Origin: Phycisphaerales bacterium
GTDB taxonomy: Bacteria; Planctomycetota; Phycisphaerae; Phycisphaerales; UBA1924
DNA: 64,000 nt
NCBI GenBank assembly: GCA_029260395.1
Contig: JAJDDJ010000018.1
Location: forward strand, 186,001 to 250,000
Direction of reading: 5' to 3'
In this document: positions 1-64,000 of the stretch, piece after piece
Numbering within the stretch: the stretch's first letter is position 1
Layout of the letters: every line of letters starts with the position of its first letter
Translations under genes and position numbers: made by a program
The notes under the pieces: generated by a model
What the model was told of the DNA's origin: nothing
The model's input: the letters and a program-made list of their open reading frames with translations, nothing else
The model's database searches: none

Positions 1-1920
1 CGCACCGGCGGCGGCTACTCACAAGCCGACCTCGCCGAGCGTGAAGCCCGCCTCCAACGCTCGGGCGGCTACCTCAAGCAGCGCCGCCAGCTCGCACGCA
101 ACTCAAGCCAAGCCGATCGGCCCCAGAACTTGGCCCAAACCGGTGGAAAGGTCGCTATCAGCGCGCCGTTCACGATAAAGGACCTCTCTGCAGCGACGGG
201 TGTGAAGGCCGCCGAGATCGTCAAGCGGCTGTTCATGGAAGGCGTGATGGCGACGGCCAACTCGGGCATCGACGTCGAGAAGGCCCAGGAGATCCTGTTC
301 GATTACAACATCGAGCTCGATGTCCAGGAAGCCAAGAGCGCCGAAGAGGTCGTCACCGAAGAGTTCGGCCAGCGCGACACCGTCGACGAGCGCCGCCGCG
401 GGCCCGTCGTCACCATTCTCGGTCACGTCGATCACGGCAAGACCAGCCTGCTGGACCGTATCCGCAACGCGAACGTCGCCGAGGGCGAGGCCGGCGGCAT
501 CACGCAGGCCACCAGCGCGTTCCGTGTGCCCGTCAACATCGGCGATGCCGACAAGGTCGTCGTCTTCATCGATACGCCCGGCCACGCCGCGTTCACCGAG
601 ATGCGTTCGCGCGGCGCCACCGTGACCGACCTCTGCGTGATCGTCGTCGCTGCTGACGACGGAGTCATGCCGCAGACCATCGAGTCCATCGCCCACGCCA
701 AGGCCGCCGGAACGCCCGTGATCGTGGCTCTCAACAAGATCGACAAGGCAGAGGCCACCGACGCCAACATCCAGCGCATCCTCGGCCAACTCGCCGAGCA
801 CGGGCTCAACCCCGTCGAGTGGGGCGGCGATACCGAGATCATCAAGACCAGCGCCGTCAAGGACATCGGCATCCAGGAACTGCTCGAAGTTCTCGACTAC
901 CAGGCCGAACTGCTTGAGCTCAAGGCCGACTTCGGCGGGCCCGCGCGCGGCTCGGTCATCGAGGCCAAGACTGAAATCGGCCGAGGCGTCGTCGCCAACG
1001 TGCTCATCTCCGATGGCGAACTCAAGGTCGGCGACTTCATCGTCGCGGGACGCGGCTTCGGACGCGTGCGCGACATCACCGACGACCGCGGCAAGAAGTC
1101 CAAGACCGCCACCCCGCCAAGCCCCATTCAGATCTCCGGTCTCGACGAACTCCCCGATGCGGGCGACCCGTTCTACGTCGTCGACAGCCTCAAAAAGGCG
1201 CAAGAAGCCGCAGAGCAGCGCCGCGAGCGCGTCCGTGATTCCCAGCTCGCCAAGCCCAAGGTCACGCTCGACAGCATGCTCAGCCAGATGCAGAACGCGG
1301 GTCTCAAGGAGATCCTCATCGTGCTCAAGGCCGACGTGCAGGGCTCGGTGGACGTGCTCCGCCAGGAGATCGAGAAGGTCTCGGGCGACGAGGTCAAGGT
1401 CCGCGTGCTCCACGCCGCAGTCGGCGGTATCACCGAGTCCGATGTGATTCTCGCCGAGGCTTCCAAGGCCATCATCATCGGCTTCAATGTCATCCCCTCG
1501 GGCAGGGCCCGCTCGATGGCCGAGGCCAAACGCGTCGAGATCCGTAAGTACGACGTCATCTACCACATCACCGAGGACATCATCAAGGCCGCCGAGGGCC
1601 TCCTCGAGCCAGAACTCCGCCAGGAAGTCTTGGGCCACGCCGAGGTGCGGCAGGTCTTCAAGGTCTCGAAGGTCGGCATGATCGCTGGTTGCTACGTCAC
1701 CGACGGCAAGATCGAACGCGATGCCCTCATCCGTGTCACACGCAACGATGTGGTCATCGAGAATGACCGCAAGCTCAGCCAGCTCAAGCGCGTCAAAGAC
1801 GACGCCAAGGAAGTGCGCACCGGGCTCGAGTGCGGCATGAAGATCAACGGGTACGACGACATCAAGGCCGGCGACATCCTCGAGTGCTACAAGCAGATCG
1901 AGGTCAAACGCACGCTTTGA
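1..1920 (+). CDS. infB: Translation initiation factor IF-2 (5' end outside window)
   Basis: The GTPase that places initiator tRNA on the 30S subunit and promotes subunit joining. The frame is open from base 1, so the start and most of the variable N-terminal region lie upstream; 639 residues are visible. The P-loop GHVDHGKTS is at 421-447, the G3 motif DTPGH at 571 and NKID at 733, followed by the usual beta-barrel and C-terminal tRNA-binding domains. A TTG at 130 is internal and not a credible start, because coding continues upstream. It is followed by a DUF503 gene and rbfA, the classic infB-rbfA neighbourhood, so a shared transcript is likely. Confidence 0.97.
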   Translation, partial: RTGGGYSQADLAEREARLQRSGGYLKQRRQLARNSSQADRPQNLAQTGGKVAISAPFTIKDLSAATGVKAAEIVKRLFMEGVMATANSGIDVEKAQEILFDYNIELDVQEAKSAEEVVTEEFGQRDTVDERRRGPVVTILGHVDHGKTSLLDRIRNANVAEGEAGGITQATSAFRVPVNIGDADKVVVFIDTPGHAAFTEMRSRGATVTDLCVIVVAADDGVMPQTIESIAHAKAAGTPVIVALNKIDKAEATDANIQRILGQLAEHGLNPVEWGGDTEIIKTSAVKDIGIQELLEVLDYQAELLELKADFGGPARGSVIEAKTEIGRGVVANVLISDGELKVGDFIVAGRGFGRVRDITDDRGKKSKTATPPSPIQISGLDELPDAGDPFYVVDSLKKAQEAAEQRRERVRDSQLAKPKVTLDSMLSQMQNAGLKEILIVLKADVQGSVDVLRQEIEKVSGDEVKVRVLHAAVGGITESDVILAEASKAIIIGFNVIPSGRARSMAEAKRVEIRKYDVIYHITEDIIKAAEGLLEPELRQEVLGHAEVRQVFKVSKVGMIAGCYVTDGKIERDALIRVTRNDVVIENDRKLSQLKRVKDDAKEVRTGLECGMKINGYDDIKAGDILECYKQIEVKRTL

Positions 1921-1964
1921 GTCGCTCAACCAGGAGCGTGGCTCGTTCGGGCTAGGGGCATTCC

Positions 1965-2369
1965 ATGATCGTCGGCATTCTCCAGGTCGAACTGGCGATC
2001 CCCGAGGCGGGCTCGCTCAAGGACAAACGAAGCGTGATCCGTTCGCTCAAGGACCATCTGCACCGCGATCTCAAACTCGCCGCCGCTGAGATCGCCCACC
2101 AGGACGATCCGGCCACGGGGGCGATCGGTGTTGCTGTGATCGCCACCGACGGCAAGCGCGCAGGCGAAGCGCTCGACCACGCCAGCGAACTCTGCCGAAG
2201 GCAGGTCGCGGCGGAAGTCGTGTCCACCAAACGATGGATCGTCCGAATGAAGGACCTTGTGCCCCAACGCGAGACCACCTCCCTGCTCGATACCGGGGCG
2301 ATCACGACCGAGATGCTGGCGCACCTGGGTGAACTCGACGAGGCCGATCTTACGGAGGACTCGCCGTGA
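1965..2369 (+). CDS. DUF503 (YlxP-like) protein
   Basis: A small protein of 134 residues. The N-terminal 95 residues match the DUF503/YlxP family (opening MIVGILQVEL, then SLKDKRSVIRSLKD). The family is found between infB and rbfA in many bacteria and is thought to be linked to ribosome assembly, but its activity is unknown. The C-terminal 35 or so residues exceed the usual family length. The stop overlaps the GTG start of rbfA by four bases (GTGA), implying translational coupling. No strong Shine-Dalgarno is visible. Confidence 0.85.
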   Translation: MIVGILQVELAIPEAGSLKDKRSVIRSLKDHLHRDLKLAAAEIAHQDDPATGAIGVAVIATDGKRAGEALDHASELCRRQVAAEVVSTKRWIVRMKDLVPQRETTSLLDTGAITTEMLAHLGELDEADLTEDSP

Positions 2370-2800
2370 GCATCCGCACCCAGCGTGTCGCCTCCGCGAT
2401 TCAGCGAGCCGTGCAGAAGGCCATCGCCAAGGGGCTGTCCGACCCGCGCGTCCGCGGGCTCATCACGATCACCTCGGTCGAGGTGGACGAGGACCTGCGC
2501 CACGCGAACCTGCGTGTCTCGGTCATGCCCGCCGAACACGCCGAGCTGACGATGCACGGACTCAAAGCTGCTGCCAAGCACATCCGCCACCTGATTGCCG
2601 ATGACCTCGTGCTGAAGCAAACGCCTCACTTGCGGTTCAAGCTCGACGCCGGTGCCTCCAAGCAGGCGGGCGTGTTCATCGCGCTGGCGCAAGTACGCCA
2701 AGAGCTGGACGCCCTCGAACCAGCCAGCGACCACGCAGGCGAAACACCCGAGCCGGACGCTACCGAGGCTCCGGGTGCTGCGGAGGGAGAGGGCTCGTGA
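2366..2800 (+). CDS. rbfA: Ribosome-binding factor A
   Basis: RbfA binds the 30S subunit during late 16S rRNA maturation. The 144-residue product opens RTQRVASAIQRAVQKAI and carries the family pattern of a KH-like fold (LSDPRV, then ITITSVEVDEDLRHA, and LRFKLD near residue 92). An acidic, proline-containing tail of about 25 residues follows the folded part. It starts with GTG overlapping the DUF503 stop and ends overlapping the start of the next gene, so it sits inside a tight translationally coupled cluster with infB. Confidence 0.93.
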   Translation: MSIRTQRVASAIQRAVQKAIAKGLSDPRVRGLITITSVEVDEDLRHANLRVSVMPAEHAELTMHGLKAAAKHIRHLIADDLVLKQTPHLRFKLDAGASKQAGVFIALAQVRQELDALEPASDHAGETPEPDATEAPGAAEGEGS

Positions 2801-3507
2801 GCGACGGCTTCGACCAGAAGCTCGCAGCACTGATCGCGTCGATCGCTGCGCCAGCTGAGGCAGACGCCGCCACCATGCCCCCGCTCGAAGGCATCGAGCC
2901 CGTGCTCGCCGAGTTCATCTTCAGCTTCTTGCTCTGGGAAACCACGCCCAAGCAGGCCTCCGCTGGCACCACCAAGCTCATCGGCTCGTTCATCGACCTC
3001 AACGAGCTGCGCATCAGCCTGCCCGACGAGCTCGCAGCCATCCTGGGCAGCCGCTACGCGCGCGCAGCCGAACGGACGCTTCGGCTCCGCATGGCGCTCA
3101 ACCAAATCTTCCTACTCGAACACGAGATGAGCCTCGCACGCCTACGCGAGCTCTCCAAGCGCGACGCCCGCCAGTACCTGATCGACCTGCCGGGCGTTCC
3201 CCAGTTCGTCGCGGCACGCGTGAGCCTGCTCGCACTGGGCGCACACGCGTTCCCGCTCGACGATCGACTCTTTCAGTTGCTCGTTTCGCGGGACGTTGCG
3301 AGCGCTGAGCAATCGGCTGACGAGTGCTCCCAATGGCTCGAACGCCAGTTCCGCGCGGGGGAGGCGGCCGAGGCATACCTCAAGCTCGAACACGCAGCCA
3401 GCACCAGGACCAAGTCTGCTCGCAAGCCCGCCAAAGAATCAAATGGCAAGGCCGCGAACAAGGCCTCGCCCAAGCGCAGCACCAAGGCGGACAAGGCCAG
3501 CCCCTGA
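2797..3507 (+). CDS. Helix-hairpin-helix (HhH-GPD-like) protein, probably non-catalytic
   Basis: 236 residues. Residues 35-160 follow the layout of endonuclease III: an EFIFSFLLWET helix where Nth has its LLVATILSAQ helix, a hairpin LPGVPQFVAARV at 131-142, and LDDR near 154 where Nth has VDTH. The catalytic lysine after the hairpin (K in GRKTAN) is replaced and there is no Fe-S cysteine loop, so glycosylase activity is doubtful. The tail from about 205 is rich in Lys, Ala and Ser and could bind nucleic acid. It overlaps rbfA by four bases. Function unknown; a nucleic-acid-binding role beside ribosome-assembly genes is inference. Confidence 0.6.
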   Translation: MSDGFDQKLAALIASIAAPAEADAATMPPLEGIEPVLAEFIFSFLLWETTPKQASAGTTKLIGSFIDLNELRISLPDELAAILGSRYARAAERTLRLRMALNQIFLLEHEMSLARLRELSKRDARQYLIDLPGVPQFVAARVSLLALGAHAFPLDDRLFQLLVSRDVASAEQSADECSQWLERQFRAGEAAEAYLKLEHAASTRTKSARKPAKESNGKAANKASPKRSTKADKASP

Positions 3508-3550
3508 CCGCCCAACCCCGCGAGCGTGCGGGTGGAACAAGGAGTCGCCC

Positions 3551-6500
3551 GTGCGCCGATCCACCATCATCTTGCTCTTCACGGGCCTCCTGCTCGCAGC
3601 GGTAACCCCCGCGCGCGCGCAGGCCCCGATCGGCGGCCCCCCCATGCCGCCCGGCTTTATGATTGCACCGCTACCAGAGCCCGACACGGCCGATTCCCTC
3701 CGCGCCTACCGCCCGTTCGACGAAGTCATCGAGGCTCTGCTCGCGATGGACGAGGTGCCCGAGCCTCGCACCGAGCTAGCGCCGCGCGAGGCCGTGCGCC
3801 GCTACGTCAGCGGCAGGGAGAAACTACTCAATGGCGATGCCAACGGCGCCGCCCGCGACTTCTACGCCGCCGCGACGATCGACCCCGCATCAACCGCGGC
3901 CTACGAGGCGCTGGGCGAGTTGCTGCTGAGAAGGGGCGTGCTCGAACAAGGGCTCGATGCCTACCGCAAGGCTGTCGATGCAGGCTCGACCAGTCCTCCC
4001 GTTCTGCTCGATGTCGCCAATGCCGAACTGCGCGCTGGCAACGCCGAACGCGCCGCCGTGCTGCTCGCGCGTGGCCTGGCCTCGCCAGAGGTAGCCCCGG
4101 AATCACGAAGCCTCGCGCGACCGATGCTCCTCGAACGCATGGAAGCCGCCCTAAGCAGGCTCGGTTGGCTGCGTGCCTCCGTGAGCGCGGGTGACGAGGC
4201 CTTGGATCGACTCTCGGCCATCGATCCCGACACTTCCAATCCCGCGCTGGCTCGGCTGCGCGCCGAACTGGGCGACAAGTGGGCCGCTCTCGGCGATCGC
4301 TCGCTCACGCTCGGCGACCCCGACTCCGCGCGCGCGTACTACGAGCTTGCTGCTGACGCTGGCGGGGATTGGATGGTCATCGCCCCGCGCCAAGTTTGGG
4401 CACTTACCCGGACAGGCGAGCGCACCCTCGCGCTCGACGCGGTCCTTCCTGCCACTGAGCCGCAACGGCTCGCATCAGGGCTTACCGTCGCCCTGCTCGA
4501 GTGGCTGCTCGATTCCGGAGCGGACCGCGCAGATGTTCAGCTGCGAATCGAACGGGCGGCGGACACCTGGCCAGCACCGACGCCGATGCTCGAAACCCGC
4601 TTGGCCATCGCACGTTCGATCGTAAGCGAAACGCCGGTGGGCATAACACCCGCCCTTAGCCTCGCGCTCGAACGCACACCCCGACATCGCGGCCTGCACC
4701 GGACCGTTGCGAGCCGTTACGAATCGCTCAGCGATCTCGCCGAAGTCATGCATCAGCACCCTCGTGCAGCGCGCGGCCTCGCACGAGCCTGGCTCGACGA
4801 GACAGCGCACGACGCATCGCAGATCGAACGGCTCGACGCCACGACCGACGCAGGCGCTCTGGCCGCAGCAGCCGCCTGGCTCGAACTCGGCAGACCCGAC
4901 CTCGCCGCCGATCTGCTCACCGACCACCCCGACAAGCAGCCCGCTTCGCTCTTGCAGGCCTCAGCCTTTGCAGGCAACACCCTTTGGAACGCGTTCGAGC
5001 GGTCGCTCTCGAAGCTCACCGATCCCGTCGAACGGGCCGCTGCGCTCGTCGCGGCCTACCGATACGAGGACGCAGCCGAAGCCCTAAAGGATGCACCCGA
5101 TTCCACTGCGACCCGAAACGCGCGCGCGCAGATCGCGATGCTCCTCGGCAAACCGTTCGAGGCCGTGGATCTGTTCGACCGCTCGCTAACCGAAGACGCC
5201 TACGACACCCACGCACTCGAGGGGTTGGTTGTGCTGTGCGCACCTGGGGCGCCCGCAGCGGACCCACGCAAGTTCGAGCCCGCGCTGGCCGCGTTGAAGT
5301 CGGCCGATCCATGGGACCCGTTGGTCATCCAGAAAGACACCCAGCGGGCCGCCCAGTTCGAGGGACCCGCTGGGGCGCTGGACCACGCGATCCCTCTGCT
5401 CGATCGCGCGCCATCGATCGCAGGGACCATCGCCGAGGTGGCCCTCACCGGCACCGAGCAAGACAAGCAGCGAGCCCTCACCTCGCTAGGGGGTGCGCAC
5501 GAAGCCTCGCCTAGCGACGGCCGGGTGCTCGCGCCACTCATCGTGCTCCTGCTTCAGACCGGCGCAACTGAGCGGGCCCACGCGCTTGCGGAAGCGTTCA
5601 CCGGCTCCAGCACCGATATCGAGGATATCGCCGAGTCGCTCGGAGCCGCCGAAGCGCCCGACGCAGCCGCCTACCGGGCTGAGCGTTTGGCCCAGGGGCC
5701 GCGAACGGTTGAACGCACGCTCAGGCTCGCAGAGACTCTCGTACGCGATGACCCTGCGCAAGCCTCCGCGCTGGTGGAACGAGCGCTCACTGAACGGATG
5801 ACGCTCCCGACTAACTCGTACGCAGCGCTCATGCGCACACTGCTCTCCAGCGGGCAACTCGCTGAACGCGAGGCATCTGTCGAGCGTGCCGATCAGACCC
5901 TGACCATGATCGCCATCGCCGACGCAGCGGGCGTGAGGCCCGCCTGGCAGATCAGGCTCGTTGGCTTTAGCGCCGCGGTCATGGCCAAGCGGGATGATCC
6001 TGATGCGGTCTCGGCCTCGGTCCGCGCGCTGGTCGGCTCCATCGACAGCCAAGACGATGCCCTTCGACTCGCTCAGCAGTACCGAGGCGCGCGCGCCGAT
6101 GTCGGTTCCACTATTGTTCAGGCACGCGCCGAAGTTGCCTACGCCCTGGCCGGGGCGCTGTACTTCGAGGGTCTCACCGAAGCTGCGCTCGGCGCGTACC
6201 GCATCGCGCTCGGACTTAACCCCGACCACGTCTGGGCGAATAACGACCTTGGCTACTTTCTCACCCAAGAGGGCGGCCGGCTCGCCGAGGCCGAGCCCCT
6301 GATCGAACGGGCGTACGCCCAGCGGCCAGACGAGATCAACATCCTCGACTCGCTTGCGTGGCTGCGATACCTCCAAGGCCGTCTCACCGACGATGACCGT
6401 GGCCCGGGCGCAGTCACGCTCTACGAGCGAGCCCTCGAACGAGAAGACGGCAGGACCAACGACACCGTTCAGCAGCAGGCGGGCGATGTGTTCTGGGCTG

Positions 6501-6694
6501 CTGGCAACCATGACCGGGCCATCGCCGCCTGGGAAGAAGCCCTCAAACTGCTCGACGCGATGCTCGCCCAAGCCCCTGCGGGCTCAGCGGTCGAGACCCG
6601 CTGGCAAGAGCAGCGGGAGGCGCTGGTCGGCAGGCTCGATCGGGCCCGCGATGGAGGCGACCCGCTCGAAGCAGCCAAAGCCCCTGGCGGTTGA
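3551..6694 (+). CDS. Large secreted TPR-repeat protein
   Basis: The frame extends upstream, but the GTG at 3551 is chosen because it follows AAGGAG and opens a clear signal peptide (MRRSTIILLFTGLLLAA, then ARAQA). The 1047-residue product has TPR units near residues 90-170 (AYEALGELLLRRG) and a stronger set near the C-terminus (AYRIALGLNPDHVWANNDLG, then LDSLAWLRYLQGRL), separated by a long alpha-helical region of weaker repeats. Such proteins usually scaffold envelope assemblies; the partner is unknown. It is followed by a hairpin and then yebC on the same strand. Confidence 0.75.
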   Translation: MRRSTIILLFTGLLLAAVTPARAQAPIGGPPMPPGFMIAPLPEPDTADSLRAYRPFDEVIEALLAMDEVPEPRTELAPREAVRRYVSGREKLLNGDANGAARDFYAAATIDPASTAAYEALGELLLRRGVLEQGLDAYRKAVDAGSTSPPVLLDVANAELRAGNAERAAVLLARGLASPEVAPESRSLARPMLLERMEAALSRLGWLRASVSAGDEALDRLSAIDPDTSNPALARLRAELGDKWAALGDRSLTLGDPDSARAYYELAADAGGDWMVIAPRQVWALTRTGERTLALDAVLPATEPQRLASGLTVALLEWLLDSGADRADVQLRIERAADTWPAPTPMLETRLAIARSIVSETPVGITPALSLALERTPRHRGLHRTVASRYESLSDLAEVMHQHPRAARGLARAWLDETAHDASQIERLDATTDAGALAAAAAWLELGRPDLAADLLTDHPDKQPASLLQASAFAGNTLWNAFERSLSKLTDPVERAAALVAAYRYEDAAEALKDAPDSTATRNARAQIAMLLGKPFEAVDLFDRSLTEDAYDTHALEGLVVLCAPGAPAADPRKFEPALAALKSADPWDPLVIQKDTQRAAQFEGPAGALDHAIPLLDRAPSIAGTIAEVALTGTEQDKQRALTSLGGAHEASPSDGRVLAPLIVLLLQTGATERAHALAEAFTGSSTDIEDIAESLGAAEAPDAAAYRAERLAQGPRTVERTLRLAETLVRDDPAQASALVERALTERMTLPTNSYAALMRTLLSSGQLAEREASVERADQTLTMIAIADAAGVRPAWQIRLVGFSAAVMAKRDDPDAVSASVRALVGSIDSQDDALRLAQQYRGARADVGSTIVQARAEVAYALAGALYFEGLTEAALGAYRIALGLNPDHVWANNDLGYFLTQEGGRLAEAEPLIERAYAQRPDEINILDSLAWLRYLQGRLTDDDRGPGAVTLYERALEREDGRTNDTVQQQAGDVFWAAGNHDRAIAAWEEALKLLDAMLAQAPAGSAVETRWQEQREALVGRLDRARDGGDPLEAAKAPGG

Positions 6695-6700
6695 GTGACG

Positions 6701-6724
6701 GCGGTGGTTCTCAACGCCCACCGC
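6701..6724 (+). terminator. Hairpin after the TPR gene
   Basis: A seven-base inverted repeat, GCGGTGG and CCACCGC, with a ten-base loop, begins a few bases after the TPR stop codon. No T-tract follows, so it is at best a weak intrinsic terminator or an RNA-stabilising hairpin. Confidence 0.35.
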
Positions 6725-6817
6725 TCCAACAATCAGCAAATACGAACAGGTTAGAACGGCTGTCCGAGTCACGGCCAGCATGCACCAAGTAGCGAGCAGC
6801 AACCGAGGAGCCCCGTC

Positions 6818-7573
6818 ATGGCCGGCCACAGCAAATGGTCCAACATCAAGCACCGCAAGGAACGCCAGGACAAGAAGCGCGGCGCCGCGTGGTCCAAGTG
6901 CTCGCGTGCGATCATCGCTGCGGCCCGCAACGGCGGGGGCGATCCCGACGCCAACCTCACGCTGCGATACGCCATCGATGAAGCCAAGTACGCCAACATG
7001 CCCAAGGACACGATCCAGCGGGCCATCGAAAAGGGCGCTGGCGCCGCCGACGGCGACAACTACGAAGAAGCGATCTACGAGGGCTACGGCCCGGGCGGGG
7101 CCGCGATGATCGTCACCGCGCTCACCGACAACAAGACCCGCACCGTCGCCGATGTGCGCAGCTTCTTCAAGAAGGGCGGCGGAACGCTCGGTCAGCCCGG
7201 CTCCGTTGCGTTCAGCTTCCAGACCAAGGGCCAGTTCATCATCGAAGCAGCCGACACCACCGAAGAACAGCTCATGGACATCACCATCGACGCGGGCGCT
7301 GAAGACGTTGAAGCCCCCGAAGGCGAAGACGGCGTGTGGACCGTGCTCTGCGAACCCGCCGACTTCTCGACCGTCCGCGATGCGATCGAAGGCGCCAACA
7401 TCAAGATCAGTTCGGCTGAGATCACCAAGATCGCGACCAACACCATCGAAGTCGTGGGCGACGACGTCCGCAAGCTGATGAACCTGATCGAAGCGCTGGA
7501 AGACTCCGACGACGTGCAGAAGGTCTACTCGAACGCCGACATTTCCGACGAGGCACTCGCCGCGCTGGAATGA
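6818..7573 (+). CDS. yebC: YebC/PmpR (TACO1-like) family protein
   Basis: 251 residues with the hallmark N-terminus MAGHSKWSNIKHRK and downstream family blocks (PKDTIQRAI, then EGYGPGG, then DNKTRTVADVR). Members have been described as transcriptional regulators and, more recently, as factors that help ribosomes through difficult stretches such as polyproline. The start is preceded by GAGGAG. It converges tail to tail with the TIM-barrel gene, only three bases separating the stops. In many genomes it sits with ruvC; no such gene is seen here. Confidence 0.95.
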   Translation: MAGHSKWSNIKHRKERQDKKRGAAWSKCSRAIIAAARNGGGDPDANLTLRYAIDEAKYANMPKDTIQRAIEKGAGAADGDNYEEAIYEGYGPGGAAMIVTALTDNKTRTVADVRSFFKKGGGTLGQPGSVAFSFQTKGQFIIEAADTTEEQLMDITIDAGAEDVEAPEGEDGVWTVLCEPADFSTVRDAIEGANIKISSAEITKIATNTIEVVGDDVRKLMNLIEALEDSDDVQKVYSNADISDEALAALE

Positions 7574-7576
7574 GCC

Positions 7577-8335
7577 TCAGTCGCTCCCGAAAAGATCAGC
7601 GTCGTTCCACGCTTCGAGCGCCGCCTCCGCCCCGGCGAGCGAATCGTGCAAGCCCCGCACATCCACCACCACCGTGCGCAGCAAGGGTGCCAGCGAAAGG
7701 CTCGCGCGGTACGCCCCAAGATCGAGCCGGCTCGCGCCTGAACCCACCGGCACACGCAACGCGGCATCGCCCAGCGAGCACACCCGTGCCGAGACGAGCG
7801 AACGGTTCGAGGCCGCCGCCAAAGGGTCGGCCTTCTCCACCAACGCGACGACCGGGTCGAGGCCCGCGCCGATCGGCCCGTCCCATGCGCACAAAGGCCA
7901 GCAGTGATCGGCAATCTGAACGCCCGCGGTCTCCGCCGCCGCGGCGAGCGCCTTGCGGGCATCGGTCGCACTCTCGGCGGGCAGCACCACGCTCACCACC
8001 GGGTCGGCGGGCATGAGCGAAGCAAGCTCGGCGGCGAGGTCGATCGTCCCGATCGCCACCGCGATCGCGCGATCCTGATGAGCCGTGTCAACAAAGTGCG
8101 ACTCGGGAATCCACAGGTCGATGCCCGCAAGCCTCAGTTCGGCCCTGCGGAACGTAGCCGCCAGGTCCCGGCGGGCCGAGCGGTCCAAATCGCGCGCACG
8201 CAGCCCCGCCGCCCGCGCATCGAGCGTCACCGCCCGGTACCCAAGCTCGCCCGCTGCCAGGATCCGCTCGCGGGGCGACGACCCGACCTCGAACTCAGCA
8301 AGCGACAGCGACAAAGCGGGCAGCGGCGCATCCAT
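7577..8335 (-). CDS. Xylose-isomerase-like TIM-barrel protein
   Basis: 252 residues. The pattern of a sugar-phosphate isomerase/AP-endonuclease type TIM barrel is visible: an N-terminal strand with LSLSLAEFEV, the LGYRAVTLD turn, LRLAGIDLWIPESHF mid-protein, and late strands with VQIADHCWPL and LLRTVVVDVRGLHD. The classical metal-binding Glu/His set cannot be assigned with confidence, so the substrate is unknown. It is divergent from nth with only 34 bases between the starts. The hexamer TACAAC, six bases before its ATG, resembles the leaderless promoters seen elsewhere in the window. Confidence 0.5.
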   Translation of the reverse strand: MDAPLPALSLSLAEFEVGSSPRERILAAGELGYRAVTLDARAAGLRARDLDRSARRDLAATFRRAELRLAGIDLWIPESHFVDTAHQDRAIAVAIGTIDLAAELASLMPADPVVSVVLPAESATDARKALAAAAETAGVQIADHCWPLCAWDGPIGAGLDPVVALVEKADPLAAASNRSLVSARVCSLGDAALRVPVGSGASRLDLGAYRASLSLAPLLRTVVVDVRGLHDSLAGAEAALEAWNDADLFGSD

Positions 8336-8354
8336 GACCGAGTTGTAGGTCGGC

Positions 8355-8360
8355 TATCGT
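8355..8360 (+). promoter_or_regulatory. -10-like hexamer, probable leaderless start of nth
   Basis: TATCGT lies nine bases before the nth ATG, with no Shine-Dalgarno between, so transcription probably begins at or next to the start codon. Confidence 0.4.
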
Positions 8361-8369
8361 CGAGCGGTT

Positions 8370-9137
8370 ATGCCCAGCCGATCACCAAAGCCCGAGCCCG
8401 TGCGCACGCCCGGCAACCCGCGAGGCCTGCGGGACCTGCCCTTTGCTGTCCCGAGCGTCACCCCGGCGCAGAAAGCCCGCGCCCGCAAGATCGCGTCGGC
8501 GCTCGCTGAGCACTATCCGGAGGCCGTCTGCGAACTCGACTACACGAACGCCCACGAGCTGCTGATCGCGACGATTCTCTCAGCCCAAGCCACCGACGTC
8601 GGCGTCAACAAGGCCACCCCCGCGCTGTTCAAGGCGTTCCCTTTGCCCGCCGACTACGCGAGGTCGAGCCCAGCCGAGATCGAGCCGTTTATCCGGACGA
8701 TTGGCCTGTTCCGCAACAAGGCCAAGTCCGTTCACTCCGCGATGAACGACGTGGTCGAGAAGTTCGATAGCCAGGTTCCTCGGACGATGGACGAGCTGCT
8801 GACCCTGCGGGGCGTCGCACGCAAGACCGCCAATGTGGTGCTCGGCAACGCCTTCGACATCAACGTCGGCTTCGTTGTCGACACGCACATTGATCGTCTG
8901 AGCAAACGGCTCGGTTTGTGCGCTCCAGAGGACAGCGTGCAGCGGGTCGAGCGCACGCTCTGCGCGCTCTTCCCCCGCGATCAGTGGTGCGTGCTGAGCC
9001 ACCGGCTCATCTGGCACGGCAGGCGGGCGTGCTCCGCCAGGCAGGGCGCGTGCAACGACCACCCGATCTGCGCGAGCTTCGGCAAGACGTGCGAGCTAAG
9101 GGATACGGCCAAGGGCGCGGTAAAGAAACCGATGTAG
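8370..9137 (+). CDS. nth: Endonuclease III (DNA glycosylase/AP lyase)
   Basis: Base-excision repair enzyme removing oxidised pyrimidines. 255 residues: the family helix LLIATILSAQATD at 65-77, hairpin LRGVARKTANVV at 146-157 with the catalytic Lys152, and VDTHIDRL with the catalytic Asp171. Four C-terminal cysteines (221, 228, 234, 241) are placed to hold the [4Fe-4S] cluster, but the spacing is C-x6-C-x5-C-x6-C instead of the usual C-x6-C-x2-C-x5-C. A basic, proline-rich N-terminal extension of about 28 residues precedes the core. It converges with the secreted protein gene downstream. Confidence 0.93.
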   Translation: MPSRSPKPEPVRTPGNPRGLRDLPFAVPSVTPAQKARARKIASALAEHYPEAVCELDYTNAHELLIATILSAQATDVGVNKATPALFKAFPLPADYARSSPAEIEPFIRTIGLFRNKAKSVHSAMNDVVEKFDSQVPRTMDELLTLRGVARKTANVVLGNAFDINVGFVVDTHIDRLSKRLGLCAPEDSVQRVERTLCALFPRDQWCVLSHRLIWHGRRACSARQGACNDHPICASFGKTCELRDTAKGAVKKPM

Positions 9138-9142
9138 TCGGC

Positions 9143-9958
9143 TCAGCCCCCGGCGCTGACGGTCAGCGAAGCCGGCGGCGAAAAGTCAGGGAGCTCTTCA
9201 ACGTTCACCTCGACGAAGTCCGTCTTGATGATGTTGACCTGCCCTCGGAGCGTCTGTCGCTGCAAGGACACGAGCTTGACGCCCTCGTAATCAGTGTATT
9301 CGTCGTAGTTGAAGACGAGCTCGGTGGGCGTACCGCCCGTGCCGACGACCTGCGTTTTGCCGATGATGAGCTTCGATTCAAGACCAAAGAAGATCCGCTG
9401 CGAGAGCCCCACCCGCGTCTCGACATCCACCGCGAACACCGGGCGGTTGTCGAAGATCGTTCGCTCGGTTGTGCGCATGGATGTGTACTGCGTTTTGTAC
9501 GCCGCCTCTGCCTCGAAGACCGCATTGAACGCGAGGTCTTTGGCTTCGTCGGAGTCCGATTCGATGAGCCTTGTGCTGCCGTTCATCTCGATGCCCCACG
9601 CCGTGGTGCCATCGAACACGCGGACGATGGTGAATCGACCCGGGCTCTGCGCCGTGAAGCGGAGCAGGTTGGGCGCTGCCTGGGTGACAATAAGAATCTG
9701 GACCTCGCCCGCCGAGTTCTCGATCGTGCCGTATACCACGCGGTTGCGATGCTTGGCGATGGCCTCGCGTCCGCCGATCGCCACGACGTGCGCCTCGAAC
9801 AGGCTCTCGGCGGTGGGCAAGTCCGCCTGCGCGCTCGCCTCGGGCGCTACGCCCAACATGAGCGTCAGTGCGGCGACCAGACTCAGAACAGCCGGCGCGA
9901 GTGGCCGAGCCATACGGGACAGGCCGAACGAGAGGGTGAGGCTTGGCATGTGGGTCAT
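9143..9958 (-). CDS. Secreted protein, possibly LolA-like fold
   Basis: The frame stays open further upstream, but ATG 9958 is preceded by GGAGA at nine bases and gives a product of 271 residues with an export signal (MARPLAPAVLSLVAAL, then a hydrophobic stretch ending EASAQA). ATGs at 9949 and 9913 are alternatives. The mature part (AHVVAIGGREAIAKHRN, then LRFTAQSPGRFTIV and VFDGTTAWGI) resembles outer-membrane lipoprotein-sorting (LolA/LolB-like) domains often seen in secreted planctomycete proteins. That assignment is from pattern only. It ends five bases past nth, in convergent orientation. Confidence 0.6.
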   Translation of the reverse strand: MTHMPSLTLSFGLSRMARPLAPAVLSLVAALTLMLGVAPEASAQADLPTAESLFEAHVVAIGGREAIAKHRNRVVYGTIENSAGEVQILIVTQAAPNLLRFTAQSPGRFTIVRVFDGTTAWGIEMNGSTRLIESDSDEAKDLAFNAVFEAEAAYKTQYTSMRTTERTIFDNRPVFAVDVETRVGLSQRIFFGLESKLIIGKTQVVGTGGTPTELVFNYDEYTDYEGVKLVSLQRQTLRGQVNIIKTDFVEVNVEELPDFSPPASLTVSAGG

Positions 9959-10139
9959 CGCGGGCGGTCTCCAGTTTGGCACGTCGGGGGCGGTCCTGGG
10001 CTCAATGCGGAGATCGGCGCACTGCCCGCCCCGCAGGCCCGAGAGGGTTATCGGTGAGCGGGCAGCGGATCTTGACCGGACCCCGGCCTGCGAGCCTAGT
10101 TCGGCCTCGAACGGATCCGAACGGATCCAAATGTCCGAA

Positions 10140-10213
10140 TACACCCGTTGGGAGTCGAACCCAAAACCTCTGGCTTCGGAGGCCAGCGCTCTATCCAGTT
10201 GAGCTACGGGTGC
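10140..10213 (-). tRNA. tRNA-Arg (anticodon CCG)
   Basis: Read on the minus strand, the 74-base sequence folds into a standard cloverleaf: acceptor GCACCCG with CGGGTGT (first pair G-U), D arm GCTC/GAGC, anticodon stem CTGGC/GCCAG with loop CTCCGAA (anticodon CCG, reading CGG), and T arm TTGGG/CCCAA around TTCGACT. The discriminator is A. The 3' CCA is not encoded, so it must be added by a nucleotidyltransferase. Confidence 0.95.
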
Positions 10214-10337
10214 AGCCTGCCGGGAGTTCGCCCCGGACCAAGCACTCTACGATGCCTCGGACAACCGGGCAATCGCGGGCGCGTGCTCGGAGCCTCATTG
10301 TTGGATTCCACATCCGCTGCCCAGGTTTCACCCGCCG

Positions 10338-11627
10338 ATGCCCCCCATGCCCCCGTTGACGCCCCCCACTTTGCCAACGGCCCGCCCGGCTGCCTCGATG
10401 CGAGTGGTCCTCGGGCTCACGTTTGTCAACTCCCTGGGCACGGGCGCAGTGACCAACGGCGTGTTCTTCATCGCGAGCCAATCACTCGGATTTGGTCGCA
10501 ACCAGAACTTCCTGCTGGGCGCCGCGTTGGGCGCGACGTACATCACCGGGGCGCTGGCTGTCGGCCCGCTGCTGAGGCGGCTGATCACGCGGACTGAAGC
10601 CGTCACCCACCGGAGGGTCGTCGGGGCGCTGGCGGTGTTGCTTGGGCTGCTGTGCTTCCTTCCGTGGCTGGTAATCGGGGGCCAGCCGCCGGGCAGCTCG
10701 CGCGGAAGCTGGGCCCTGTGGGTATTCACCTTGGCCTACAGCCCGCTGACGGGCGCTTTATGGCCGATCATCGAAAGCTACCTCGCAGGCGGTAGGCGGG
10801 GCGAGACGCTGCGCAACGCGATCGGACGGTTCAACATCTGCTGGGCACTGGCGATCCCCGCAGCGTACTGGGGTATGGCACCGCTGCTCGAGCACCACTC
10901 ACTGCTGGTGCTCAATGGACTGGGTGTGTTTCACGTTCTGAGCCTCGCACTGGTCTGGTGGCTTCCCGCAACCCCCGCCCGGCATGTCGAGGACGACCAC
11001 GAGAAGGCCCCCGCGGTCTACCGGCCCTTGCTCGCCCTGTGCCGAGTGCTTCTGCCCATGAGCTACCTCATCTTCAGCGTGTGGACGCCCTACCAGCCGA
11101 CGGCCCTGGCCAAGCTGGGCGTGGCTGTCGTTTGGCAGACGCCCGTAGCCGCGACGTGGCACATCAGCCGGGCCGTGGTCTTCGGGCTTCTCGGCAGCCT
11201 GCAAGGCTGGCACGGCAAGTGGTGGCTGCCGCTGGCGGGGGCCGGGGCGCTGGTGCTTGGCCTGGTTGGTTCACTCGCAGCCCCAGCCGTCGGGGCCGAG
11301 CGCGGCGGACTGGTCCTACTCATTGGCTCGCTCGCGTGCTTCGGGTGCGGCATAGGGGCGATCTACGCCGCCGCGCTGTACTACGCCATGTCGGTCGGCG
11401 ACGCCGAGGTCGATGCGGGAGGCAAGCACGAGGCGCTCATCGGGATTGGATACACCCTGGGGCCAGCCTTGGGTCTGGCCGCGGGCTTGGCGGCCGATGC
11501 CAAGTGGTTTCCCTTGGAGAATGGCTTTGCCCCGCTGCTCATGGGATCGGTGCTGCTGGTATGCGTGGTGGTCGGGGTTTGGGCTGCCTGGTGGGTGCCG
11601 CGAACAGCTCGACAGAGCAGGTCCTAA
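10338..11627 (+). CDS. MFS-like multi-pass membrane transporter
   Basis: 429 residues with about twelve hydrophobic segments (for example FLLGAALGATYITGALAVG and the C-terminal LLMGSVLLVCVVVGVWAAWW), arranged as two halves of six around a charged central loop (HVEDDHEKAP), as in the major facilitator superfamily. The ATG at 10338 gives a proline-rich leader; the ATG at 10398 (MRVVLGLTF) gives a more natural N-terminus. No Shine-Dalgarno is clear for either. A TACGAT hexamer at 10248-10253 could be its -10. Substrate unknown. It is divergent from the tRNA gene. Confidence 0.65.
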   Translation: MPPMPPLTPPTLPTARPAASMRVVLGLTFVNSLGTGAVTNGVFFIASQSLGFGRNQNFLLGAALGATYITGALAVGPLLRRLITRTEAVTHRRVVGALAVLLGLLCFLPWLVIGGQPPGSSRGSWALWVFTLAYSPLTGALWPIIESYLAGGRRGETLRNAIGRFNICWALAIPAAYWGMAPLLEHHSLLVLNGLGVFHVLSLALVWWLPATPARHVEDDHEKAPAVYRPLLALCRVLLPMSYLIFSVWTPYQPTALAKLGVAVVWQTPVAATWHISRAVVFGLLGSLQGWHGKWWLPLAGAGALVLGLVGSLAAPAVGAERGGLVLLIGSLACFGCGIGAIYAAALYYAMSVGDAEVDAGGKHEALIGIGYTLGPALGLAAGLAADAKWFPLENGFAPLLMGSVLLVCVVVGVWAAWWVPRTARQSRS

Positions 11628-11932
11628 ATAGCTGACACAGCAGCTCTTTGCGATTGTTATGAGCGGGTTGGTCGTACTGCCGATCGGCCCAGCCCCCGCA
11701 ACCGGAAGGCCTTGGGTCTGATATGCCCTAGGGGCCCCACGTGGGGTTGAGAGCGTCCGCCTGCGGAGTCGATCAAAGCCGAGTCCGCCAAGTGCTCGCC
11801 GCCAAAGGTGGGGAAACGGCGAAGGCGTGGAACGGGGCCCGGCGGGCGGGCGTGTAAGCTAGACCCAATCTGATGACCGCTCGCTCGCATCCGGCGAGGG
11901 CGCTCACACGAAACTCATGCTGAGGAGCATTC
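11628..11932. other. Intergenic stretch with no recognisable gene
   Basis: About 300 bases between the transporter and the S41 protease. Possible short reading frames have no Shine-Dalgarno. The only feature I can support is the -10-like hexamer at 11855-11860. No known RNA signature was recognised. Confidence 0.5.
11855..11860 (+). promoter_or_regulatory. -10-like hexamer upstream of the S41 protease
   Basis: TAAGCT fits the TANNCT -10 pattern of this window. It would give a leader of about 65 bases before a gene that has a good Shine-Dalgarno. Confidence 0.3.
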
Positions 11933-14164
11933 ATGCGTTCGATTTCAAGGTGTGCCTCAGGCGTTGCGAAGGTGGTCACGGTTGCGATGCTGCTCGGGGC
12001 CTCGGCCTCTGGCGCGATCGCCCAATCGAGCAGCGACCTCTGGAGCGGGGCCAAGTCGGGTCAGTTCGCGTCAGCAGAGGCGATCTCGGCCGCGATCATC
12101 GGCGAGCCCACAGCGCCCATCACCGAGTTCCGCCGAACGCTCGACCAGCGCGAGACCGAGCGGGCCGAGCGTCTCATCGAGACGCGGCAGGAACTGCTCG
12201 AAGCGCTCAACCACGATCCGCTCACAGGTGTGCACCTGAGCGATGCGCTGCGAGCTGCGACTGAGCTGCAGATGCTGGGCGACAACCCGCAAGCGGCGCT
12301 GGCCGATGCGGATGTAGCGAGGGCCATTGGCCTGGCCGATGCGGAAGCGCGGGCCTCCGAGTCGCGCGGCGAAGCGGTCATCTCCGCCGAGCTGTTCTAC
12401 AGGCTCAACGCTCTCAACGAAGAATCCAACCGCTACGGGGCCGACGTTCGCCGCCTCAACTCCCGGCTCATGATGCTCAGGCTCTACGCCCCCGAGCGGT
12501 ACTGGGAGCTGCGCAACGAGCGGCGGACAGCCGAGGAGCTCGAACCGCTCCCGCCCTACAACGCCAAGGGCGACACGTTCCAAGAAAAGCTCGAAGGCAT
12601 CGACCGCTTCGTCGTCGCTCGCTCGGTTGTGCGCGCCGTCCAGCAGCACGTCGATAGCCCTTCGCCATCGGAACTTCTCGCGGCGGGCTTCCGCCAAGTC
12701 GGCACGCTGCTCGATGCCGACGAGGTCGTGAGCGAAGTCAGCGGCTCGCCCAGGTTCGACCGCCAGGCCCGCGCCGACTTCAAGCGGTTGTGCGAGGAGG
12801 CCGCCACGCAGTACGAGGCCGGCAGCCGCAGAGCGACGCTCCGTGACATCGCGCCGGCCGTCCGTGAGCTGCTGGAATACAACGAAAAAACGATGAGCCT
12901 GCCCGAGGAGCCGCTGCTCCACGAATTCGGAGATGGGGCGATGTCCGCGCTCGACGACTACTCCCAGATCATCTGGCCTTCTGAGGTGGACCGGTTCCGA
13001 AGGATGACCAGCGGGCAGTTCGTTGGCATCGGTGTCCAGATATCGCTGGACGCTATGAGCCAGTTGCAGGTCGTCACGCCGCTGGCCGGAACCCCCGCGC
13101 AGCGGGCTGGACTACGCGCCAACGACGTGATCTCGAAGGTTGACGGTGAGCCCACGCTCGGTTTCAGCCTCGATCAGGCGGTCGACATCATTACCGGGCC
13201 TAAAGGCACGCCGGTGATGCTGACCATCGAGCGGCCGATCACCAAAGAGAGCGAAGAAGATGCCATCAAGGTCTTTGATGTGGAACTGATCCGCGATGTC
13301 ATCGCGCTCAAGAGCGTGCTCGGGTGGAAGCGGACCGGCCCGGGCGACGACGACTGGAACTGGTTCATCGACAAGGACTCGGGCATCGGGTACATCCGGC
13401 TGAGCCAGTTCCAGAACGGCTCAACGCGCGACCTCCGCAAAGCCGTGCGCGCGATGCAGAACCAGGGCCTCAACGGCGTGATCCTCGACCTGCGCTTCAA
13501 CCCGGGCGGCTTGCTCGATGAAGCCGTCGGCATCGTCGGCCAGTTTGTCAGCGAGCAGCCGGTCGTCTCGATCGAAGGTGCCGATGGCCGCGTGCTGGGC
13601 GTCGAGCGAACGGGCGCTGGGCTGGCTCCGCTCGCGGGCACGCCCACGGTGGTGCTCATCAACGAGGGCGCTGCATCGGCGAGCGAGATCGTCTCGGGCG
13701 CGCTGCAGGACTACGCAGCCAAGAACCTTGTGGACGTGGTCGTCGTCGGCCAGCGGAGCTTCGGCAAGGGCAGCGTGCAGAACGTGTGGGAGATGCCAGC
13801 ACCCAAGCCCACCCTCATCAAGCTCACCACCCAGTACTACCGCCTGCCCAGCGGCCGGCTCATCCACCGCGATCGCCACCCCGACCAGCCGCTCAAGGGC
13901 GTCAAGCCCGACCTCACGGTTTCGATGCTGCCTGAGCAGATCACCGAATCTGCCCGCATCCGCCGGGACGCCGATGTGATGACCCTCGACGAGTTCGGAA
14001 AGCCCCTCGACCCCGAGTCGGCGGTGGACCCGGACACCCTGATCGCCGATGGGATCGATGTGCAACTGCACACCGCCCTGCTGCTGCTCCAGAGCCGTGC
14101 GGGCCGCATCGGCAAGGTCGCGATCTCTCCGATGCAGGCCGAGCCGATGCAGGCGGTCCCCTGA
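11933..14164 (+). CDS. S41 C-terminal processing protease (CtpA/Tsp-like)
   Basis: A periplasmic serine protease of 743 residues, starting at an ATG preceded by GAGGAG and opening with a signal peptide (VAMLLGASASGAIAQ). A helical N-terminal region of about 330 residues leads to a PDZ domain (FVGIGVQI, then VTPLAGTPAQRAGLRANDVI) and the S41 core (GIGYIRLSQF, then VILDLRFNPGGLLDEAV). The catalytic pair is Ser582 in GAASASEIV and Lys612 in FGKGSVQ. Five extra residues lie between them compared with the usual spacing of 25. It likely trims envelope proteins. The long N-terminus exceeds that of typical Ctp proteases. Confidence 0.9.
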   Translation: MRSISRCASGVAKVVTVAMLLGASASGAIAQSSSDLWSGAKSGQFASAEAISAAIIGEPTAPITEFRRTLDQRETERAERLIETRQELLEALNHDPLTGVHLSDALRAATELQMLGDNPQAALADADVARAIGLADAEARASESRGEAVISAELFYRLNALNEESNRYGADVRRLNSRLMMLRLYAPERYWELRNERRTAEELEPLPPYNAKGDTFQEKLEGIDRFVVARSVVRAVQQHVDSPSPSELLAAGFRQVGTLLDADEVVSEVSGSPRFDRQARADFKRLCEEAATQYEAGSRRATLRDIAPAVRELLEYNEKTMSLPEEPLLHEFGDGAMSALDDYSQIIWPSEVDRFRRMTSGQFVGIGVQISLDAMSQLQVVTPLAGTPAQRAGLRANDVISKVDGEPTLGFSLDQAVDIITGPKGTPVMLTIERPITKESEEDAIKVFDVELIRDVIALKSVLGWKRTGPGDDDWNWFIDKDSGIGYIRLSQFQNGSTRDLRKAVRAMQNQGLNGVILDLRFNPGGLLDEAVGIVGQFVSEQPVVSIEGADGRVLGVERTGAGLAPLAGTPTVVLINEGAASASEIVSGALQDYAAKNLVDVVVVGQRSFGKGSVQNVWEMPAPKPTLIKLTTQYYRLPSGRLIHRDRHPDQPLKGVKPDLTVSMLPEQITESARIRRDADVMTLDEFGKPLDPESAVDPDTLIADGIDVQLHTALLLLQSRAGRIGKVAISPMQAEPMQAVP

Positions 14165-14258
14165 TCGGCGGGCAGCTGATGGGCAGGGCCCGATAAGCCC
14201 GGTTGACAGGTGCTGTGTTCGCCCGGAAAGCAGGTTCCCAATCAGGGGTCCGAGCCCC

Positions 14259-14264
14259 TACACT
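14259..14264 (+). promoter_or_regulatory. -10-like hexamer upstream of the pdh cluster
   Basis: TACACT, identical to the hexamer before valS, lies about 70 bases upstream of pdhA. It is a candidate -10 for the pyruvate dehydrogenase transcript. Confidence 0.35.
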
Positions 14265-14332
14265 GGCGAAGAATCGATCGAGCGCCCGGGGTCCTGCTGG
14301 CCCCGGGGCTGTTCGTCTGTCGAGGGCCCAAG

Positions 14333-15415
14333 ATGACCGATGTGAGCGCAGGCCGCGAGCGATTGACCGACCAGCTTTCTGACGATGTCCTCGTCAGCTG
14401 GCTGTACGACATGCAGCTGATCCGCGAGTTCGAGACCCGAACCGCCCAGGCCTATCAGCAGGCCAAGATCGGTGGGTTCTGCCACGTCTACACGGGCCAG
14501 GAAGCCTGTTGCGTGGGCACCATCGCAGCTATGGAGCACGACGACCCGATCGTCACCGCCTACCGCGATCACGGCCACGCGCTGGCGCGAGGCATGACGC
14601 CCGAGGCGTGCATGGCCGAGATGTTCGGCAAGATCACAGGCTGCGCCAAGGGCAAGGGCGGGTCGATGCACATGTTCGACAAGCCCAACCACCTCTACGG
14701 CGGGCACGGCATCGTCGGCGCGCAAACACCGCTCGGCACGGGCCTCGCATTCGCCGCCCGCTACCAGTGGGAAGTCATGGGCGAGGGCTCCAAGAAGGTC
14801 GCGCTCGCGTACCTCGGTGATGGTGCGCTCAACCAGGGCTCGTTCCACGAGGCGCAGAATCTCGCGGGCCTGCTCAACCTGCCCGTGATCTACATCGTCG
14901 AGAACAACGGCTACTCGATGGGCACCTCGATCGAGCGCGGCACCACGATGGCCGACAACCTCGTGCTCAAGGCCAAGGGCTACGGCATCAAGGGGCTGCA
15001 GATCGACGGGTTCGACATTCTCAACGTCTACAACCAGTTCAAGCCACTCGTCGATGAGTGCCGCGACCTGCAAAGGCCGGGCTTTGTCGATCTCAAGACC
15101 TACCGGTACCAGGGCCACTCGATGTCGGACCCGCAGAAGTACCGCTCGAAGGACGAGGTCGAGGAGTGGAAGAGCAAGGACTCGATCGCGGCCCTGCTCA
15201 GCCACCTCATGAGCGAACGCTCAGCGGTGACCGAAGCCGATTGGAAGACGATGCAGAAAGACATCCGCGACCGCGTGAAGAAGTCGGTGGACTTCGCCGA
15301 GTCGTCGCCCGACCCGGAGATGAGCGAACTGACGACGGATGTGTACGCGAACCCGCAGCCGAACCTGAGCCCGACCGAGGACTATCGGCATGGGGTGAGG
15401 AACCCGCTGCTCTGA
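14333..15415 (+). CDS. pdhA: Pyruvate dehydrogenase E1 component, alpha subunit
   Basis: The thiamine-diphosphate-binding half of the decarboxylase that opens the pyruvate dehydrogenase complex. 360 residues from ATG 14333; the frame extends upstream but that part is not conserved. The TPP motif runs from GDGALNQG near residue 162 to VENN near 193. The phosphorylation-loop equivalents YRYQGHSMSD and YRDHGHALARG are present. It is followed after 79 bases by pdhB, so this is a two-subunit E1 of the alpha2-beta2 type rather than the fused AceE type. Confidence 0.95.
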   Translation: MTDVSAGRERLTDQLSDDVLVSWLYDMQLIREFETRTAQAYQQAKIGGFCHVYTGQEACCVGTIAAMEHDDPIVTAYRDHGHALARGMTPEACMAEMFGKITGCAKGKGGSMHMFDKPNHLYGGHGIVGAQTPLGTGLAFAARYQWEVMGEGSKKVALAYLGDGALNQGSFHEAQNLAGLLNLPVIYIVENNGYSMGTSIERGTTMADNLVLKAKGYGIKGLQIDGFDILNVYNQFKPLVDECRDLQRPGFVDLKTYRYQGHSMSDPQKYRSKDEVEEWKSKDSIAALLSHLMSERSAVTEADWKTMQKDIRDRVKKSVDFAESSPDPEMSELTTDVYANPQPNLSPTEDYRHGVRNPLL

Positions 15416-15494
15416 GTTCGCTGTCTCTTCTCATCGAGTTGCTTCAATACATCCGAGCGCTAATGGGGCTCGTCCACAGAACAGTGAGAACTAC

Positions 15495-16574
15495 ATGACC
15501 ACACTCTCCCCCATCGAAACCAAGATCCATCCCGCGCTCGGCGAGTGGGAGCTCCCCACGTTCCTCCCCGAGGACCAGCTGCCATCGCGTGAGGGTGACC
15601 GCGTCATCCAGTTCCGCGAGGCGCTCCGCGAAGCGATGAGCGAGGAGATGCGCCGCGACAAGCGCGTCATGCTGATGGGTGAAGAGGTCGCCCAGTACAA
15701 CGGCGCGTACAAGATCAGCCAGGGCATGCTCGATGAGTTCGGCCCCAAACGCGTCATCGACACGCCGATCAGCGAGAACGGCTTTGCCGGCATGGCGATC
15801 GGCGCCGCGATGTACGGCCTCCGTCCGATCGTCGAGTTCATGAGCTGGTCGTTCAGCCTGGTCGCGGCCGACCCGATCCTGAACAACGCGCCCAAGATGC
15901 TGTACATGTCGGGCGGCCAATGGGGCTGCCCGATTGTGTTCCGCGGCAACGACGGCGCGGGCGGCCAGCTCGGCAGCACGCACTCGTGGTGCGTCGAGGG
16001 CCTCTTCGCCAACGTGCCGGGCATGAAGATGGTCATCCCGTCCAACCCGTACGACGCCAAAGGCCTGCTCAAGACCGCGATCACCGACCCCGACCCGGTG
16101 TTCTTCCTCGAGTCAGAGCGCATGCTCGGCGACAAAGCCCATGTGCCGGACGAGGAATACTACATCCCCTTCGGACGCGCCCGGCTGGCGCGCGCAGGCG
16201 ATGCTTGCACGCTGCTGAGCTGGGGCCGGCCCGTTCACTTCTGCATGGAAGCCGCCGAGGCGCTCGCGGCTGACGGCATCGAGGTCGATGTGCTGGACAT
16301 GCGCACGATCAGGCCTCTCGACATCGATTCGGTCATCGAGAGCGTCAAGAAGACCAGCCGTGTGGTGGTGGTGGATCAGTCGTGGCCGTTCGCTTCGATT
16401 GCGAGCGAGGTCATCACGCAGATCGTCGAGCGCGCGTTCGATTTCCTCGACCACCAGCCAAAGCGGGTGAACACAGTGGACGTGCCCACGCCTTACAACA
16501 AGCACCTTGAGCACGCGTACCTGCCCAACGCCGATCGCATCGCCGAGGCTGTTCGGTCGGTCGTGAACGCCTGA
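15495..16574 (+). CDS. pdhB: Pyruvate dehydrogenase E1 component, beta subunit
   Basis: Forms the E1 heterotetramer with PdhA. 359 residues with family blocks FREALREAMSEEM, VMLMGEEVAQYNGAYK and PISENGFAGMAIGAA, and the C-terminal transketolase domain (VDVLDMRTIRPLD). An N-terminal extension of about 30 residues precedes the conserved part. It lies between pdhA and an FMN reductase gene on the same strand, 28 bases before the latter. Confidence 0.95.
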   Translation: MTTLSPIETKIHPALGEWELPTFLPEDQLPSREGDRVIQFREALREAMSEEMRRDKRVMLMGEEVAQYNGAYKISQGMLDEFGPKRVIDTPISENGFAGMAIGAAMYGLRPIVEFMSWSFSLVAADPILNNAPKMLYMSGGQWGCPIVFRGNDGAGGQLGSTHSWCVEGLFANVPGMKMVIPSNPYDAKGLLKTAITDPDPVFFLESERMLGDKAHVPDEEYYIPFGRARLARAGDACTLLSWGRPVHFCMEAAEALAADGIEVDVLDMRTIRPLDIDSVIESVKKTSRVVVVDQSWPFASIASEVITQIVERAFDFLDHQPKRVNTVDVPTPYNKHLEHAYLPNADRIAEAVRSVVNA

Positions 16575-16602
16575 TTCCCAAAAGCCCGAGCACGGAAGCC
16601 AT

Positions 16603-17202
16603 ATGACAACGACCCAGCCGAACATTCTCGCGTTCACCGGCTCGCTCCGCAAAGAGTCGCACAACCGCCGCCTGCTCAAGATCGGCATCGATCGCCTGCG
16701 CGGGCTGGGTGCATCGGTCACAGAAATCGAGCTGCGTGATCTGAACCTGCCGCTGTTCGATGAAGACATGGAAGCCGCGCAAACCGCCAGCGGCGCACCG
16801 CCCCACCCGGGCGTGGCCAAGCTGCAAGAGCTGATGCTGAGCCACAACGCGCTGCTGCTCTCGTGCCCCGAATACAACAGCTCGATCACGCCAGCGCTCA
16901 AGAACGCCATCGACTGGTGTTCGCGCCGCGTCGATGAGCACGGCCCGATGGCCTGCTACCGCGGCAAGGTCGCGGGGCTGATGGCCGCTTCGCCCGGCGC
17001 ACTAGGCGGCATTCGCGGGCTGCCGGAGGTTCGGCGGATCCTGTCCAACATCGGGGTGACCGTGGTGCCGGGCGACTACGCCTGCGGCAGCGTCCACGAG
17101 TGCATTCCAGCGGGTAGCGAACCGACCGACGCGGTGGTCGCCGGTGTGAGCCGGCTTTGCGGCAACCTGTTCCACGCGGCGTCCGCGTTGCAGATCCGCT
17201 AG
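16603..17202 (+). CDS. NAD(P)H-dependent FMN reductase family protein
   Basis: 199 residues with a flavodoxin-like fold of the ChrR/azoreductase type: the phosphate loop GSLRKESHNRRLL at the N-terminus, LPLFDEDME, then the signature SCPEYNSSITPALKNAIDW near 90. It probably reduces quinones, chromate-like oxidants or nitro compounds with flavin. Sitting between the E1 and E2 genes it may protect or tune the redox state of the complex, but that is inference from position alone. Confidence 0.85.
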   Translation: MTTTQPNILAFTGSLRKESHNRRLLKIGIDRLRGLGASVTEIELRDLNLPLFDEDMEAAQTASGAPPHPGVAKLQELMLSHNALLLSCPEYNSSITPALKNAIDWCSRRVDEHGPMACYRGKVAGLMAASPGALGGIRGLPEVRRILSNIGVTVVPGDYACGSVHECIPAGSEPTDAVVAGVSRLCGNLFHAASALQIR

Positions 17203-17277
17203 AAGTTGTAAGATATATGTGCGTGGGCTCGCTGCCCGCGCTCACTGTTCCGGGCTCGACGATTGCGAAGGTGAACC

Positions 17278-18630
17278 ATGCCGATCGAACTCACCATGCC
17301 GAGGCTGTCCGACACGATGGAGCAGGGCACCGTCGTCAAATGGAACGTCAAAGAGGGCGACACCGTCGCCAGCGGCGATGTCGTAGCCGATGTCGAGACC
17401 GACAAGGCGACGATGGAACTCCAGGTCTTCGATGACGGCACCATCGCCAAGCTCGCCATCGCAGAGGGCACGCAAGTCGCCGTCGGCACCGTGATCGCCA
17501 TCATCGCTGAGGAAGGCGAGGACGTGGCGACCGCCGCGAAGGCCGCGGGCGCCGAATCAGGCTCAGCAGCCAGCAAGGCCGAGGGCGGCAGCGACACCTC
17601 GAACGCTTCTGCAGGCTCGACCGCAACCGCCACCGCTGCCAACGGTTCAGCGCCCCCACCAGCACAGAACGGATCGGCGAACAGCGGTCCCCAGGGCACT
17701 GGCTCGGCTGCAAACGAGACCAACCGCATCTTTGCCTCGCCCCTGGCGCGAAAGATCGCCGCCGAGAAGGGCATCGACCTCGCGGGCATCAACGGCTCAG
17801 GCCCGAGCGGCAGAATCGTTCGCAAGGATGTCGAGAGCGCTTCGCCCCAAGCCGCACCGTCGGCCCAGCGGAGCGCAGCACCCCTCATGGCCTCGGCTCC
17901 CAGCGAACTGGTCAGCAAGAACGTCCCGCTCAACAACATGCGTGGCACCATCGCACGCAGGCTCGTCGAATCCAAGCAGACCATCCCCCACTACCAGGTC
18001 ACGGTCTCGGTTCGCCTCGATGCGCTCATGACGCTGCGCGAGGAACTCAACGAACAGCTCGCGGAGCAGGGCGTCAAACTCAGCGTCAACGACTTCCTCG
18101 TCCGCGCCTGCGGCGTGGCGATGCACCAACACCCCTTCGTCAACAGCTCATGGAACCCGCAGGGACCTTCCATAGATCTGCACGCAAGCGTCAACATCGG
18201 CGTCGCCGTGGCGCTGCCCGAAGAACGCGGAGGCGGACTGGTTGTCGCTACCATCCGCGACGCCGACCGTGTTGGCCTTCGACAGATCTCGTCCGAAACC
18301 AAACGCCTCGCCAAGAAGGCCCGCGACAAGGGCCTCAGCATCGAGGAGATGAGCGACTCCACGTTCACCATCTCTAACCTTGGGATGTTCGGCGTGGACC
18401 ACTTCACCGCGATCATCAACCCGCCCAACGCCGCCATTCTCGCGGTGGGCCGCGCGATCGAGAAACCCTTCATCGAGTACGACGAAGACGGCGAACCCGT
18501 GCTGGTCGTTGGCCACGAGATGTCAATGACCATGTCGAGCGACCATCGCATCGTCGACGGCGCGATGGCCGCCCAGTACCTGACCACCGTCAAAGACCTG
18601 CTCGAAAAACCCGCTGCCCTGCTGGTGTAA
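17278..18630 (+). CDS. pdhC: Dihydrolipoamide acetyltransferase (E2 of pyruvate dehydrogenase)
   Basis: Core acyltransferase of the complex. 450 residues: one lipoyl domain with the modified lysine at Lys43 in VETDKATMEL, a long Ala/Gly/Ser/Thr-rich linker, the peripheral subunit-binding domain (ASPLARKIAAEKGIDL, from about 152), and the catalytic domain ending with DHRIVDGAMAA at 422. His423 is the expected active-site residue. The start follows GAAGG. No dihydrolipoamide dehydrogenase (E3) is in the window, so E3 must be supplied elsewhere. Confidence 0.95.
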   Translation: MPIELTMPRLSDTMEQGTVVKWNVKEGDTVASGDVVADVETDKATMELQVFDDGTIAKLAIAEGTQVAVGTVIAIIAEEGEDVATAAKAAGAESGSAASKAEGGSDTSNASAGSTATATAANGSAPPPAQNGSANSGPQGTGSAANETNRIFASPLARKIAAEKGIDLAGINGSGPSGRIVRKDVESASPQAAPSAQRSAAPLMASAPSELVSKNVPLNNMRGTIARRLVESKQTIPHYQVTVSVRLDALMTLREELNEQLAEQGVKLSVNDFLVRACGVAMHQHPFVNSSWNPQGPSIDLHASVNIGVAVALPEERGGGLVVATIRDADRVGLRQISSETKRLAKKARDKGLSIEEMSDSTFTISNLGMFGVDHFTAIINPPNAAILAVGRAIEKPFIEYDEDGEPVLVVGHEMSMTMSSDHRIVDGAMAAQYLTTVKDLLEKPAALLV

Positions 18631-18633
18631 GCT
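18628..18633 (+). promoter_or_regulatory. -10-like hexamer, possible leaderless promoter
   Basis: TAAGCT, which includes the pdhC stop codon, lies six bases before the next ATG with no Shine-Dalgarno. It may give a separate leaderless transcript for the membrane protein. Confidence 0.35.
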
Positions 18634-18639
18634 CATCGC

Positions 18640-19191
18640 ATGACCACTCGCACCCGCTCCGCTCGGCGATTCATGCTCCCGGGTTCCATAGCGCTCATGC
18701 TCCTTGCGTTAGCGACGGGCGCCATCGTCACGGTCCTGTTCATGCAGGATGTGTTCCCCAAGATCACGCACCCGGTGACGGAGTTCGCGCCCAACCAGCC
18801 TCACACCTTCACGCCCGAGTTCAGCGCGTACCCGCTGGCGCTCGCCGCGAGCGTGTCCGACAGTTCGTCGCCAGAGCCCGAAGCGACCGTGACCATTCAT
18901 GCCCAAGGCGAGCCCGTCGAGTTGCGCGAGTCGAACAGGTGGCAGAGCATGATGGGCCACAGCTACCGGTACTTCGCGAACTTCGGCCCGGTCGAGGGCG
19001 AGATCGAGTTGCTCGTCGAGTCCGACCCGTCCGAGCGATTCTTCGTCTTCTACCACCCCGATTCCGTGCGAGAAGCTGGCACAGCCAAGGCCATGCCCGG
19101 CTGGGTTGTTTCCGCGGTTCTGTTTTTCCTTGGCACGATCGCCCTGCTCTGGACGCTCGCAGCGGGCAGCGCCAAAGCGGACGCTCCGTAG
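18640..19191 (+). CDS. Two-helix membrane protein with an extracytoplasmic domain
   Basis: 183 residues. A membrane helix spans about 15-35 (IALMLLALATGAIVTVLF) and a second lies near the C-terminus (WVVSAVLFFLGTIALLWTL). Between them is a domain of about 110 residues (including VTIHAQGEPVELRESNRW and SERFFVFYHPDSV) that should lie outside the cytoplasm. I do not recognise the family. It follows pdhC by nine bases but carries its own -10-like signal. Confidence 0.6.
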   Translation: MTTRTRSARRFMLPGSIALMLLALATGAIVTVLFMQDVFPKITHPVTEFAPNQPHTFTPEFSAYPLALAASVSDSSSPEPEATVTIHAQGEPVELRESNRWQSMMGHSYRYFANFGPVEGEIELLVESDPSERFFVFYHPDSVREAGTAKAMPGWVVSAVLFFLGTIALLWTLAAGSAKADAP

Positions 19192-19250
19192 CGAACGGGC
19201 CGATTTCGCTCTCAACACCGGGAAGAACCGCGAGCATTGCACGGTTTGCG

Positions 19251-19279
19251 TTGGTGATTGGCCCCGGGCGAGGTACGCT
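19251..19279 (+). promoter_or_regulatory. Candidate promoter (-35 TTGGTG, -10 TACGCT)
   Basis: TTGGTG and TACGCT are separated by 17 bases, upstream of the small membrane protein at 19309, which also has a Shine-Dalgarno-like GCGAGGA. Confidence 0.4.
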
Positions 19280-19308
19280 TGAGCCAGCAGCTACGCGAGG
19301 ACCGCGCC

Positions 19309-19698
19309 ATGTCCGAGAACCCAGCCCATCCAACCCTGAGCCTCACCGAGGGCGACCGCGACATGCTCATTGATGCGCGCGCCAGCGTGCGCGCCGAGCA
19401 ACGACGTGAAGCCCAAGAGAAAGAAGGCGCCCGACTCGCCCGGCGGATCTTCATCGCGGGCCTGCTCATCATCGCCATCGCGGTGGCCTGCCTGATCGCG
19501 CTGCCCAAGCTCGGGCTTGACCTCTCGCTGATGGTCCCGGTGGTGGCGTTCCTAGCGATCGCTGCGGGCGCTTGGCTGACCGGCCGGGCCGAGGGCGTGG
19601 TGCCAGATGCCGACGCGGGCTCGCGCCACGACTGCAACGACGGCAAATGCATGAGCTGCGCCGGCCCGCAGCCACTGAGGATTCGCAACAAGAAATGA
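19309..19698 (+). CDS. Small membrane protein with two hydrophobic segments
   Basis: ATG 19309 is chosen because GCGAGGA precedes it; an in-frame ATG at 19258 lies upstream of the candidate promoter's -10. The 129 residues have a charged, Glu/Arg-rich helix (RASVRAEQRREAQEKEG) followed by two membrane helices (IFIAGLLIIAIAVACLIAL and LMVPVVAFLAIAAGAWL) and a Cys-containing tail (CNDGKCMSCAG). The three-cysteine tail could bind metal. Family unknown. Confidence 0.55.
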   Translation: MSENPAHPTLSLTEGDRDMLIDARASVRAEQRREAQEKEGARLARRIFIAGLLIIAIAVACLIALPKLGLDLSLMVPVVAFLAIAAGAWLTGRAEGVVPDADAGSRHDCNDGKCMSCAGPQPLRIRNKK

Positions 19699-19886
19699 GT
19701 CGGGCCTCGACCTCATCCTCAGGCCGGCATCCAAAGCGATCCACTGCCAGCCGTGACGCACACAGACTGCTCGACCGTCGCCTTGGGAACGATCTAAAGA
19801 ACCCCCGTGTGTTCCCCAAAGATAGACCCGAGCCAGAATTGTCCGGAAGGGGCTAAGAGTTTGCGCGCGGGCTCTGCCCGAACCAC

Positions 19887-19892
19887 TACACT
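19887..19892 (+). promoter_or_regulatory. -10-like hexamer upstream of the BLUF gene
   Basis: TACACT, in the stretch between the small membrane gene and the BLUF gene, would give a leader of about 55 bases. Confidence 0.35.
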
Positions 19893-19953
19893 GACCGTTC
19901 GAATCCCTCAGGCGTGAATCCCGACGCCGACGTTCTCGATCCCGGAGCTTGCC

Positions 19954-20418
19954 GTGAGCGATCTGCATGAGATCATGTACATCAGCCAACGCCGACTGAG
20001 TCTGACCGACACCGACGTGGTCGACGGGATCGTAATTCCCGCGGGACGAGCCAACCGCAGATTGGACATCACGGGGTGCATCTGGTTTGATGCGCGGCGC
20101 TTCGTGCAGATCCTTGAAGGCCCGCGCGACCCGATGCAGGCGCTCTATATCCGAATCAAGAACGACGACCGGCACGACGCGATCGAGACGCTGCACGATG
20201 CGCCTCTCGCCTCCCGCAACTTCCATCGATGGGGCATGCGAGCGTTGCGGCAACCGGAGTTCGAGACCATCGAAGACGTGCTGCGCCGGCACGCGCCCGA
20301 GTGCGTCCCGCCTCAAGTCTCGGTGCCGATGAGAAAGGGGCTGGTTGGCTCGATCAGACACCTGCTGGAGCACCGAGCACGGACCGAGCCGCCCGCAGCG
20401 GCCGCGAGCACTTCGTGA
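19954..20418 (+). CDS. BLUF-domain blue-light photoreceptor
   Basis: 154 residues from GTG 19954, with CGGAG ahead. The flavin-binding residues of BLUF domains are all present: Tyr9, Asn34 and Gln52 (in RRFVQILEGP), plus Trp93 and Met95 in HRWGMRAL. The Gln-Trp and Gln-Met distances of 41 and 43 equal those in AppA. It should bind FAD and sense blue light by hydrogen-bond rearrangement around the glutamine. Only about 55 residues follow the domain and no output domain is fused, so it must signal through a partner, as in short BLUF proteins such as PixD. Confidence 0.88.
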   Translation: MSDLHEIMYISQRRLSLTDTDVVDGIVIPAGRANRRLDITGCIWFDARRFVQILEGPRDPMQALYIRIKNDDRHDAIETLHDAPLASRNFHRWGMRALRQPEFETIEDVLRRHAPECVPPQVSVPMRKGLVGSIRHLLEHRARTEPPAAAASTS

Positions 20419-20496
20419 AGAGTCAACGAATTTCGAGTCTCGAGCACGTGCAGCTCGCGACCGACCGGCCTGTACCTATTCGGTGCCGAGCGATCC

Positions 20497-21186
20497 ATGT
20501 CTCCTAAGTCACTTTCGTTTCCGGAATTCGTTTTGGTGTTCGCCACCGGGCCGCTGCTCGCGGCTAACGCGGGCTTCATCAACACGGTCGTTATCGCTGA
20601 GGGAGCGCCCGCGGTAACACACCTCACAGGGACCATCACCCGCGCGAGCGCCGACATCGGCCAGGGCAACTTTGCCGACGCTCGTTTCGTTGGAAGCTTG
20701 GCGTTGGCGTTTCTCCTGGGCGCCACGCTCTCGGGCGCCCTCATCGGAGCCTCGACACTCCGCATCGGTCGCCGGTACGGCGTGGCGATGATGATCGAGT
20801 CATTCCTGCTCCTGGCCGCTGCGATCGTTATCACCAGATCGGTTGTCGCGGGCGCGATCCTCGCGTCCGCTGCGGCGGGGCTGCAGAATGCGATGGCGGC
20901 CTCATACCGATCGCTTATCGTGCGCACCACACATGTCACTGGCACACTCACGGATCTCGGCTTTCTGATGGGCAAGCGGCTCACCGGACACCCGATCGAG
21001 CGGTGGCAGTTCACGCTGCTCGTCCTGCTGCTTACCGGCTTCGTGGCAGGCGGGGTCGCGGGCATGCTGGCCTACCAGCGCCTGCGCGATGCCTCGCTGT
21101 ACATCCCCTCAGCCTCGATCGGCCTGGGAGGTGTGGCGTACTTCGTCTACAACCTCCGTGCGAGGTCATCACGCTTCGATGCATAG
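20497..21186 (+). CDS. DUF1275 (YoaK-like) membrane protein
   Basis: 229 residues with six hydrophobic segments. The DUF1275 hallmarks are the opening helix with ANAGFINTVVI, THLTGTITRAS at about 45, and AAGLQNAMAASYRSLIVRTTHVTGTLTDLG at about 128-157, in which two threonine-rich half-helices repeat. The family's function is unknown; a transport role is assumed from topology. The 3' end overlaps the convergent membrane gene by 40 bases. Confidence 0.85.
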   Translation: MSPKSLSFPEFVLVFATGPLLAANAGFINTVVIAEGAPAVTHLTGTITRASADIGQGNFADARFVGSLALAFLLGATLSGALIGASTLRIGRRYGVAMMIESFLLLAAAIVITRSVVAGAILASAAAGLQNAMAASYRSLIVRTTHVTGTLTDLGFLMGKRLTGHPIERWQFTLLVLLLTGFVAGGVAGMLAYQRLRDASLYIPSASIGLGGVAYFVYNLRARSSRFDA

Positions 21187-21494
21187 AGCATCCGCCCGAG
21201 CACGCCCGCCAAGAGCACCGATGCCATCGCAACGAACAGCAGGCCTAGCGCGATCAGCAGCCACCCGCTCACACCCCAGTAGATCGCCATCCCAGCGGTG
21301 TCATGCCCTCCACGCGAATTCGGATGGTCAATCGCGTACTGCGCGGAGAGCGTGGCCGTCAGCACGAGCCACCAGCCAACAGCGAGCGGGAACGCCGCGA
21401 ACCCAAGCATCGCGCCGGCTGTGATGAGCAGGTCTCTCCTCGACGCTTTGCGCACCTGCCCGCGCAGATCGTCGTAAAGTTCGGCTGCCCACAC
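21147..21494 (-). CDS. Small membrane protein downstream of prfB
   Basis: 115 residues from a GTG that lies three bases after the prfB stop, so the two genes are probably co-transcribed. Two strong membrane helices are present (ITAGAMLGFAAFPLAVGWWLV and IYWGVSGWLLIALGLLFVAM region), with a basic N-terminal stretch. The family is not recognised. The 40-base overlap of its end with the DUF1275 gene on the opposite strand is unusual but both frames look real. Confidence 0.55.
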   Translation of the reverse strand: MWAAELYDDLRGQVRKASRRDLLITAGAMLGFAAFPLAVGWWLVLTATLSAQYAIDHPNSRGGHDTAGMAIYWGVSGWLLIALGLLFVAMASVLLAGVLGRMLYASKRDDLARRL

Positions 21495-21497
21495 AGC

Positions 21498-22605
21498 TCA
21501 CCCCTTGACAGCGCGCCGCCGCTGCAGCTCCGCGTTGATGAAGCCATCAAGCTCGCCCGCGAGCACCACCGTCGGGTTCGAGTGCTCGTGACTCGTGCGG
21601 TGGTCCTTCACGCGGTTGTCGTACAGCACGTAGCTGCGGATCTGCGTGCCCCAGCCGCGGGCCAGATCACCGCCCGAGGCGTCCTTGATCTCCGCAGCCC
21701 GCTTCTCTTCTTCGAGCAGTTCGAGCCTTGCTTGCAGCAGCGTCATCGCCTGCCGCTTGTTCTGCGGCTGCTCGCGGTACGTGCTCGCCACCACCATGAA
21801 CCCGGTGGGCTTGTGGACGATTCGGCAAGCCGACGCCACCTTGTTGACGTTCTGCCCGCCCGGTCCGCTTGAACGCGCAAAGAACGTGAACTCGAGATCC
21901 TTCTCCGGTATCTCGAGGCTCGATTCCTCGAACTCCGGCGTGACCTCGACGGTCGCGAAGCTCGTCTGCCGCTTGCCCTGCGAGTTGAACGGGCTGACGC
22001 GCGCCAGCCTGTGCGCGCCGCGTTCGCAGTTCAGATATCCAAACGCGAACGGCCCCTTCACATGCAGCGTGACGCTATCGATGCCGACCTCGGTGCCGAA
22101 GGATTTTTCGAGCTCCTCGACCTTCCACCTCATCCGCTCGAAGTAGTACAGGTACATCCGCAGCAGCATGTCGGCCCAGTCGTTGGCCTCGGTTCCGCCG
22201 TCGCCCGCGTGGATGGTGAAGAAGCAGTTGCGGTGGTCGTGTCGCCCGCTGAGCAAGCTCTGCAATTCGACCCGGTCCATCTTCTTGACGAGCTTGTGCA
22301 GCGCTTCGTCGGCCTCAAGAAGCAGCTCCTCGTCGCCCTCTTCTTTGGCCATCTCGTAGGCGAGCGCTGCTTCTTCCAACTCGTCGGCCACATCGGTCAC
22401 GGGCGCGATCTGGGCCTTTATGACCTTGAGCTGACCGACGATTTTCTGGGCCGAGTCCTGGTCGTCCCAGAAGCCCTCGGCTCCCATCGATTCTTCGAGC
22501 TGAGCGAGCTTGATCTGCTTGGCATCGTAGTTAAAGAGAGTCGCGGATGGTTAAGATCCGCGCCTCAAGGTCGTCGATGACGGGTTGGTGGGTCTCGAAG
22601 TGCAT
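21498..22605 (-). CDS. prfB: Peptide chain release factor 2, made by +1 programmed frameshift
   Basis: RF2 releases peptides at UGA and UAA. The main frame runs 22532-21498 and lacks a good start at the conserved N-terminus. A 24-codon zero frame begins at ATG 22605, behind AGGAG at eight bases, and ends in CTT TAA at 22536-22531. Skipping the T at 22533 joins it to AAC TAC GAT, giving 368 residues. This matches the classic prfB recoding site (CTT TGA C at codon 26) except that the stop is TAA. The specificity tripeptide SPF and the catalytic GGQ (SSGPGGQNVNK) are intact. Gene callers that ignore frameshifting would start at an internal ATG at 22487. Confidence 0.9.
22531..22536 (-). promoter_or_regulatory. 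prfB +1 recoding site, CTT followed by TAA
   Basis: On the minus strand CTT (22536-22534) precedes the in-frame stop TAA (22533-22531), followed by CTACGA as in other bacteria. No Shine-Dalgarno-like stimulator is seen just upstream. Instead a perfect inverted repeat GCGGAT/ATCCGC with a seven-base loop lies at 22543-22561. Confidence 0.85.
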
Positions 22606-22694
22606 CAAACAGGCTCCTGGCTCGGTCCTGGCTCGGGGTTGTGTCGCACCGATCCCCGGCACGAGGCCAATCGTAGTCCCCCCCGGCTCGGCGG

Positions 22695-22700
22695 TATGCT
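22695..22700 (+). promoter_or_regulatory. -10-like hexamer, probable leaderless start
   Basis: TATGCT ends seven bases before GTG 22708. It overlaps an alternative ATG (22696), which argues for the GTG as the start. Confidence 0.4.
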
Positions 22701-22707
22701 GTCCCCA

Positions 22708-23004
22708 GTGCCGCAGATCATGCTCACAATCGCGAGTTCTACGCCAACGCCCGACCCGGACGCGGTCGGCCGGTGGTCGGTCGTGATGATGGGGCTGATC
22801 CTCTTTGCGCTGGCCCTGCTGGTGATGGGACTGGTGGTCGTCGCGGTGCGCCGCAGCCGTCGCGCTCGCGCCCAAACCCAGGCCGCGACCAAGGGCGGGC
22901 TCGACCCCTGGGCCGAGGCGGGCCGGCGGGCCGCAACGCCTCCGGTCGATGACGGCCCCGATCAGGCCGTCGACACCGATCTGGATAGGGACAACGGCCG
23001 ATGA
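22708..23004 (+). CDS. Small single-helix membrane protein
   Basis: 98 residues from GTG 22708, chosen because a -10-like hexamer covers the upstream ATG. One transmembrane helix (VVMMGLILFALALLVMGLVV) is followed by a basic RRSRRARAQ stretch and an acidic tail (VDTDLDRD). It is divergent from prfB. The stop overlaps the ATG of the SDR gene (ATGA), so the two are translationally coupled. Family unknown. Confidence 0.5.
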   Translation: MPQIMLTIASSTPTPDPDAVGRWSVVMMGLILFALALLVMGLVVVAVRRSRRARAQTQAATKGGLDPWAEAGRRAATPPVDDGPDQAVDTDLDRDNGR

Positions 23005-23804
23005 CCCCGCAAGATCCATCCACCGTAACAGATGCCAGCGCACCGCCCAAGCCAAGCGGCAGCCGGGCCGTGCTCGTAACAGGCGGCGCCAAGCGCGTGG
23101 GCCGGGCGATCTGTCGGGCGTTCGCGTCGGCGGGCTACGACGTGGTACTCACCTACCGCACGAGCAGCGATGAAGCCGTGCGCGCGCAGCGCGAGCTCGT
23201 GAAGTTCAACGTCAACTGCTCGATCCACCGTGTCGATCTCGGTGACCCGATCCAGGCAATCGAGTTCGCTGAACAGATGGCCGTCGAGCTCCCCCACCTC
23301 GATGCGCTCGTCCACAACGCGTCCGCCTACAGCCCATCGCCCCTGTCGGACCTCGACGCCGAGGACGCACTCGGCGCTTTCCGCGTCAACGCGCTGGCGC
23401 CCCTGCTGCTAAGCCAAAGGCTCGCGGGCAGGCTCACCGAGTCACCAGCGCCCGGAGGCGGGTCCATCGTGATGATGCTCGACATCCACGCCCTCGGCCT
23501 ACCAAGGCGCAACTTCTCGGCGTACGCCATGTCCAAGGCCGCACTCGCCCAGGCCATGCGCACGCTCTCGCGAGAACTTGCGCCGAGGGTCCGCGTCAAC
23601 GGCGTGGCACCCGGAGTAGTGAAGTGGCCCGAGGCCGGCCCTGACTCTGACCGCGAGATGCAAGAACGCTACCTCAAGAGCGTGCCGCTCGACCGCGCCG
23701 GTACGCCCGAAGAAGCCGCCGAAGCCGTGCTCTGGCTGGCCACACGCGCCACCTACTGCACCGGGCAGATCATCAACGTCGATGGCGGGCGATCGCTGCT
23801 CTAG
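23001..23804 (+). CDS. Short-chain dehydrogenase/reductase, pteridine-reductase-like
   Basis: 267 residues. The nucleotide-binding motif TGGAKRVGRAI near 27-37 is the variant typical of pteridine reductases (FolM/PTR1) rather than TGxxxGIG. HNASAY follows, and the catalytic Tyr and Lys are in YAMSKAAL. The C-terminal INVDGGRSLL is standard. It may reduce dihydrofolate or dihydrobiopterin with NADPH; a different ketone substrate cannot be excluded. An N-terminal extension of about 20 residues is Pro/Ser-rich. It is coupled to the small membrane protein upstream. Confidence 0.8.
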   Translation: MTPQDPSTVTDASAPPKPSGSRAVLVTGGAKRVGRAICRAFASAGYDVVLTYRTSSDEAVRAQRELVKFNVNCSIHRVDLGDPIQAIEFAEQMAVELPHLDALVHNASAYSPSPLSDLDAEDALGAFRVNALAPLLLSQRLAGRLTESPAPGGGSIVMMLDIHALGLPRRNFSAYAMSKAALAQAMRTLSRELAPRVRVNGVAPGVVKWPEAGPDSDREMQERYLKSVPLDRAGTPEEAAEAVLWLATRATYCTGQIINVDGGRSLL

Positions 23805-23836
23805 TTGGGTGAATTGAATCGGTGATCGAGCGCCCG

Positions 23837-24841
23837 TCAAGGCGGGCCCTTGAGCCGATCGACCATCTCGCGAGCTCGATCTTCGCCGAGCATGCTGGCG
23901 TGCATGGCGGCCTTGATCGCCCCGGCGTTGTCCCCCGCTCGTTCCAGCCAAGTGGCGGCCTCGAGCCACACGCGCCCGTTGGTCGAGTGCCGCTGGGCTG
24001 CCTCAAGAAACCGAGCCGCTGCGTCTTCGCTCTTCCCGAGCATCGCAGCACTGGTCGCGTACAACCGGACCACCGGCAAACTCAGGCGATCCTCGTCGCC
24101 CACGCCTTCAAGAGCTGCCAGCGCCTCGGCGGGCTCGTTCAGCCGGTTGCGCGCCCGCGCCTCGATCACCCGCCACGCGGTAACCCTGGGCTGCTGCTCA
24201 CGCGCCTTGGCAAGGTACTGAAGCGAAACCCCCGGCCGATTCTCCCGCAGCGCCAGTTCCGCCAGCGAGCCCCACGCAATCGCCAGATGCTCATCGAGCT
24301 GTGTCGCACGAAACAGCGAGGCCCGCGCCTCGTCCGGTCTGTCGAGACCCATCAGCACCTGCGCTGCGTACAGCGGGAACCGAGAATCGGTCGGGTCCGC
24401 AGCCTCTGCGGCGCGGTAGTGTTCGATCGCTCGCTGGGGAAGGCCCGCCCGGTTGGCTGCTGTCCCCGCCTCGAACTCGTCCTCGGCCATCCCGCTGCCG
24501 AGCGACAGCGCCTCCTCGTACGCCTCGTGGGCCGCCAGCGCCCCGTCGGCCAGCCGCGTCCGCGTGCGGGCCAGCGCCAGCCAGAGCACGCGGTCCTCGG
24601 GGTAGTCCGCCACCGCCGCCTCGAGCACCGCGGCGGCCTTGGATGGCTCGGAATCCAGCATCGCCCGCTCGGCTGTCGCGAGCACCGCATCGAGCGTCTC
24701 GGGCGGAGCCTGCCGGGGGCCATCAGGTTCGACGGCTTGCCCCGTGGTCTGGCCCGTGTTCATCCGCCACACGCCGCCCGCGCCCGCGCCGAGACCAGCG
24801 GAGAGAATCGCAACGAGCATCGCGGTGCGTGCGGTGGCCAT
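23837..24841 (-). CDS. Membrane-anchored TPR protein
   Basis: 334 residues. A single N-terminal hydrophobic segment (MLVAILSAGLGAGAGGVW) suggests an anchor or signal. The rest is TPR-like helical repeats (LATAERAMLDSEPSKAA, then AIEHYRAAEAADP, then LAIAWGSLAELALRENRPG). It ends 32 bases past the convergent SDR gene and is divergent from valS. TAGGCT lies six bases before the ATG, with no Shine-Dalgarno. Confidence 0.7.
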   Translation of the reverse strand: MATARTAMLVAILSAGLGAGAGGVWRMNTGQTTGQAVEPDGPRQAPPETLDAVLATAERAMLDSEPSKAAAVLEAAVADYPEDRVLWLALARTRTRLADGALAAHEAYEEALSLGSGMAEDEFEAGTAANRAGLPQRAIEHYRAAEAADPTDSRFPLYAAQVLMGLDRPDEARASLFRATQLDEHLAIAWGSLAELALRENRPGVSLQYLAKAREQQPRVTAWRVIEARARNRLNEPAEALAALEGVGDEDRLSLPVVRLYATSAAMLGKSEDAAARFLEAAQRHSTNGRVWLEAATWLERAGDNAGAIKAAMHASMLGEDRAREMVDRLKGPP

Positions 24842-24847
24842 GCACAG

Positions 24848-24853
24848 AGCCTA
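24848..24853 (-). promoter_or_regulatory. -10-like hexamer, leaderless TPR gene
   Basis: TAGGCT on the minus strand, six bases before ATG 24841. Confidence 0.45.
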
Positions 24854-24885
24854 GCCGATCAGGCCCAGCGGGCCCCTCGCGGCTC

Positions 24886-24891
24886 TACACT
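24886..24891 (+). promoter_or_regulatory. -10-like hexamer, leaderless valS
   Basis: TACACT ends eight bases before the valS ATG; no Shine-Dalgarno lies between. It faces the TAGGCT of the divergent TPR gene across 32 bases. Confidence 0.45.
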
Positions 24892-24899
24892 CGACCACG

Positions 24900-27800
24900 A
24901 TGCCAAGCCCTTCCGATGCCAAGCCGTCCCACTCCGCTCAACCACCGCAAGCCGTGGAAATGCCCGGCAAGTACACGCCGGCCGACCACGAGGCCGCCAT
25001 CAGTAAGCGGTGGGAAACCGCCCGCGCCTTCCATGCCGATCCCGGACGGGTGCTCAGCGGCGAGGCCGAGCCCTACTGCATCCTCATCCCACCGCCAAAC
25101 GTCACCGGCGCCCTCCACCTCGGCCACGCCTTCAACAACACCATCCAGGACATGCTTGTGCGTGCGCACAGGATGAAGGGGTTCGAGGCCCTCTGGATGC
25201 CCGGCACGGACCACGCCGGAATCGCCACGCAGGCGGTGGTCGACAAGCGCCTTATCGCTCAGGGTGAGAGGGCCCTCGCCGACTACAAGCGCCAGGAACT
25301 TGAAGACGGCACCGGACGCGAGGCCTTCATCGCCAAGGTGCTCGAATGGAAGGATGAGTACCTCCAGCGGATCACAGGCCAGCTCCGAGCCATGGGCTGC
25401 TCGTGCGACTGGGACCGCCAGCGCTTCACCATGGACGAAGTATGCGCGCGCGGCGTACGCGAAGCGTTCTTCCGCCTCTTCAAAGACCGCCTCATCTATC
25501 GCGGCAAACGCCTCGTCAACTGGGACCCGGTCACACAGACCGCCCTCGCCGATGACGAGGTCGAGATGGAGGAGGTCGAGTCCTTCTTCTGGTACATGAA
25601 GTACCCGGTGGTGGATACCGACGGCAACGAGACCGGCGAGCACGTCACCGTCGCGACCACCCGGCCCGAGACCTACTTCGGCGATACCGCTGTCGCGGTG
25701 AATCCTAAGGACCCCGAGCGCGCGCACCTGATCGGTCAGCACGTCAAGCTGCCGTTTGTTGGGCGGGTGATCCCGATCATCGGCGACGACTACGTCGTGA
25801 TGCCTGATCCCGAGTCGAGCGATGCCAAGGCCAAGTACGCCTCGGGTTTCTTGAAAGTCACGCCCGCGCACGACCCCAACGACTACGACATCGGCCAACG
25901 CCACGACCTTCCCATCATCAACGTCATGGCGCCTGATGCCTCCATCAGCGGCGACCACGGCTGGGAGGATGTGGGTGATGCCGATTGGGCCATCGGCAAG
26001 AGCCGAGAGGACGCCCGCCAGCTCGTCGAAGCCAGGTTTAGCCAGGCCGGTCTGCTCGCCGAGAAAAAGCCCTACTCCCACTCGGTCGGCCACAGCTACC
26101 GAAGCCACGCAATCGTCGAGCCCTACCTGAGCGACCAGTGGTACGTGAAGGTCACCGACGACCGTCTGCGCGGCGAGGCCCAACGCGCCCTCAACCCAAG
26201 CCAACGCACCGACAAGAGCCTGAGCGAGTGGGCAGAGAGCAGGCCCGCTGGTTCGACGGATGCCGCCGACGGCTCCATGACCTTCCACCCGCCGCGGTAC
26301 GCGAAGACGTACGAGGGCTGGCACGACTACCTGCGAGACTGGTGCATCAGCCGTCAGCTCTGGTGGGGGCACCGGATACCGGTGTGGCGGAAGCGCGTGG
26401 ATATCTCGGACTCAACCTGGGCAGATGAACTGGCAGGAGCGACCGGGCTAGATGACATAGTGAGTGGCGAGTGGAGTTCAGCGGCCCTCAGGGTGGCTCG
26501 CGTCACAGATGGCGCGGAGGTAGATCCGAAGCAGGAACTAATGCCGCCCGACGATCACACCTCGGGCGAGTACGACATCTTCGTCTGCGCGCTATCTGAT
26601 AGCGAAGTGGCACAACTCGAAGCAGCCGGTTTCGCACGCGACCCCGACGTGCTCGACACGTGGTTCTCCTCGGCATTGTGGCCGTTGACAACGATGGGCT
26701 GGCCCGAGCCGGGCGCGTCCGAGGACGGCTTGCTCGATGCGTTCAAGCCCACGAGCGTGCTGTGCACGGCCCGCGAGATCATCACGCTGTGGGTCAGCCG
26801 CATGGTGATGTTCAATCGCTACATTGCGGGCGATGGCGACACCTCGGGCGATGCGCCCTTCAAGGATGTGTTCATCCACGCGATGATTCAGGACGGCGAA
26901 GGACGCAAGATGTCCAAGAGCCTGGGCAACGGCGTGGACCCGCTGGACATCATCGACTCCCACGGCACCGACGCCATGCGCTTCACCCTCGCGCAGATGG
27001 CCACGCAGACGCAGGACGTACGCATGCCCGTGGAGCACGACGAGGCCACTGGCAAGAACACGAGCCCCAAATTTGACTTTGGACGAAACTTCTGCAACAA
27101 GCTTTGGAACGCGAGCCGGTTCGTCATCACCATGCTCGGCGAGCATGCGACCGGTGAAGGTTCGTTCGACGAGACCAAACTCACGTTGCCCGACCGCTGG
27201 ATGCTAAGCCGGCTGGAAGCGGCTGCGCGTGCGTGCGACGAGGCGATCGCTTCGTACCAGTTCGCCAGCTACGCGCAGGCGTTGTACGACCTGCTCTGGC
27301 GGGACTACTGCGATTGGTACGTTGAGGCGGTCAAGCCCACGCTCAAGACGAGCCCCACGCAGCAGGCGGTTCTTCGCGCGGTGCTCGATGCGATCCTTCG
27401 GCTGCTGCACCCCATCACGCCGTTTGTGACCGAAGCCATTTTCGACAAGCTCAGCCAGATCAAGACGGCCAAGGTGCCGGGACTCACGCTTGCGCCATCA
27501 CGTCGCGAGGGACTGCTGTGCCTGGCGGGCTGGCCCGACGCAGCCAGTTCGCTGAGCGATGCTGGCGCAGAAAGTCAGTGGTCGCGTGTGCAGGGGCTCA
27601 TCGGCTTGGTGCGCGAAGTGCGCGCTCAGCAGCAAGTCAAGCCGCGCCAGCGCATCACGCTTCACGTTCCGAGCGCCGCATCGGCAACCATCCAGCCGAT
27701 CATCGACGCTGCGCCTGAGGTCATCGAGTTTCTCGCTGGCATCGGCACGGTGACCGCGGTTGAGCCAGAAGGCCGGGCTGTGGATATCCGCTGCGAGGGG

Positions 27801-28037
27801 CTGGACCTCAAGCTCTCGCAACTCTCAGATGAGGTCGACGCGGGCGCGGAGATCGAGCGCATCGAACGCGAATTGTCGACCAAGGCCAAATCGATCGCAG
27901 CGATGGAGGGCCGGCTGAACAACCCCGGCTACGCGGACAAGGCCCCGGCGCACCTCGTGCAACAGACCCGCGATCAGCTCGAACAGGCCAAGGCCGAGCA
28001 CGCAGCGCTCGCCGAGGCGCTGGGACGCCTCGAGTGA
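24900..28037 (+). CDS. valS: Valyl-tRNA synthetase
   Basis: Class I synthetase, 1045 residues. The HIGH motif appears in PPPNVTGALHLGHAFN, the KMSKS motif as GRKMSKSLGNGVDP, and the editing domain lies between (TTRPETYFGDTAV). The C-terminal coiled coil begins near EIERIERELSTKAKSI. It is longer than the usual 880-950 residues. One cause is an insertion of about 70 residues between WWGHRIPVWRKR and DVLDTWFSSALWP, where many ValRS carry a short cysteine-containing knuckle. The stop overlaps the GTG of the next gene. Confidence 0.96.
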   Translation: MPSPSDAKPSHSAQPPQAVEMPGKYTPADHEAAISKRWETARAFHADPGRVLSGEAEPYCILIPPPNVTGALHLGHAFNNTIQDMLVRAHRMKGFEALWMPGTDHAGIATQAVVDKRLIAQGERALADYKRQELEDGTGREAFIAKVLEWKDEYLQRITGQLRAMGCSCDWDRQRFTMDEVCARGVREAFFRLFKDRLIYRGKRLVNWDPVTQTALADDEVEMEEVESFFWYMKYPVVDTDGNETGEHVTVATTRPETYFGDTAVAVNPKDPERAHLIGQHVKLPFVGRVIPIIGDDYVVMPDPESSDAKAKYASGFLKVTPAHDPNDYDIGQRHDLPIINVMAPDASISGDHGWEDVGDADWAIGKSREDARQLVEARFSQAGLLAEKKPYSHSVGHSYRSHAIVEPYLSDQWYVKVTDDRLRGEAQRALNPSQRTDKSLSEWAESRPAGSTDAADGSMTFHPPRYAKTYEGWHDYLRDWCISRQLWWGHRIPVWRKRVDISDSTWADELAGATGLDDIVSGEWSSAALRVARVTDGAEVDPKQELMPPDDHTSGEYDIFVCALSDSEVAQLEAAGFARDPDVLDTWFSSALWPLTTMGWPEPGASEDGLLDAFKPTSVLCTAREIITLWVSRMVMFNRYIAGDGDTSGDAPFKDVFIHAMIQDGEGRKMSKSLGNGVDPLDIIDSHGTDAMRFTLAQMATQTQDVRMPVEHDEATGKNTSPKFDFGRNFCNKLWNASRFVITMLGEHATGEGSFDETKLTLPDRWMLSRLEAAARACDEAIASYQFASYAQALYDLLWRDYCDWYVEAVKPTLKTSPTQQAVLRAVLDAILRLLHPITPFVTEAIFDKLSQIKTAKVPGLTLAPSRREGLLCLAGWPDAASSLSDAGAESQWSRVQGLIGLVREVRAQQQVKPRQRITLHVPSAASATIQPIIDAAPEVIEFLAGIGTVTAVEPEGRAVDIRCEGLDLKLSQLSDEVDAGAEIERIERELSTKAKSIAAMEGRLNNPGYADKAPAHLVQQTRDQLEQAKAEHAALAEALGRLE

Positions 28038-29089
28038 GGTTCGCTGCCGGTGCATTCACTGTGGCGTCGATGCTGCTTGCGGGGTGCGTTTCGACGCAGC
28101 CTGCTTCGGTCTCGCAAGACGTGAACACCAGCCCAACCGCGAGCGTGCGCGCAGGCGAAGTGGCTATCAGTCGGCACGGCTGGCCAGCCGGCGGCGCTGA
28201 GGGCGAGGAGCTGCGAACCGCCCACCACCGCGTGTTTACGAACGTCCGCAACCCCGTGATCAGCGCGAGGATTCCTGTGTTCATGGAGGACTCGCTGCTG
28301 CACTACCGCAGCGCGTTCAGCCGCTCGCGTCCGCTGCCCGCCCCGCCGAGCACCATGACCTCGTACGTCATGGCAACGCGCGGCGAGTGGGCGAGCCTGA
28401 CCGCTGAAAGCCTGCCGCCTACGCGTGCGCGCCGCTACCTGCAGATCGAACGCGGCGGCTTTGCCGAGAACGGCGTCGGATACATGTTCGACATCGGTAC
28501 GCAGGACACCTTCGCGGTCGCCTCGCACGAGGGCTGGCACCAGTACACGCAGACCACCTTTGCCGAGCGCTTGCCGTCGTGGCTCGAAGAAGGCTGCGCG
28601 ACCTATTGCGAGGGGTTCAGGTGGAGCACGACCGACCGTGATCGTGCAATCTTCAGCCCTTGGTCGAACGTCGAACGGTTCGACCGCTTGCGCGATGCGC
28701 ACCGGGTGGGGTCACTCTTGAGCCTGCGCGAGCTGCTCTCGGCCAGGCCCGAGGTGCTGCTCGCGGGCTCAGCTGATGCGACTCTCGACTACTACGCCCA
28801 GCTATGGGCGCTGCTGCACTTTCTGGTCGAAGCTGATAACGGCCGGTACGCAGCGGGTCTCTCCCGCGCGCTGCACGATGCCGCCGGCGGACGCATGGCG
28901 GCTGCTGTCCGTCCGCGTGCTACAGCGTTCGGGCGACCTCCCCCGCTCGGCGAACGGGTGTTCACCGCGTACATTACGCCAAACGTCCCCGAGGCCGACG
29001 CGGCGTACCAAGCGTTCGTTGGCCGTGTTGTCGCGCCCGGCTCCAAGCAAGCGATTGTCGCGGGGCGAAGCCCGCTTGCTGCGCCGTAA
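28034..29089 (+). CDS. Lipoprotein with HExxH peptidase motif (DUF1570-like)
   Basis: 351 residues from a GTG overlapping the valS stop by four bases. The signal ends in the lipobox LLAGC with lipidated Cys18. A zinc-peptidase motif HEGWH (165-169) is followed 16 residues later by WLEEG, the gluzincin-type glutamate arrangement seen in DUF1570-like peptidases of planctomycetes. The C-terminal part is helical. It probably cleaves peptides at the cell surface; the substrate is unknown. Coupling to valS may be accidental. Confidence 0.7.
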   Translation: MRFAAGAFTVASMLLAGCVSTQPASVSQDVNTSPTASVRAGEVAISRHGWPAGGAEGEELRTAHHRVFTNVRNPVISARIPVFMEDSLLHYRSAFSRSRPLPAPPSTMTSYVMATRGEWASLTAESLPPTRARRYLQIERGGFAENGVGYMFDIGTQDTFAVASHEGWHQYTQTTFAERLPSWLEEGCATYCEGFRWSTTDRDRAIFSPWSNVERFDRLRDAHRVGSLLSLRELLSARPEVLLAGSADATLDYYAQLWALLHFLVEADNGRYAAGLSRALHDAAGGRMAAAVRPRATAFGRPPPLGERVFTAYITPNVPEADAAYQAFVGRVVAPGSKQAIVAGRSPLAAP

Positions 29090-29108
29090 CGAGCCTGCGG
29101 AATGACAA

Positions 29109-29136
29109 AGCGGGCCCCCACTGCTGGGAGCCCGCT
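29109..29136. terminator. Bidirectional hairpin between convergent genes
   Basis: AGCGGGC pairs with GCCCGCT and, after a one-base mismatch, CCCA pairs with TGGG around a CTGC loop. It lies between the lipoprotein stop and the convergent PEP-CTERM gene and could terminate both. No T-tract. Confidence 0.5.
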
Positions 29137-29164
29137 GATGATTCACAGGTTGTCGTGTTCGGGA

Positions 29165-30169
29165 TCAGCGGCGGCGGCGAACGCCTGCGATCGCGCCCAG
29201 GCCCAACAGCGCGGCGGATGCCGGAGCCGGGATGAAGACCGTAAAGTACTGGTTGCCAGCGAACTGGTTGAAGTCCACGCCGGACAGGTCGCCGATGAAG
29301 CCACCACCGCCGTCACCACCGAGGTTCCCGGTCATTGCCGGCAGCGCACCGAGGATCTGGTTGGAGAGGTAGTTGTGATCGCCGTTGTTGATCATCGCGG
29401 CAATCTTAATCTCGCCGACAAAGTTGGCGGGCAGGCCCAGATCGGCGAGCGCGATGGAGAATTCCATTCCGGTGGTGACCGCGGCAGCCGCAGCCTGATC
29501 GGCGGGCACGCCGTTGTCGCCACTCACGCCGGCGATGTTCGAGTTGTTGATCGCGAAACCGAGGTTCTGGGTCAGTGCGGTGCCGCTTGCAGCGTTCGCA
29601 CCACCCATGGCACTGCCCACGCTGCCGGCGATGATTGATCCGGCAGAGGTGATGGTATCGAACGGAGGCGAACCAACACCGCTTGACCATGCAACATTGG
29701 CGTCACCACCGCCGTTGCGATTCACGAAGTCCACCTCGTAGCCACTCATAGGTACGCTACCACCGCCCCAGCGGCTGAACAGGTGGAAATCGGCTTCGAA
29801 ACCACTGTCAAAGGTCAGGCCGTTGAGATTCTGGCTGGAGTTCGCAAAGTCGTAACCGGGCGTTGCGCTGAGCGTGTTCTCGCCACCAGCCACGCTGTCG
29901 ATGAACACGTCAAGCTTGTTAAAGTTGGGCTCTTGGTTTCCGGTCATCATGAGGAAGAGCCGGCCGCCATCGACCCTGGCGTAAGCCGCGTTCAACTCGC
30001 TGCCGTTCTGGGCGCTGGTGTCCGTGACGTTCCCGAATTGGGTGTTCGCCTGCTGAACGACGATGGGCGCGCCGTACGCAGCGTCGCGCGTGCCGTCGAT
30101 AACGGGGGCCTGGGCCGATGCGGATGCAGCGAAGCCGCACAACGCGATGAGGGTGATGGTTCTTGTCAT
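29165..30169 (-). CDS. Secreted protein with PEP-CTERM-like sorting tail
   Basis: The ATG at 30169 follows AGGAGA and opens a signal peptide (MTRTITLIALCGFAASASAQ). The 334-residue product has a Gly/Asn/Ala-rich body and ends with a sorting signal: IPAPASAALLGLGAIAGV followed by RRRR. The PEP of the canonical motif is PAP here, a common variant in this group. Such proteins are exported, processed by an exosortase-type enzyme and linked to the surface or extracellular matrix. The N-terminus (APVIDGTRDAAYGAPIVVQ) resembles carbohydrate-binding-like surface domains. Confidence 0.75.
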   Translation of the reverse strand: MTRTITLIALCGFAASASAQAPVIDGTRDAAYGAPIVVQQANTQFGNVTDTSAQNGSELNAAYARVDGGRLFLMMTGNQEPNFNKLDVFIDSVAGGENTLSATPGYDFANSSQNLNGLTFDSGFEADFHLFSRWGGGSVPMSGYEVDFVNRNGGGDANVAWSSGVGSPPFDTITSAGSIIAGSVGSAMGGANAASGTALTQNLGFAINNSNIAGVSGDNGVPADQAAAAAVTTGMEFSIALADLGLPANFVGEIKIAAMINNGDHNYLSNQILGALPAMTGNLGGDGGGGFIGDLSGVDFNQFAGNQYFTVFIPAPASAALLGLGAIAGVRRRR

Positions 30170-30251
30170 GGTGCTATCTCTCCTGTGCGCCTCGGGCACA
30201 CTTCTTAAACCGCCCGTCCCGATACGTAGGAAAGGGCATTCTCCAACCACT

Positions 30252-30279
30252 AGGATAGCCTGAAGTCGCTCAATCGCAA
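30252..30279 (-). promoter_or_regulatory. Candidate sigma70-type promoter of the PEP-CTERM gene
   Basis: On the minus strand TTGCGA (30279-30274) and TATCCT (30257-30252) are separated by 16 bases, giving a leader of about 75 bases before a gene with a Shine-Dalgarno. Confidence 0.4.
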
Positions 30280-30382
30280 CAGTTTGGATATGAAATCTGG
30301 TGTCGCGCCACGAGCCCTTAGCGAGCCGATCCTCGAGGCCTTTGGACGCCGTCCAGCGACGCTCGGCGAGCACTATATCTGC

Positions 30383-32389
30383 TTATCGGACCGCGAGTGC
30401 CGGGGTCTCGCGGCTGGGCGGCACACCAAGATAGTGCAGCGACCGCTCCAGCACCCGCCGAACCACGGGTCCGGCCACGGCAGAGCCGTAGTGCGAGCGG
30501 GCCCGGATTCGCCCCGGGCCCGGATCATCGATCACGATGATCGCCACCAACCTTGGCTCAGCGGCCGGAGCCGCCGCCACAAAGCTCGAGTTGTACTGGT
30601 CCTCGAAGTACCCCCGCGCGCCGCGCGGCCTGCGGAACCCATCGGGAGCCTTTCCGAGCGGGATCTCCGCTGTGCCGCTCTTGCCGAGCATCGGGTACCG
30701 CCAGCCGCCGGGCGGCTCCTCGTCCTTCATTCGGCTCTCGACCTTGCGCCCTACCTCGCGCATCGCCAGCCGCGCCTGAGCCGCGACGTCACCGCCGATG
30801 ATCCGCTCGACGATCGCGTTGGCCGGGTCGGCCGTATGCGGCGCAGTCATGCGCAGGGACGGCATCGTCCCGGTGAGATCGCCCGTGCGCACCAGGGCGC
30901 AGTACGCGCGGACCATCTGCACGGGCGTCACCGATATCTCGTGCCCGAACGACACCGAAGTATGCGTGTACTTGTTCCAGGATTTGTCCGTGGTCACGAT
31001 GCCCGTCGCTTCGCCCGGCAGCTTGGTCCCGGTGCGAGAGCCGAACCCGAACCGCAGCACGCCGCTGCGCAGATCACGCCCGCTCATACGCTCGCCGATC
31101 TTGACCATCCCGATGTTTGATGAATTTTCGAGCACCTGGAGCCAGGTCATCTCGGCGCGTTTGGTCACATCCTCGATGCCCCGCCCATAGCTCGTGCGCC
31201 ACCGGCCGCTTTCGGTATCGATCTTGTCCTCGGGTACAGCGCAGCCCGCCTCGGTCAGCAGCGACCACACGATCGGTTTGAATGTCGATCCTGGCTCATA
31301 GACGTCCTCCACGCAGCGCGATCGGCCCAGGGCCGGGTGCTCGAGCCGAGCGAAGTCGTCGGGCAGCGTCGTGTACCGGCGGATCGGGACGGGCCATTCG
31401 TCGCGGTTGTCGGCGGGCTGCCAGGGATAGGCCGACAGGTCCGGCACGTGTCGGTACACATCCGCCATCGCGATGATCTCGCCCGTGAGCGGGTCGGCAA
31501 CCACAACCCTGCCGCCCGCAGCGTCTGCTTCCTCGACGCCGCGCGTGAGTTCTTCGAGCGCGATGCGCTGCACCTCGAGATCGATACTGAGGCGGACATC
31601 GCTTCCGTGCGTTGGCTGCTGGATCGCGCCACGCTCGATCCACAAAGGCCGGCCCCATGCATCGCGCACGTACCGAACCCGGCCGTCGCTGGCCTGCAGT
31701 TCGCGGTCGAGCAAACGCTCGGCGCCGAGCAACCCCGTCTGCTCGAATCCAACCTTCCCGACGATCGAAGCCATCAACTCGCCGCCCGGGTACTCGCGCA
31801 CCGCTCGGCGTTCGAGATGAACCCCCGGCAAGCCAAGCCGCTCAACCGCAGCCAGTTCGTGCGGCTTGAGCACGCCGCTGACAACGAGGTATCGACGCAG
31901 TGCCAGTCCCGTATCGCTGGCCTCGGCTTCCTCGGTTTGCGCACGGGCACGCAGGGCTTCGAGCAGCACACCGAGACCGCCGGTCGGCTCTGTGGCAACG
32001 ACGAGTGGCCCGGACGATTCACGCCGATGATTCTCGATGAGCCCTTCGACGATGCGGCCGCCAATCTTGCCCGATGGCTCACCAAGGGCCTCGGCGAGTT
32101 TGACGATCGTCTCATCGATCGTGCCCGGCTGCTTAGATTCAAGCCGATCCAACTCGACCGGGTCCACGAACACGCGGTAACCCATTCGGCTGGTCGCCAC
32201 GAGCCGGCCCACGCGGTCACTCAGATCGCCGCGGTACCCCTCGACCGCGTGCGTTGATTCACGATCCGGCATGTACGCGACGAGCGCTTCGGGCGTCATC
32301 AATTGCAGCTGCGCGACGCGCGCGACCACTGCGCCCATGCCCATCAGGACGAGCACAACGACAAACCGGAGTGTGCCCGTCGTCCGCAT
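30383..32389 (-). CDS. ftsI: Septal peptidoglycan transpeptidase (class B PBP, FtsI-like)
   Basis: 668 residues. One N-terminal membrane helix (FVVVLVLMGMGAVVARVA), a dimerisation domain starting with YRGDLSDRVGRLVATS, and a transpeptidase domain with all three motifs: S368-TFK, S423-SN and K570-SGT. It should cross-link septal peptidoglycan and is the target of beta-lactams. It overlaps the ftsL-like gene by ATGA and follows rsmH and a LysM gene, a shortened dcw cluster. That makes FtsI the call rather than the elongation-specific PBP2. Confidence 0.92.
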   Translation of the reverse strand: MRTTGTLRFVVVLVLMGMGAVVARVAQLQLMTPEALVAYMPDRESTHAVEGYRGDLSDRVGRLVATSRMGYRVFVDPVELDRLESKQPGTIDETIVKLAEALGEPSGKIGGRIVEGLIENHRRESSGPLVVATEPTGGLGVLLEALRARAQTEEAEASDTGLALRRYLVVSGVLKPHELAAVERLGLPGVHLERRAVREYPGGELMASIVGKVGFEQTGLLGAERLLDRELQASDGRVRYVRDAWGRPLWIERGAIQQPTHGSDVRLSIDLEVQRIALEELTRGVEEADAAGGRVVVADPLTGEIIAMADVYRHVPDLSAYPWQPADNRDEWPVPIRRYTTLPDDFARLEHPALGRSRCVEDVYEPGSTFKPIVWSLLTEAGCAVPEDKIDTESGRWRTSYGRGIEDVTKRAEMTWLQVLENSSNIGMVKIGERMSGRDLRSGVLRFGFGSRTGTKLPGEATGIVTTDKSWNKYTHTSVSFGHEISVTPVQMVRAYCALVRTGDLTGTMPSLRMTAPHTADPANAIVERIIGGDVAAQARLAMREVGRKVESRMKDEEPPGGWRYPMLGKSGTAEIPLGKAPDGFRRPRGARGYFEDQYNSSFVAAAPAAEPRLVAIIVIDDPGPGRIRARSHYGSAVAGPVVRRVLERSLHYLGVPPSRETPALAVR

Positions 32390-32751
32390 CAGTCAGGGAA
32401 CTCCTCTTCGGGCAGCGTTGCTTGCGCGGTGGTGGCCTGATCCTCAGTCAGCAGCTCAGCTTCGATTGCCAACGGGTCGAAAGGGCTCAGCCAGTTCTGC
32501 GTTCGGACTCCGGTCTCATCGGCGAACAGCTTGATCTGGTCGGGTGTGATCTCGTTCGCAAGCTCGGCGCGAACGGTGCTAACCTGCTCGTTGAGCATGC
32601 GCACCCGCAGTCGCGCCTCGGCAAACTCGTTGGCGGCCTGAAGCCGAGCCTGCCTGAGCGACAGCAGCACAGCGCACACCACGCCAGCGCCAACGATCAC
32701 CGCGGCGAGCTTGAAGAACGTCTCGCTGGAGGCCGCGCCCGCTGGCATCAC
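32389..32751 (-). CDS. FtsL-like single-pass division protein
   Basis: 120 residues: a short cytoplasmic stretch, one membrane helix (LAAVIVGAGVVCAVLLSL) and a heptad-rich coiled coil (RLQAANEFAEARLRVRMLN, then VSTVRAELAN). This topology, and its place directly before ftsI with a four-base overlap, is that of FtsL. Sequence similarity alone would not prove it, because FtsL is very variable. A LysM gene is inserted between it and rsmH. Confidence 0.6.
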   Translation of the reverse strand: MMPAGAASSETFFKLAAVIVGAGVVCAVLLSLRQARLQAANEFAEARLRVRMLNEQVSTVRAELANEITPDQIKLFADETGVRTQNWLSPFDPLAIEAELLTEDQATTAQATLPEEEFPD

Positions 32752-33689
32752 CGAGCCGGGATCTTGAGCTTCATGCCCACTCGGATCTCGTCGGCATCAT
32801 CAATCAAGCCCTTGTTGGCCTTGATGATCTCCTCGGTCCTCTTGGAGGTGCCGAGCAGCTTGATCGAAATCTCCCCCAGTGTGTCACCTTTGACCACCGT
32901 GTACGTGCTTGCCGCGGGGGTCGTCGCGGGAGCGGACCGCTTGGGCTGAGCCTGCTGCGGCTGGGTCTGATTTGGCACGCCTCGCAGCTTGTGCGCGCCA
33001 AGCGCCGCGGGCAGCAAAAGGCGCACACCGGGCCGAATGGTACCCGTGCGGCCGACTTTGCCCTCGTTCGCCTCCGCCAGCTGCTTCCAGAGCGAACCCT
33101 GCCCGTAGTACCGCTCGGTAATCTTGTAGAGCGACTCGTTGGGCTGCACGAAGTGCTCGCCTTGCGCTGCGATACGTGCCGCAGGAGGTGTACTGACCGG
33201 CACCGCCTTGGGCTGTTCTACGCGAATCGCGGGCACGCTTGCTGCGCTATCAAGCCCGTTGCGGACGCGGTTCATGAGCCGTTCGGCGATATCGTTCGCC
33301 AAGCTACCGTTGCTTGGTACATCGGTGTCGATGCCGCCGCCGGAACCCTGAGCGATCACCAGCGGGCCGTTGTCGGCATTCGCAATCGGCGCAAACACAT
33401 CATCGAAGCTCGGCGGTGCTCCGCGCAACGGCTCCGATTGGCCCGAGGCCACGACCGATTCCGGAATGCTCGCAGGCGCAGCCTCTGTGATATCAAGCGT
33501 CGACCAATCGCCCGGTAGCGGATTGCCGCCCGCGTAGCGCTGCGGCGTCTGCGTGCGACTGTGGTCGATCAGTTCGCGACTCTCCAGCTCTTCGTTGTAC
33601 GCAGCGGAGTAGTGGTCCGTGATGAGCACGCCCACCACGAGCACCAGAGCAAACCCGATGACCAGTGCCAATTTTTGTTCGCGATTCAC
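32748..33689 (-). CDS. Membrane-anchored protein with two LysM domains
   Basis: 313 residues from GTG 33689 with AAGGA ahead. An N-terminal helix (LALVIGFALVLVVGVLI) anchors it. A low-complexity linker of about 130 residues leads to two peptidoglycan-binding LysM domains: HFVQPNESLYKITERYYGQ at about 178, and YTVVKGDTLGEISIKLLGT near 263. It overlaps the ftsL-like gene by four bases. Its insertion in a dcw-type cluster suggests a role in septal or peripheral peptidoglycan, which is inference. Confidence 0.85.
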   Translation of the reverse strand: MNREQKLALVIGFALVLVVGVLITDHYSAAYNEELESRELIDHSRTQTPQRYAGGNPLPGDWSTLDITEAAPASIPESVVASGQSEPLRGAPPSFDDVFAPIANADNGPLVIAQGSGGGIDTDVPSNGSLANDIAERLMNRVRNGLDSAASVPAIRVEQPKAVPVSTPPAARIAAQGEHFVQPNESLYKITERYYGQGSLWKQLAEANEGKVGRTGTIRPGVRLLLPAALGAHKLRGVPNQTQPQQAQPKRSAPATTPAASTYTVVKGDTLGEISIKLLGTSKRTEEIIKANKGLIDDADEIRVGMKLKIPAR

Positions 33690-33781
33690 AGCTTGCGTCC
33701 TTGCTCGCCGGGCGGGCCAGCGTTGCCCGCATCCTCGGTTGTCTCGGCCATCATGGCCCTTATCTGTCCGCCATCAGTCCG

Positions 33782-34687
33782 TCACTTGTCCGCCATCCGC
33801 ACCACCCGCAGCTTGGCCGACCGTGACCGTGGGTTGGCCATGGTCTCTTCCTCGCCCGCTGTCACCGGCTTGGCCGTGACATGCTCGGCTCGGCCTCGCT
33901 CGACCAGTTCCGCGAACGCCTGCTTGACCAGCCTGTCCTCAAGCGAGTGGAAGCTGATAATCCCGATTCTCGCCCCCGGCTGCAACCAGCCCTCGGCATC
34001 GTGCCTGATCGCCGCCAGCAGCGCCGAAAGCGAACCCATCTCGTCGTTCACCGCAATCCGCAGCGCCTGAAACGTCTTGGTCGCCGGGTCGATGCCCGAC
34101 CCCTTGCCTCGGTGGCGCGGAACCACACTCCGAACCGCCTCGGCCAACTCCGAGGTCGTTTGTATCGGCGACACGTCGCGCACTTGGACCAGTTTTTGCG
34201 CCACCACTTTCGCCCTTCGTTCCTCACCGAACTCGCGGATGATCGAGGCCAGCTCAGCCTCGCCAAGCGTGTTCACCAAGCCCGCCGCCGTCTCGGCCCC
34301 ACCCGACCGGTCGTACCGCATGTCCAGCGGCCCATCCCGCATGAAGCTGAACCCCCGCTCGCCATCGTCCACGTGCACCGAAGCGAAGCCCAAATCCGCC
34401 AGCACCGCATCTGCAAGAATGCCGCGCTCGGCCAGCGTTCGGGGCAGTTCAGCAAAGTTCCCCTGCACCCGCTCGACCCGGCACACGTCCCTAATCGCCC
34501 CCGCAGCCCGCTCAAGATTGGCCCCGTCCAGATCGTTGAGCACGACCATCCCGTTCGTGCCGACCAGCTCTGCCGCGAGCAGCGAATGGCCCCCAAGCCC
34601 TGCTGTGCAATCGATATATGTCTGGCCCGCCGCCAGCGCGAGCGTGTCCATCGTCTCTTGTGGCAATACCGGCAGGTGGCCTTTCAC
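33782..34687 (-). CDS. rsmH: 16S rRNA (cytosine-1402-N4)-methyltransferase
   Basis: RsmH (MraW) methylates C1402 in the ribosomal P site. 301 residues starting MKGHLPVLPQETMDTL (GTG start), with the SAM-binding motif DCTAGLGGHS, the family blocks LADLGFASVHVDDGERGFSFM and RVAKA-like helical insert, and the C-terminal IGIISFHSLEDRLVK. The GTG is supported by a TAGGCT hexamer six bases upstream. It heads the shortened dcw cluster and is divergent from sppA with 39 bases between the starts. Confidence 0.94.
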   Translation of the reverse strand: MKGHLPVLPQETMDTLALAAGQTYIDCTAGLGGHSLLAAELVGTNGMVVLNDLDGANLERAAGAIRDVCRVERVQGNFAELPRTLAERGILADAVLADLGFASVHVDDGERGFSFMRDGPLDMRYDRSGGAETAAGLVNTLGEAELASIIREFGEERRAKVVAQKLVQVRDVSPIQTTSELAEAVRSVVPRHRGKGSGIDPATKTFQALRIAVNDEMGSLSALLAAIRHDAEGWLQPGARIGIISFHSLEDRLVKQAFAELVERGRAEHVTAKPVTAGEEETMANPRSRSAKLRVVRMADK

Positions 34688-34693
34688 GCTGGG

Positions 34694-34699
34694 AGCCTA
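34694..34699 (-). promoter_or_regulatory. -10-like hexamer, leaderless rsmH
   Basis: TAGGCT on the minus strand, six bases before the rsmH GTG. Confidence 0.45.
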
Positions 34700-34714
34700 G
34701 TCCATCTGCTCAGG

Positions 34715-34720
34715 TAGACT
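34715..34720 (+). promoter_or_regulatory. -10-like hexamer, leaderless sppA
   Basis: TAGACT, six bases before the sppA ATG and back to back with the rsmH hexamer. Confidence 0.45.
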
Positions 34721-34726
34721 CGGGAC

Positions 34727-35725
34727 ATGAACCCGCGATTCCCTGCCGTCTGCTGCCTGCTCGTCCCGCTCGCACTCCTCAGCGGGTGCATGCCCCGCAG
34801 CTTCACCGTCTCGCTCGATGCTGAACGCCGCGAACTGGTCGAACAGCCCATCATCGGCGGCGACCAACACGCCCCGGCCAAGGTCGCCATGATCGACCTC
34901 ACCGGCATCATCGCCGACCGGGGCAGCCCCACCGTCTTCGGCCCGGGCGACAACCCCGTAGATGAGTTCCTCCGCCGCCTCCACAAGGCCGAGCAGGACT
35001 CCACCGTCAAGGCCATCCTCGTCCGCATCAACTCCCCAGGCGGAACCGTCACCGCCTCCGACGTGCTCTATACCGAGCTTCGGCGCGTGAGCCAGGCGGG
35101 CAAGCCTGTCGTCGCCTCGATGGGCGAGATGGCCGCAAGCGGCGGGTACTACGTCGCGGCCGCGGCCGACCTGATCGTCGCCCACCCCACCACCATCACC
35201 GGCTCCATCGGCGTGATCGTGCCAACGTTCAACGTCTCCGAGGGTCTCGACAAGCTGGGCATCCAGGGCCGAGCCGTTGTCAGCGGCGACAACAAGAACA
35301 TGGCCGACCCCTTCGAGCCGGCCGAAGAACAACACTACACCATCCTGCAAAGCATGGTCGACGAGTTCTACCACCGGTTCCGTTCGCTGGTCGTCGAGCG
35401 CCGGCCCAACCACGACGCATCAAGGCTCGATGAACTCACCGATGGCCGGGTGTTCACAGGCGCTGAGGCCGTGCGCACGGGCATGGCCGATGAACTGGGC
35501 GACTACCGAACCGCGTTTGAAGCGGCCAAGCGGCTCGCTGCGATTCAGAAGGCCTCGCTCGTCAAGTACGGCTACCGCGAGCAGCGCACCACCACCGCGT
35601 ACGCCAGCGCTCAGGCCGAGCCATCGCCCGCGCTGGCCAACGTGAACGCACGATTTGTTGACCTTCCGGCCAACTCTCTCACAACCCTTCGCGCGGGCAC
35701 CGCGTATTACATCTGGTTGCCCTAG
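34727..35725 (+). CDS. sppA: Signal peptide peptidase SppA (36K type), lipoprotein form
   Basis: Membrane serine protease of the S49 family that degrades cleaved signal peptides. 332 residues. The N-terminus carries a lipobox (ALLSGC, Cys21) instead of a plain membrane helix. The catalytic dyad is Ser138 in MAASGGYY and Lys190 in GDNKN, 52 residues apart as in Bacillus SppA. The glycine-rich INSPGGTVTASD block is present. It is followed after 27 bases by a pilin-like gene with its own Shine-Dalgarno. Confidence 0.9.
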   Translation: MNPRFPAVCCLLVPLALLSGCMPRSFTVSLDAERRELVEQPIIGGDQHAPAKVAMIDLTGIIADRGSPTVFGPGDNPVDEFLRRLHKAEQDSTVKAILVRINSPGGTVTASDVLYTELRRVSQAGKPVVASMGEMAASGGYYVAAAADLIVAHPTTITGSIGVIVPTFNVSEGLDKLGIQGRAVVSGDNKNMADPFEPAEEQHYTILQSMVDEFYHRFRSLVVERRPNHDASRLDELTDGRVFTGAEAVRTGMADELGDYRTAFEAAKRLAAIQKASLVKYGYREQRTTTAYASAQAEPSPALANVNARFVDLPANSLTTLRAGTAYYIWLP

Positions 35726-35752
35726 TTTCGTGTTCCTCTGAAAGGAAGCATC

Positions 35753-36634
35753 GTGCAACACCGGGTGTACAAGTCTGAGCGAGGCCTGACCGTCGTTGAG
35801 TTGCTCGTGGTCCTGCTGGTCATTGTGATCGTGGTCCTCGTCATCCTTCCTTCACCCGGTCGAGGCGGCCGCCCCAGATCCATGCAACGGCAACTGAGGG
35901 ACTCCACGCAAGTTCGCGGCATCCTGCAAGCGATGGTCATCCACGCCCAGAACAACCAGGACCGCTTCCCGCTGCCATCGGTCCTCGATGCGGGCGACCA
36001 CACCATCGCTGGCGGCGGCACCGCCAAGGACCATACCGCCAACATCTTCTCGATGCTCATCGCCGATGGGTCGATTTCCACGGAGATTCTCATCTCGCCT
36101 GCAGAAGCCAACGGCTCCATCGACGAGTACGAGGGCTACGAGTTCGACGAGCCGTCCGCAGCAGCCAACCCCGCCAGCGCGCTGTGGGACCCCGCGTTCA
36201 GCGCCGACTTTACCAACGGCGAAGGCAACATCAGCTACGCCCACCTGCTGCCCGGCGGGCCTCGCCAGCCGATGTGGGCCAATACATTCAACGGCTCGCA
36301 ACCGGTCATCGCCAACCGTGGGCCCAAGATCACCGGCGTGACCTACACCGGCAAGAACGCAATTCCCGCGTTCGATGCGATGTCGAACACGCTGCTCATC
36401 CACGGCGGCCGAAAATCGTGGGAGGGCAACGTCGGCTACGCCGACAACCACGTGTCGTTCGAGAACGAACTCGCGCCGACTTCGGCTGCCCCGTTCACTG
36501 ATGCGCAAGGCGTGCAGCGCCCCGACGCCATCCACTACAACGAGCCCACCGATCCGACAGACCTCAACGCCTTCCTCAGTATCTTCACCACCGCTGGCGA
36601 CAAGACCGAGGACTTCACCCCGATCTGGGATTGA
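35753..36634 (+). CDS. Type IV pilin-like protein (prepilin N-terminus)
   Basis: 293 residues from GTG 35753 behind AAAGGAAG. The N-terminus has the prepilin-peptidase site and hydrophobic helix: ERGLTVVELLVVLLVIVIV, cut after Gly with Glu at position 5 of the mature form. The globular part (ILQAMVIHAQNNQDRFPLP, then a YADNHVSFEN block near residue 230) matches the pseudopilin/DUF1559-type proteins that are abundant in planctomycetes. Role in secretion or a pilus-like fibre is inferred. Confidence 0.8.
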   Translation: MQHRVYKSERGLTVVELLVVLLVIVIVVLVILPSPGRGGRPRSMQRQLRDSTQVRGILQAMVIHAQNNQDRFPLPSVLDAGDHTIAGGGTAKDHTANIFSMLIADGSISTEILISPAEANGSIDEYEGYEFDEPSAAANPASALWDPAFSADFTNGEGNISYAHLLPGGPRQPMWANTFNGSQPVIANRGPKITGVTYTGKNAIPAFDAMSNTLLIHGGRKSWEGNVGYADNHVSFENELAPTSAAPFTDAQGVQRPDAIHYNEPTDPTDLNAFLSIFTTAGDKTEDFTPIWD

Positions 36635-36649
36635 TCGTCTTCTGAATCC

Positions 36650-36675
36650 CGCCCGAGGGATCGCTCCCCCGGGCG
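36650..36675. terminator. Hairpin between convergent genes
   Basis: CGCCCG/CGGGCG, then after one mismatch GGG/CCC, with a six-base loop, between the pilin-like gene and the convergent small gene. A second hairpin CCGGGC/GCCCGG at 36687-36705 overlaps the stop codon of the latter. No T-tract. Confidence 0.45.
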
Positions 36676-36693
36676 AGTGAGTGTGACCGGGCG

Positions 36694-36945
36694 TTAGCTG
36701 CCCGGCGCGTGCTTAGCTGGCAGCGGCCTCCAGTACCGCACCGTGCCATCGGCTAAACGCTCGCCGTAACCGGGCGCGCCATCGACACTGATCGGCCCCC
36801 AGCCCACGGGCTCCTCTTTCGGCCTGTGCCGAGGAGGGCCGGCGTTTCGTGGCTCACGCTGGGCATCGCTCAATTCGATCGGCTCCACGCCGGCGTAGGG
36901 CCAATCAACAACGCTCGGGCTCTTTACGTTCTCTTGCGTGCGCAT
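36694..36945 (-). CDS. Small hypothetical protein
   Basis: ATG 36945 follows AAGGAG by seven bases and gives 83 residues (MRTQENVKSPSVVDWPYAGV). The frame stays open upstream but lacks a signal there. The sequence is polar, with many Pro, Gly and Trp residues (EEPVGWGPISVDGAPGYG, then VRYWRPLPAK), and has no membrane segment. Family unknown. Confidence 0.5.
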   Translation of the reverse strand: MRTQENVKSPSVVDWPYAGVEPIELSDAQREPRNAGPPRHRPKEEPVGWGPISVDGAPGYGERLADGTVRYWRPLPAKHAPGS

Positions 36946-37185
36946 GGTGCGCTCCTTCTCTACGAACACCACCGGCGTCCGCCCAACGCGGGCGAACGCG
37001 AACAAAGCTTGCTTGGATGTGGGGGGGAGGAACAACCGAACGGTGCGAACGCCGAGAGCGAACGCATCGAGCGCACGAGCCTGCCTACAGCATGCTTATG
37101 AGCGATCGGTTGTTATGAATCGTGCTTGAAAAGCTTGCGATCTGGCCGCGGCTGAGCCGCTGTCCGGTCTGCCTTCTGGCTGGCC

Positions 37186-37335
37186 TCAGCCGAGGCGGGC
37201 GGGATCGCCCGAGCAGGCAAGCCGACCCGCATACTGGTTGGCGGCCCGTTGCGCGCCGACTCGGAGCGCATCAATCGGTGCCGACCCAAACGGGGCCTCA
37301 GCGGTCAGATCGATGTGCGTTGAAGTCATGAGCAT
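37186..37335 (-). CDS. 49-codon ORF with promoter, leader hairpin and strong Shine-Dalgarno
   Basis: Starts at ATG 37335, six bases after GGAGG, and ends in TGA. The product opens MLMTSTHIDLTAEAPFG and continues with a helix-prone stretch (IDALRVGAQRAANQYAG), then a single Cys. I recognise no family. Support for it being a gene comes from the upstream signals: TTGACG and TAAAGT at 37453-37426 with a 16-base spacer, and a leader hairpin. The surrounding 600 bases hold no other convincing gene. A regulatory RNA is the main alternative. Confidence 0.45.
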   Translation of the reverse strand: MLMTSTHIDLTAEAPFGSAPIDALRVGAQRAANQYAGRLACSGDPARLG

Positions 37336-37354
37336 CGGTCACCTCCCAGTCGCA

Positions 37355-37385
37355 GCCTGCAAATCCAGGCTCAATCGCTGCAGGC
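37355..37385 (-). other. Leader hairpin before the 49-codon ORF
   Basis: A perfect seven-base stem, GCCTGCA with TGCAGGC, and a 17-base loop. It lies about ten bases upstream of the Shine-Dalgarno at about 37341-37345, inside the predicted 5' leader. Confidence 0.4.
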
Positions 37386-37425
37386 GGGGCCGACCGGATC
37401 GGCACCATCGCCTTGGTTGGCCCAT

Positions 37426-37453
37426 ACTTTAGCGGGATCGCTCCCCGCGTCAA
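37426..37453 (-). promoter_or_regulatory. Sigma70-type promoter facing the 49-codon ORF
   Basis: TTGACG (five of six consensus bases) and TAAAGT (four of six) with a 16-base spacer; the predicted leader is about 80 bases. Confidence 0.5.
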
Positions 37454-37563
37454 CCTTCGAAGCGAGCGGCCTGCCCCCCGAACCACCCCTAGAATCGCGA
37501 TTCCCCGCAGTTGAAACGCAATCTCAGCGTCCGGCACACTTGCCCCCCATTGAGGAACGCCCC

Positions 37564-38208
37564 ATGACCCGCCGAATCCTGATCGCCCTTGCCCTCTTCG
37601 CTTCGGTCGCGGTCCTCGCCGCCCTCACGCGCGATACCACCCGCCCGGCCGGCTCGATCGCCACGGTCGACACCCTTCGGCTCATGGAGCGCATGCTCGA
37701 GATGCCCGAGTTCGCCGATGTTCGTGATACGAAGATCGAGGAGTTCCAGAACCCACTGCGCGACCTCGACACGCGGTTGCGCGCGATGATTACCCAGTGG
37801 CAGACCATGGACCCCTCCACGCCCGAAGCCAACGAGCTCCGCGGCCAAGCCGAGTTGGTCCAGCAGCAGCTCATGCAGGCCCAGCAGGATGCCCAGCTCG
37901 GCATCGATGCCTTTGCCGCTGGGCAGTTCGCCGCTGCCTTCCGCAAGGTCCGCGCCACGGCTGCCGACATCGCCGCCAACGACGGCTACCAATACGTCAT
38001 GACCAGCCGCTTCGACGACGAGAACATTCTCACCAACTCCACGTCGCTGTTCGTTCAAGAGATCCTCTACCGCTCGGCGCTCATCGCCCCCGAGGGCACG
38101 GACATCACCGACGCCGTCGCCAAGGCGCTCAGCATCCCCGAGCCAACGCCCGAACCGGCCGTGGACTCAGCCCCCACCACCGAGCCCATGCCTACGCCCA
38201 GTCCCTAA
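37564..38208 (+). CDS. OmpH/Skp-like periplasmic protein
   Basis: ATG 37564 follows GAGGA and starts an export signal (ILIALALFASVAVLAAL). The 214 residues then show the OmpH plan: a short strand (GSIATVDTLRLMERM), two long helices rich in Glu, Gln and Leu (DLDTRLRAMITQW, then ELVQQQLMQAQQDAQLG), and a returning segment with GYQYVMTSRFDD. A Pro/Thr-rich tail of about 20 residues ends the protein. Skp-type chaperones carry outer-membrane proteins, fitting an LPS-bearing cell. It converges with lipB. Confidence 0.6.
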   Translation: MTRRILIALALFASVAVLAALTRDTTRPAGSIATVDTLRLMERMLEMPEFADVRDTKIEEFQNPLRDLDTRLRAMITQWQTMDPSTPEANELRGQAELVQQQLMQAQQDAQLGIDAFAAGQFAAAFRKVRATAADIAANDGYQYVMTSRFDDENILTNSTSLFVQEILYRSALIAPEGTDITDAVAKALSIPEPTPEPAVDSAPTTEPMPTPSP

Positions 38209-38217
38209 TCTAGCTCC

Positions 38218-38907
38218 CTAACCACGCTCCCTGATCGGTCGCCGCTCGTCCAGCAGCGCTTGCAACGATGACGCAACCGCAGCCTTGGCCTCGGCCATCG
38301 ACGGCCGCGCTTCGCCAAGCTCCCGCCGAAGGCTCGTGACCGTGCGCCCCGCCAGGCCGCACGGCACGATCAGGTCGTAGTGCGCCATCTCCGGGTCCAC
38401 GTTCAGCGCCAAGCCGTGCATGCTCACCCACCGCCGCACGCGCACGCCCATCGCCGCGATCTTCGAGCCGGGCTTGTCCCCCACCCACACGCCCGTAGCC
38501 TTGTCGTCGCGCCAGCCCTCGAGCCCGAACCCCGCCAGCGCGTCGATGACGGTCTGTTCCAGCAGTCGCATGTACGCGTGCAGGTTCAGGCCGTAGGCGT
38601 TGAGATCGACAATCGGGTACGCCACCAGCTGGCCCGGCCCGTGGTAGGTTACGTCGCCGCCGCGATCCGTCGGCTCGATTGCCACGCCAGCCCGCTCGAA
38701 CTGGTCGGTCGAAGCCACCACATGCTGCGGAGCCTTGGCCCGCTTGGAAACCGTCACCACCGGGTCGTGCTCGACCAAGAGCAGCCTGCCTTCTGTCCCG
38801 CCAGCCTCGCGCGCGGCGATGATCTCCTCAAGGTGCGCACGCTGCACCTCCAGCGCCTCGGCGTACGCCATCCGGCCAAGATCGATCACCTGCAACGGCT
38901 CGTTCAC
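38218..38907 (-). CDS. lipB: Octanoyl-[acyl-carrier-protein] transferase LipB
   Basis: Transfers octanoyl groups to lipoyl domains, the first step in lipoylating the E2 protein encoded in this window. 229 residues from GTG 38907 (MNEPLQVIDLGRMAYAEAL). This start is preferred over GTG 38952 because TACCCT lies six bases upstream and the longer version would run to the edge of a hairpin repeat. Family motifs: LVEHDPVVTVSKR, GGDVTYHGPGQLVAYPI, the catalytic Lys in KIAAMGVRV and Cys in VPCGL. Confidence 0.92.
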   Translation of the reverse strand: MNEPLQVIDLGRMAYAEALEVQRAHLEEIIAAREAGGTEGRLLLVEHDPVVTVSKRAKAPQHVVASTDQFERAGVAIEPTDRGGDVTYHGPGQLVAYPIVDLNAYGLNLHAYMRLLEQTVIDALAGFGLEGWRDDKATGVWVGDKPGSKIAAMGVRVRRWVSMHGLALNVDPEMAHYDLIVPCGLAGRTVTSLRRELGEARPSMAEAKAAVASSLQALLDERRPIRERG

Positions 38908-38913
38908 ACCTTG

Positions 38914-38919
38914 AGGGTA
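38914..38919 (-). promoter_or_regulatory. -10-like hexamer, leaderless lipB
   Basis: TACCCT on the minus strand, six bases before GTG 38907. Confidence 0.45.
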
Positions 38920-38953
38920 GAGGATGCGGGGGGGACCGTCGCGGTGCTCCACT

Positions 38954-38993
38954 CCCTCTCCCGCGCCCCATGGGAGAGGGCCGGCATAGCCGG
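38954..38993. repeat. REP-like double hairpin
   Basis: A perfect nine-base stem CCCTCTCCC/GGGAGAGGG with a nine-base loop is followed at once by CCGGC-ATA-GCCGG. The first motif is typical of extragenic palindromic elements found in many bacteria. It lies between the lipB promoter and the end of the secreted metalloprotease gene and may also act as that gene's terminator. Confidence 0.55.
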
Positions 38994-39043
38994 TGCATGG
39001 GGTAAGGGTCTGCCTCCCCCCATTGCCTGTTCCCCATCACCTC

Positions 39044-39262
39044 TTACGGGCACGGCCCGATCAAGCCGAGCAGCGCGAGGAAGTCGCCGAAGCTCACCAT
39101 GCCGTCGCCGCCCAGCGTGCCGAAGTCGTCGGCGATGTCGCCAACGCAGCCGGGCGTTCCTCCGGGGCACGGCCCGATCAAGCCGAGCAGCGCGAGGAAG
39201 TCACCGAAGGAAACCATGCCGTCAGCGCCGAGCGTGCCGAAGTCGTCGGCGATGTCGCCCGG
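39044..39262 (-). repeat. Dockerin-like C-terminal module, copy 1 (two units)
   Basis: Two units reading GDIADDFGTLG, then DGMVSFGDFLALLGLIGPC, separated by PGGTPGCV. The same module, nearly identical at protein level and closely similar in DNA, ends the SUMF1 protein at 42594. Confidence 0.85.
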
Positions 39263-41365
39263 ACAAAGCGGCGGCGGCGGGATCTGCTCATTGGCCTCAA
39301 ACTCCGCCAGGTCGAATTCGTCGTCAATCGTCGTCGCTTCACGGCCGTCGCCGAAGTTCGCGTGCCCCGCCAGCGCGTAGCGAAGGTTGGCCCAATCGTC
39401 GAAGCCAGCCAGGGTCGTCAGCGTGCCCGGAGAATCAGCAGCAGACATGCGGTTGATGTCCGCCGCGACGGGAGCTTGCATCGCTGGCGTCATGCCGTCG
39501 CCATTCCAGTCGACCGCGAACCCACCGTCCAGCCTTGCCCACTCCCAAGTGTTGGCTGTTGTGGTGAACGGGACTTGCACGCTCGCGTATTCGGGCCGTG
39601 TGGCACCCAGACTCACCGACTCGTCCAGCGCGCTTTCATTGAGCGCCGCGAGTTCCTCGCGCGAATAGTCGAGGCGCCACTGGCTCGCATAGCCGGTCTG
39701 CGGCGTTTGCCACCGATAGTTCATGACAGAGTAGTAGTTCGGCTTGTAGTGCATGCTGTCTGCGCCACCGTGGCCCAGCCCCAGCGTGTGCCCAAGTTCG
39801 TGCATGAAGGTGCCCGCCCGCTGGTCGGCGGTGCCCCCCGGGGTGGACCAGCCGCCGAGTGTCACCATGAAGTCGTTGCCTGGTAGCTCGGCCAGCCCAG
39901 AACTACTCGAGCCGCTGTAGGTATCGCCGAAGAGGCAGTAACGGAAGGACAGGTCCCTCGCTGCCTTGATGTTGGGCCAGTTCGGATCGGCACGCTCGGC
40001 GGCGGTGCCGTAGCGAGTCGCCTTGAGTGCGTCGAACTCGGTGAAGGCTCCGGGGAACGGCGCCCTTGGGATGTTGGACTCGTCGATCAGGACATGGAGC
40101 GCGATCCCGTCTGCACCGCCGCCCGGTGGCGCTGGGATCGGTGCCTGATCGAACGCGTCGATGACGCCTTGCAGTTGCGCCATCGTGGGTACACGCCCAA
40201 CCATCGCATCAACCTCAATGAAGATGTCCTTTCGATCCACAAGCGCCCCCATGGCGGGCAGATCGAGGTCGACGACGCCGTCGGCGTCGATGTCGATCCC
40301 GTTGGTCTCCCAGCAGTCGAGTAGGCCGTCTCCGTCCGAGTCCACCCCGTTCCAGCGGACGGCGCGGTTGTTGAACGAAGCGTTGGACGCATGTCCGACT
40401 ACGACAGATCCGTCGGCCGAAACGCCCTGAGCCCACGAACCGGCTCCTCCCAGCGTCCCCAGGCTTTGCATGCCCTCGCCCGTCGTCCAGCGGAAAGCGT
40501 TGAAGGCGCCCGACGCTATGGTCGCCCGCCCTACTACCACGGATCCGCCGGCTGAGACACCATGACCGTGAGACTGAGTTCCTCCCAGCGTGCCCAGATC
40601 CTGCATCGCCCCGCCCGCCGTCCAGCGGAATGCGTGGGAGGCACCAGACGGGGTGGACGCTCTCCCAATCACCGCGGATCCGTCGGCAGAGACACCAAAA
40701 GCGTACGAATCGGTTCCTCCCAGCGTGCCCAGATCTTGCATGCCACCGCCGGCCGTCCAGCGAAAGGCGTGGAGTGCTCCAGACGCGCTGTGCGCGGCCC
40801 CGACCACCACCGATCCGTCGGCCGAAACGCCATGAGCGGCAGAGCTGGCTCCCCCCAGCGTGCCGAGATCCTGCATGCCCCCGCCCGCCGTCCAGCGGAA
40901 TGCGTGGGAGGCACCCGCCGCACTGAGCGAGCGCCCAACCACCACGGATCCGTCGGCCGAAGCACCGTACGCCCAGGCGGTGGCTCCTCCCAGCGTGCCT
41001 AGGTCCTGCATGCCGCCGCCTGCGGTCCAACGAAAGGCGCGATCGAGGCCCAAGCCCACCGCGTTTAACGACTGGCCAACCACAACGGAGCCGTCGGCGG
41101 AAACGCCCTCAGCAACCGACACGGCTCCTCCTAGCGTGCCCAGATCTTCCATGCCCCCGCTCGCGGTCCAGCGGAACGCATGCAAGACGCCTGCCCCCGC
41201 TGCGGTGGACGCCCGCCCGACTACCACGGATCCGTCAGCCGAGACCCCACGAGCCTCCGAGGTCGATCCTCCCGGTAGCGTACCGAGGTCTTGGTTGGCC
41301 CAACAATCCTGAGCCCCCGCGGCGGCAGAGAGGCACATCAGGGCGATTACGGGCAGCTTCTTCAT
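39044..41365 (-). CDS. Secreted HAF-repeat protein with metzincin protease domain and dockerin-like tail
   Basis: 773 residues from ATG 41365 (GGAG ahead), with signal peptide MKKLPVIALMCLSAAAGAQ. Residues 25 to about 330 are seven HAF-type repeats (DLGTLGG, then GVSADGSVVVG and AFRWT). A calcium-loop-like DSDGDGLLDCWE segment leads to a protease domain with HELGHTLGLGH at 522-532 and a following Met-turn SVMNY, the metzincin signature. The C-terminus is two copies of a 35-residue module ending GLIGPCP. The tail may anchor the protein outside the cell. The combination of HAF repeats with a metzincin is the unusual part. Confidence 0.85.
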   Translation of the reverse strand: MKKLPVIALMCLSAAAGAQDCWANQDLGTLPGGSTSEARGVSADGSVVVGRASTAAGAGVLHAFRWTASGGMEDLGTLGGAVSVAEGVSADGSVVVGQSLNAVGLGLDRAFRWTAGGGMQDLGTLGGATAWAYGASADGSVVVGRSLSAAGASHAFRWTAGGGMQDLGTLGGASSAAHGVSADGSVVVGAAHSASGALHAFRWTAGGGMQDLGTLGGTDSYAFGVSADGSAVIGRASTPSGASHAFRWTAGGAMQDLGTLGGTQSHGHGVSAGGSVVVGRATIASGAFNAFRWTTGEGMQSLGTLGGAGSWAQGVSADGSVVVGHASNASFNNRAVRWNGVDSDGDGLLDCWETNGIDIDADGVVDLDLPAMGALVDRKDIFIEVDAMVGRVPTMAQLQGVIDAFDQAPIPAPPGGGADGIALHVLIDESNIPRAPFPGAFTEFDALKATRYGTAAERADPNWPNIKAARDLSFRYCLFGDTYSGSSSSGLAELPGNDFMVTLGGWSTPGGTADQRAGTFMHELGHTLGLGHGGADSMHYKPNYYSVMNYRWQTPQTGYASQWRLDYSREELAALNESALDESVSLGATRPEYASVQVPFTTTANTWEWARLDGGFAVDWNGDGMTPAMQAPVAADINRMSAADSPGTLTTLAGFDDWANLRYALAGHANFGDGREATTIDDEFDLAEFEANEQIPPPPLCPGDIADDFGTLGADGMVSFGDFLALLGLIGPCPGGTPGCVGDIADDFGTLGGDGMVSFGDFLALLGLIGPCP
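40375..41293 (-). repeat. Seven tandem HAF repeats (coding)
   Basis: Units of about 130-145 bases, each encoding DLGTLGG, SADGSVVVG and AFRW. Boundaries are approximate. DNA identity between units is high enough for recombination to change copy number. Confidence 0.8.
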
Positions 41366-41809
41366 TCTCAGTCTCCGCTCAGGGGTGGTTCTCCAGCCTA
41401 CCGGACGCAGCGGGCCCGGCCCAAGGGCTTTCTTGCTGCTTTGATGCTTCATGGGGACTTATGGCGCCCCATCAGAGCCGCCCGATGCCCGGTAACCGCC
41501 GGGTTCGGTTCCGTCAGCGCCCTCTCATGCTTCATCTGATGGCCGCGATGCTCTCTCGCTGCCCTGCGAACCCGCTCCGCTGGGCTGCAACGCCCCGGCG
41601 CAGCCATGCAAAGCCGTTCTGCACGCCAGCGGCGGAGCCGTGCTGGCCCGCGAACAGCGCGCGCAGCCGTGTTCTGCGCTCCAACTGTCAAGCTAAGAGC
41701 CCGTGCAGCCGATGAACCTTCCATAAAGCCGCGGTTGCCCTTCCGCCCGCGTGCCTTACGGCCAGAACACCCGCCCTCTTCGCCGCCCAGCGGCCCGGAG
41801 CAACCCGCC
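41366..41809. other. Divergent intergenic region without a recognised gene
   Basis: About 440 bases between the protease gene (minus) and the gene at 41810 (plus). Frames run through it, but none has a start signal or recognisable product. It must hold both promoters; I could not place them with confidence. Confidence 0.5.
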
Positions 41810-42541
41810 ATGACCACCGTGCCCCGCACCATCGATGCCCGCATCCAGTTCTACATCAACCACCTGCCCGCGTGGGAGGCCAACGCGGACGCGATCGGGC
41901 TCACCGACGAGCAGGTCGCGGTGCTCGGAGCCGCGATCGAACAAGCCCAGGACGCCCAAGCGGCCGCCGAGCGCGCCCGGCAGGTCTCTGCTACCGCTAC
42001 CGCCGCGCTCAACCGAGCCGTCGACCACCTGCACAGCGGTCCCGGGCTCGGCAGCGCTCTGATCGAGACCATCCGCAGCCGCGCGGCCTCCACCGGTGAC
42101 CCGCGCGTGCTCACGCTCGCCCAGCTGCCCACGCCCAAGACCCGCCGGTCGTCCAACGCCGTGCCCCCGCCGGGCAAGGCCCACTCCTTCACGACCCAAC
42201 TGCTGGCCACCGGCCCGCTGCGGCTTCGGTGGAAGTGCGACAACCCGCCGGGCACCAGCGGGACGGTCTATGAGGTCGCCCGCAGGCTCGGCCACGACAC
42301 GCCCGCGAACGCGCAGCCGTGGGTGCGGCTGGGCGCAGTCGGCCGCAAGGAGTTCATCGATACCTCGCTGCCCGCCGGGCTGGCCCCCGAGTTGCACGGC
42401 ACGGTCGCGTACGCCGTGACCGCGACCCGCTCGACGCGCCGCGGCACCACCGCGCTGCACACGGTGCAGATCGGCAGCGTGCGAGCCGCCCTGGCCAGCT
42501 CCGAATCCAAGAGCGAACCCCAGCTGAAGGTCGCCTCGTAA
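41810..42541 (+). CDS. Hypothetical protein of a planctomycete family (helical N-half, beta C-half)
   Basis: 243 residues from ATG 41810 (GGAG ahead); the open frame upstream lacks a start signal. An Ala/Gln-rich helical half (VAVLGAAIEQAQDAQAAA) is followed by a linker (AVPPPGKAHSF) and a beta-rich, fibronectin-like half: LRLRWKCDNPPGTSGTVYE, then KEFIDTSLPAG. A degraded relative lies at 59106-59324. Function unknown. It sits between two secreted-protein genes on the other strand, but has no signal peptide itself. Confidence 0.6.
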   Translation: MTTVPRTIDARIQFYINHLPAWEANADAIGLTDEQVAVLGAAIEQAQDAQAAAERARQVSATATAALNRAVDHLHSGPGLGSALIETIRSRAASTGDPRVLTLAQLPTPKTRRSSNAVPPPGKAHSFTTQLLATGPLRLRWKCDNPPGTSGTVYEVARRLGHDTPANAQPWVRLGAVGRKEFIDTSLPAGLAPELHGTVAYAVTATRSTRRGTTALHTVQIGSVRAALASSESKSEPQLKVAS

Positions 42542-42565
42542 CGTCGGCTCCCCGCACCGCGCATT

Positions 42566-42580
42566 CCCGCGCTGCGCGGG
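42566..42580. terminator. Hairpin between convergent genes
   Basis: CCCGCG-CTG-CGCGGG, a six-base stem with a three-base loop, between the stop of the 41810 gene and the end of the SUMF1 gene. No T-tract. Confidence 0.45.
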
Positions 42581-42593
42581 GCTCTCCGTTCGC

Positions 42594-42815
42594 TTACGGG
42601 CACGGCCCGATCAATCCGAGCAACGCGAGAAAGTCCCCGAAGCTCACCATCCCGTCGCTGCCCAGAGAACCGAAGTCGTCGGCAATGTCGCCAATGCAGC
42701 CGGGCGTCCCGCCCGGGCACGGCCCAATCAAGCCGAGCAGCGCGAGAAAGTCGCCGAAGCTCACCATGCCGTCGCCGCCGTTGAGCGTGCCGAAGTCGTC
42801 CGCGATGTCGCCGGG
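42594..42815 (-). repeat. Dockerin-like C-terminal module, copy 2 (two units)
   Basis: Two units (GDIADDFGTLNGGDGMVSF and GDIADDFGSLGSDGMVSF), each ending LLGLIGPCP, matching the module at 39044-39262 over its full length. Confidence 0.85.
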
Positions 42816-44666
42816 GCAGGGCGGCGACAACGCCGGGCTTGCGAGGCGGATGCCGAACGCGAAGTTCTCGGAAGTCGGCGCTGAGCGACCGCGGCCCCTC
42901 GATCGGAGGGCGTTTGGAGAATCAAGCCAGCTGCCGCCTCGGAGGATCCGATCCGCGTCGTCCTCCGTCTCGGTCCATTCCCAGACGTTGCCGTTCATAT
43001 CGAAGGCGCCGTAGTAGGTCGAGTTGCCAGCCGAGCCGACGGTCGTGACCGTCACATCGCCGCTCCAGACTGCAGCCTGACCATAGTTGGCGATGTCGGG
43101 TCCCGGGTTGGCCACGTCGCCTAGGGGCGTAGCGGTTGCTGGCGTCGGCGAAGCATTGTTTTTCGTTGCGTACTGCCAGTAGTCGTCCGCGTCGCCGCCG
43201 TCGGCCGCGGGTTGGTGGAACGCGGCCTTGTACCACTCATCGTCTGTCGGGAGGAAGACTTGATCGAGGTTGGTCAGGTCACGCGTGATCGCGGCAATCG
43301 AGGTAGGCCCGTCGAAGCTGTAGACGCCTGATTCGGTGTCCGCGAAGCCCTGGCCGTTCGTGATCCAGTTGCAGAACCGCGCTGCGTCGTAGGCGCTGAC
43401 AAAGTTCACGGGTTTGCCAGCCATGTTCGGCTTCACCTCGTAGGCGAACTCGCCGTCGACGCCGGTGCGGATGATGCCGCCCCGAGAGTCGGTCGCCATG
43501 TCAGGGTTGTAGAGCCCCGTCGGATCAGTCCTCGCGACGGCGTTGAGGAAGTCGGCGTACTGCGCGTTGGTCACTTCTGTTTGGCTTACGCGGTACCGGT
43601 ACGCGACGGATCCGTACCCGGTGGTTCCATCGCTCATGACCTCGGTGTCGGGTACGTTGTTGACGTTGGTAACTGTTACCCAGTCGATGTCGAACGGGGC
43701 GGGCGGCGGCGGCACCGGGCTTGCAACACGGAATCCGAGATCTATGAAATCGGACGAACGAATCCAGCCATTGCGAAACAGGGACCGCAGCTGCAAACTA
43801 TCGTCCGACCACGTGCCACCGCGATAGACGCGGCCCGTCCCGATGACCGTCTCGGTCCACTCCTCGACGTTGCCGTTCATATCGGCGCAGCCATAGAAAC
43901 TGGCACTGCCGGCTGTGCCCACGGAGGAGAGATGACCAACCTCGAATCCCCATGTTGCACCGGAAAGATAGTTCGCGACATTGAGTCCGGGGTTTGAAAC
44001 GCTGCCGCTGGACGTTGTCGTGGCAACCGTCGGGGCCGAGTTGCTCTGCGTGGCGTAGAGCCAGTAACTGTCACTCGGTCCACCTTGCGCCGCAGGGTGG
44101 TGGTACGCGGCCTTGTGCCATTCGTCTTCCGTCGGGAGGAACACCTGATCGCCGTTGTTCAGATCGCGGTTGATGGCGGTGAGCGTGTTCGTGCCGCTGA
44201 AGACGTACACGCCGGACTCGGTGGTGGATGCGTCCTGCGGGCCCGTGGGCTGGCCGTTGGTCAGCCAGTTACAGAAGCGAGCGGCGTCGTTCCAGCTCAC
44301 ATGGTTCACGGGCTTGTTGGCGTAGTTCGCTCTGAGCTGGTAGGTGTAGTTGCCGTCCGTCCCGAACCTCAGGAAGCCAGTCCTGTCATTCGTAGCGTTA
44401 ATGGGATCCCAGAGCCCGTTCGGATCGCTCGCAGCGACGGCGTTGAGGAACTCGCCGTACTGCCCGTACGTGATCTCCGTGGTGCTGATGCGGTACTCAT
44501 ACGCCACGCTACCGTGCTGCATCTGAGTGCCGGTGATGAAGTCCGTCACCGTGTCGGGCGCATTGCCCGCGTTCCCGACGGTGACCCAGTCGATGTCCAC
44601 CTGTCCAACAACGGGAAGGCACGCGGTCAACATGCACAGCAACGCAGCAACTCTGTTGGGTCTCAT
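42594..44666 (-). CDS. Secreted protein with two SUMF1-like domains and a dockerin-like tail
   Basis: 690 residues from ATG 44666 (GGAGGAG ahead) with a signal peptide (VAALLCMLTACLPVVGQ). Two formylglycine-generating-enzyme-like domains occupy about 24-330 and 335-620. Each shows ISTTEITYGQYGEFLNAVA or its equivalent, DAARFCNWL, a QVFLPTxDEWxKAA block, DMNGNVxEWTET and a RGGxW stretch ending in GFRVA or GIRLA. The catalytic cysteines of true FGE are absent near the RGG end, so it is unlikely to be a sulfatase activator. These domains are probably binding or structural. The tail is the same two-unit module as at 39044. Confidence 0.85.
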   Translation of the reverse strand: MRPNRVAALLCMLTACLPVVGQVDIDWVTVGNAGNAPDTVTDFITGTQMQHGSVAYEYRISTTEITYGQYGEFLNAVAASDPNGLWDPINATNDRTGFLRFGTDGNYTYQLRANYANKPVNHVSWNDAARFCNWLTNGQPTGPQDASTTESGVYVFSGTNTLTAINRDLNNGDQVFLPTEDEWHKAAYHHPAAQGGPSDSYWLYATQSNSAPTVATTTSSGSVSNPGLNVANYLSGATWGFEVGHLSSVGTAGSASFYGCADMNGNVEEWTETVIGTGRVYRGGTWSDDSLQLRSLFRNGWIRSSDFIDLGFRVASPVPPPPAPFDIDWVTVTNVNNVPDTEVMSDGTTGYGSVAYRYRVSQTEVTNAQYADFLNAVARTDPTGLYNPDMATDSRGGIIRTGVDGEFAYEVKPNMAGKPVNFVSAYDAARFCNWITNGQGFADTESGVYSFDGPTSIAAITRDLTNLDQVFLPTDDEWYKAAFHQPAADGGDADDYWQYATKNNASPTPATATPLGDVANPGPDIANYGQAAVWSGDVTVTTVGSAGNSTYYGAFDMNGNVWEWTETEDDADRILRGGSWLDSPNALRSRGRGRSAPTSENFAFGIRLASPALSPPCPGDIADDFGTLNGGDGMVSFGDFLALLGLIGPCPGGTPGCIGDIADDFGSLGSDGMVSFGDFLALLGLIGPCP

Positions 44667-44922
44667 CTCTGGCTCTCCTCCGGCTCTTCACTGGCTGCTA
44701 TCGCTGAGATCATGATGAGCTTAGAACAAACCGGCGGCGCGCACCAGTCCTTTTGTCGCGCCGGAGTACTCCACCGCAGCCCGATAAGGCCGCACACCGC
44801 CCGAGAGGCTCCTGAGGCGCCTCCAACAGCCGCATCGCAGAGCGCCGGTGCTCTGCATACTTGGACGCGCGGCTCCATCGCTGGTCCAAATATGCACCGC
44901 CCCAAGCCGCCCATTCTGCCCC

Positions 44923-44928
44923 TATCCT
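44923..44928 (+). promoter_or_regulatory. -10-like hexamer, leaderless lpxA
   Basis: TATCCT, six bases before the lpxA ATG, with no Shine-Dalgarno. Confidence 0.45.
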
Positions 44929-44934
44929 TGAGCC

Positions 44935-45819
44935 ATGCCGCCAACCGCGACCCAAGCATCCATCCACCCCACCGCCATCATCGATGACCGGGCCGTCATC
45001 GACCCCTCCGCCTGCGTCGGCCCCTACGCCGTCATCGAGGGCGAGGTCACCCTCGGCCCGAACGTGACCGTCGGCTCCCACGCTGTCCTCACCGGCCCGC
45101 TCACCGTCGGCGAGGGCACGGCCATCCACCCGTTCGCTCGCATCGGCGGCCCGCCGCAGGACTACAAGTTCACCGCCGACTCCATCACCGCCGGCGTCAC
45201 CATCGGCTGCCGCACCATCGTCCGCGAGTACGCCTCCATCCACGCCGCCACGAGCGAAAGCCAGCCCACCACCGTGGGCGACAAGTGCTTCCTCATGGCC
45301 TCATCGCACCTCGGCCACGACTGCCAGGTCGGCAACAGCGTCATCCTCGTCAACTACGTCGGGCTCAGCGGGCACACCGAAGTCGGCGACAACGTCACCA
45401 TCTCCGGCCACTGCGGCACGCACCAGTTCGTGCGCATCGGCCGGCTCGCGTTCTTCAGCGGCGGCACCCACGTCGGCATGGACGTGCCACCGTTCTGCGT
45501 CGTCAACGAGCGCCAGCGCCTCGGCGGGATCAACCACGTAGGCATGCGCCGCAACGGGGTGAGCCGCGAGGACATCACCAAGGTTCGCAGCGTGTTCCGC
45601 GAAGTGTTCTGGCGGCAGGTGCCCTCCGCCGAGCGCCGCGAGATCCTCGCCGAGCGCGCCGTCGGCTGCGAACCCATCGCCGAGATGGCCGAGTTCGTCG
45701 CCGCCACCAAGCGTGGCATCGTGCCGGGCCTAGGCCGGCCGCCCCGCGGCGCGGGCAACCGCGACCGAGCCGACCACGAATCAGCCCAAGCAACCGACGC
45801 CGAAAGCAACCACGGATGA
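44935..45819 (+). CDS. lpxA: Acyl-ACP:UDP-N-acetylglucosamine O-acyltransferase
   Basis: First enzyme of lipid A synthesis. 294 residues of left-handed beta-helix hexapeptides (IHPTAIIDDRAVIDPSACVG, then VTLGPNVTVGSHAVL), the catalytic His in SSHLGHDC, and the helical C-terminus (VSREDITKVRSVFREVFW). An extra tail of about 25 residues follows the family end. It implies an outer membrane with lipid A. It is translationally coupled (ATGA) to the following MBL-fold gene. Confidence 0.93.
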   Translation: MPPTATQASIHPTAIIDDRAVIDPSACVGPYAVIEGEVTLGPNVTVGSHAVLTGPLTVGEGTAIHPFARIGGPPQDYKFTADSITAGVTIGCRTIVREYASIHAATSESQPTTVGDKCFLMASSHLGHDCQVGNSVILVNYVGLSGHTEVGDNVTISGHCGTHQFVRIGRLAFFSGGTHVGMDVPPFCVVNERQRLGGINHVGMRRNGVSREDITKVRSVFREVFWRQVPSAERREILAERAVGCEPIAEMAEFVAATKRGIVPGLGRPPRGAGNRDRADHESAQATDAESNHG

Positions 45820-46733
45820 CCTCCGCCGCCGAGTTCCGACTCAAGAGCACGCCCCAGCGACGTTCCCCCGCGCGCATCCCAAGCGAATACCCACCCCCGC
45901 CCCCACGATCCGCGGATGAGGACAGCAGCGCCTCGCTCTGCGTCCTCGCGTCGGGCTCCAAGGGCAACGCGGCATTGCTCGTCGTCACCGCCGAGGGCCG
46001 CCGACACGCCGTGCTGCTCGATTGCGGCCTCTCGCCCCGCCACACCTTCGGTGCGCTCAAGAGCGCGGGCCTCACGCCGAACGATCTCTCAGCCGTGGTG
46101 CTCACCCACCTCGATGCCGACCACTTCAAGCCCGCGTGGGTCCGCTCCATGCCCCGCCACACGCCCGTCTACATCCACCGCAGCCACCGTGGCCGCGCCC
46201 AACGCCAGCACTACTTCACGCCGACCACGCTGCTGTTCGACGACGCCTTCGAACTCGCCGGTGGACGCCTCGGCGTGCGCGTCGAGCCCCTGCTGCTCGC
46301 CCACGACCAGCTCGGCGTAGCGACCTTTCGCATCACACTTCCAAACGATGCCACCATCGGCTACGCCACCGACCTCGGCAGGCCAACCCCCTCGCTCGCT
46401 TCCCACCTCGCCAGCGTCGATGTGCTCGCCATCGAGAGCAACTACTGCCCCGAGCTGCAAGAAGCATCCACCCGGCCCGCGTTCCTCAAGCAGCGCATCA
46501 CGAGCGGCGGCGGGCACCTCTCCAACCAACAAGCCGCCAAAGTCACGCGCCAGATCGCGCCGCGCGAGCACGTCGTCCTGCTGCACCTTTCTCGCGAATG
46601 CAACACGCCCGAGCTCGCCGCGCAGGACCATGCCGACAACCCTTACCGCCTGACCGTCTCCGACCAGTTCATCCCAACGCCCTGGATAGCGGTTCGGCCC
46701 GCCACAGTGCACCGAGCGGGAGCCAACGGGTGA
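45816..46733 (+). CDS. Metallo-beta-lactamase-fold hydrolase (YycJ/WalJ-like)
   Basis: 305 residues starting at an ATG that overlaps the lpxA stop. The N-terminal 38 residues are disordered-looking. LCVLASGSKGNAALLVV is the family opening, and the metal motif is THLDADH at 97-103: Asp replaces the second His of the usual HxHxDH. Later blocks are YATDLGRP and AIESNYCPELQ. It could be a nuclease-like enzyme of the YycJ type with altered metal binding. It sits in an overlapping lpxA-MBL-methyltransferase-glycosyltransferase series. Confidence 0.8.
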   Translation: MTSAAEFRLKSTPQRRSPARIPSEYPPPPPRSADEDSSASLCVLASGSKGNAALLVVTAEGRRHAVLLDCGLSPRHTFGALKSAGLTPNDLSAVVLTHLDADHFKPAWVRSMPRHTPVYIHRSHRGRAQRQHYFTPTTLLFDDAFELAGGRLGVRVEPLLLAHDQLGVATFRITLPNDATIGYATDLGRPTPSLASHLASVDVLAIESNYCPELQEASTRPAFLKQRITSGGGHLSNQQAAKVTRQIAPREHVVLLHLSRECNTPELAAQDHADNPYRLTVSDQFIPTPWIAVRPATVHRAGANG

Positions 46734-47497
46734 GCACGCGCGAGCTGATGCCCGTGACGCCCTCAGCCGGGCGCACCTGGTCGCTCGCCCGCCGAGTGCT
46801 CGGCCTGCGCCGGCGAACCCGAGTCGGACCAGCCGTCTACGTCGAACGCGACGCCACCTCGCTCTCGGTCTGCCTTGCCGCCGGCAAGACCAAGCTCTAC
46901 GACGTCCACTTCGACCACGCGCCGCCCGTGCGCATCCGTGTGTCCGCTGCCAGACCCTACCCGGACCTCACCGGCCCGCAATCGTTCGAGCCTTACCTCG
47001 TGCTCGCCGACCAGATCACCCCCGGCATGCGAGTGCTCGATGCACGCGGCGCCAGCGGCGCTGGCGCCGCATGGCTCGCCGAGCGGGTCGGACCGTCTGG
47101 AGCCATCGTCGCGCTCGACACCGACCACGAGTTCATCCGCTTCGCGCGCAGGCGGTACCGCGCCGACCACCTCGCCTTCGAGCTCGGCGCCACCGACTCC
47201 CTCGGCGGCGAGCTCGACGGCTCCTTTAACGCGGTCGTCAACTTCGCCACCGAAACTATCGAGCCCGCGGCGCTCTCCGAGTGGTGGCGCATCATCGCCC
47301 CCGGAGGCATACTCGCGCTGCTGCTCCCCGCGGGCGACGAGAGCCAGCCCGGCTCCACCCTCTCCGAACGCACCGCTCGCGATCTGCGCACGCTGCCCGG
47401 GCCGTACCGCCTCGAACGCCATGCGCCCGCCGGCCTCGAACTCGCCGCGCTCATCCTCCGCAAACCATCTAAGCCCACTCCATCACCGGCCACATGA
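46730..47497 (+). CDS. Class I SAM-dependent methyltransferase
   Basis: 255 residues from GTG 46730, overlapping the MBL gene stop by four bases. The SAM-binding core is visible: GMRVLDARGASGAGAAWLA, then GAIVALDTDHEFIRFARRR, then FNAVVNFA and WRIIAPGGILALLLP. An N-terminal domain of about 95 residues precedes it. The substrate is unknown. It overlaps the next gene by ATGA. Confidence 0.75.
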   Translation: MSTRELMPVTPSAGRTWSLARRVLGLRRRTRVGPAVYVERDATSLSVCLAAGKTKLYDVHFDHAPPVRIRVSAARPYPDLTGPQSFEPYLVLADQITPGMRVLDARGASGAGAAWLAERVGPSGAIVALDTDHEFIRFARRRYRADHLAFELGATDSLGGELDGSFNAVVNFATETIEPAALSEWWRIIAPGGILALLLPAGDESQPGSTLSERTARDLRTLPGPYRLERHAPAGLELAALILRKPSKPTPSPAT

Positions 47498-48387
47498 GCA
47501 TCGCTTCGCCCGACCAACTCGCTGTCGATCCCGCCAACCCCTGGCGGTCGGTCAGCCTCTGCATTTCTGGCTTCGGCGGACACCTCGGACCCATGCGACG
47601 AATCCTCCTCGACTGGTTTGATTTCCTCGGCGGCAGGCCAGGCGAAGTCATCTTCATCGATGGTGGCTCTGATGCCACTACCCGCCGCGCGCTCACGCAG
47701 CTGCTCACCGAAGGCCACATCGACCGCCTCGAACTGCTCGCGCCCAGCCACTGGGAAAACCACCCGCACCGCTGCTACATCCAGGAGCACCAGGCCGGCC
47801 GCCTCGCAACGCTCGACTACCTCTGCTTTGTCAAGCTCGACACACTCAGCTTTCGCGCGCACCGCCCCCTCTGGCTCAACGACGCGATCACCTTGCTCGA
47901 TAACCCAGACGTCTTCGCCATCACCAACTCGCACCTCGTCGAACCGATGACCGAGAGCCCCGAGCACCACGGCCTTCTGCAAAGCGACTTTGCGAGCCTG
48001 AACTTCGCGCTCATGAAGCGAACCGCGTTCGAACATGCGATGGCCTCACAGACTCCCGAACTGCTTGCCAGCAGGTTCAAGAGCGAACTGCCATGCAACC
48101 TCGGTGCCGATCCTGGCTTCGAGCGAGCGCTCGTCGAGTGGGCGTGGCGTGCACACTGCAGGTCCACCGGCCGAAAGACGCTCGCCTGGCCCGAGAGCCG
48201 CCACTGGATGATCTTCCACATGAACAAGTCGGGCCGAAAGCTGCTGCGCTACCGCGCTGCATTCCGCCAATTTGTCGGCGTCGAGCCTTACTTTGACCTG
48301 CCCAAGGCCCTGTACCGCCCACCGATCAAGGGCTTCAGCAAGCTCGGCCGGTCGGTCGAAGCCGCCGTGCGCACGCTCAGAACGTAA
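47494..48387 (+). CDS. Glycosyltransferase-like protein (GT-A fold suspected)
   Basis: 297 residues. A nucleotide-sugar-transferase-like opening (SVSLCISGFGGHLGPMRR, then GEVIFIDGGSD) and YLCFVKLDTLSF mid-protein suggest a GT-A fold, with LDT in the DxD position. The C-terminal helices carry basic residues. It is the last gene of the overlapping lpxA series and probably acts on an envelope glycan. It converges with two GT2 genes three bases away. Confidence 0.55.
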   Translation: MSIASPDQLAVDPANPWRSVSLCISGFGGHLGPMRRILLDWFDFLGGRPGEVIFIDGGSDATTRRALTQLLTEGHIDRLELLAPSHWENHPHRCYIQEHQAGRLATLDYLCFVKLDTLSFRAHRPLWLNDAITLLDNPDVFAITNSHLVEPMTESPEHHGLLQSDFASLNFALMKRTAFEHAMASQTPELLASRFKSELPCNLGADPGFERALVEWAWRAHCRSTGRKTLAWPESRHWMIFHMNKSGRKLLRYRAAFRQFVGVEPYFDLPKALYRPPIKGFSKLGRSVEAAVRTLRT

Positions 48388-48390
48388 CCG

Positions 48391-49341
48391 TCACGCGCCC
48401 GCGTCACGCAGCCGATCGACCAGCGCCGTCCACCCATCCATCTTGCCCCGCCGCTCAGCAATCCGTATCCGTCGCCTGCTGTTCCACGTTCCGATGAGCG
48501 TCTTGTAGTACAGCCGCCGCGCGCGCGCCGCCTTCCGCTCCGCTTCTTCGATCCCGCTCACCTCGCCCGCGACCCACGCCAGCGCAGGCTCGCCCCGGCA
48601 GATCGCCCCGCGCAGCTTGGTCAAGTACGCCGCGGTCTGCCGCTGCGCGTAGATCACATGCTCCATCGGAGCGCTCGGCTCGTACACCACGTCCCAGCCC
48701 GCATCCCTGATGCGGATGCAGACCTCCGCGTCCTCCGCGCCGCACTCGAGCCCGCTGCCCGTTCGGCTCTCCAGCAGCACCCGCTCCAGCCAGCCGCTGG
48801 CTTCGAGCGCGTCGCGCTGAACACCCATTGAGGCACCCATCAAGAACTCGCCGTTGCCTACCAGCACGCGTCGCTTCGGCCCCATGTCCTGATCGCCCAG
48901 GCTTCGTCTATAGATGGCGGCCAACCGCGTCGGTTCGCCGATGCTGCCGTCCGCGTGGCGCCACTGGTTGCGCACAGGACCACCGACAACCCCCACGCGA
49001 TCGCACGAATCGAACGCTTCCATCAGCCCCTTCGCCCAGTTCGCCCCGGGCAAACAATCATCATCCAGCGTCAGCACGATCGGCTCATCGGTCCTCGCGA
49101 ACAACGTGCGCATCGCGTGAGTCTTGCCCGCCTCGGCCTCACTCAGCAACTCCACCCGCAGCCCGTTGGCCAGCGCCGCGTGCGCACGAACGACCGATGC
49201 GGTGCCGTCGCTTGAAGCGTTGTCCACCACCACCACGCGCGTCAGCCCAGTCCCGCTGGTATCCATAGCGCCGAGCGCCGTGAGCGTCTCTGGCAGGCGC
49301 TGTTCGCCGTTGAACGTACAAAGCCCGATGCACGCCCTCAT
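48391..49341 (-). CDS. Family 2 glycosyltransferase
   Basis: 316 residues from ATG 49341, which overlaps the stop of the upstream glycosyltransferase gene (ATGA). GT2 hallmarks: IGLCTFNGEQRLPETLTAL at the N-terminus, VVVDNASSDGTASVV, the DxD motif in VLTLDDDCLPGANW, and GAEDAEVCIRIRDAGW. It transfers a sugar from a nucleotide donor, probably to a surface polysaccharide. The N-terminal part is cytoplasmic and no membrane helix is seen. Confidence 0.88.
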   Translation of the reverse strand: MRACIGLCTFNGEQRLPETLTALGAMDTSGTGLTRVVVVDNASSDGTASVVRAHAALANGLRVELLSEAEAGKTHAMRTLFARTDEPIVLTLDDDCLPGANWAKGLMEAFDSCDRVGVVGGPVRNQWRHADGSIGEPTRLAAIYRRSLGDQDMGPKRRVLVGNGEFLMGASMGVQRDALEASGWLERVLLESRTGSGLECGAEDAEVCIRIRDAGWDVVYEPSAPMEHVIYAQRQTAAYLTKLRGAICRGEPALAWVAGEVSGIEEAERKAARARRLYYKTLIGTWNSRRRIRIAERRGKMDGWTALVDRLRDAGA

Positions 49342-50324
49342 ACCCGCCACCCCTTTACCTTCAGCCGCCACCGCGTCTTCAGGGGTAGCCGCCAGCCGCG
49401 ATGGGCGCACGCTTCGAGCAAAGGCTTCGCCTCCAACCCACTACTGTTTTTAGCGATCTGATTCAATAGCCACACGGTCGCTTCCTTCCAAATCCCGTCG
49501 TGCGATGCCTCGTAGTGCCGGTCAAGCAGCGTCAGGTGATCCTTCACCCGCCGGGCTAGGTGCGCACTGCCCGTGAGGTTCGCCTCGCCACGGCCGTGCT
49601 TTGTGTAGCGCAAGGCTTGCTGCGCGCACACACCGATCGGTCCCGTACCAGCGCACCGTCTCAGAAAGTCGCGGTCCTCACCGATCCACAGGTCAACATC
49701 AAACCGCACGCCTGCCCGCAGCGCGGGCCCCGCCACCAAGCACCCCGATGCACCGAACAGACTGATGGGAGTGAACACATCGCCCGCGCGCGGCAGCGCA
49801 CGATCCGCCCACTCGCTCGGCACGGCCTTCACCTCCGTGCGCTCGCCATCGGCTGACCGATAGACCTGCTCGCGTGCCGCCACGACAGCGCTCGCTCCAA
49901 GTTCGTCCGCGAGACGCAGCATCGCGCCGACACCATCCGCGATCAGTTCGTCATCGTCATCAAGCAGCACCACCGCATCGGCGCGAGGCGACAACTCGCA
50001 TGCCGCTTCAAGACCAGCATTCCGAGCGCTCGATGGTCCGGCGTTTTCCTGCCGAAGCAGCGTCACCCGTGTATCGGTGAGCACTGAACTCTGCTCGATG
50101 GGCCTAGCGGAGCCGTCGTCAACCACCCACACCCGGCTCATCCCCGGCACGCGCACAGCGCTGCCCACCGCGGCCTCAAGCCGGGCGGGGTCCGGATCGT
50201 GCGTCGGGATGACCGCGTGCAGGTTCAAGTTCGGTGCTTTCTGAGCCGGAGCCTCTGACTGGCAAGGGTATCGCCCGCTTGCGGCCCGCTGCGGCCCCGG
50301 CCAACCGGGTCTACGCTTAGCCAT
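49338..50324 (-). CDS. Family 2 glycosyltransferase
   Basis: 328 residues if ATG 50324 is used. The conserved part starts later, at LNLHAVIPTHDPDPARLE, so the true start could be downstream. GT2 motifs: VWVVDDGSARP, ENAGPSSARNAGLEAA, the DxD block VVLLDDDDELIADG and WIGEDRDFLRRC. The N-terminal 34 residues are basic and proline-rich. It is divergent from rsfS, two bases separating the starts as annotated, which also hints at a later start. Confidence 0.85.
   Translation of the reverse strand: MAKRRPGWPGPQRAASGRYPCQSEAPAQKAPNLNLHAVIPTHDPDPARLEAAVGSAVRVPGMSRVWVVDDGSARPIEQSSVLTDTRVTLLRQENAGPSSARNAGLEAACELSPRADAVVLLDDDDELIADGVGAMLRLADELGASAVVAAREQVYRSADGERTEVKAVPSEWADRALPRAGDVFTPISLFGASGCLVAGPALRAGVRFDVDLWIGEDRDFLRRCAGTGPIGVCAQQALRYTKHGRGEANLTGSAHLARRVKDHLTLLDRHYEASHDGIWKEATVWLLNQIAKNSSGLEAKPLLEACAHRGWRLPLKTRWRLKVKGWRV
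50312..50317 (+). promoter_or_regulatory. -10-like hexamer, leaderless rsfS
   Basis: TACGCT ends nine bases before the rsfS ATG. Confidence 0.4.
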
Positions 50325-50326
50325 CT

Positions 50327-50830
50327 ATGAACCAGCCTCCGCACCTCCTGCAACCCGATGACCAGAGCCGCGAACCGCTCGGCGGCTCGACGGCGCCCGT
50401 CGGAAGCTCACGCTTCCCCGCCAGAACCGTCGCCGACCCGAAGCTCACCCGGTCGTTCGCCATCGATGCCGCCAGGCTCTGCCGCGACGACAAGTGCACC
50501 CACGTTCGCCTGCTCGATGTCCGCGAACTGAGCCAAGTCACCGACTTCATCGTGATCGCATCGGGCACGAGCGAGCGGCAGATGCGCTCCGTGCTCCACC
50601 ACATCGACGACCTGGGCAAAGATGCCGGCTTCCCCGCATTTAGAATCTCGACGGACCAGAATGCCGACTGGCTCCTCGCCGACTTTGTCGATGTCGTCGT
50701 CCATCTCTTCGAGCCCGACACCCGCCTGCACTACGACCTCGAAACGCTCTGGGGCGATGCCGAGCGTGTCGAGTGGGAAGAACCAGACGGCGGACCTGGC
50801 GCGCGAAAGCAAGAGAACACCAACGGCTGA
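50327..50830 (+). CDS. rsfS: Ribosome silencing factor RsfS
   Basis: RsfS (YbeB/iojap family) binds protein L14 of the large subunit and blocks subunit joining when nutrients fall. 167 residues: a non-conserved N-terminal extension of about 40, then AARLCRDDKCTHVRLLDV, VTDFIVIASGTSERQ and the C-terminal WLLADFVDVVVHLFEPDTR with the final ETLWGDAERVEW. A tail of about 17 follows. It is five bases from panD and probably co-transcribed with it and aroB. Confidence 0.92.
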   Translation: MNQPPHLLQPDDQSREPLGGSTAPVGSSRFPARTVADPKLTRSFAIDAARLCRDDKCTHVRLLDVRELSQVTDFIVIASGTSERQMRSVLHHIDDLGKDAGFPAFRISTDQNADWLLADFVDVVVHLFEPDTRLHYDLETLWGDAERVEWEEPDGGPGARKQENTNG

Positions 50831-50835
50831 GGCCC

Positions 50836-51240
50836 ATGCTCCGCAAAGTGCTCCACAGCAAGATCCACATGGCCTGCGTCACCCGGGCGCTGCCAAACTA
50901 CGTTGGCTCGATCACCATCGATGCCGACCTGCTCGAACGCTGCTCCATGCGCGTCAACGACGCCGTCGAGATCGCCAACTGTCGCAACGGCGAACGCTTC
51001 GAAACCTACATCTTCCGTGGCGAGCCCGGCTCGGGCGCGATCGAAGTCAACGGTGCCGCGGCGCACAAAGTTGAACAAGGCGACCGCCTCATCATCATGC
51101 ACTACGCGCTCATCGATGACGCCGAGTACGAACAGCTCTCTCCCAAGGTGCTGCTCATGAACGAGGACAACACCGTCGCCGACACCATGACTTACCGGCC
51201 CCACGACGGCCATCCGCCACGGAAGCATCCAGCCGATTGA
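50836..51240 (+). CDS. panD: Aspartate 1-decarboxylase
   Basis: Makes beta-alanine for pantothenate and coenzyme A. 134 residues from ATG 50836. The family opening MLRKVLHSKIHMACVT and the self-cleavage site Gly-Ser in YVGSITID (Ser25) generate the pyruvoyl cofactor. GAAAHKVEQGDRLIIMHYA is the conserved C-terminal block. The family usually ends near 125 residues. CoaD, later in the same pathway, lies at the other end of the window. Confidence 0.95.
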   Translation: MLRKVLHSKIHMACVTRALPNYVGSITIDADLLERCSMRVNDAVEIANCRNGERFETYIFRGEPGSGAIEVNGAAAHKVEQGDRLIIMHYALIDDAEYEQLSPKVLLMNEDNTVADTMTYRPHDGHPPRKHPAD

Positions 51241-51271
51241 CCCAGCCCCCGCGATCTTGCCACATCGATCC

Positions 51272-52441
51272 ATGCCTGATTCCACCACCATCCCCGTTCG
51301 CCTCGGCGATCGCACCTACGAGGTTGCCATCGGGCGTGACCTGCTGGCGCAGGCAGCTGCCCGTGTCAGCGACGCGCTCGGTTACACACCAACCAAGACC
51401 CTCGTCGTCGCCGACACCGGCGCTCGGCCCCACGTTGACCGGGTCATGGACTCGCTCTCCCAGGCCGGCATCGAGGCGCACCGCATCGACATCACTCCGG
51501 CCGAACGCACAAAGACCATCGCCACGTTCGCCTGTGTGCTTGAAGCAGCAGCCAGCGCGGGCCTCGAACGCACCAACCCGATCATCGCCGTCGGCGGCGG
51601 GATCGTCGGCGATGTCGCGGGCTTCGCAGCATCTGCCTACCGGCGCGGCGTGCCCAGCGTCGTCTGCCCGACCACGCTGCTGAGCATGGTCGATGCCTCC
51701 GTCGGAGGCAAAACAGGCGTTAACCTCACCTGCCCCACGGGCGGGCTCATCAAGAACATGGCAGGCGCGTTCCACCAGCCTTCGCTCGTGCTCGCCGATC
51801 TTCTCACCCTCACCACCCTCGACGCCCGCCACCTCACAAGCGGCCTCGCCGAATGCGTCAAGCACGCCATGCTCTCCGCCGACCACGGCGACCCGGGCGC
51901 CCTTGAATGGCTGCGCCTCCATGCAGACGCCCTCGCCCAACTCGAACCCGCTGCGATGGACTCGCTCGTCACCCGCTCGGTTCAGCTCAAGGCCCGGGTC
52001 GTAGAGCATGACGAACGCGAACTCGCCGCTGCAGGATCAGCCCACGGCCGGGCCACCCTCAATCTGGGCCACACCTTCGCCCACGCCATCGAACCCATCG
52101 AGCATCTCTCGCCCACCGGCAAGCCCGGCGATGTCCCGCTCCACCACGGCGAAGCAGTGGGCCTGGGCCTGATCGCCGCCTGCGCAACCGCTGCTATCAC
52201 AGGTCTTTGCGACCCGTCCTACGGCGACTCCGTCTCCTCCCTGCTCACCCACCTCGGCCTGCCGATTCGGATCGCAGGCCTGCCCGACAACGCCGAGCTT
52301 CGTGCCCGGATGCTCTCCGACAAGAAGGTCGCCCAGGGCGCGATTCGGCTCGTCCTGCCGACCGCCCCGGGAAGCGCCAGACTGATCGACGACTGCCCAG
52401 CCGAGGCCATCGATGCAGGCTGGGACCGCATCCGAGCCTGA
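51272..52441 (+). CDS. aroB: 3-dehydroquinate synthase
   Basis: Second step of the shikimate pathway, NAD- and zinc-dependent. 389 residues from ATG 51272. Motifs: IIAVGGGIVGDVAGFAASAY, TTLLSMVDASVGGKTGVN, and the zinc ligands Glu in SGLAECVKH, His in LGHTFAHAIE and His in LHHGEAVGLGL. A TTG at 51257 is an alternative start. It is followed by a 150-base gap carrying CTGTG repeats, then the ParA-fusion gene. Confidence 0.95.
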   Translation: MPDSTTIPVRLGDRTYEVAIGRDLLAQAAARVSDALGYTPTKTLVVADTGARPHVDRVMDSLSQAGIEAHRIDITPAERTKTIATFACVLEAAASAGLERTNPIIAVGGGIVGDVAGFAASAYRRGVPSVVCPTTLLSMVDASVGGKTGVNLTCPTGGLIKNMAGAFHQPSLVLADLLTLTTLDARHLTSGLAECVKHAMLSADHGDPGALEWLRLHADALAQLEPAAMDSLVTRSVQLKARVVEHDERELAAAGSAHGRATLNLGHTFAHAIEPIEHLSPTGKPGDVPLHHGEAVGLGLIAACATAAITGLCDPSYGDSVSSLLTHLGLPIRIAGLPDNAELRARMLSDKKVAQGAIRLVLPTAPGSARLIDDCPAEAIDAGWDRIRA

Positions 52442-52465
52442 TCCAATCAGCACCTAGTGAAAACC

Positions 52466-52505
52466 CTGTGTAGACAGGCTGTGCGTGGCCTGTGGAGGGG
52501 CTGTG
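52466..52505 (+). repeat. Four phased CTGTG repeats upstream of the ParA-fusion gene
   Basis: CTGTG begins at 52466, 52479, 52490 and 52501, with steps of 13, 11 and 11 bases, about one helical turn. It resembles a protein-binding array or weak iterons ahead of a ParA gene. The match to DnaA boxes is poor. Confidence 0.35.
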
Positions 52506-52591
52506 GACGGCTGCATTCAAGCTTTTGTTTGATCTGACCCGATAACCGCCCTTACTGGGTATGACGGGTCGGCCTGACGAGGGCAATCACG

Positions 52592-53944
52592 ATGCGGACA
52601 CTGGCGGTCATCAATCAGAAGGGCGGTTGTGGCAAGACCACCACCTCCATCAACCTCGCAGCGGTCCTCGCCCGAGCGGGCCAGAGGACCCTCCTGGTCG
52701 ACCTTGACCCCCAGTCGCACTGCGCTGCGGGCCTCGGCGTGCCCGAACCCCGCATCGACCTCGACATCGCAGACGCCCTCCGGGCCGACGAGCCACTCGA
52801 CCCCGACCGTCTGCTCTGGCCGGTCTCTCGTTGTCTCGACCTCGCGCCCAGCCGCATGAGCCTGGCGGGCCTCGAAGCCATCGGCGGCGGGCTCGTCGAC
52901 AAGCCCGACAAAGAACTCAGACTCCGTCGGGTGCTAAGCCAACTCGCCCCGCGGTACGACGTCTGCCTCATCGATTGCTCGCCATCCATCGGCCTGCTCG
53001 CCTTCAACGCGCTCGTCGCGGCGGATGCAGCCCTCGTGCCGGTCGAGACCTCGTTTTTCTCATTGCAGGGCGCGACCAAGCAGCTCTCGACCGTGCGTTC
53101 GCTCTCGCGCCGCATGGGCCACGAGCTCCGAGTCTGGCTCGTCCCAACGCTGCACGATCCCGAAAGCTCGCTGTGCGAGGACCTGCTCGATGAACTCCGG
53201 CGTCGGTTCGGCTCCAAGGTCGTGCCCGCGGTCATCCGCCGGGACATCGCGCTCAAGGAAGCCGCGAGCTTCGGGCAGCCCATCGTCGAATACGACGCCG
53301 ACACCATCGGCGCCAGCGATTACCAGGCCCTTGGCGACTGGGTGCTGGGCCAGCTCCCATCGCTCGGCAGCGGCGAGGCACACGAACACGTAGAACCCGA
53401 GCTGGGCCAACCGGTCATACGCACCGACAACGGTGCACAAGAAGGCCTGACACGCAAGGTCATCGCGAAGACCGGCGCGCACATCGACGAACTGCACGAC
53501 CGCGCTAAGTCGCTCGCCAACAAGCTCGCCGAGCGCGCCAAGATGGCCGTGCCGCCAGCCATGCCAGAGACCAAACCCGCTGAAAACGAAACCGCGCGCA
53601 GGCTCTTCGGCGCCAGACACACGACCAGCGGCGTGCTCTTCGTTCAGCCGCTCGCACTCGGCAACAAGGTCAGCGTGATCGGCGAGTTCAACCAGTGGGC
53701 GCCGCGCGAGCTAAACCGAAACGAGGCGATGGGCGTCTACGAGCTCTGCGTCAGACTCGAACCGGGCGAGCACCGCTACCGGCTCGATGTCGACGGCCAC
53801 CGACTCGCCGACCCGTACAACTCCGAGTGGCAACTCGACGACCAGGGCAACCCCAACAGCGTAATCCGCGTGCTGCCCACACCCCCGCCACCCGCATCCC
53901 AGCCAACCGCGAACCAGCCAGGCCCTATGACCCAGGCGACCTAA
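52592..53944 (+). CDS. ParA-type ATPase fused to a C-terminal glycogen-binding (CBM48/AMPK-like) domain
   Basis: 450 residues with GAGGG ahead of the ATG. Residues 1-255 are a Soj/ParA ATPase: deviant Walker A KGGCGKTT (10-17) with the signature Lys10, LLVDLDPQSH (34-43) and Walker B YDVCLIDCSPSIG (122-134). A charged linker (260-340) leads to residues 343-428, an AMPK-beta/CBM48-type beta-sandwich: VSVIGEFNQWAP, then GVYELCVRLEPGEHRYRLDV and DPYN, ending NSVIRV. ParA proteins move DNA or cell-envelope cargo by ATP-driven dimerisation; CBM48 binds alpha-glucans. The fusion suggests positioning of glycogen or another glucan, which is inference. No parB follows. Confidence 0.85.
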   Translation: MRTLAVINQKGGCGKTTTSINLAAVLARAGQRTLLVDLDPQSHCAAGLGVPEPRIDLDIADALRADEPLDPDRLLWPVSRCLDLAPSRMSLAGLEAIGGGLVDKPDKELRLRRVLSQLAPRYDVCLIDCSPSIGLLAFNALVAADAALVPVETSFFSLQGATKQLSTVRSLSRRMGHELRVWLVPTLHDPESSLCEDLLDELRRRFGSKVVPAVIRRDIALKEAASFGQPIVEYDADTIGASDYQALGDWVLGQLPSLGSGEAHEHVEPELGQPVIRTDNGAQEGLTRKVIAKTGAHIDELHDRAKSLANKLAERAKMAVPPAMPETKPAENETARRLFGARHTTSGVLFVQPLALGNKVSVIGEFNQWAPRELNRNEAMGVYELCVRLEPGEHRYRLDVDGHRLADPYNSEWQLDDQGNPNSVIRVLPTPPPPASQPTANQPGPMTQAT

Positions 53945-54014
53945 AGCCCGCGCCCCAACCCGAGAGACCAACCCGCCCGATGTGTGCATCTCGGGCAGCC
54001 TGAGGAAGCCCGCC

Positions 54015-55574
54015 ATGGACCCCTCGTTCAAGAATGCACCAGACCCCGACCCCTCGCAGCTCGCGGGCATGTTTGATACCGACTCCCCGCTGCCCGCATG
54101 TAGGCACGGCACCCAAGAGCCAGACCCCGCGATGGTCGACTCACTCGCCGACCTGTTCCTGGGCGACGGCCCGCTATCGCCCGAGCAGCAGCCCGCGTCG
54201 CGCACGCAAGACACAGGCCCCCGACTCCGCCTCGTCGACCACCGGCCCGACGCCTTCGACTCCTTCGAAGAATTCGCAACCAACGACAAGCCTCAAGCCC
54301 CCCATGCCCCCCACGCTCTCGACGCCACCATCGAGGCGGTCGTCCTAGGCCACCTGCCAGTGATCGCCCCCGCCTGGGCCCTTCAGCACGCAGCGAGCCG
54401 GGCGAACGAGCTCGGTGAACCCGTTGCGCTCGTTCGACTCGCCGGCCCCAGCGTCAACGTCGAGCTGCTCGCCCCGACCGGTCAGCGCCTGCAAAGCCCC
54501 TCTCGACACCCGGCATCGCTGCCCGAAGCGCTGCACTGGGCCGCCAGCCGCGCACGCACCTGGATGATCCGCGTCGACGACACCTCCGAGGCCTCGCTCG
54601 CAGAGGCCAGCGACCTCGACACCATCACCGTCCTTACCGGCGCAGACGATGCAGCCGTCGTCGCCTGCTACCGCACCCTCAAGGCGATCGACCACGACCT
54701 CCGCTTCACCATCGGAGACGATGAGGACTTCCCCGAGCTGCGCGTCGCCGTCATGGGCAGCGACCCCAAACGAAGCAGCGCCGCCGCCAGCAAACTAACA
54801 ACTGCCGCAAGCAAGCACCTCGGCATCAGCTCGCTCGAAACCTCGCACCTCAGCAGGATGCAGGCCGTCCAGCCGCTCCGCGTCTTCACCGGCGAGTGCC
54901 ACGACCCAGCACCCGTGCTCATCGCAGCCATCCGAGATGCGCTCGACAGCGCCGAGCCCGCCGCTCAACAACTTCGCGAGTCCACGTTCGAGCCCGCCGC
55001 TATCGAGCACGTTCAGCCAGAATCCATCTTCGACGACCCCAACGAAATCGTGTTCGACGACCGCTGGGACGATGAACCAACCACACAGCCCCACACCGCC
55101 TCTCACACCGGCACTGAACTTCCCGCCCAAGAAGTCGAAGCCCGCTCCACCAGCCCCTCCCACTCGCACCACACCACCGATGCTGGCGAGTTCAGCCCCG
55201 CATCCCTCGTGCCAGGCCTCACGCCGCTTTCGTTCGAGTGCCCACACGCCCCGCGTGTCGAACTCGCGGTCGATGCCGCAGGCCGCCTGCACCTCGTCGC
55301 GCTCGATGCCGACGACGCCTCCATCGTCGGCGAACTGACCCGCGCCAAGAGCTGGGCCATCGCTCACGCCAGCCTGCTGCAAGCCGCCGAGCCCAGACTC
55401 AAAGCGTCGCCCACCTCGCGCGCGACCGCCCTGATCGACGAACCCACGCTGCACGTCCTCACCGACCGCTCCGAACTCGTGCGAACGCTCATCGAGACCG
55501 ATGTCCGCGTCCACCTGCTCGCCCACGCCTCGACCGCCAACCACGGCTGGGTTGTCCGCCCGATCAACGGGTGA
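54015..55574 (+). CDS. Unknown protein, possible P-loop-less MinD/ParA-like partner
   Basis: 519 residues from ATG 54015 (GAGGA ahead), 70 bases after the ParA fusion. Residues 105-285 keep the MinD/FlhG layout: a first strand VVLGHLPVIAPAWALQHAA where the Walker A loop would be (no GKT), PVALVRLAGPSVNVELL in the next strand position, then LDTITVLTGADDAAVVACYR and LRVAVMGSDPKRSSAAA in the later half. This comparison is from pattern only. An acidic linker (330-400) and a second alpha/beta domain (about 415-519) follow. The last 17 codons recur as a DNA repeat at 58047. Confidence 0.45.
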   Translation: MDPSFKNAPDPDPSQLAGMFDTDSPLPACRHGTQEPDPAMVDSLADLFLGDGPLSPEQQPASRTQDTGPRLRLVDHRPDAFDSFEEFATNDKPQAPHAPHALDATIEAVVLGHLPVIAPAWALQHAASRANELGEPVALVRLAGPSVNVELLAPTGQRLQSPSRHPASLPEALHWAASRARTWMIRVDDTSEASLAEASDLDTITVLTGADDAAVVACYRTLKAIDHDLRFTIGDDEDFPELRVAVMGSDPKRSSAAASKLTTAASKHLGISSLETSHLSRMQAVQPLRVFTGECHDPAPVLIAAIRDALDSAEPAAQQLRESTFEPAAIEHVQPESIFDDPNEIVFDDRWDDEPTTQPHTASHTGTELPAQEVEARSTSPSHSHHTTDAGEFSPASLVPGLTPLSFECPHAPRVELAVDAAGRLHLVALDADDASIVGELTRAKSWAIAHASLLQAAEPRLKASPTSRATALIDEPTLHVLTDRSELVRTLIETDVRVHLLAHASTANHGWVVRPING

Positions 55575-55575
55575 G
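55521..55575 (+). repeat. 55-bp gene-end repeat, copy A
   Basis: The last 54 coding bases of the 54015 gene plus one. Copy B at 58047-58101 matches 51 of 55 bases; a shorter copy C is at 56913-56935. Confidence 0.75.
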
Positions 55576-55632
55576 AGTGAGACGCGGCAGGGGCCAGAGG
55601 AATCTGGGTACCGGTAAGCCCCTAGCGATCTG

Positions 55633-55638
55633 TATGCT
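55633..55638 (+). promoter_or_regulatory. -10-like hexamer, leaderless membrane protein
   Basis: TATGCT, six bases before GTG 55645. Confidence 0.45.
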
Positions 55639-55644
55639 GAGTGT

Positions 55645-56895
55645 GTGAAAGCCAGACGAGGCTATCTCCTGCTCATCGAGGTATCGCTGCTCATTGGAGT
55701 AGTCGCGACGTGGCTCACCTCGTGGGCGATCACGCTCGAAGCACAGACTCCAGCCAACGGCGAGTCCGCCGAGCGGCTGTGGGCTTCGCCGCCGCGCGCG
55801 GACGAGGGCTGGCCCGCCAAGACGAAGGGCACGTGGGTATACCACGCGAACGGCCCCTTGGGCGTGGGAGGTCTGCGTCTTACGCAGGCATGGGGCAACA
55901 ACGATGACTCAGGCCGGGCTGAGTTCAAGCAGTGGCACGGGGAGGCCGGGTGGCCCATGCCCGCGCTGTCGTGGACGCTCCGCGCCAACGACACGACCTG
56001 GATTCACAAAGAAAAATACATCGAACGCGAGCAGAGCTGGGTTGATCTCGGCATTCCTATCGCGCCCCACCGCGTTCGGCCATGGAAGAAGGAATGGCAG
56101 TTGCTGCGGCTGCCCATCCGCCCACTGCTCTTGGGCTTCGCGGTCAACACGATGGTGTTCGCTGCGCCATTGTTCGTGCTGCTCTTGCTGCTGCGAGCCG
56201 GCAAGCTCAGGCCGTCGCTCCGAAGCGTGCTTCTGGCCGTCGTTGGCGGAACGGCTCTGAGTCTGGCGATCGCTCTCGTGTGCTGGGGTGTTTGGATCCA
56301 GCGGGGCACACCTTTCACCCAACGGTCCTTCGGCATGGCTGCCGCGGAATACGTGGAAGAACAGCACCTCGATTGGCCCGCGCGCGTTCCCGAGACATTC
56401 CCCGACAGCCCCGCGTGGATCGGCTTCAACGGCGAGAGCTTCGGCGTGCGCAGCTACGAATACACGGCCACCTCGGTCGCTGGTGCTGCCATCCTCTGGA
56501 TGCACGTTACTTGGAGTATGGATGCGTTCAGCGACGGCCGCGAAGTCGAACTCGTTCGATGCGGTTGGCCGCTTGCTGTTCTCGAGTCCGCAGAAGTCTT
56601 CGCCGACGAGACCCCTTACGCGCGTCCCGATCCCAACCGCCCGGCCGCCATCCCGTACCGCATCGAGCCGCTCGGGCTTGCCATCTCCGCCACGATGTAC
56701 GCCTCCGCTCTTTGGACACTCTGGGCAGTTCCACTTGCGTTTCGACGGTGGCGTCGCCTTCGGCGCGGCTCGTGCCTGACGTGCGGGTACGAGCTAGCGG
56801 ACCTTGCTCGCTGCCCTGAGTGCGGGACGGACGCCCCCGCTTCCTTCTTCAATCGCCCCACTCCCCCTACCCCGCCGTGTTCAGCGCCTGCTTGA
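55645..56895 (+). CDS. Membrane protein with C-terminal zinc ribbon
   Basis: 416 residues from GTG 55645. Hydrophobic helices lie at the N-terminus (LLLIEVSLLIGVVATWL), near 175-195 (PLFVLLLLLRAG region), near 205-225, near 290, and near 355 (ISATMYASALWTLWAVPLAF). After an Arg-rich stretch the tail has two CxxC pairs: SCLTCGYELADLARCPECG, a ribbon often found at the end of planctomycete membrane proteins. A large extracytoplasmic domain with several Trp lies between the first helices. Function unknown. Confidence 0.6.
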   Translation: MKARRGYLLLIEVSLLIGVVATWLTSWAITLEAQTPANGESAERLWASPPRADEGWPAKTKGTWVYHANGPLGVGGLRLTQAWGNNDDSGRAEFKQWHGEAGWPMPALSWTLRANDTTWIHKEKYIEREQSWVDLGIPIAPHRVRPWKKEWQLLRLPIRPLLLGFAVNTMVFAAPLFVLLLLLRAGKLRPSLRSVLLAVVGGTALSLAIALVCWGVWIQRGTPFTQRSFGMAAAEYVEEQHLDWPARVPETFPDSPAWIGFNGESFGVRSYEYTATSVAGAAILWMHVTWSMDAFSDGREVELVRCGWPLAVLESAEVFADETPYARPDPNRPAAIPYRIEPLGLAISATMYASALWTLWAVPLAFRRWRRLRRGSCLTCGYELADLARCPECGTDAPASFFNRPTPPTPPCSAPA

Positions 56896-56912
56896 ACGCC
56901 AGCGGGCTCGTC

Positions 56913-56935
56913 TGTCCGACCGATCAATGGGTGAG
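56913..56935 (+). repeat. Gene-end repeat, copy C (partial)
   Basis: Twenty-three bases matching the last part of copy A (55553-55575) with two differences, just after the stop of the membrane protein gene. Confidence 0.55.
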
Positions 56936-56971
56936 ACTGCCAGCTGCAGCCAGGCCTAGAACTGAAAGAGC

Positions 56972-56993
56972 CCGCCCGCACGGTTGCGGACGG
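56972..56993 (-). terminator. Terminator-like hairpin of the PEP-CTERM gene
   Basis: On the minus strand CCGTCCGCA pairs with TGCGGGCGG (one G-U) around an ACCG loop, then GGCTCTTTC. It lies 35 bases past the stop of the gene at 57028. Confidence 0.5.
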
Positions 56994-57027
56994 ACCCGGA
57001 CCGTTCTCTCTCTGCTTCGCGCACCTG

Positions 57028-57636
57028 CTAACGGCGGCGACGGGCTACGGCCAGACCACCCGCCGCCAGCAGCGCAAGCGGCCCCGGTGACGGGACGGGC
57101 GCGTGCAGCGTGAACAGCTCTTCGAGCTGGAACGCGGACGGCTGGAACGCCAGCAGCGGTCCCTGGAAGATGGGCACATCACCCATCATGTCGCCGGTGG
57201 TGTCACGCGAGATGTTCACCAACCCATCATTCCACAGGTACTCCGTGATGATCGTGTCCGTCGTCCCCCGCGGGTTGATGTCCGCGTAGCCCACCAGGTC
57301 GATCACGCCAAGGCTGCTGCGGTCGAACGCTGCGACATTCACGCCGAGCGGAGGCGGGTCACCCACCCAGATGCCAGCCATTCCGACGGTGACACCCGGG
57401 ATCAGGTCCTTCTCCGCCGTGATATGGAAGTCCGGCAGCCACCATGGCACCCCAACATCGTGGTGGGTAGACACCGAGACCGCGTCCCAGTGCCACTCGA
57501 ACAAGAACGGGATCTCGATCCACACACCCACACCCGCCCCGATCCAGATGTCGTCTTGGGCCTGAGCCGGCGCGGCCAGCCCTGCGCACACTGCGCACGA
57601 AGCGATCGCCGCGACGGTCGTTGCATTGGTTCTCAT
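57028..57636 (-). CDS. Secreted protein with PEP-CTERM-like sorting tail
   Basis: 202 residues from ATG 57636 (GAGGAA ahead) with signal peptide TVAAIASCAVCAGLAAPAQAQ. The body is rich in Trp, Asp and Val (WIGAGVGVWIEIPFLFEWHW, then FHITAEKDLIPG). The tail is VPSPGPLALLAAGGLAV followed by ARRRR, a PEP-CTERM variant with PSP in place of PEP. It is probably processed and displayed on the surface or in the matrix. No catalytic motif is seen. Confidence 0.75.
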   Translation of the reverse strand: MRTNATTVAAIASCAVCAGLAAPAQAQDDIWIGAGVGVWIEIPFLFEWHWDAVSVSTHHDVGVPWWLPDFHITAEKDLIPGVTVGMAGIWVGDPPPLGVNVAAFDRSSLGVIDLVGYADINPRGTTDTIITEYLWNDGLVNISRDTTGDMMGDVPIFQGPLLAFQPSAFQLEELFTLHAPVPSPGPLALLAAGGLAVARRRR

Positions 57637-58089
57637 GATCTGCTTCCTCTCTTGAATGAGTGGTCCCGCTCCGGGTCCATCGGAACGAACGGCGCGTTAC
57701 CACGGATGAGCTGTCCGACCGCTCGCGGCGCGCGGGTCTTGGCCGCCGGGTGCACGCGCACTGACAGCGCCGCGGATGGATCGCATCCAACGCCTCGAAC
57801 GCGCGGCATCCAACGCACGGGATATCTCCCGCGAGCCACACCGCGATACGGCACGAAGTTGTCAACACATCGGACAGCTGGCTGGCTGGTGAGGCCTTCG
57901 ATCGCCGAGCGAATCGCTCGCGTCCGTCCTTGACGCCGCCAGAACGTCGTCCATTTCTACTATGCAACCACCGGGCATCGCGTGCAAGGGTCTGCCACAA
58001 AAAATTCGGATGAGTCGGTCCTGTAAACGTGATGCGTGTGCGAGCCGCCCACGCCTCGACCGCCAACCACGGCTGGGTCGCGCGGCCGA
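57637..58089. other. Intergenic region without a recognised gene, containing repeat copy B
   Basis: About 450 bases between two minus-strand genes. No frame has both a start signal and a plausible product. It contains most of the 55-bp repeat copy B, whose end overlaps the next gene's stop codon. Confidence 0.5.
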
Positions 58090-58101
58090 TCAACGGGTGA
58101 G
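58047..58101 (+). repeat. 55-bp gene-end repeat, copy B
   Basis: Matches copy A (55521-55575) at 51 of 55 bases. Translated in the same sense it again gives HASTANHGWVxRPING and a stop, a detached gene end. Its right edge overlaps the stop codon of the gene at 58090 on the other strand. Confidence 0.75.
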
Positions 58102-59007
58102 CGAGGCTCCGGGCTTCCAGTCCTCCGGCCATGCCCCAAGCACGAGCCTAAACCCGACTCTGGATCGGGCTCCTCGCAGTGGTTCACCCCTTCGAGGATT
58201 TCCGCCCACGCCCGGCAGCTTGCGCACAAGCCGGTGCGGGTTGTCCCACGAGTACCCATACGCGCCCACCCCGAGTCTTGGACCAAGCGGATCGCTCTCT
58301 CGCACAAGATACGAGATGTCCGGCGAGTAGTAGTCCTGCACCCAATAAGAACAATCCGTGCTCCGCAAACCTCTCGACCGGTTGCCCCAGTTCAACCGCT
58401 CGCTCGCCAGCATCCACTCGCCTTCGGTTGGCAAGCGCACGGAGCACCCCGTCTTGGCCGAGAGCCACTCACAGAACGCGGCCGCGCCCTCGAACGTCGC
58501 CTCCATGATCGAGTAGTGCTCGCGCCCCTCGACGAGCACGTACGTCCCCGTCGTCTCGTCGAATGAGATCGGATGCAAGACCCAGTCTGGCCCACTGCCG
58601 GAGAAGGGACCGCTATGCTCAGGCTCCAGGTACACCGTGGGGCTCTCTACATCATTCAGGAAATCGCAGTACAGCGACGCCGGGATGCCCTCGTCCGTGA
58701 TCGTAAATGGTCGCGTGATCTTGATGGTCCCGTTGACGTTGAACGCAGACGAGAAGGTCGATTCACCCCCTAGTTGATCGACCGCGCTCATGATGGCCGT
58801 CCCGACCCCACCCGTCTTGAGTTCTCCCGGCTGCACGACCTTCCAGTCCAGCGTCCGCAACAGACCGCCGCAGTCTTCCAGCTTGGGCGGATCGGGCAGC
58901 GCATCGAGAATCTCGGCGGACGACTCTCCCGCCGGCTTGCCCGAGCAGCCACCCAAACAGACCATCGCCAACAGACACGCCGGGATGATGGGAGCGCGGC
59001 ACACCAT
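58090..59007 (-). CDS. Lipoprotein with SUMF1-like domain
   Basis: 305 residues from ATG 59007, with TACACT six bases upstream and no Shine-Dalgarno. The signal ends in the lipobox CLGGC. The C-terminal two thirds carry an FGE-sulfatase-like (SUMF1) pattern: PFTITDEGIPASLYCDFLN, EGAAAFCEWLSAKTG, VRLPTEGEWMLASE and a final RSRVGFRLVLG. The usual RGG and DMxGNVxEW blocks are weak, so this is a diverged member. The substrate is unknown. The 3' end lies in repeat copy B. Confidence 0.7.
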   Translation of the reverse strand: MVCRAPIIPACLLAMVCLGGCSGKPAGESSAEILDALPDPPKLEDCGGLLRTLDWKVVQPGELKTGGVGTAIMSAVDQLGGESTFSSAFNVNGTIKITRPFTITDEGIPASLYCDFLNDVESPTVYLEPEHSGPFSGSGPDWVLHPISFDETTGTYVLVEGREHYSIMEATFEGAAAFCEWLSAKTGCSVRLPTEGEWMLASERLNWGNRSRGLRSTDCSYWVQDYYSPDISYLVRESDPLGPRLGVGAYGYSWDNPHRLVRKLPGVGGNPRRGEPLRGARSRVGFRLVLGAWPEDWKPGASLTR

Positions 59008-59013
59008 ACCTCA

Positions 59014-59019
59014 AGTGTA
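59014..59019 (-). promoter_or_regulatory. -10-like hexamer, leaderless SUMF1 lipoprotein gene
   Basis: TACACT on the minus strand, six bases before ATG 59007. Confidence 0.45.
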
Positions 59020-59105
59020 CGGGAAACTCGCCACGCTCTTGCATCTTGCGATCCCCCCCGTGCCTCTACCCTGCCTTCTTGAACGCGAGCCACCGGCGCG
59101 GCCCG

Positions 59106-59324
59106 ACTGCCCAAATACAGCGTGAACATGCCGGCGTTGCTCACCGTTGTCCCGCGCAGGGCCGTGATCGCGTACCGCGCATCCGCCGTGCCCGCGGGCA
59201 GCGTCTGGTCGGTGAACCGGCGCACGCCCGAGATCGCCACGAACGCCATCGGCCCAAAGCCCGTGCCGTTGTCGAGGCTCCGCGCGATCTAGTAGACCGT
59301 GCCCGGCCGGCCGCCAAGACCCGT
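59106..59324 (-). pseudogene. Remnant of a gene related to the 41810 family
   Basis: On the minus strand the frame reads GRPGTVY, a TAG stop (59291-59289), then IARSLDNGTGFGPMAF and VRRFTDQTLPAGTAD, ending TLYLGS. This aligns with the C-terminal half of the 41810 protein (GTVYEVARRLG, then GRKEFIDTSLPAG and TVQIGS). The N-terminal half is missing and the Glu after GTVY is a stop. It is a truncated, inactivated copy. Confidence 0.7.
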
Positions 59325-59533
59325 GCCGCGATGACCAAGGCACGGGCCCCGCTCGCCAAGACAGTGGCTTCAGTCCGCGCGGCAAGACGGGCGTGGACGA
59401 ACGCAGGATGCCTTGTCAGAGCCGCGGGCGTGAGCACACGGGCCACGGGCGCTCGCGCCGGGACAGCCAGCGCCAACGAGCCCAACGCCAGCCGAGCCAA
59501 GGGTAAAGCAAACGCTGAGTCGCGGAGGGGCTT

Positions 59534-59563
59534 CACCACAGAGACACAGAGGCCACAGAGAAG
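59534..59563 (+). repeat. Short A/C/G-rich dispersed-type repeat
   Basis: A run built from CACAGAG units with no coding or promoter features. Similar strings occur between genes in many unrelated bacteria and are often mis-annotated as proteins. Assigned from general recognition; only one copy is in this window. Confidence 0.35.
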
Positions 59564-59644
59564 AGGGGAGCTGTGACGGGCGAAAGGTGGATGCTACGGT
59601 TCCCGCTCGCCACTGCCGGAGCGAAGCCTGCATTAGAGTGGTTC

Positions 59645-60490
59645 TCAGGGCGCCGCTATTGCCTTTGCAAGTTCAACAAACTCCTGGAAGCACTTGTGCG
59701 AGCTCGCGACGAATGCTCCCATTGCTTCTTTAGTCACCACGTACACATAACTCTTATGCGGTCCTCGGCGGACAATTTTAGCACACCCGATCTCTTCCAG
59801 TTCAATATCACCATTGCTGTACTTGGCAGCGAACAGTGGCCCGTTCAAGGCCACAACAGGAATCACATAGTTTGAGTGACCGATGCGCGTTGACCCTACC
59901 GTCTTGTCGCTGAATATATCGAATGCGCGCAAGACATCGGCAGCCTCTGCCATTTTTGATAACATCTCGAATGGAACATCCCTGTTGGCACCCTTGGCTG
60001 ATTGAGTCTGCCCATGACTCGAGTCGGACACCTTGAGCTTGCTCTGTACGACAGAGAATCCGAATACATTAGGTGTTGGACCGAAGAGGCTTCTCAGGGT
60101 GGGGCCTGAGTCAGTAGGTTTAGAAGTCAAGAATTCTAAGCATGCGGTTCGAGTCCGATCGTCAATTGATGCCAGATATACTACCTCCAGCCCAATACTG
60201 GGCCCGTCGTCACAAAGGACAACCCAAGGACCCTTCGTACCTGGATGTTTGCACTCGATGGCGAGAGTGCATTGTATTACATGCAATACGCCGCCGCCTT
60301 CGATTCTATCCGTTTCCGTGAGGCCTCCAATGACGTCGACCTCGCGAAAACCGCCATCAGCTGTTTGGACGGGAACACCAATGGACTGGCTAAACCCAAA
60401 TGATCGCAAGAGTTCTGCCACCTCAAACTCAAACGGATAGCCTTCCGCAGTAAGCCACTTAAGTACTTTCTCATGGAGCTCTTCGTTCAT
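59645..60490 (-). CDS. PD-(D/E)xK nuclease-like protein, probably acquired
   Basis: 281 residues from ATG 60490 with GGGAG ahead. The N-terminal 85 residues fit a restriction-endonuclease-like fold: EFEVAELLRSFGF helix, Asp52 in FREVDVIGG, and Glu79-Cys-Lys81 in LAIECKHPG. This D...ExK pattern resembles Mrr-type or VRR-type nucleases. The rest (VFGFSVVQSKLKV, then ADVLRAFDIFSDK) is not recognised. G+C is about 50 percent, far below its neighbours, and codon use differs, so recent transfer is likely. No methylase or other defence gene is adjacent. Function could be restriction of foreign DNA or repair. Confidence 0.65.
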   Translation of the reverse strand: MNEELHEKVLKWLTAEGYPFEFEVAELLRSFGFSQSIGVPVQTADGGFREVDVIGGLTETDRIEGGGVLHVIQCTLAIECKHPGTKGPWVVLCDDGPSIGLEVVYLASIDDRTRTACLEFLTSKPTDSGPTLRSLFGPTPNVFGFSVVQSKLKVSDSSHGQTQSAKGANRDVPFEMLSKMAEAADVLRAFDIFSDKTVGSTRIGHSNYVIPVVALNGPLFAAKYSNGDIELEEIGCAKIVRRGPHKSYVYVVTKEAMGAFVASSHKCFQEFVELAKAIAAP

Positions 60491-60553
60491 CGATAAACTC
60501 CCACGCAGTTACTCCCCCGCCCCAATCAGGCCGCCAAGAGAAGCTACTTCACC

Positions 60554-61039
60554 TCAACTCAACCCCTCAAACACAACGCCCGGCACGTAGCCACGCACAA
60601 CATCCTCCCAGCCTCGGGGGCCGATCATGCCCTTGACGAAGCTCGACGAGATCTCGCACAGCTCCCGCGGCGGCATCAGAAACACCGTCGTCAGGCCCGC
60701 CTGCAGGTCCGCGTTGATGTACCGCATGCCCCGCTCGTAGCGGTAGTCGTCCTCGTCGCGTATGCCGCGCACGATAAACGTCGCGCCGACACTCGCCGCG
60801 TACCGCGCGAGGAACTCGTTCTGCAGGCACGCGACCTCGACGTTCGCGTGCTGCTTGCAGATGGCTTCGAGCCACGCGGCCCGCTGGCTGAGCGGGTACG
60901 TGTAGCTCTTCTCCGGGTTCTCGGCAGCGGCGACGATCAGCCGGTCGCACAGCCGCGCGGCCTGCTCGATCATCCAGACATGCCCGTTGGTGGGCGGATC
61001 AAAGCTGCCCGCGTAGACGGCGGTGTGCGTAGTAGGCAT
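60554..61039 (-). CDS. coaD: Phosphopantetheine adenylyltransferase
   Basis: Penultimate step of coenzyme A synthesis. 161 residues. AVYAGSFDPPTNGHVWMIE holds the nucleotide-binding (H/T)xGH motif, LIVAAAENPEKSY and FIVRGIRDEDDYRYE are family blocks, and ISSSFVKGMI is the conserved C-terminal motif. It starts nine bases after the stop of the amidohydrolase-like gene and is probably co-transcribed with it. PanD, earlier in the same pathway, is encoded at 50836. Confidence 0.96.
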   Translation of the reverse strand: MPTTHTAVYAGSFDPPTNGHVWMIEQAARLCDRLIVAAAENPEKSYTYPLSQRAAWLEAICKQHANVEVACLQNEFLARYAASVGATFIVRGIRDEDDYRYERGMRYINADLQAGLTTVFLMPPRELCEISSSFVKGMIGPRGWEDVVRGYVPGVVFEGLS

Positions 61040-61048
61040 GAGGAGTCC

Positions 61049-62353
61049 CTATCGCTGCATCGGTCCGCCCGCGCCGGGGTAGCCGATCACATAGTCCTGT
61101 TCGCCGGGGAAGAACGCGCCCTCGATGAGCGTGCCCACGCAGTGCGTGGTGTACTCGAACGGGTCGCCGTCGTACATGGCGATGTCGCCGTCCTTGCCGA
61201 CCGCAATCGAGCCGACGCGGTCCTCAAGACCGAGGATGCTCGCAGCGGTGATGGTGATGAGCCGCATTGCCGCCTCCTGATCGAGCCCACCAAGGCCCAC
61301 CGCGACGCCAGCCTCGAACAGAATCACGCGCACCTTGGGCACGTACGCCTCGTAGCCGGTCTGCATGCCGAACGTCACGCCCGCCTCGGTGAAGATCTTG
61401 GCGGTTTCGAGCGTGCCGTTGGCCGCCTCGCCCACGTACCGGCCCATCGCGGGCCGCAGCAGCACGGGGTTGCCCGCGGCTGCAAGCTCCTCCGCCATCA
61501 GGTGGCCCTCGGCAGCCGAGTCGATCCAGACCGTGATGCCGAACTCATCGCCCAGCCGCAGGGCGCTGGCGATGTCCTGCATCTTGTTGGCGGTGATGAT
61601 CAACGGCGTATCACCCGCAAGCACGCTGGCCAGCGCTTCGAGCTTGAGGTCACGCGCGGGCGGTGACTTGTCCTTCTTTTCCTCGCCGTCTTCGCCTTCC
61701 TCCTCAGCTTCGTCGGCGGTACTGGCGCCGCTGTGCTTCCTGGCGTACGCCTGAGCCTTAAAAAGCTCCTCGCGTAGCATGGATATCTGCTTGCCCCGCG
61801 TGCCGGGCGACTTGCCCCCGCCCTCGGTAGCGCTCGACCCGAGTGTCGCGGTCACCGCAAAGTCCGGCGTGACCACGGCATCATCGATGGTGTCGCCGCG
61901 CGTCTTGACGATGACCGTCTGCCCCGTGATGAGCTTGCCCGGCGCGTGGCCCGTGTGCACGGTCGTCACACCGAACGAACGCAGGTAGCCCACCAGCGGC
62001 TCGCGGGGGTTGTAGGCATCGAACGCTCGCAGCTCCGGCTGAATGGGGCTCGAGGTTTCGAGCACGTCCTGGTCGTGGTCCACGTTGTACATGCCGCTGA
62101 GCCCGGCCGTCGATCGCACATCGATAAGCCCCGGCATTGCGAACGCGCACTCGTGCACGGTAATCCTGTCGGGGATAGGCGTGGAGGCAGCCGGGCCGAC
62201 GGCGGTGATCTTGCCCTCGGCGTTAATAACTACCACGCCGTCCGTGATCGGCTCGCCGTCCATCGTGTACAGCGTCTGCGCGCGCACCGCACTCTGCGCC
62301 ATCGCCGCCGTCGCGATGAGCACGCCACACACGCCCGCAATCTTGGTAAGCAT
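61049..62353 (-). CDS. Amidohydrolase-like protein lacking metal ligands (probable pseudoenzyme)
   Basis: 434 residues from ATG 62353, two bases after the stop of its paralogue, with GGAGG upstream. A signal peptide (IAGVCGVLIATAAMAQSA) precedes an amidohydrolase fold that aligns along its whole length with the neighbour. The HxH metal site is DVRST (Arg80, Thr82), the later His-rich block reads PLIITANKMQDIA, and the Asp of HTDD is also gone (MQTGYEAY). The composite C-terminal blocks VGSIAVGKDGDIAMYDGDP are intact. An acidic EEEGEDGEEKKDK insert lies near 240. It is likely a folded but inactive partner or binding protein. Confidence 0.75.
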   Translation of the reverse strand: MLTKIAGVCGVLIATAAMAQSAVRAQTLYTMDGEPITDGVVVINAEGKITAVGPAASTPIPDRITVHECAFAMPGLIDVRSTAGLSGMYNVDHDQDVLETSSPIQPELRAFDAYNPREPLVGYLRSFGVTTVHTGHAPGKLITGQTVIVKTRGDTIDDAVVTPDFAVTATLGSSATEGGGKSPGTRGKQISMLREELFKAQAYARKHSGASTADEAEEEGEDGEEKKDKSPPARDLKLEALASVLAGDTPLIITANKMQDIASALRLGDEFGITVWIDSAAEGHLMAEELAAAGNPVLLRPAMGRYVGEAANGTLETAKIFTEAGVTFGMQTGYEAYVPKVRVILFEAGVAVGLGGLDQEAAMRLITITAASILGLEDRVGSIAVGKDGDIAMYDGDPFEYTTHCVGTLIEGAFFPGEQDYVIGYPGAGGPMQR

Positions 62354-62355
62354 GC

Positions 62356-63702
62356 TCACTTCGCACCTCCGGTCTCGGCAGCCTGCACTTCGGCGTCGTA
62401 GCAACAGAAGTAAGGCTCCGTGTCGTTGGCCGCCCCGTACCCACCTACAGCAAACAGCCGGTCCTCGTCACTCGACCGATCAAACGCAAGCTCACCCTCA
62501 ACCCACGTCTGCTCGACCACCGTGTACACGCTCAGCGGATCACCGCTCAGCACCACCACGTCCGCGTCCTTGCCCACCGTCAGCGATCCGATGCGCTCAT
62601 CAAGGTCTAGCAGCTCAGCGCCCGTCAGCGTGATCGCCCGCAGCGCCCCCTCGCGCGTCATGCCACCTCTCACAGCAAACGCCGCCATCCGCATGAACAG
62701 CCGGCTATCGACAATCCAGTCGTCCGTGTGCACCACCGTCTGCACGCCCGCACGCTCTAGTATCCCCGGAGTCTCGAACCGCAGCCCCACCGCCTCGTGC
62801 TTGCCGCCGGGCGAATCGACGAGAATCGCGCTCACGCCAACCCCCGCCTCCGCGATCTCGTCGGCGACCAGCCAGCCGTCACTCACGTGGTGCAGCACAA
62901 CGCGGAACCCGAACTCCTTGGCCAGCCGCATCACCGTGATGATGTCATCGTGCCGGTGCGTGTGATGGTGCACCACACGCTTGCCCTCGAGCACCTCCAC
63001 CAGCGTTTCCATATCCAGGTCCCGCGCGGGCGCTTTGTCAGGATCATCCTCGGCCTTGGCAAGCTTGACCTGGTACTCCTGCGCCTTGATGAACTTCTCA
63101 CGCACCAGGAACGCGCTGCGGCCGCGCGTGCCCGGGAACGCCCCTTCGCTCGCGCGTTGGCTGTTGGTCCCGTTGGCCATCTTGAGCCCGCCTGTGGGCT
63201 CGCCGTCGGCATCGAAGATCGTCACATCATCGATCGTCTTGACATCGCCCCCGTAACGCAGCTTCAGGTACGCCGTCTGCCCGCTCGACAGATGCCCCGA
63301 CCCCGGCATCACGTTGATCGTCGTCAGCCCGCCCGAGAGCGCCCGCTTGAACCCGCTGCTCAGCACGTTGAGTGAATCACGAATCCGCACGCCGGGCTGG
63401 ATCGGCCCGCTGCCGTCCGCGCCGCCAAACCCGCCGATGTGGCTGTGCGTGTCCACCAGCCCCGGCATGACCACCTTGCCCTCGCAGTCGATGGACGTCA
63501 CATCGTCCGCGATCGGCGCAGGCCCCGAGCCCACCAGCCTGATCTTGCCGTCCTGCATCACCACGTGGCCCCGCTCGATCTCGGGCCCGTCGATCGGGAT
63601 GATCCGAGCGTTATGCAACACCACCGGCGTCGCCTGAGACCACGCCACAGACGCACAGCAACAGGCAAATACCGCCGAACAGATTGAAGCAAGTCGTTTC
63701 AC
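62356..63702 (-). CDS. Secreted amidohydrolase, imidazolonepropionase-like
   Basis: 448 residues from GTG 63702, supported by GGAGG at eight bases; it opens a signal peptide (MKRLASICSAVFACCCAS). The amidohydrolase metal site DTHSHIGG (His86, His88) is intact, with VVHHHTHRHDD, LHHVSDG and HTDD later, and the beta-sandwich VGKDADVVVLSGDP. It belongs to the imidazolonepropionase/prolidase-like secreted group. The substrate is unknown; C-N bonds of cyclic amides or peptides are typical. It is followed at once by the inactive paralogue. Confidence 0.85.
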   Translation of the reverse strand: MKRLASICSAVFACCCASVAWSQATPVVLHNARIIPIDGPEIERGHVVMQDGKIRLVGSGPAPIADDVTSIDCEGKVVMPGLVDTHSHIGGFGGADGSGPIQPGVRIRDSLNVLSSGFKRALSGGLTTINVMPGSGHLSSGQTAYLKLRYGGDVKTIDDVTIFDADGEPTGGLKMANGTNSQRASEGAFPGTRGRSAFLVREKFIKAQEYQVKLAKAEDDPDKAPARDLDMETLVEVLEGKRVVHHHTHRHDDIITVMRLAKEFGFRVVLHHVSDGWLVADEIAEAGVGVSAILVDSPGGKHEAVGLRFETPGILERAGVQTVVHTDDWIVDSRLFMRMAAFAVRGGMTREGALRAITLTGAELLDLDERIGSLTVGKDADVVVLSGDPLSVYTVVEQTWVEGELAFDRSSDEDRLFAVGGYGAANDTEPYFCCYDAEVQAAETGGAK

Positions 63703-63804
63703 GGGCAGCACCTCCGAGCCGGCGAGCACCGCCAGCGGTCCGCCAGTCTAACCAAACCCGCTCCGGGACGGCCGAAACTCGACCGAAACCAGCCCGCCGC
63801 GTGG

Positions 63805-63810
63805 TAGACT
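63805..63810 (+). promoter_or_regulatory. -10-like hexamer, leaderless lipoprotein gene
   Basis: TAGACT, six bases before ATG 63817; identical to the sppA hexamer. Confidence 0.45.
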
Positions 63811-63816
63811 CCGCAT

Positions 63817-64000
63817 ATGAAGATCAAGCCCGCCGTCGCTGCCATCGCAGCCGTCACCCTGCTCGCACTCACCGGCTGCTCCGAGGTGCAGACCCTGCGG
63901 ATCACCAACACCTCGGCCGTGCCGATGGCCTACACCCAAGCCGCGGGCGATGACGACTTCAAGGCCGCCACCGGCACCCTCCAGCCGGGCCAGTCCATGA
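63817..64000 (+). CDS. Lipoprotein (3' end outside window)
   Basis: The first 61 residues are visible: a hydrophobic signal (AAIAAVTLLALTGC) with a lipobox LTGC, then a polar start of the mature part (EVQTLRITNTSAVPMAYTQA). The pattern of a short beta-rich region after the Cys suggests a surface or periplasmic domain. The remainder is beyond the window, so no function can be assigned. It is divergent from the amidohydrolase gene, 114 bases apart. Confidence 0.7.
   Translation, partial: MKIKPAVAAIAAVTLLALTGCSEVQTLRITNTSAVPMAYTQAAGDDDFKAATGTLQPGQSM

Follow-up and report, generated by a model that had tools for sequence, protein, structure and literature searches.

The +1 frameshift of prfB, the gene for release factor 2 (RF2), is the textbook bacterial case. 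Its usual internal Shine-Dalgarno (SD) sequence is AGGGGG, 3 nt from the CTT of the shift site, and in E. coli the duplex of the internal SD with the anti-SD lies at -9 to -4. This SD has been described as almost universally conserved (PMC12421855), and the pairing of rRNA with mRNA as critical to prfB frameshifting (PMC8710568). The prfB gene of the Phycisphaerales bacterium considered here has no AGGGGG at the usual spacing and carries UAA, a known minority variant (PMC12421855), in place of the UGA of the standard cassette. This raises the question of what could stimulate its frameshift, and of what the altered stop codon would do to the feedback. The window analysed is a stretch of 64,000 nucleotides, positions 186,001-250,000 of contig JAJDDJ010000018.1 in assembly GCA_029260395.1 (23 contigs, 3.2 Mb), and the prfB features described lie on its minus strand.

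The first open reading frame of the gene (ORF1, 22531-22605) begins at ATG 22605-22603, 8 nt behind what its sequence marks as an ordinary SD (AGGAG, 22614-22618), and runs through 24 sense codons (MHFETHQPVIDDLEARILTIRDSL) to an in-frame UAA; relatives have an ORF1 of the same length and sequence pattern. The shift site (22530-22536) consists of CTT (22536-22534), TAA (22533-22531) and C (22530), that is, a slippery YTT-T followed by an in-frame stop codon readable by RF2 and then C. The main RF2 frame, with its SPF and GGQ motifs, is open in the +1 register from the AAC of the shift site (22532) to its own stop at 21498, and the junction AAC TAC GAT reads Leu-Asn-Tyr-Asp. RF2 genes were the best match in 60 of 61 relatives, and the genome has a separate RF1 gene, with a PAT motif, at another locus. 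ORF1 and the main ORF thereby stand in +1 relation within an RF2 gene, which confirms the UAA-containing prfB frameshift site proposed in a preliminary description of this DNA. ATG 22487 was ruled out as a start codon, the residues from the shift to this ATG being protein-conserved in relatives. The genome also encodes two more proteins with RF-1/GGQ domains (L003, G000:C9, and L004, G000:C18; open frames of 183 and 200 amino acids).

UAA at a prfB shift site is by itself already known. The GeneTack authors gave the consensus as YTT_TRA_C (PMC3711429), and among the 8,164 motif-bearing genomes of Prince et al. (PMC12421855) TGA accounted for 98.6% and TAA for 1.4%, with no TAG; TAA was judged to be poorly tolerated because it was not fixed in clades. 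The preliminary description had presented the UAA as unusual, which holds for motif-bearing genomes at large, but the variant was already published and is the norm of the order Phycisphaerales. Of 301 genomes of the order, hairpin-anchored pattern searches located CTTTAAC in 147 and CTTTGAC in 100. UAA makes up ca. 60% of the hairpin-bearing sites, and is the majority form rather than a one-off; since CTTTAAC recurs in so many genomes behind the same hairpin, it is not a sequencing accident. The premature-UAA sites of Prince et al. share CTTTAA for CTTTGA with those of the order, but they are described as scattered rather than clade-fixed, and the sites of the order lack the SD which that study calls almost universal. 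The clade contradicts the published reading of UAA as poorly tolerated and never fixed at clade level.

On the RF2 tree (187 unique sites) the stop codon switched at least 20 times, ca. 13 times towards TAA and 7 times back, compared with at least 49 changes when the labels were shuffled on the same tree. No UAG was found in 210 sites or loci; the stop thus remains one that RF2 reads, and UAA is frequent and readily exchanged within the limits set by RF2 recognition. The stop codons of a rough set of 46 ORFs in the window are TGA (26), TAG (11) and TAA (9). The hairpin is present at 73 of 73 UAA sites, most of them from one order, and its co-occurrence with UAA is therefore not independent evidence of a link between the two.

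This hairpin (22542-22562), a side remark in the preliminary description, is the main finding. It had been given there as a perfect six-base hairpin at 22543-22561; it is real and lies upstream of the shift site, but its stem has seven base pairs and the structure is one nucleotide longer at either end. The stem (CGCGGAT/ATCCGCG) pairs 22562-22556 with 22548-22542, or -26 to -20 with -12 to -6 when numbered from CTT, and encloses a 7-nt loop (22555-22549). RNAfold gave -19.2 kcal/mol for a 74 nt segment (z = -3.6), and none of 200 shuffles was as stable. A G.A mismatch and three further pairs (GAG 22566-22564 with CTC 22540-22538) may extend the stem; folding predicts them, yet they show no covariation and are often broken outside the order, and we keep the extension as possible only. 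The stable hairpin adjoins the E site, its 3' foot lying at -6 (or -2). No Rfam family matched at the shift site. The E-site spacer codon TCT (22537-22539) is found in 93 of 111 sites of the order. Some other families of the class have TGG in its place (RDWL/REWL; L179, L180, L182, L185, L186 and L191); in these the shift site is retained and the stem is complete or almost so.

The hairpin was compared among prfB sites within the Planctomycetota, and is conserved and covarying. When synonymous codons were redrawn from each gene's own usage, all seven pairs were expected at 8.8% of the sites of the order (n=111), against 97.3% observed, and the MFE was -11.1 against an expected -4.6. Pair 2, which joins two third codon positions, occurs as GC, CG, GU, UA and AU (unique-site counts: GC 100, CG 34, GU 20, UA 3), and pair 5 as GC 140, CG 8, AU 4 and GU 2; both sets of counts are unselected. 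The change in pair 5 costs an Ile to Met replacement in two members of the order, and these keep pairing as CGCGCAT/ATGCGCG. G-U and A-U forms of pair 2 stand side by side in genus g262, and both forms of pair 5 occur in genus g363. In alignment A1, 40 sites hand-picked for diversity and including variants chosen for their compensatory look, 95% of the cells pair, with a covariation score of 0.345 (0 of 500 shuffles as high), while slid versions of the stem were 18-44% paired. The compensatory changes lie on few independent branches, and paired-branch sign tests on the tree are underpowered.

Codon choice tells the same story. When 90 codon columns of at least fourfold degeneracy and conserved amino acid were ranked by synonymous constraint, the stem codons Ala-9 (GCG in 110 of 111), Arg-8 (CGG in 109) and Arg-3 (CGC 91, CGT 19) took the first three places and the spacer codon of Ser-1 the fourth. 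The two Arg codons, five codons apart, differ in synonym (CGG and CGC), which is what pairing requires. Ile-4, whose wobble base belongs to the stem, is always ATC (105 of 105) and never ATT; Ile-7 has its wobble base in the loop, serves as an internal control, and is divided between ATC (65) and ATT (45).

The absence of the usual SD, also noted in the preliminary description, extends to the order, in which the stretch from -14 to -1 pairs with the anti-SD at +0.3 kcal/mol, versus -2.8 at control positions (n=111). In other families of the class the mean pairing is -3.3 kcal/mol and 63% of 49 sites have the full hairpin; in other classes of the Planctomycetota the mean is -4.4 kcal/mol and the hairpin is absent (27 sites). 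There is thus a gradient from an SD without hairpin in the phylum, through both in the class, to a hairpin without proximal SD in the order. This genome has an intact anti-SD, CCTCC, at the 3' end of its 16S rRNA, and a search of 40 relatives recovered it in 30. Given the gradient and the intact anti-SD, parsimony suggests that the SD was first joined by the hairpin and then lost. In ATCCGGG, the form seen in the class, GGG belongs to both stem and SD, and turning pair 2 from C-G into G-C abolishes the SD without breaking the stem; in members with both, where the SD-like GGG sits inside the 3' arm, hairpin and SD would compete. Since no SD stands ca. 3 nt before CTT, we file the cassette as a variant with another stimulator rather than as a standard member. 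From its sequence it is probably an RF2 autoregulatory +1 frameshift cassette whose stimulator has become the hairpin.

How might it act? The 3' arm (-12 to -6) overlaps the place of the E. coli SD duplex. Closing of the stem could pull on or crowd the E-site stretch and loosen the P-site tRNA-Leu, which during slow termination would then shift more readily from CUU onto UUU. Designed upstream hairpins stimulate +1 frameshifting (PMC3639245, PMC6321510); in E. coli extract one reached ca. 60% of the stimulation by the internal SD at CUUUGA, did so only without RF2, and was stronger when more stable (PMC6321510). Because of this in vitro activity, and of the overlap with the place of the SD duplex, we infer that the hairpin takes over the role of the SD. 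Against this counts the natural stem of 7 bp (perhaps 10 with the mismatch), shorter than the 12-bp test hairpin, a weakened version of which stimulated much less (PMC6321510). The UAA would keep the sensitivity to RF2 and add exposure to RF1. As both factors read UAA, the feedback should report on RF1 plus RF2 and be shallower than at UGA; the expectation in the preliminary description of a weaker or two-factor loop is sound biochemistry. For the complete reading, an order-wide autoregulation of RF2 in which a refolding mRNA hairpin does the work of the SD:anti-SD duplex, the first natural +1 shift driven by an upstream hairpin, and sensing of RF1 and RF2 through UAA, we hold the case evenly balanced.

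The hairpin might instead serve a distant SD. Directly 5' of the stem lies an SD-like GAGG (22563-22566; -30 to -27), present in 105 of 111 sites of the order, where the Glu codon is GAG in 105 and GAA in none; the GAG is also the part that could extend the stem. With the hairpin folded out, GAGG is followed by ACTCT CTT, the same arrangement as the ancestral NGGG or AAGG, so that GAGG would pair with the anti-SD while the hairpin merely removed 21 nt to restore the ancestral spacing of 5 nt. The distal pairing energy in the order is -5.7, and variants such as AAGG and CAGG retain AGG while breaking the alternative stem extension. Within the class, distal AGG and proximal SD tend towards mutual exclusion, distal AGG occurring in 69% of sites without a proximal SD versus 19% of those with it (few independent events; Fisher p = 0.002, uncorrected for kinship). 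This tie, together with the ancestral spacing, suggests that the hairpin bridges a split SD; a few hairpin members, however, have poor distal SDs (ACGG, TCGG, GCGG), tests on independent pairs were not significant, and the exit channel may lack room for a hairpin lodged between SD helix and E site. We regard bridging as the sole function of the hairpin as a tentative alternative, somewhat on the doubtful side, and GAGG may also add an SD contact to a hairpin that stimulates by itself.

The remaining explanations are less probable. That the hairpin is conserved for some other reason (mRNA decay, a protein or sRNA site, pausing), with CUUURAC shifting without a stimulator, would fit the constraint on its loop and the restriction of codon -6 to rare codons, as in a recognition site, but is unlikely in view of its fixed position relative to the shift site, at the place of the lost SD; moreover, in one lineage without the frameshift, few and related genomes, the stem bases are changed and the loop codons unremarkable. 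A similarly low probability attaches to the UAA as a sign of decaying RF2 autoregulation, a leftover stop at which RF1 mostly terminates: the repeated switching makes selection between UAA and UGA look weak, whereas UAG never appears, and conservation extends to the shift site, the C that follows the stop and the spacer codon. By far the least credible is an inverted repeat as by-product of the conserved peptide ARIxxIRD, in which the codons of RI and IR mirror each other. The amino acids alone do give a mean of 5.5 of 7 pairs in the order, but the synonymous shuffle refutes this reading, full pairing being some 97% rather than 8.8%, and paired wobble bases covary, in some cases through replacement of Ile by Met.

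For a hairpin that would bridge the gap from a distant SD there is a parallel in the initiation of phage T4 gene 25, where bridging occurs at the start codon and not, as would be the case here, at a shift site. With the prfB shift of E. coli and most bacteria the present one shares the gene, the short ORF1, the slip at CUU U, the RF2-read stop followed by C, the UCU-type spacer and the +1 direction; it differs in having a conserved hairpin in place of the SD at -9 to -4, a predominance of UAA, and Asn instead of Asp after the shift. The designed hairpins (PMC3639245, PMC6321510) likewise refold next to the E site, standing in for the SD on CUUUGA; they are test constructs, whereas this one is natural, conserved and shorter in the stem. 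We found no natural hairpin-driven prfB site in the literature searched, most subscription journals lying outside it. A clade in which a hairpin has replaced the SD, and in which intermediates carry both, sets the requirement of the ribosome, a duplex at the exit channel, apart from the means of supplying it. The mechanism of stimulation thereby becomes testable with natural sequences, and natural pairs of UAA and UGA sites are on offer for measuring the part of RF1.

Several smaller observations accompanied the survey. Two records titled Vicinamibacteraceae (L048) and Cyanobacteria (L064) carry a Phycisphaerales-type prfB, and their organism names look wrong. Loop codon -6 (22554-22552 in the window) is nearly always TTA/TTG, GTA or ACA in the 111 relatives: all 72 Leu codons are TTR with no CTN, GTA accounts for 18 of 22 Val and ACA for 12 of 13 Thr. 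These codons are rare elsewhere in the same genes (TTA, 11 of 3,034 Leu). Selection for a +1-frame stop in the loop was rejected as the reason, the common CTG also giving TGA and ACA giving none. Finally, a lineage of the same order (L058, L068, L070 and L097) has lost the frameshift and reads continuously through LRYDE; it uses ordinary codons in the loop and has a broken outer stem pair.

Follow-up and report, generated by a model that had tools for sequence, protein, structure and literature searches.

Among the cellular structures whose position depends on ParA/MinD ATPases are chromosomes, carboxysomes, chemoreceptors and flagella. In the systems known so far, ParA does not bind such a cargo itself but leaves this to a partner. 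One gene in the window (the whole stretch of 64,000 nucleotides of Phycisphaerales bacterium DNA that was analysed) raises the question of whether a ParA can carry a cargo-binding module of its own. An earlier note had read its product as a Soj-type ParA (residues 1-255) joined to a domain (residues 343-428) of the type through which AMPK, the mammalian energy sensor, grips glycogen.

The fusion gene and its distribution

At 52592-53944 on the forward strand, 450 codons run from an ATG with zero internal stops, and the frame divides as follows.

52592..53944, forward strand: ParA-CBM fusion gene, one open frame of 450 aa plus stop; fusion conserved in Phycisphaerae
52592..53356, forward strand: Soj-type ParA ATPase domain, residues 1-255 (AAA_31, E=2.7e-42; Foldseek to Soj)
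53357..53605, forward strand: net-acidic, low-confidence linker, residues 256-338, with a predicted helix at 291-319 (pLDDT, DSSP)
53609..53881, forward strand: predicted AMPK-beta-type glucan-binding beta-sandwich, residues 340-430 (PF16561; alignment to 1z0m; AlphaFold2; conservation)

Searched against Pfam, the protein matched AAA_31 at residues 1-180 and CbiA at residues 4-231, followed by AMPK1_CBM (PF16561) at residues 357-429 with 38.7 bits (E=1.2e-9), above the cut-off of 26.8 bits for that model; the CBM_48 model was sub-threshold (E=0.0048). Residues 1-270 retrieved ParA/Soj chains from the PDB by phmmer (best E=3.9e-50), and the C-terminal part had the rat AMPK beta-1 glucan-binding domain (1z0m/1z0n) among its first matches (E=1e-4). 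AlphaFold2 predicted the ParA domain with pLDDT mostly >90 and residues ~340-430 as an all-beta domain with pLDDT ~94-98, with a helix at 291-319 within a linker of net charge -3; pTM for the full protein was 0.63, the relative placement of the domains being uncertain. Foldseek aligned the ParA half with Soj (TM ~0.92 over the target, rmsd ~2), and all of the 50 best matches listed for the full model were to this half, whereas the CBM was predicted as all-beta. The earlier reading of the two domains, a Soj-type ParA and an AMPK-type CBM, is borne out in full, and the boundaries earlier proposed for the AMPK-type domain were essentially right.

Since the same fusion was found across independent assemblies, with AAA_31 and AMPK1_CBM (at E<=0.001) both matched in 67/67 aligned homologues, an assembly join or a frameshift was ruled out, and 52592-53944 encodes a genuine fusion of ParA and an AMPK-type CBM. 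In a sample of 148 well-assembled Phycisphaerae genomes, 98 had a match at E<=1e-90; these together with G206 make up the 99 genome-sampled members used below. On reading the sequences, the CBM was recognisable in 94 of the 99, including four (G046, G214, G220 and G225) in which the profile matches were split yet the CBM was intact, so that at least 94/148 genomes carry the fusion. In a sample of the phylum, 8/9 genomes of the window's class and 0/~140 others had a match extending to the profile end. Among the planctomycetes sampled, the fusion is therefore restricted to the class Phycisphaerae, in most of its genomes. Order-level relatives had the ParA in 61/61 cases, and 148/151 genomes of a larger order sample had it; the CBM was missing in about a quarter of the order members retaining ParA, some of them still accompanied by the partner gene described below. 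The best contig matches were Phycisphaerae/Planctomycetota MAGs, apart from a handful whose labels are vague or implausible, 'Cyanobacteria bacterium' (L058) for one. No plasmid record in PLSDB spanned 80% of the fusion protein, the best matches listed covering the ParA half only.

In line with the view that no known ParA has a built-in glucan-binding domain, no paper pairing AMPK1_CBM with ParA or AAA_31 was found in the library of papers searched, though the architecture may already be listed in subscription journals, preprints or domain-architecture databases. The consulted reviews and surveys, which deal with organelle positioning and with multi-cargo ParA/MinD systems, nowhere mention a system for glycogen (PMC13052382, PMC10241942).

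DNA-binding and glucan-contact residues

The ATPase half contains a deviant Walker A (NQKGGCGKTT, with K10 and K15), a Walker A' (LLVDLDPQ) and a Walker B (CLIDCSPS). Over 91 sequences, the Walker A NQKGG.GKTT was constant with the single exception C13S. Fold and Walker motifs are like those of Soj/ParA from T. thermophilus (1wcv/2bek) and H. pylori (6iub); the fusion differs by its C-terminal glucan-binding domain and by having no adjacent ParB, its conserved neighbour being a pseudo-FlhG without a Pfam family. R189 and R218 of B. subtilis Soj serve non-specific DNA binding (PMC3778016) and align with fusion positions 191 and 220. Both positions are basic, as in Soj, in 72/99 genome-sampled members, whereas the window copy has E191 and A220 and so has lost both. 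A second Soj-type ParA, 45% identical, is encoded in the same genome (G000:C1:377699-378556, L002) between WecA/MraY-like and MurJ-like genes; no ParB-like ORF was found in its fetched flanks.

By alignment to 1z0m, W100, K126, W133 and N150 of AMPK beta correspond to fusion positions 369, 397, 404 and 422. The domain family is the same (AMPK1_CBM; 1z0m/1z0n), but in AMPK beta it sits on a kinase scaffold and in the fusion on a bacterial ParA. Among 91 sequences W369 was found in 88, R397 in 82 (with K in 4), W404 in 78 and N422 in 73. The window copy has W369, R397, R404 and N422: the change from K126 is conservative, the equivalent of W133, present in most fusion members, is replaced by Arg, and two of the three glucan-contact residues (W, R, R) are kept. 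In AMPK, W100G and K126Q abolish glycogen binding and W133L weakens it (PMC6274970), and in plant PTST mutation of the corresponding Trp pair leads to loss of starch binding (PMC4339375). In PTST (coiled coil plus CBM48), too, a non-catalytic CBM48 serves for targeting and depends on this Trp pair to bind glucan, but unlike the fusion PTST is eukaryotic and has no ATPase. The full contact triad W-R/K-W was present in 88/99 genome-sampled members, and its conservation argues that the CBM would bind glucan in most lineages.

Wherever the DNA-binding patch was intact the CBM triad was intact as well (72/72), and where the patch was eroded the triad was damaged or lost in 11/27, the window's genome (R404) included. 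Since the two traits change only 4-5 times on the tree, too few for independent support, the association is suggestive and not significant after phylogenetic correction. Perfect co-retention of CBM and nucleoid patch, as read from the residues, is what a role in positioning or tethering would lead one to expect if it needed both, and the window copy is by the same residues a diverged member of the eroded group, with both features weakened.

A conserved downstream partner

The neighbourhood of the fusion gene includes a second conserved component, which the earlier note did not mention.

51257..52441, forward strand: aroB, 3-dehydroquinate synthase (Pfam DHQ_synthase and DHQS_C), upstream neighbour
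54015..55574, forward strand: partner gene, 519-aa predicted FlhG/MinD-like pseudo-ATPase, 70 bp downstream of the fusion (synteny, profile, Foldseek)
54327..54989, forward strand: partner central domain, aa 105-325, predicted MinD/FlhG fold without P-loop (profile, model, Foldseek)
55197..55571, forward strand: partner C-terminal domain, aa 395-519, folded with confidence in the model, no Pfam family

In 77/99 loci the gene that immediately follows, on the strand of the ParA gene, is a homologue of the partner, and 45 of these 77 genes overlap the ParA gene or start within 30 bp of it; the two genes probably form an operon. The partner family profile matched FlhG in the PDB (4rz2, E=1.7e-6) and also FleN, and Foldseek returned FlhG (4rz3, E=9e-6, probability 1.0). 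The P-loop GxxxxGK[ST] was found in 0/77 partners, and Pfam gave no match to the partner protein and no family supported across 52 members. The C-terminal domain was predicted with pLDDT mostly ~80-95, and an N-terminal LADLFL-type motif was present in 34/77. Taken with the profile and structural matches, the missing P-loop identifies the partner as a FlhG/MinD-like protein that is degenerate and bears an additional C-terminal domain. It has the central fold and profile similarity of FlhG/FleN in common with them, but differs by the absence of the P-loop, by extra N- and C-terminal regions and by its location outside any flagellar operon. In many genomes the partner profile also gives weak matches to a genuine FlhG encoded next to FlhA, and in the window's own genome such a separate FlhG adjoins FlhA at C2:154-159 kb. 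With such a partner, the pair suggests that a MinD-family ATPase that is itself dead may serve a live one, a case so far unrecognised.

Two clades with an intact fusion (families f9/f93/f94/f96 and f81/f89/f90/f91) yielded no match to the partner. No replacement for it was found, since the downstream genes of partner-less loci are mutually unrelated (a P-domain protein, GAPDH, DUF2961); at L079:9315-9911 and L084:2055-2678 the gene that follows codes for a protein with a proprotein-convertase P-domain. Upstream, within the closer clade, aroB directly precedes the fusion gene in 23 loci, and in the window (50327-52441) rsfS, panD and aroB lie on the same strand as the fusion, rsfS and panD having been read by eye. 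Besides the partner, no neighbour conserved across loci was found when McdB-like or cargo genes were sought, and no glycogen gene was present among the neighbouring genes scanned against Pfam.

Glucan metabolism, flagella and the role of the fusion

Compared with the ParA proteins already known, the family adds a fused domain and a partner, both of them new. Also new are the conservation of the downstream gene, the strong retention of CBM contacts and DNA-binding arginines across the family, and the membership of the window copy in the eroded group. Our preferred reading, which we find plausible though somewhat short of probable, is a positioning or regulatory ParA specific to Phycisphaerae, to which a flexible, acidic linker joins an alpha-glucan-binding module, and that has diverged in the window's organism. 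In intact lineages an ATP-bound ParA dimer would attach to the nucleoid by its conserved R191/K220 patch, and the tethered CBM would bind an alpha-glucan, which might be a polymer resembling glycogen, nascent maltodextrin or glucan carrying a bound enzyme. The ATPase cycle might then tether, space or license this carbohydrate cargo, or glucan occupancy might control the ATPase. In most lineages the co-encoded P-loop-less FlhG-like protein could act as regulator or adaptor. Since the nucleoid patch is eroded in the window's clade, and the CBM degraded or lost in some members, the window copy included, the module there probably relies on the partner, on protein contacts or on both, not on classical nucleoid tethering of glycogen.

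Several results count against this preferred reading. Glycogen enzymes are patchy among carriers: in the class sample 61/89 full-profile carriers were without a GT5 match and 15/89 without both GT5 and GH13, and most of the GT5 matches that were found have low scores, so that they may be something other than true GlgA. Nor does loss of the CBM follow loss of phosphorylase. With PF00343, 7/11 CBM-defective genomes lacked a match, but this association was dropped because the more sensitive TIGR02094 recovered divergent phosphorylases in G037, G042, G058, G325 and G328 that PF00343 had missed; in the order, the enzyme was absent from ~10/35 CBM-less and 23/113 other members, with no concentration among the CBM-less. 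The phosphorylases of these and other genomes of family f2 are ~720-780 aa long, with a longer open frame in G037; they were missed by PF00343 at E<=1e-10 and matched strongly by TIGR02094, so that a Pfam-only survey leads to false absence. The preferred reading must also accommodate the non-significance of the patch/CBM association after phylogenetic correction, the want of co-located glycogen genes, the two large intact-fusion clades in which the partner was undetected, and the precedent of known ParA systems, such as McdA/McdB (PMC13052382), that bind cargo through a partner.

The earlier proposal that the protein spaces or partitions glycogen granules fared differently at the two levels. 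For the window copy it is disfavoured, since the second glucan-contact Trp (now R404) and the DNA-binding residues (E191/A220) are lost, and since in the organism's own draft genome (93% complete) no GT5 glycogen synthase or GH57 was found at the thresholds used and no GT35 alpha-glucan phosphorylase with two models; two GH13 matches were present. Glycogen positioning by this copy is unlikely. At the level of the family, the triad intact in 88/99 speaks for the proposal and the patchy glycogen genes against it, and glycogen-granule partitioning in intact lineages is a live hypothesis. Its fullest form, which we regard as possible but doubtful, would be a dedicated ParA system distributing or partitioning an alpha-glucan body, in which the ATPase-fused AMPK-type domain binds the cargo directly and the pseudo-FlhG replaces a ParB/McdB-type adaptor in most lineages. 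Such a system would, like the McdA/McdB system of carboxysome positioning, combine a ParA-type ATPase, a downstream partner gene and a cargo of carbon metabolism, but with the candidate cargo binder fused to the ATPase and a partner that is not McdB-like. A single protein binding granule and nucleoid, as may be the case for the fusion, is known from the PHB granule tethers PhaM, PhaF and PhaH, which have no ParA domain (PMC13052382).

The CBM might instead read the level of alpha-glucan or maltodextrin and tune the ATPase/DNA-binding cycle, with control of growth, division or motility as the output, a glucan-sensing switch that we judge rather unlikely. Glycogen binding modulates AMPK, and the fusion has the domain type and contact residues of AMPK-beta on a long, flexible linker; most genomes of the order (117/151) have an alpha-glucan phosphorylase. 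Against such a switch, no effector neighbours the fusion besides the pseudo-FlhG, and G321 keeps an intact triad while having no detected phosphorylase, GT5 or GH13, though it cannot serve as a genome without glucan enzymes since GH57 is present.

We are also inclined to doubt that the CBM fold is a protein-protein docking domain, with ParA-CBM and pseudo-FlhG together helping to place flagella, division machinery or an envelope structure. The FlhG-like nature of the partner, the presence of FlhA in 82/89 full-fusion genomes, the loss of W404 in the window copy and the quarter or so of ParA-keeping order members that have no CBM, some still with the partner, are in its favour. However, docking does not predict the invariance of the sugar-contact triad in patch-intact members, and a genuine FlhG already adjoins FlhA in the window's own genome. 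A strict flagellar link was ruled out by exceptions in both directions, 7 full-fusion genomes being without FlhA and 28 FlhA-positive genomes without the ParA.

An ordinary ParA for chromosome segregation, its C-terminal appendage being incidental, would be in keeping with Soj as the closest solved fold and with the DNA patch intact in 72/99 members, but is very improbable given that no ParB adjoins it, that the genome has a second Soj-type ParA (C1:377699), and that the appendage is kept class-wide with strongly conserved contact residues.

The fusion is a prokaryotic parallel to the use of the same domain by AMPK, and a class-wide ParA with a conserved glucan triad and nucleoid patch makes a direct coupling of carbohydrate reserves to cell organisation or inheritance testable. 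Elsewhere in the window, 57028-57636 on the reverse strand encodes a small protein that begins with a signal-like stretch and ends in a PEP-CTERM-like tail (PSPGPLALLAAGGLAVARRRR).
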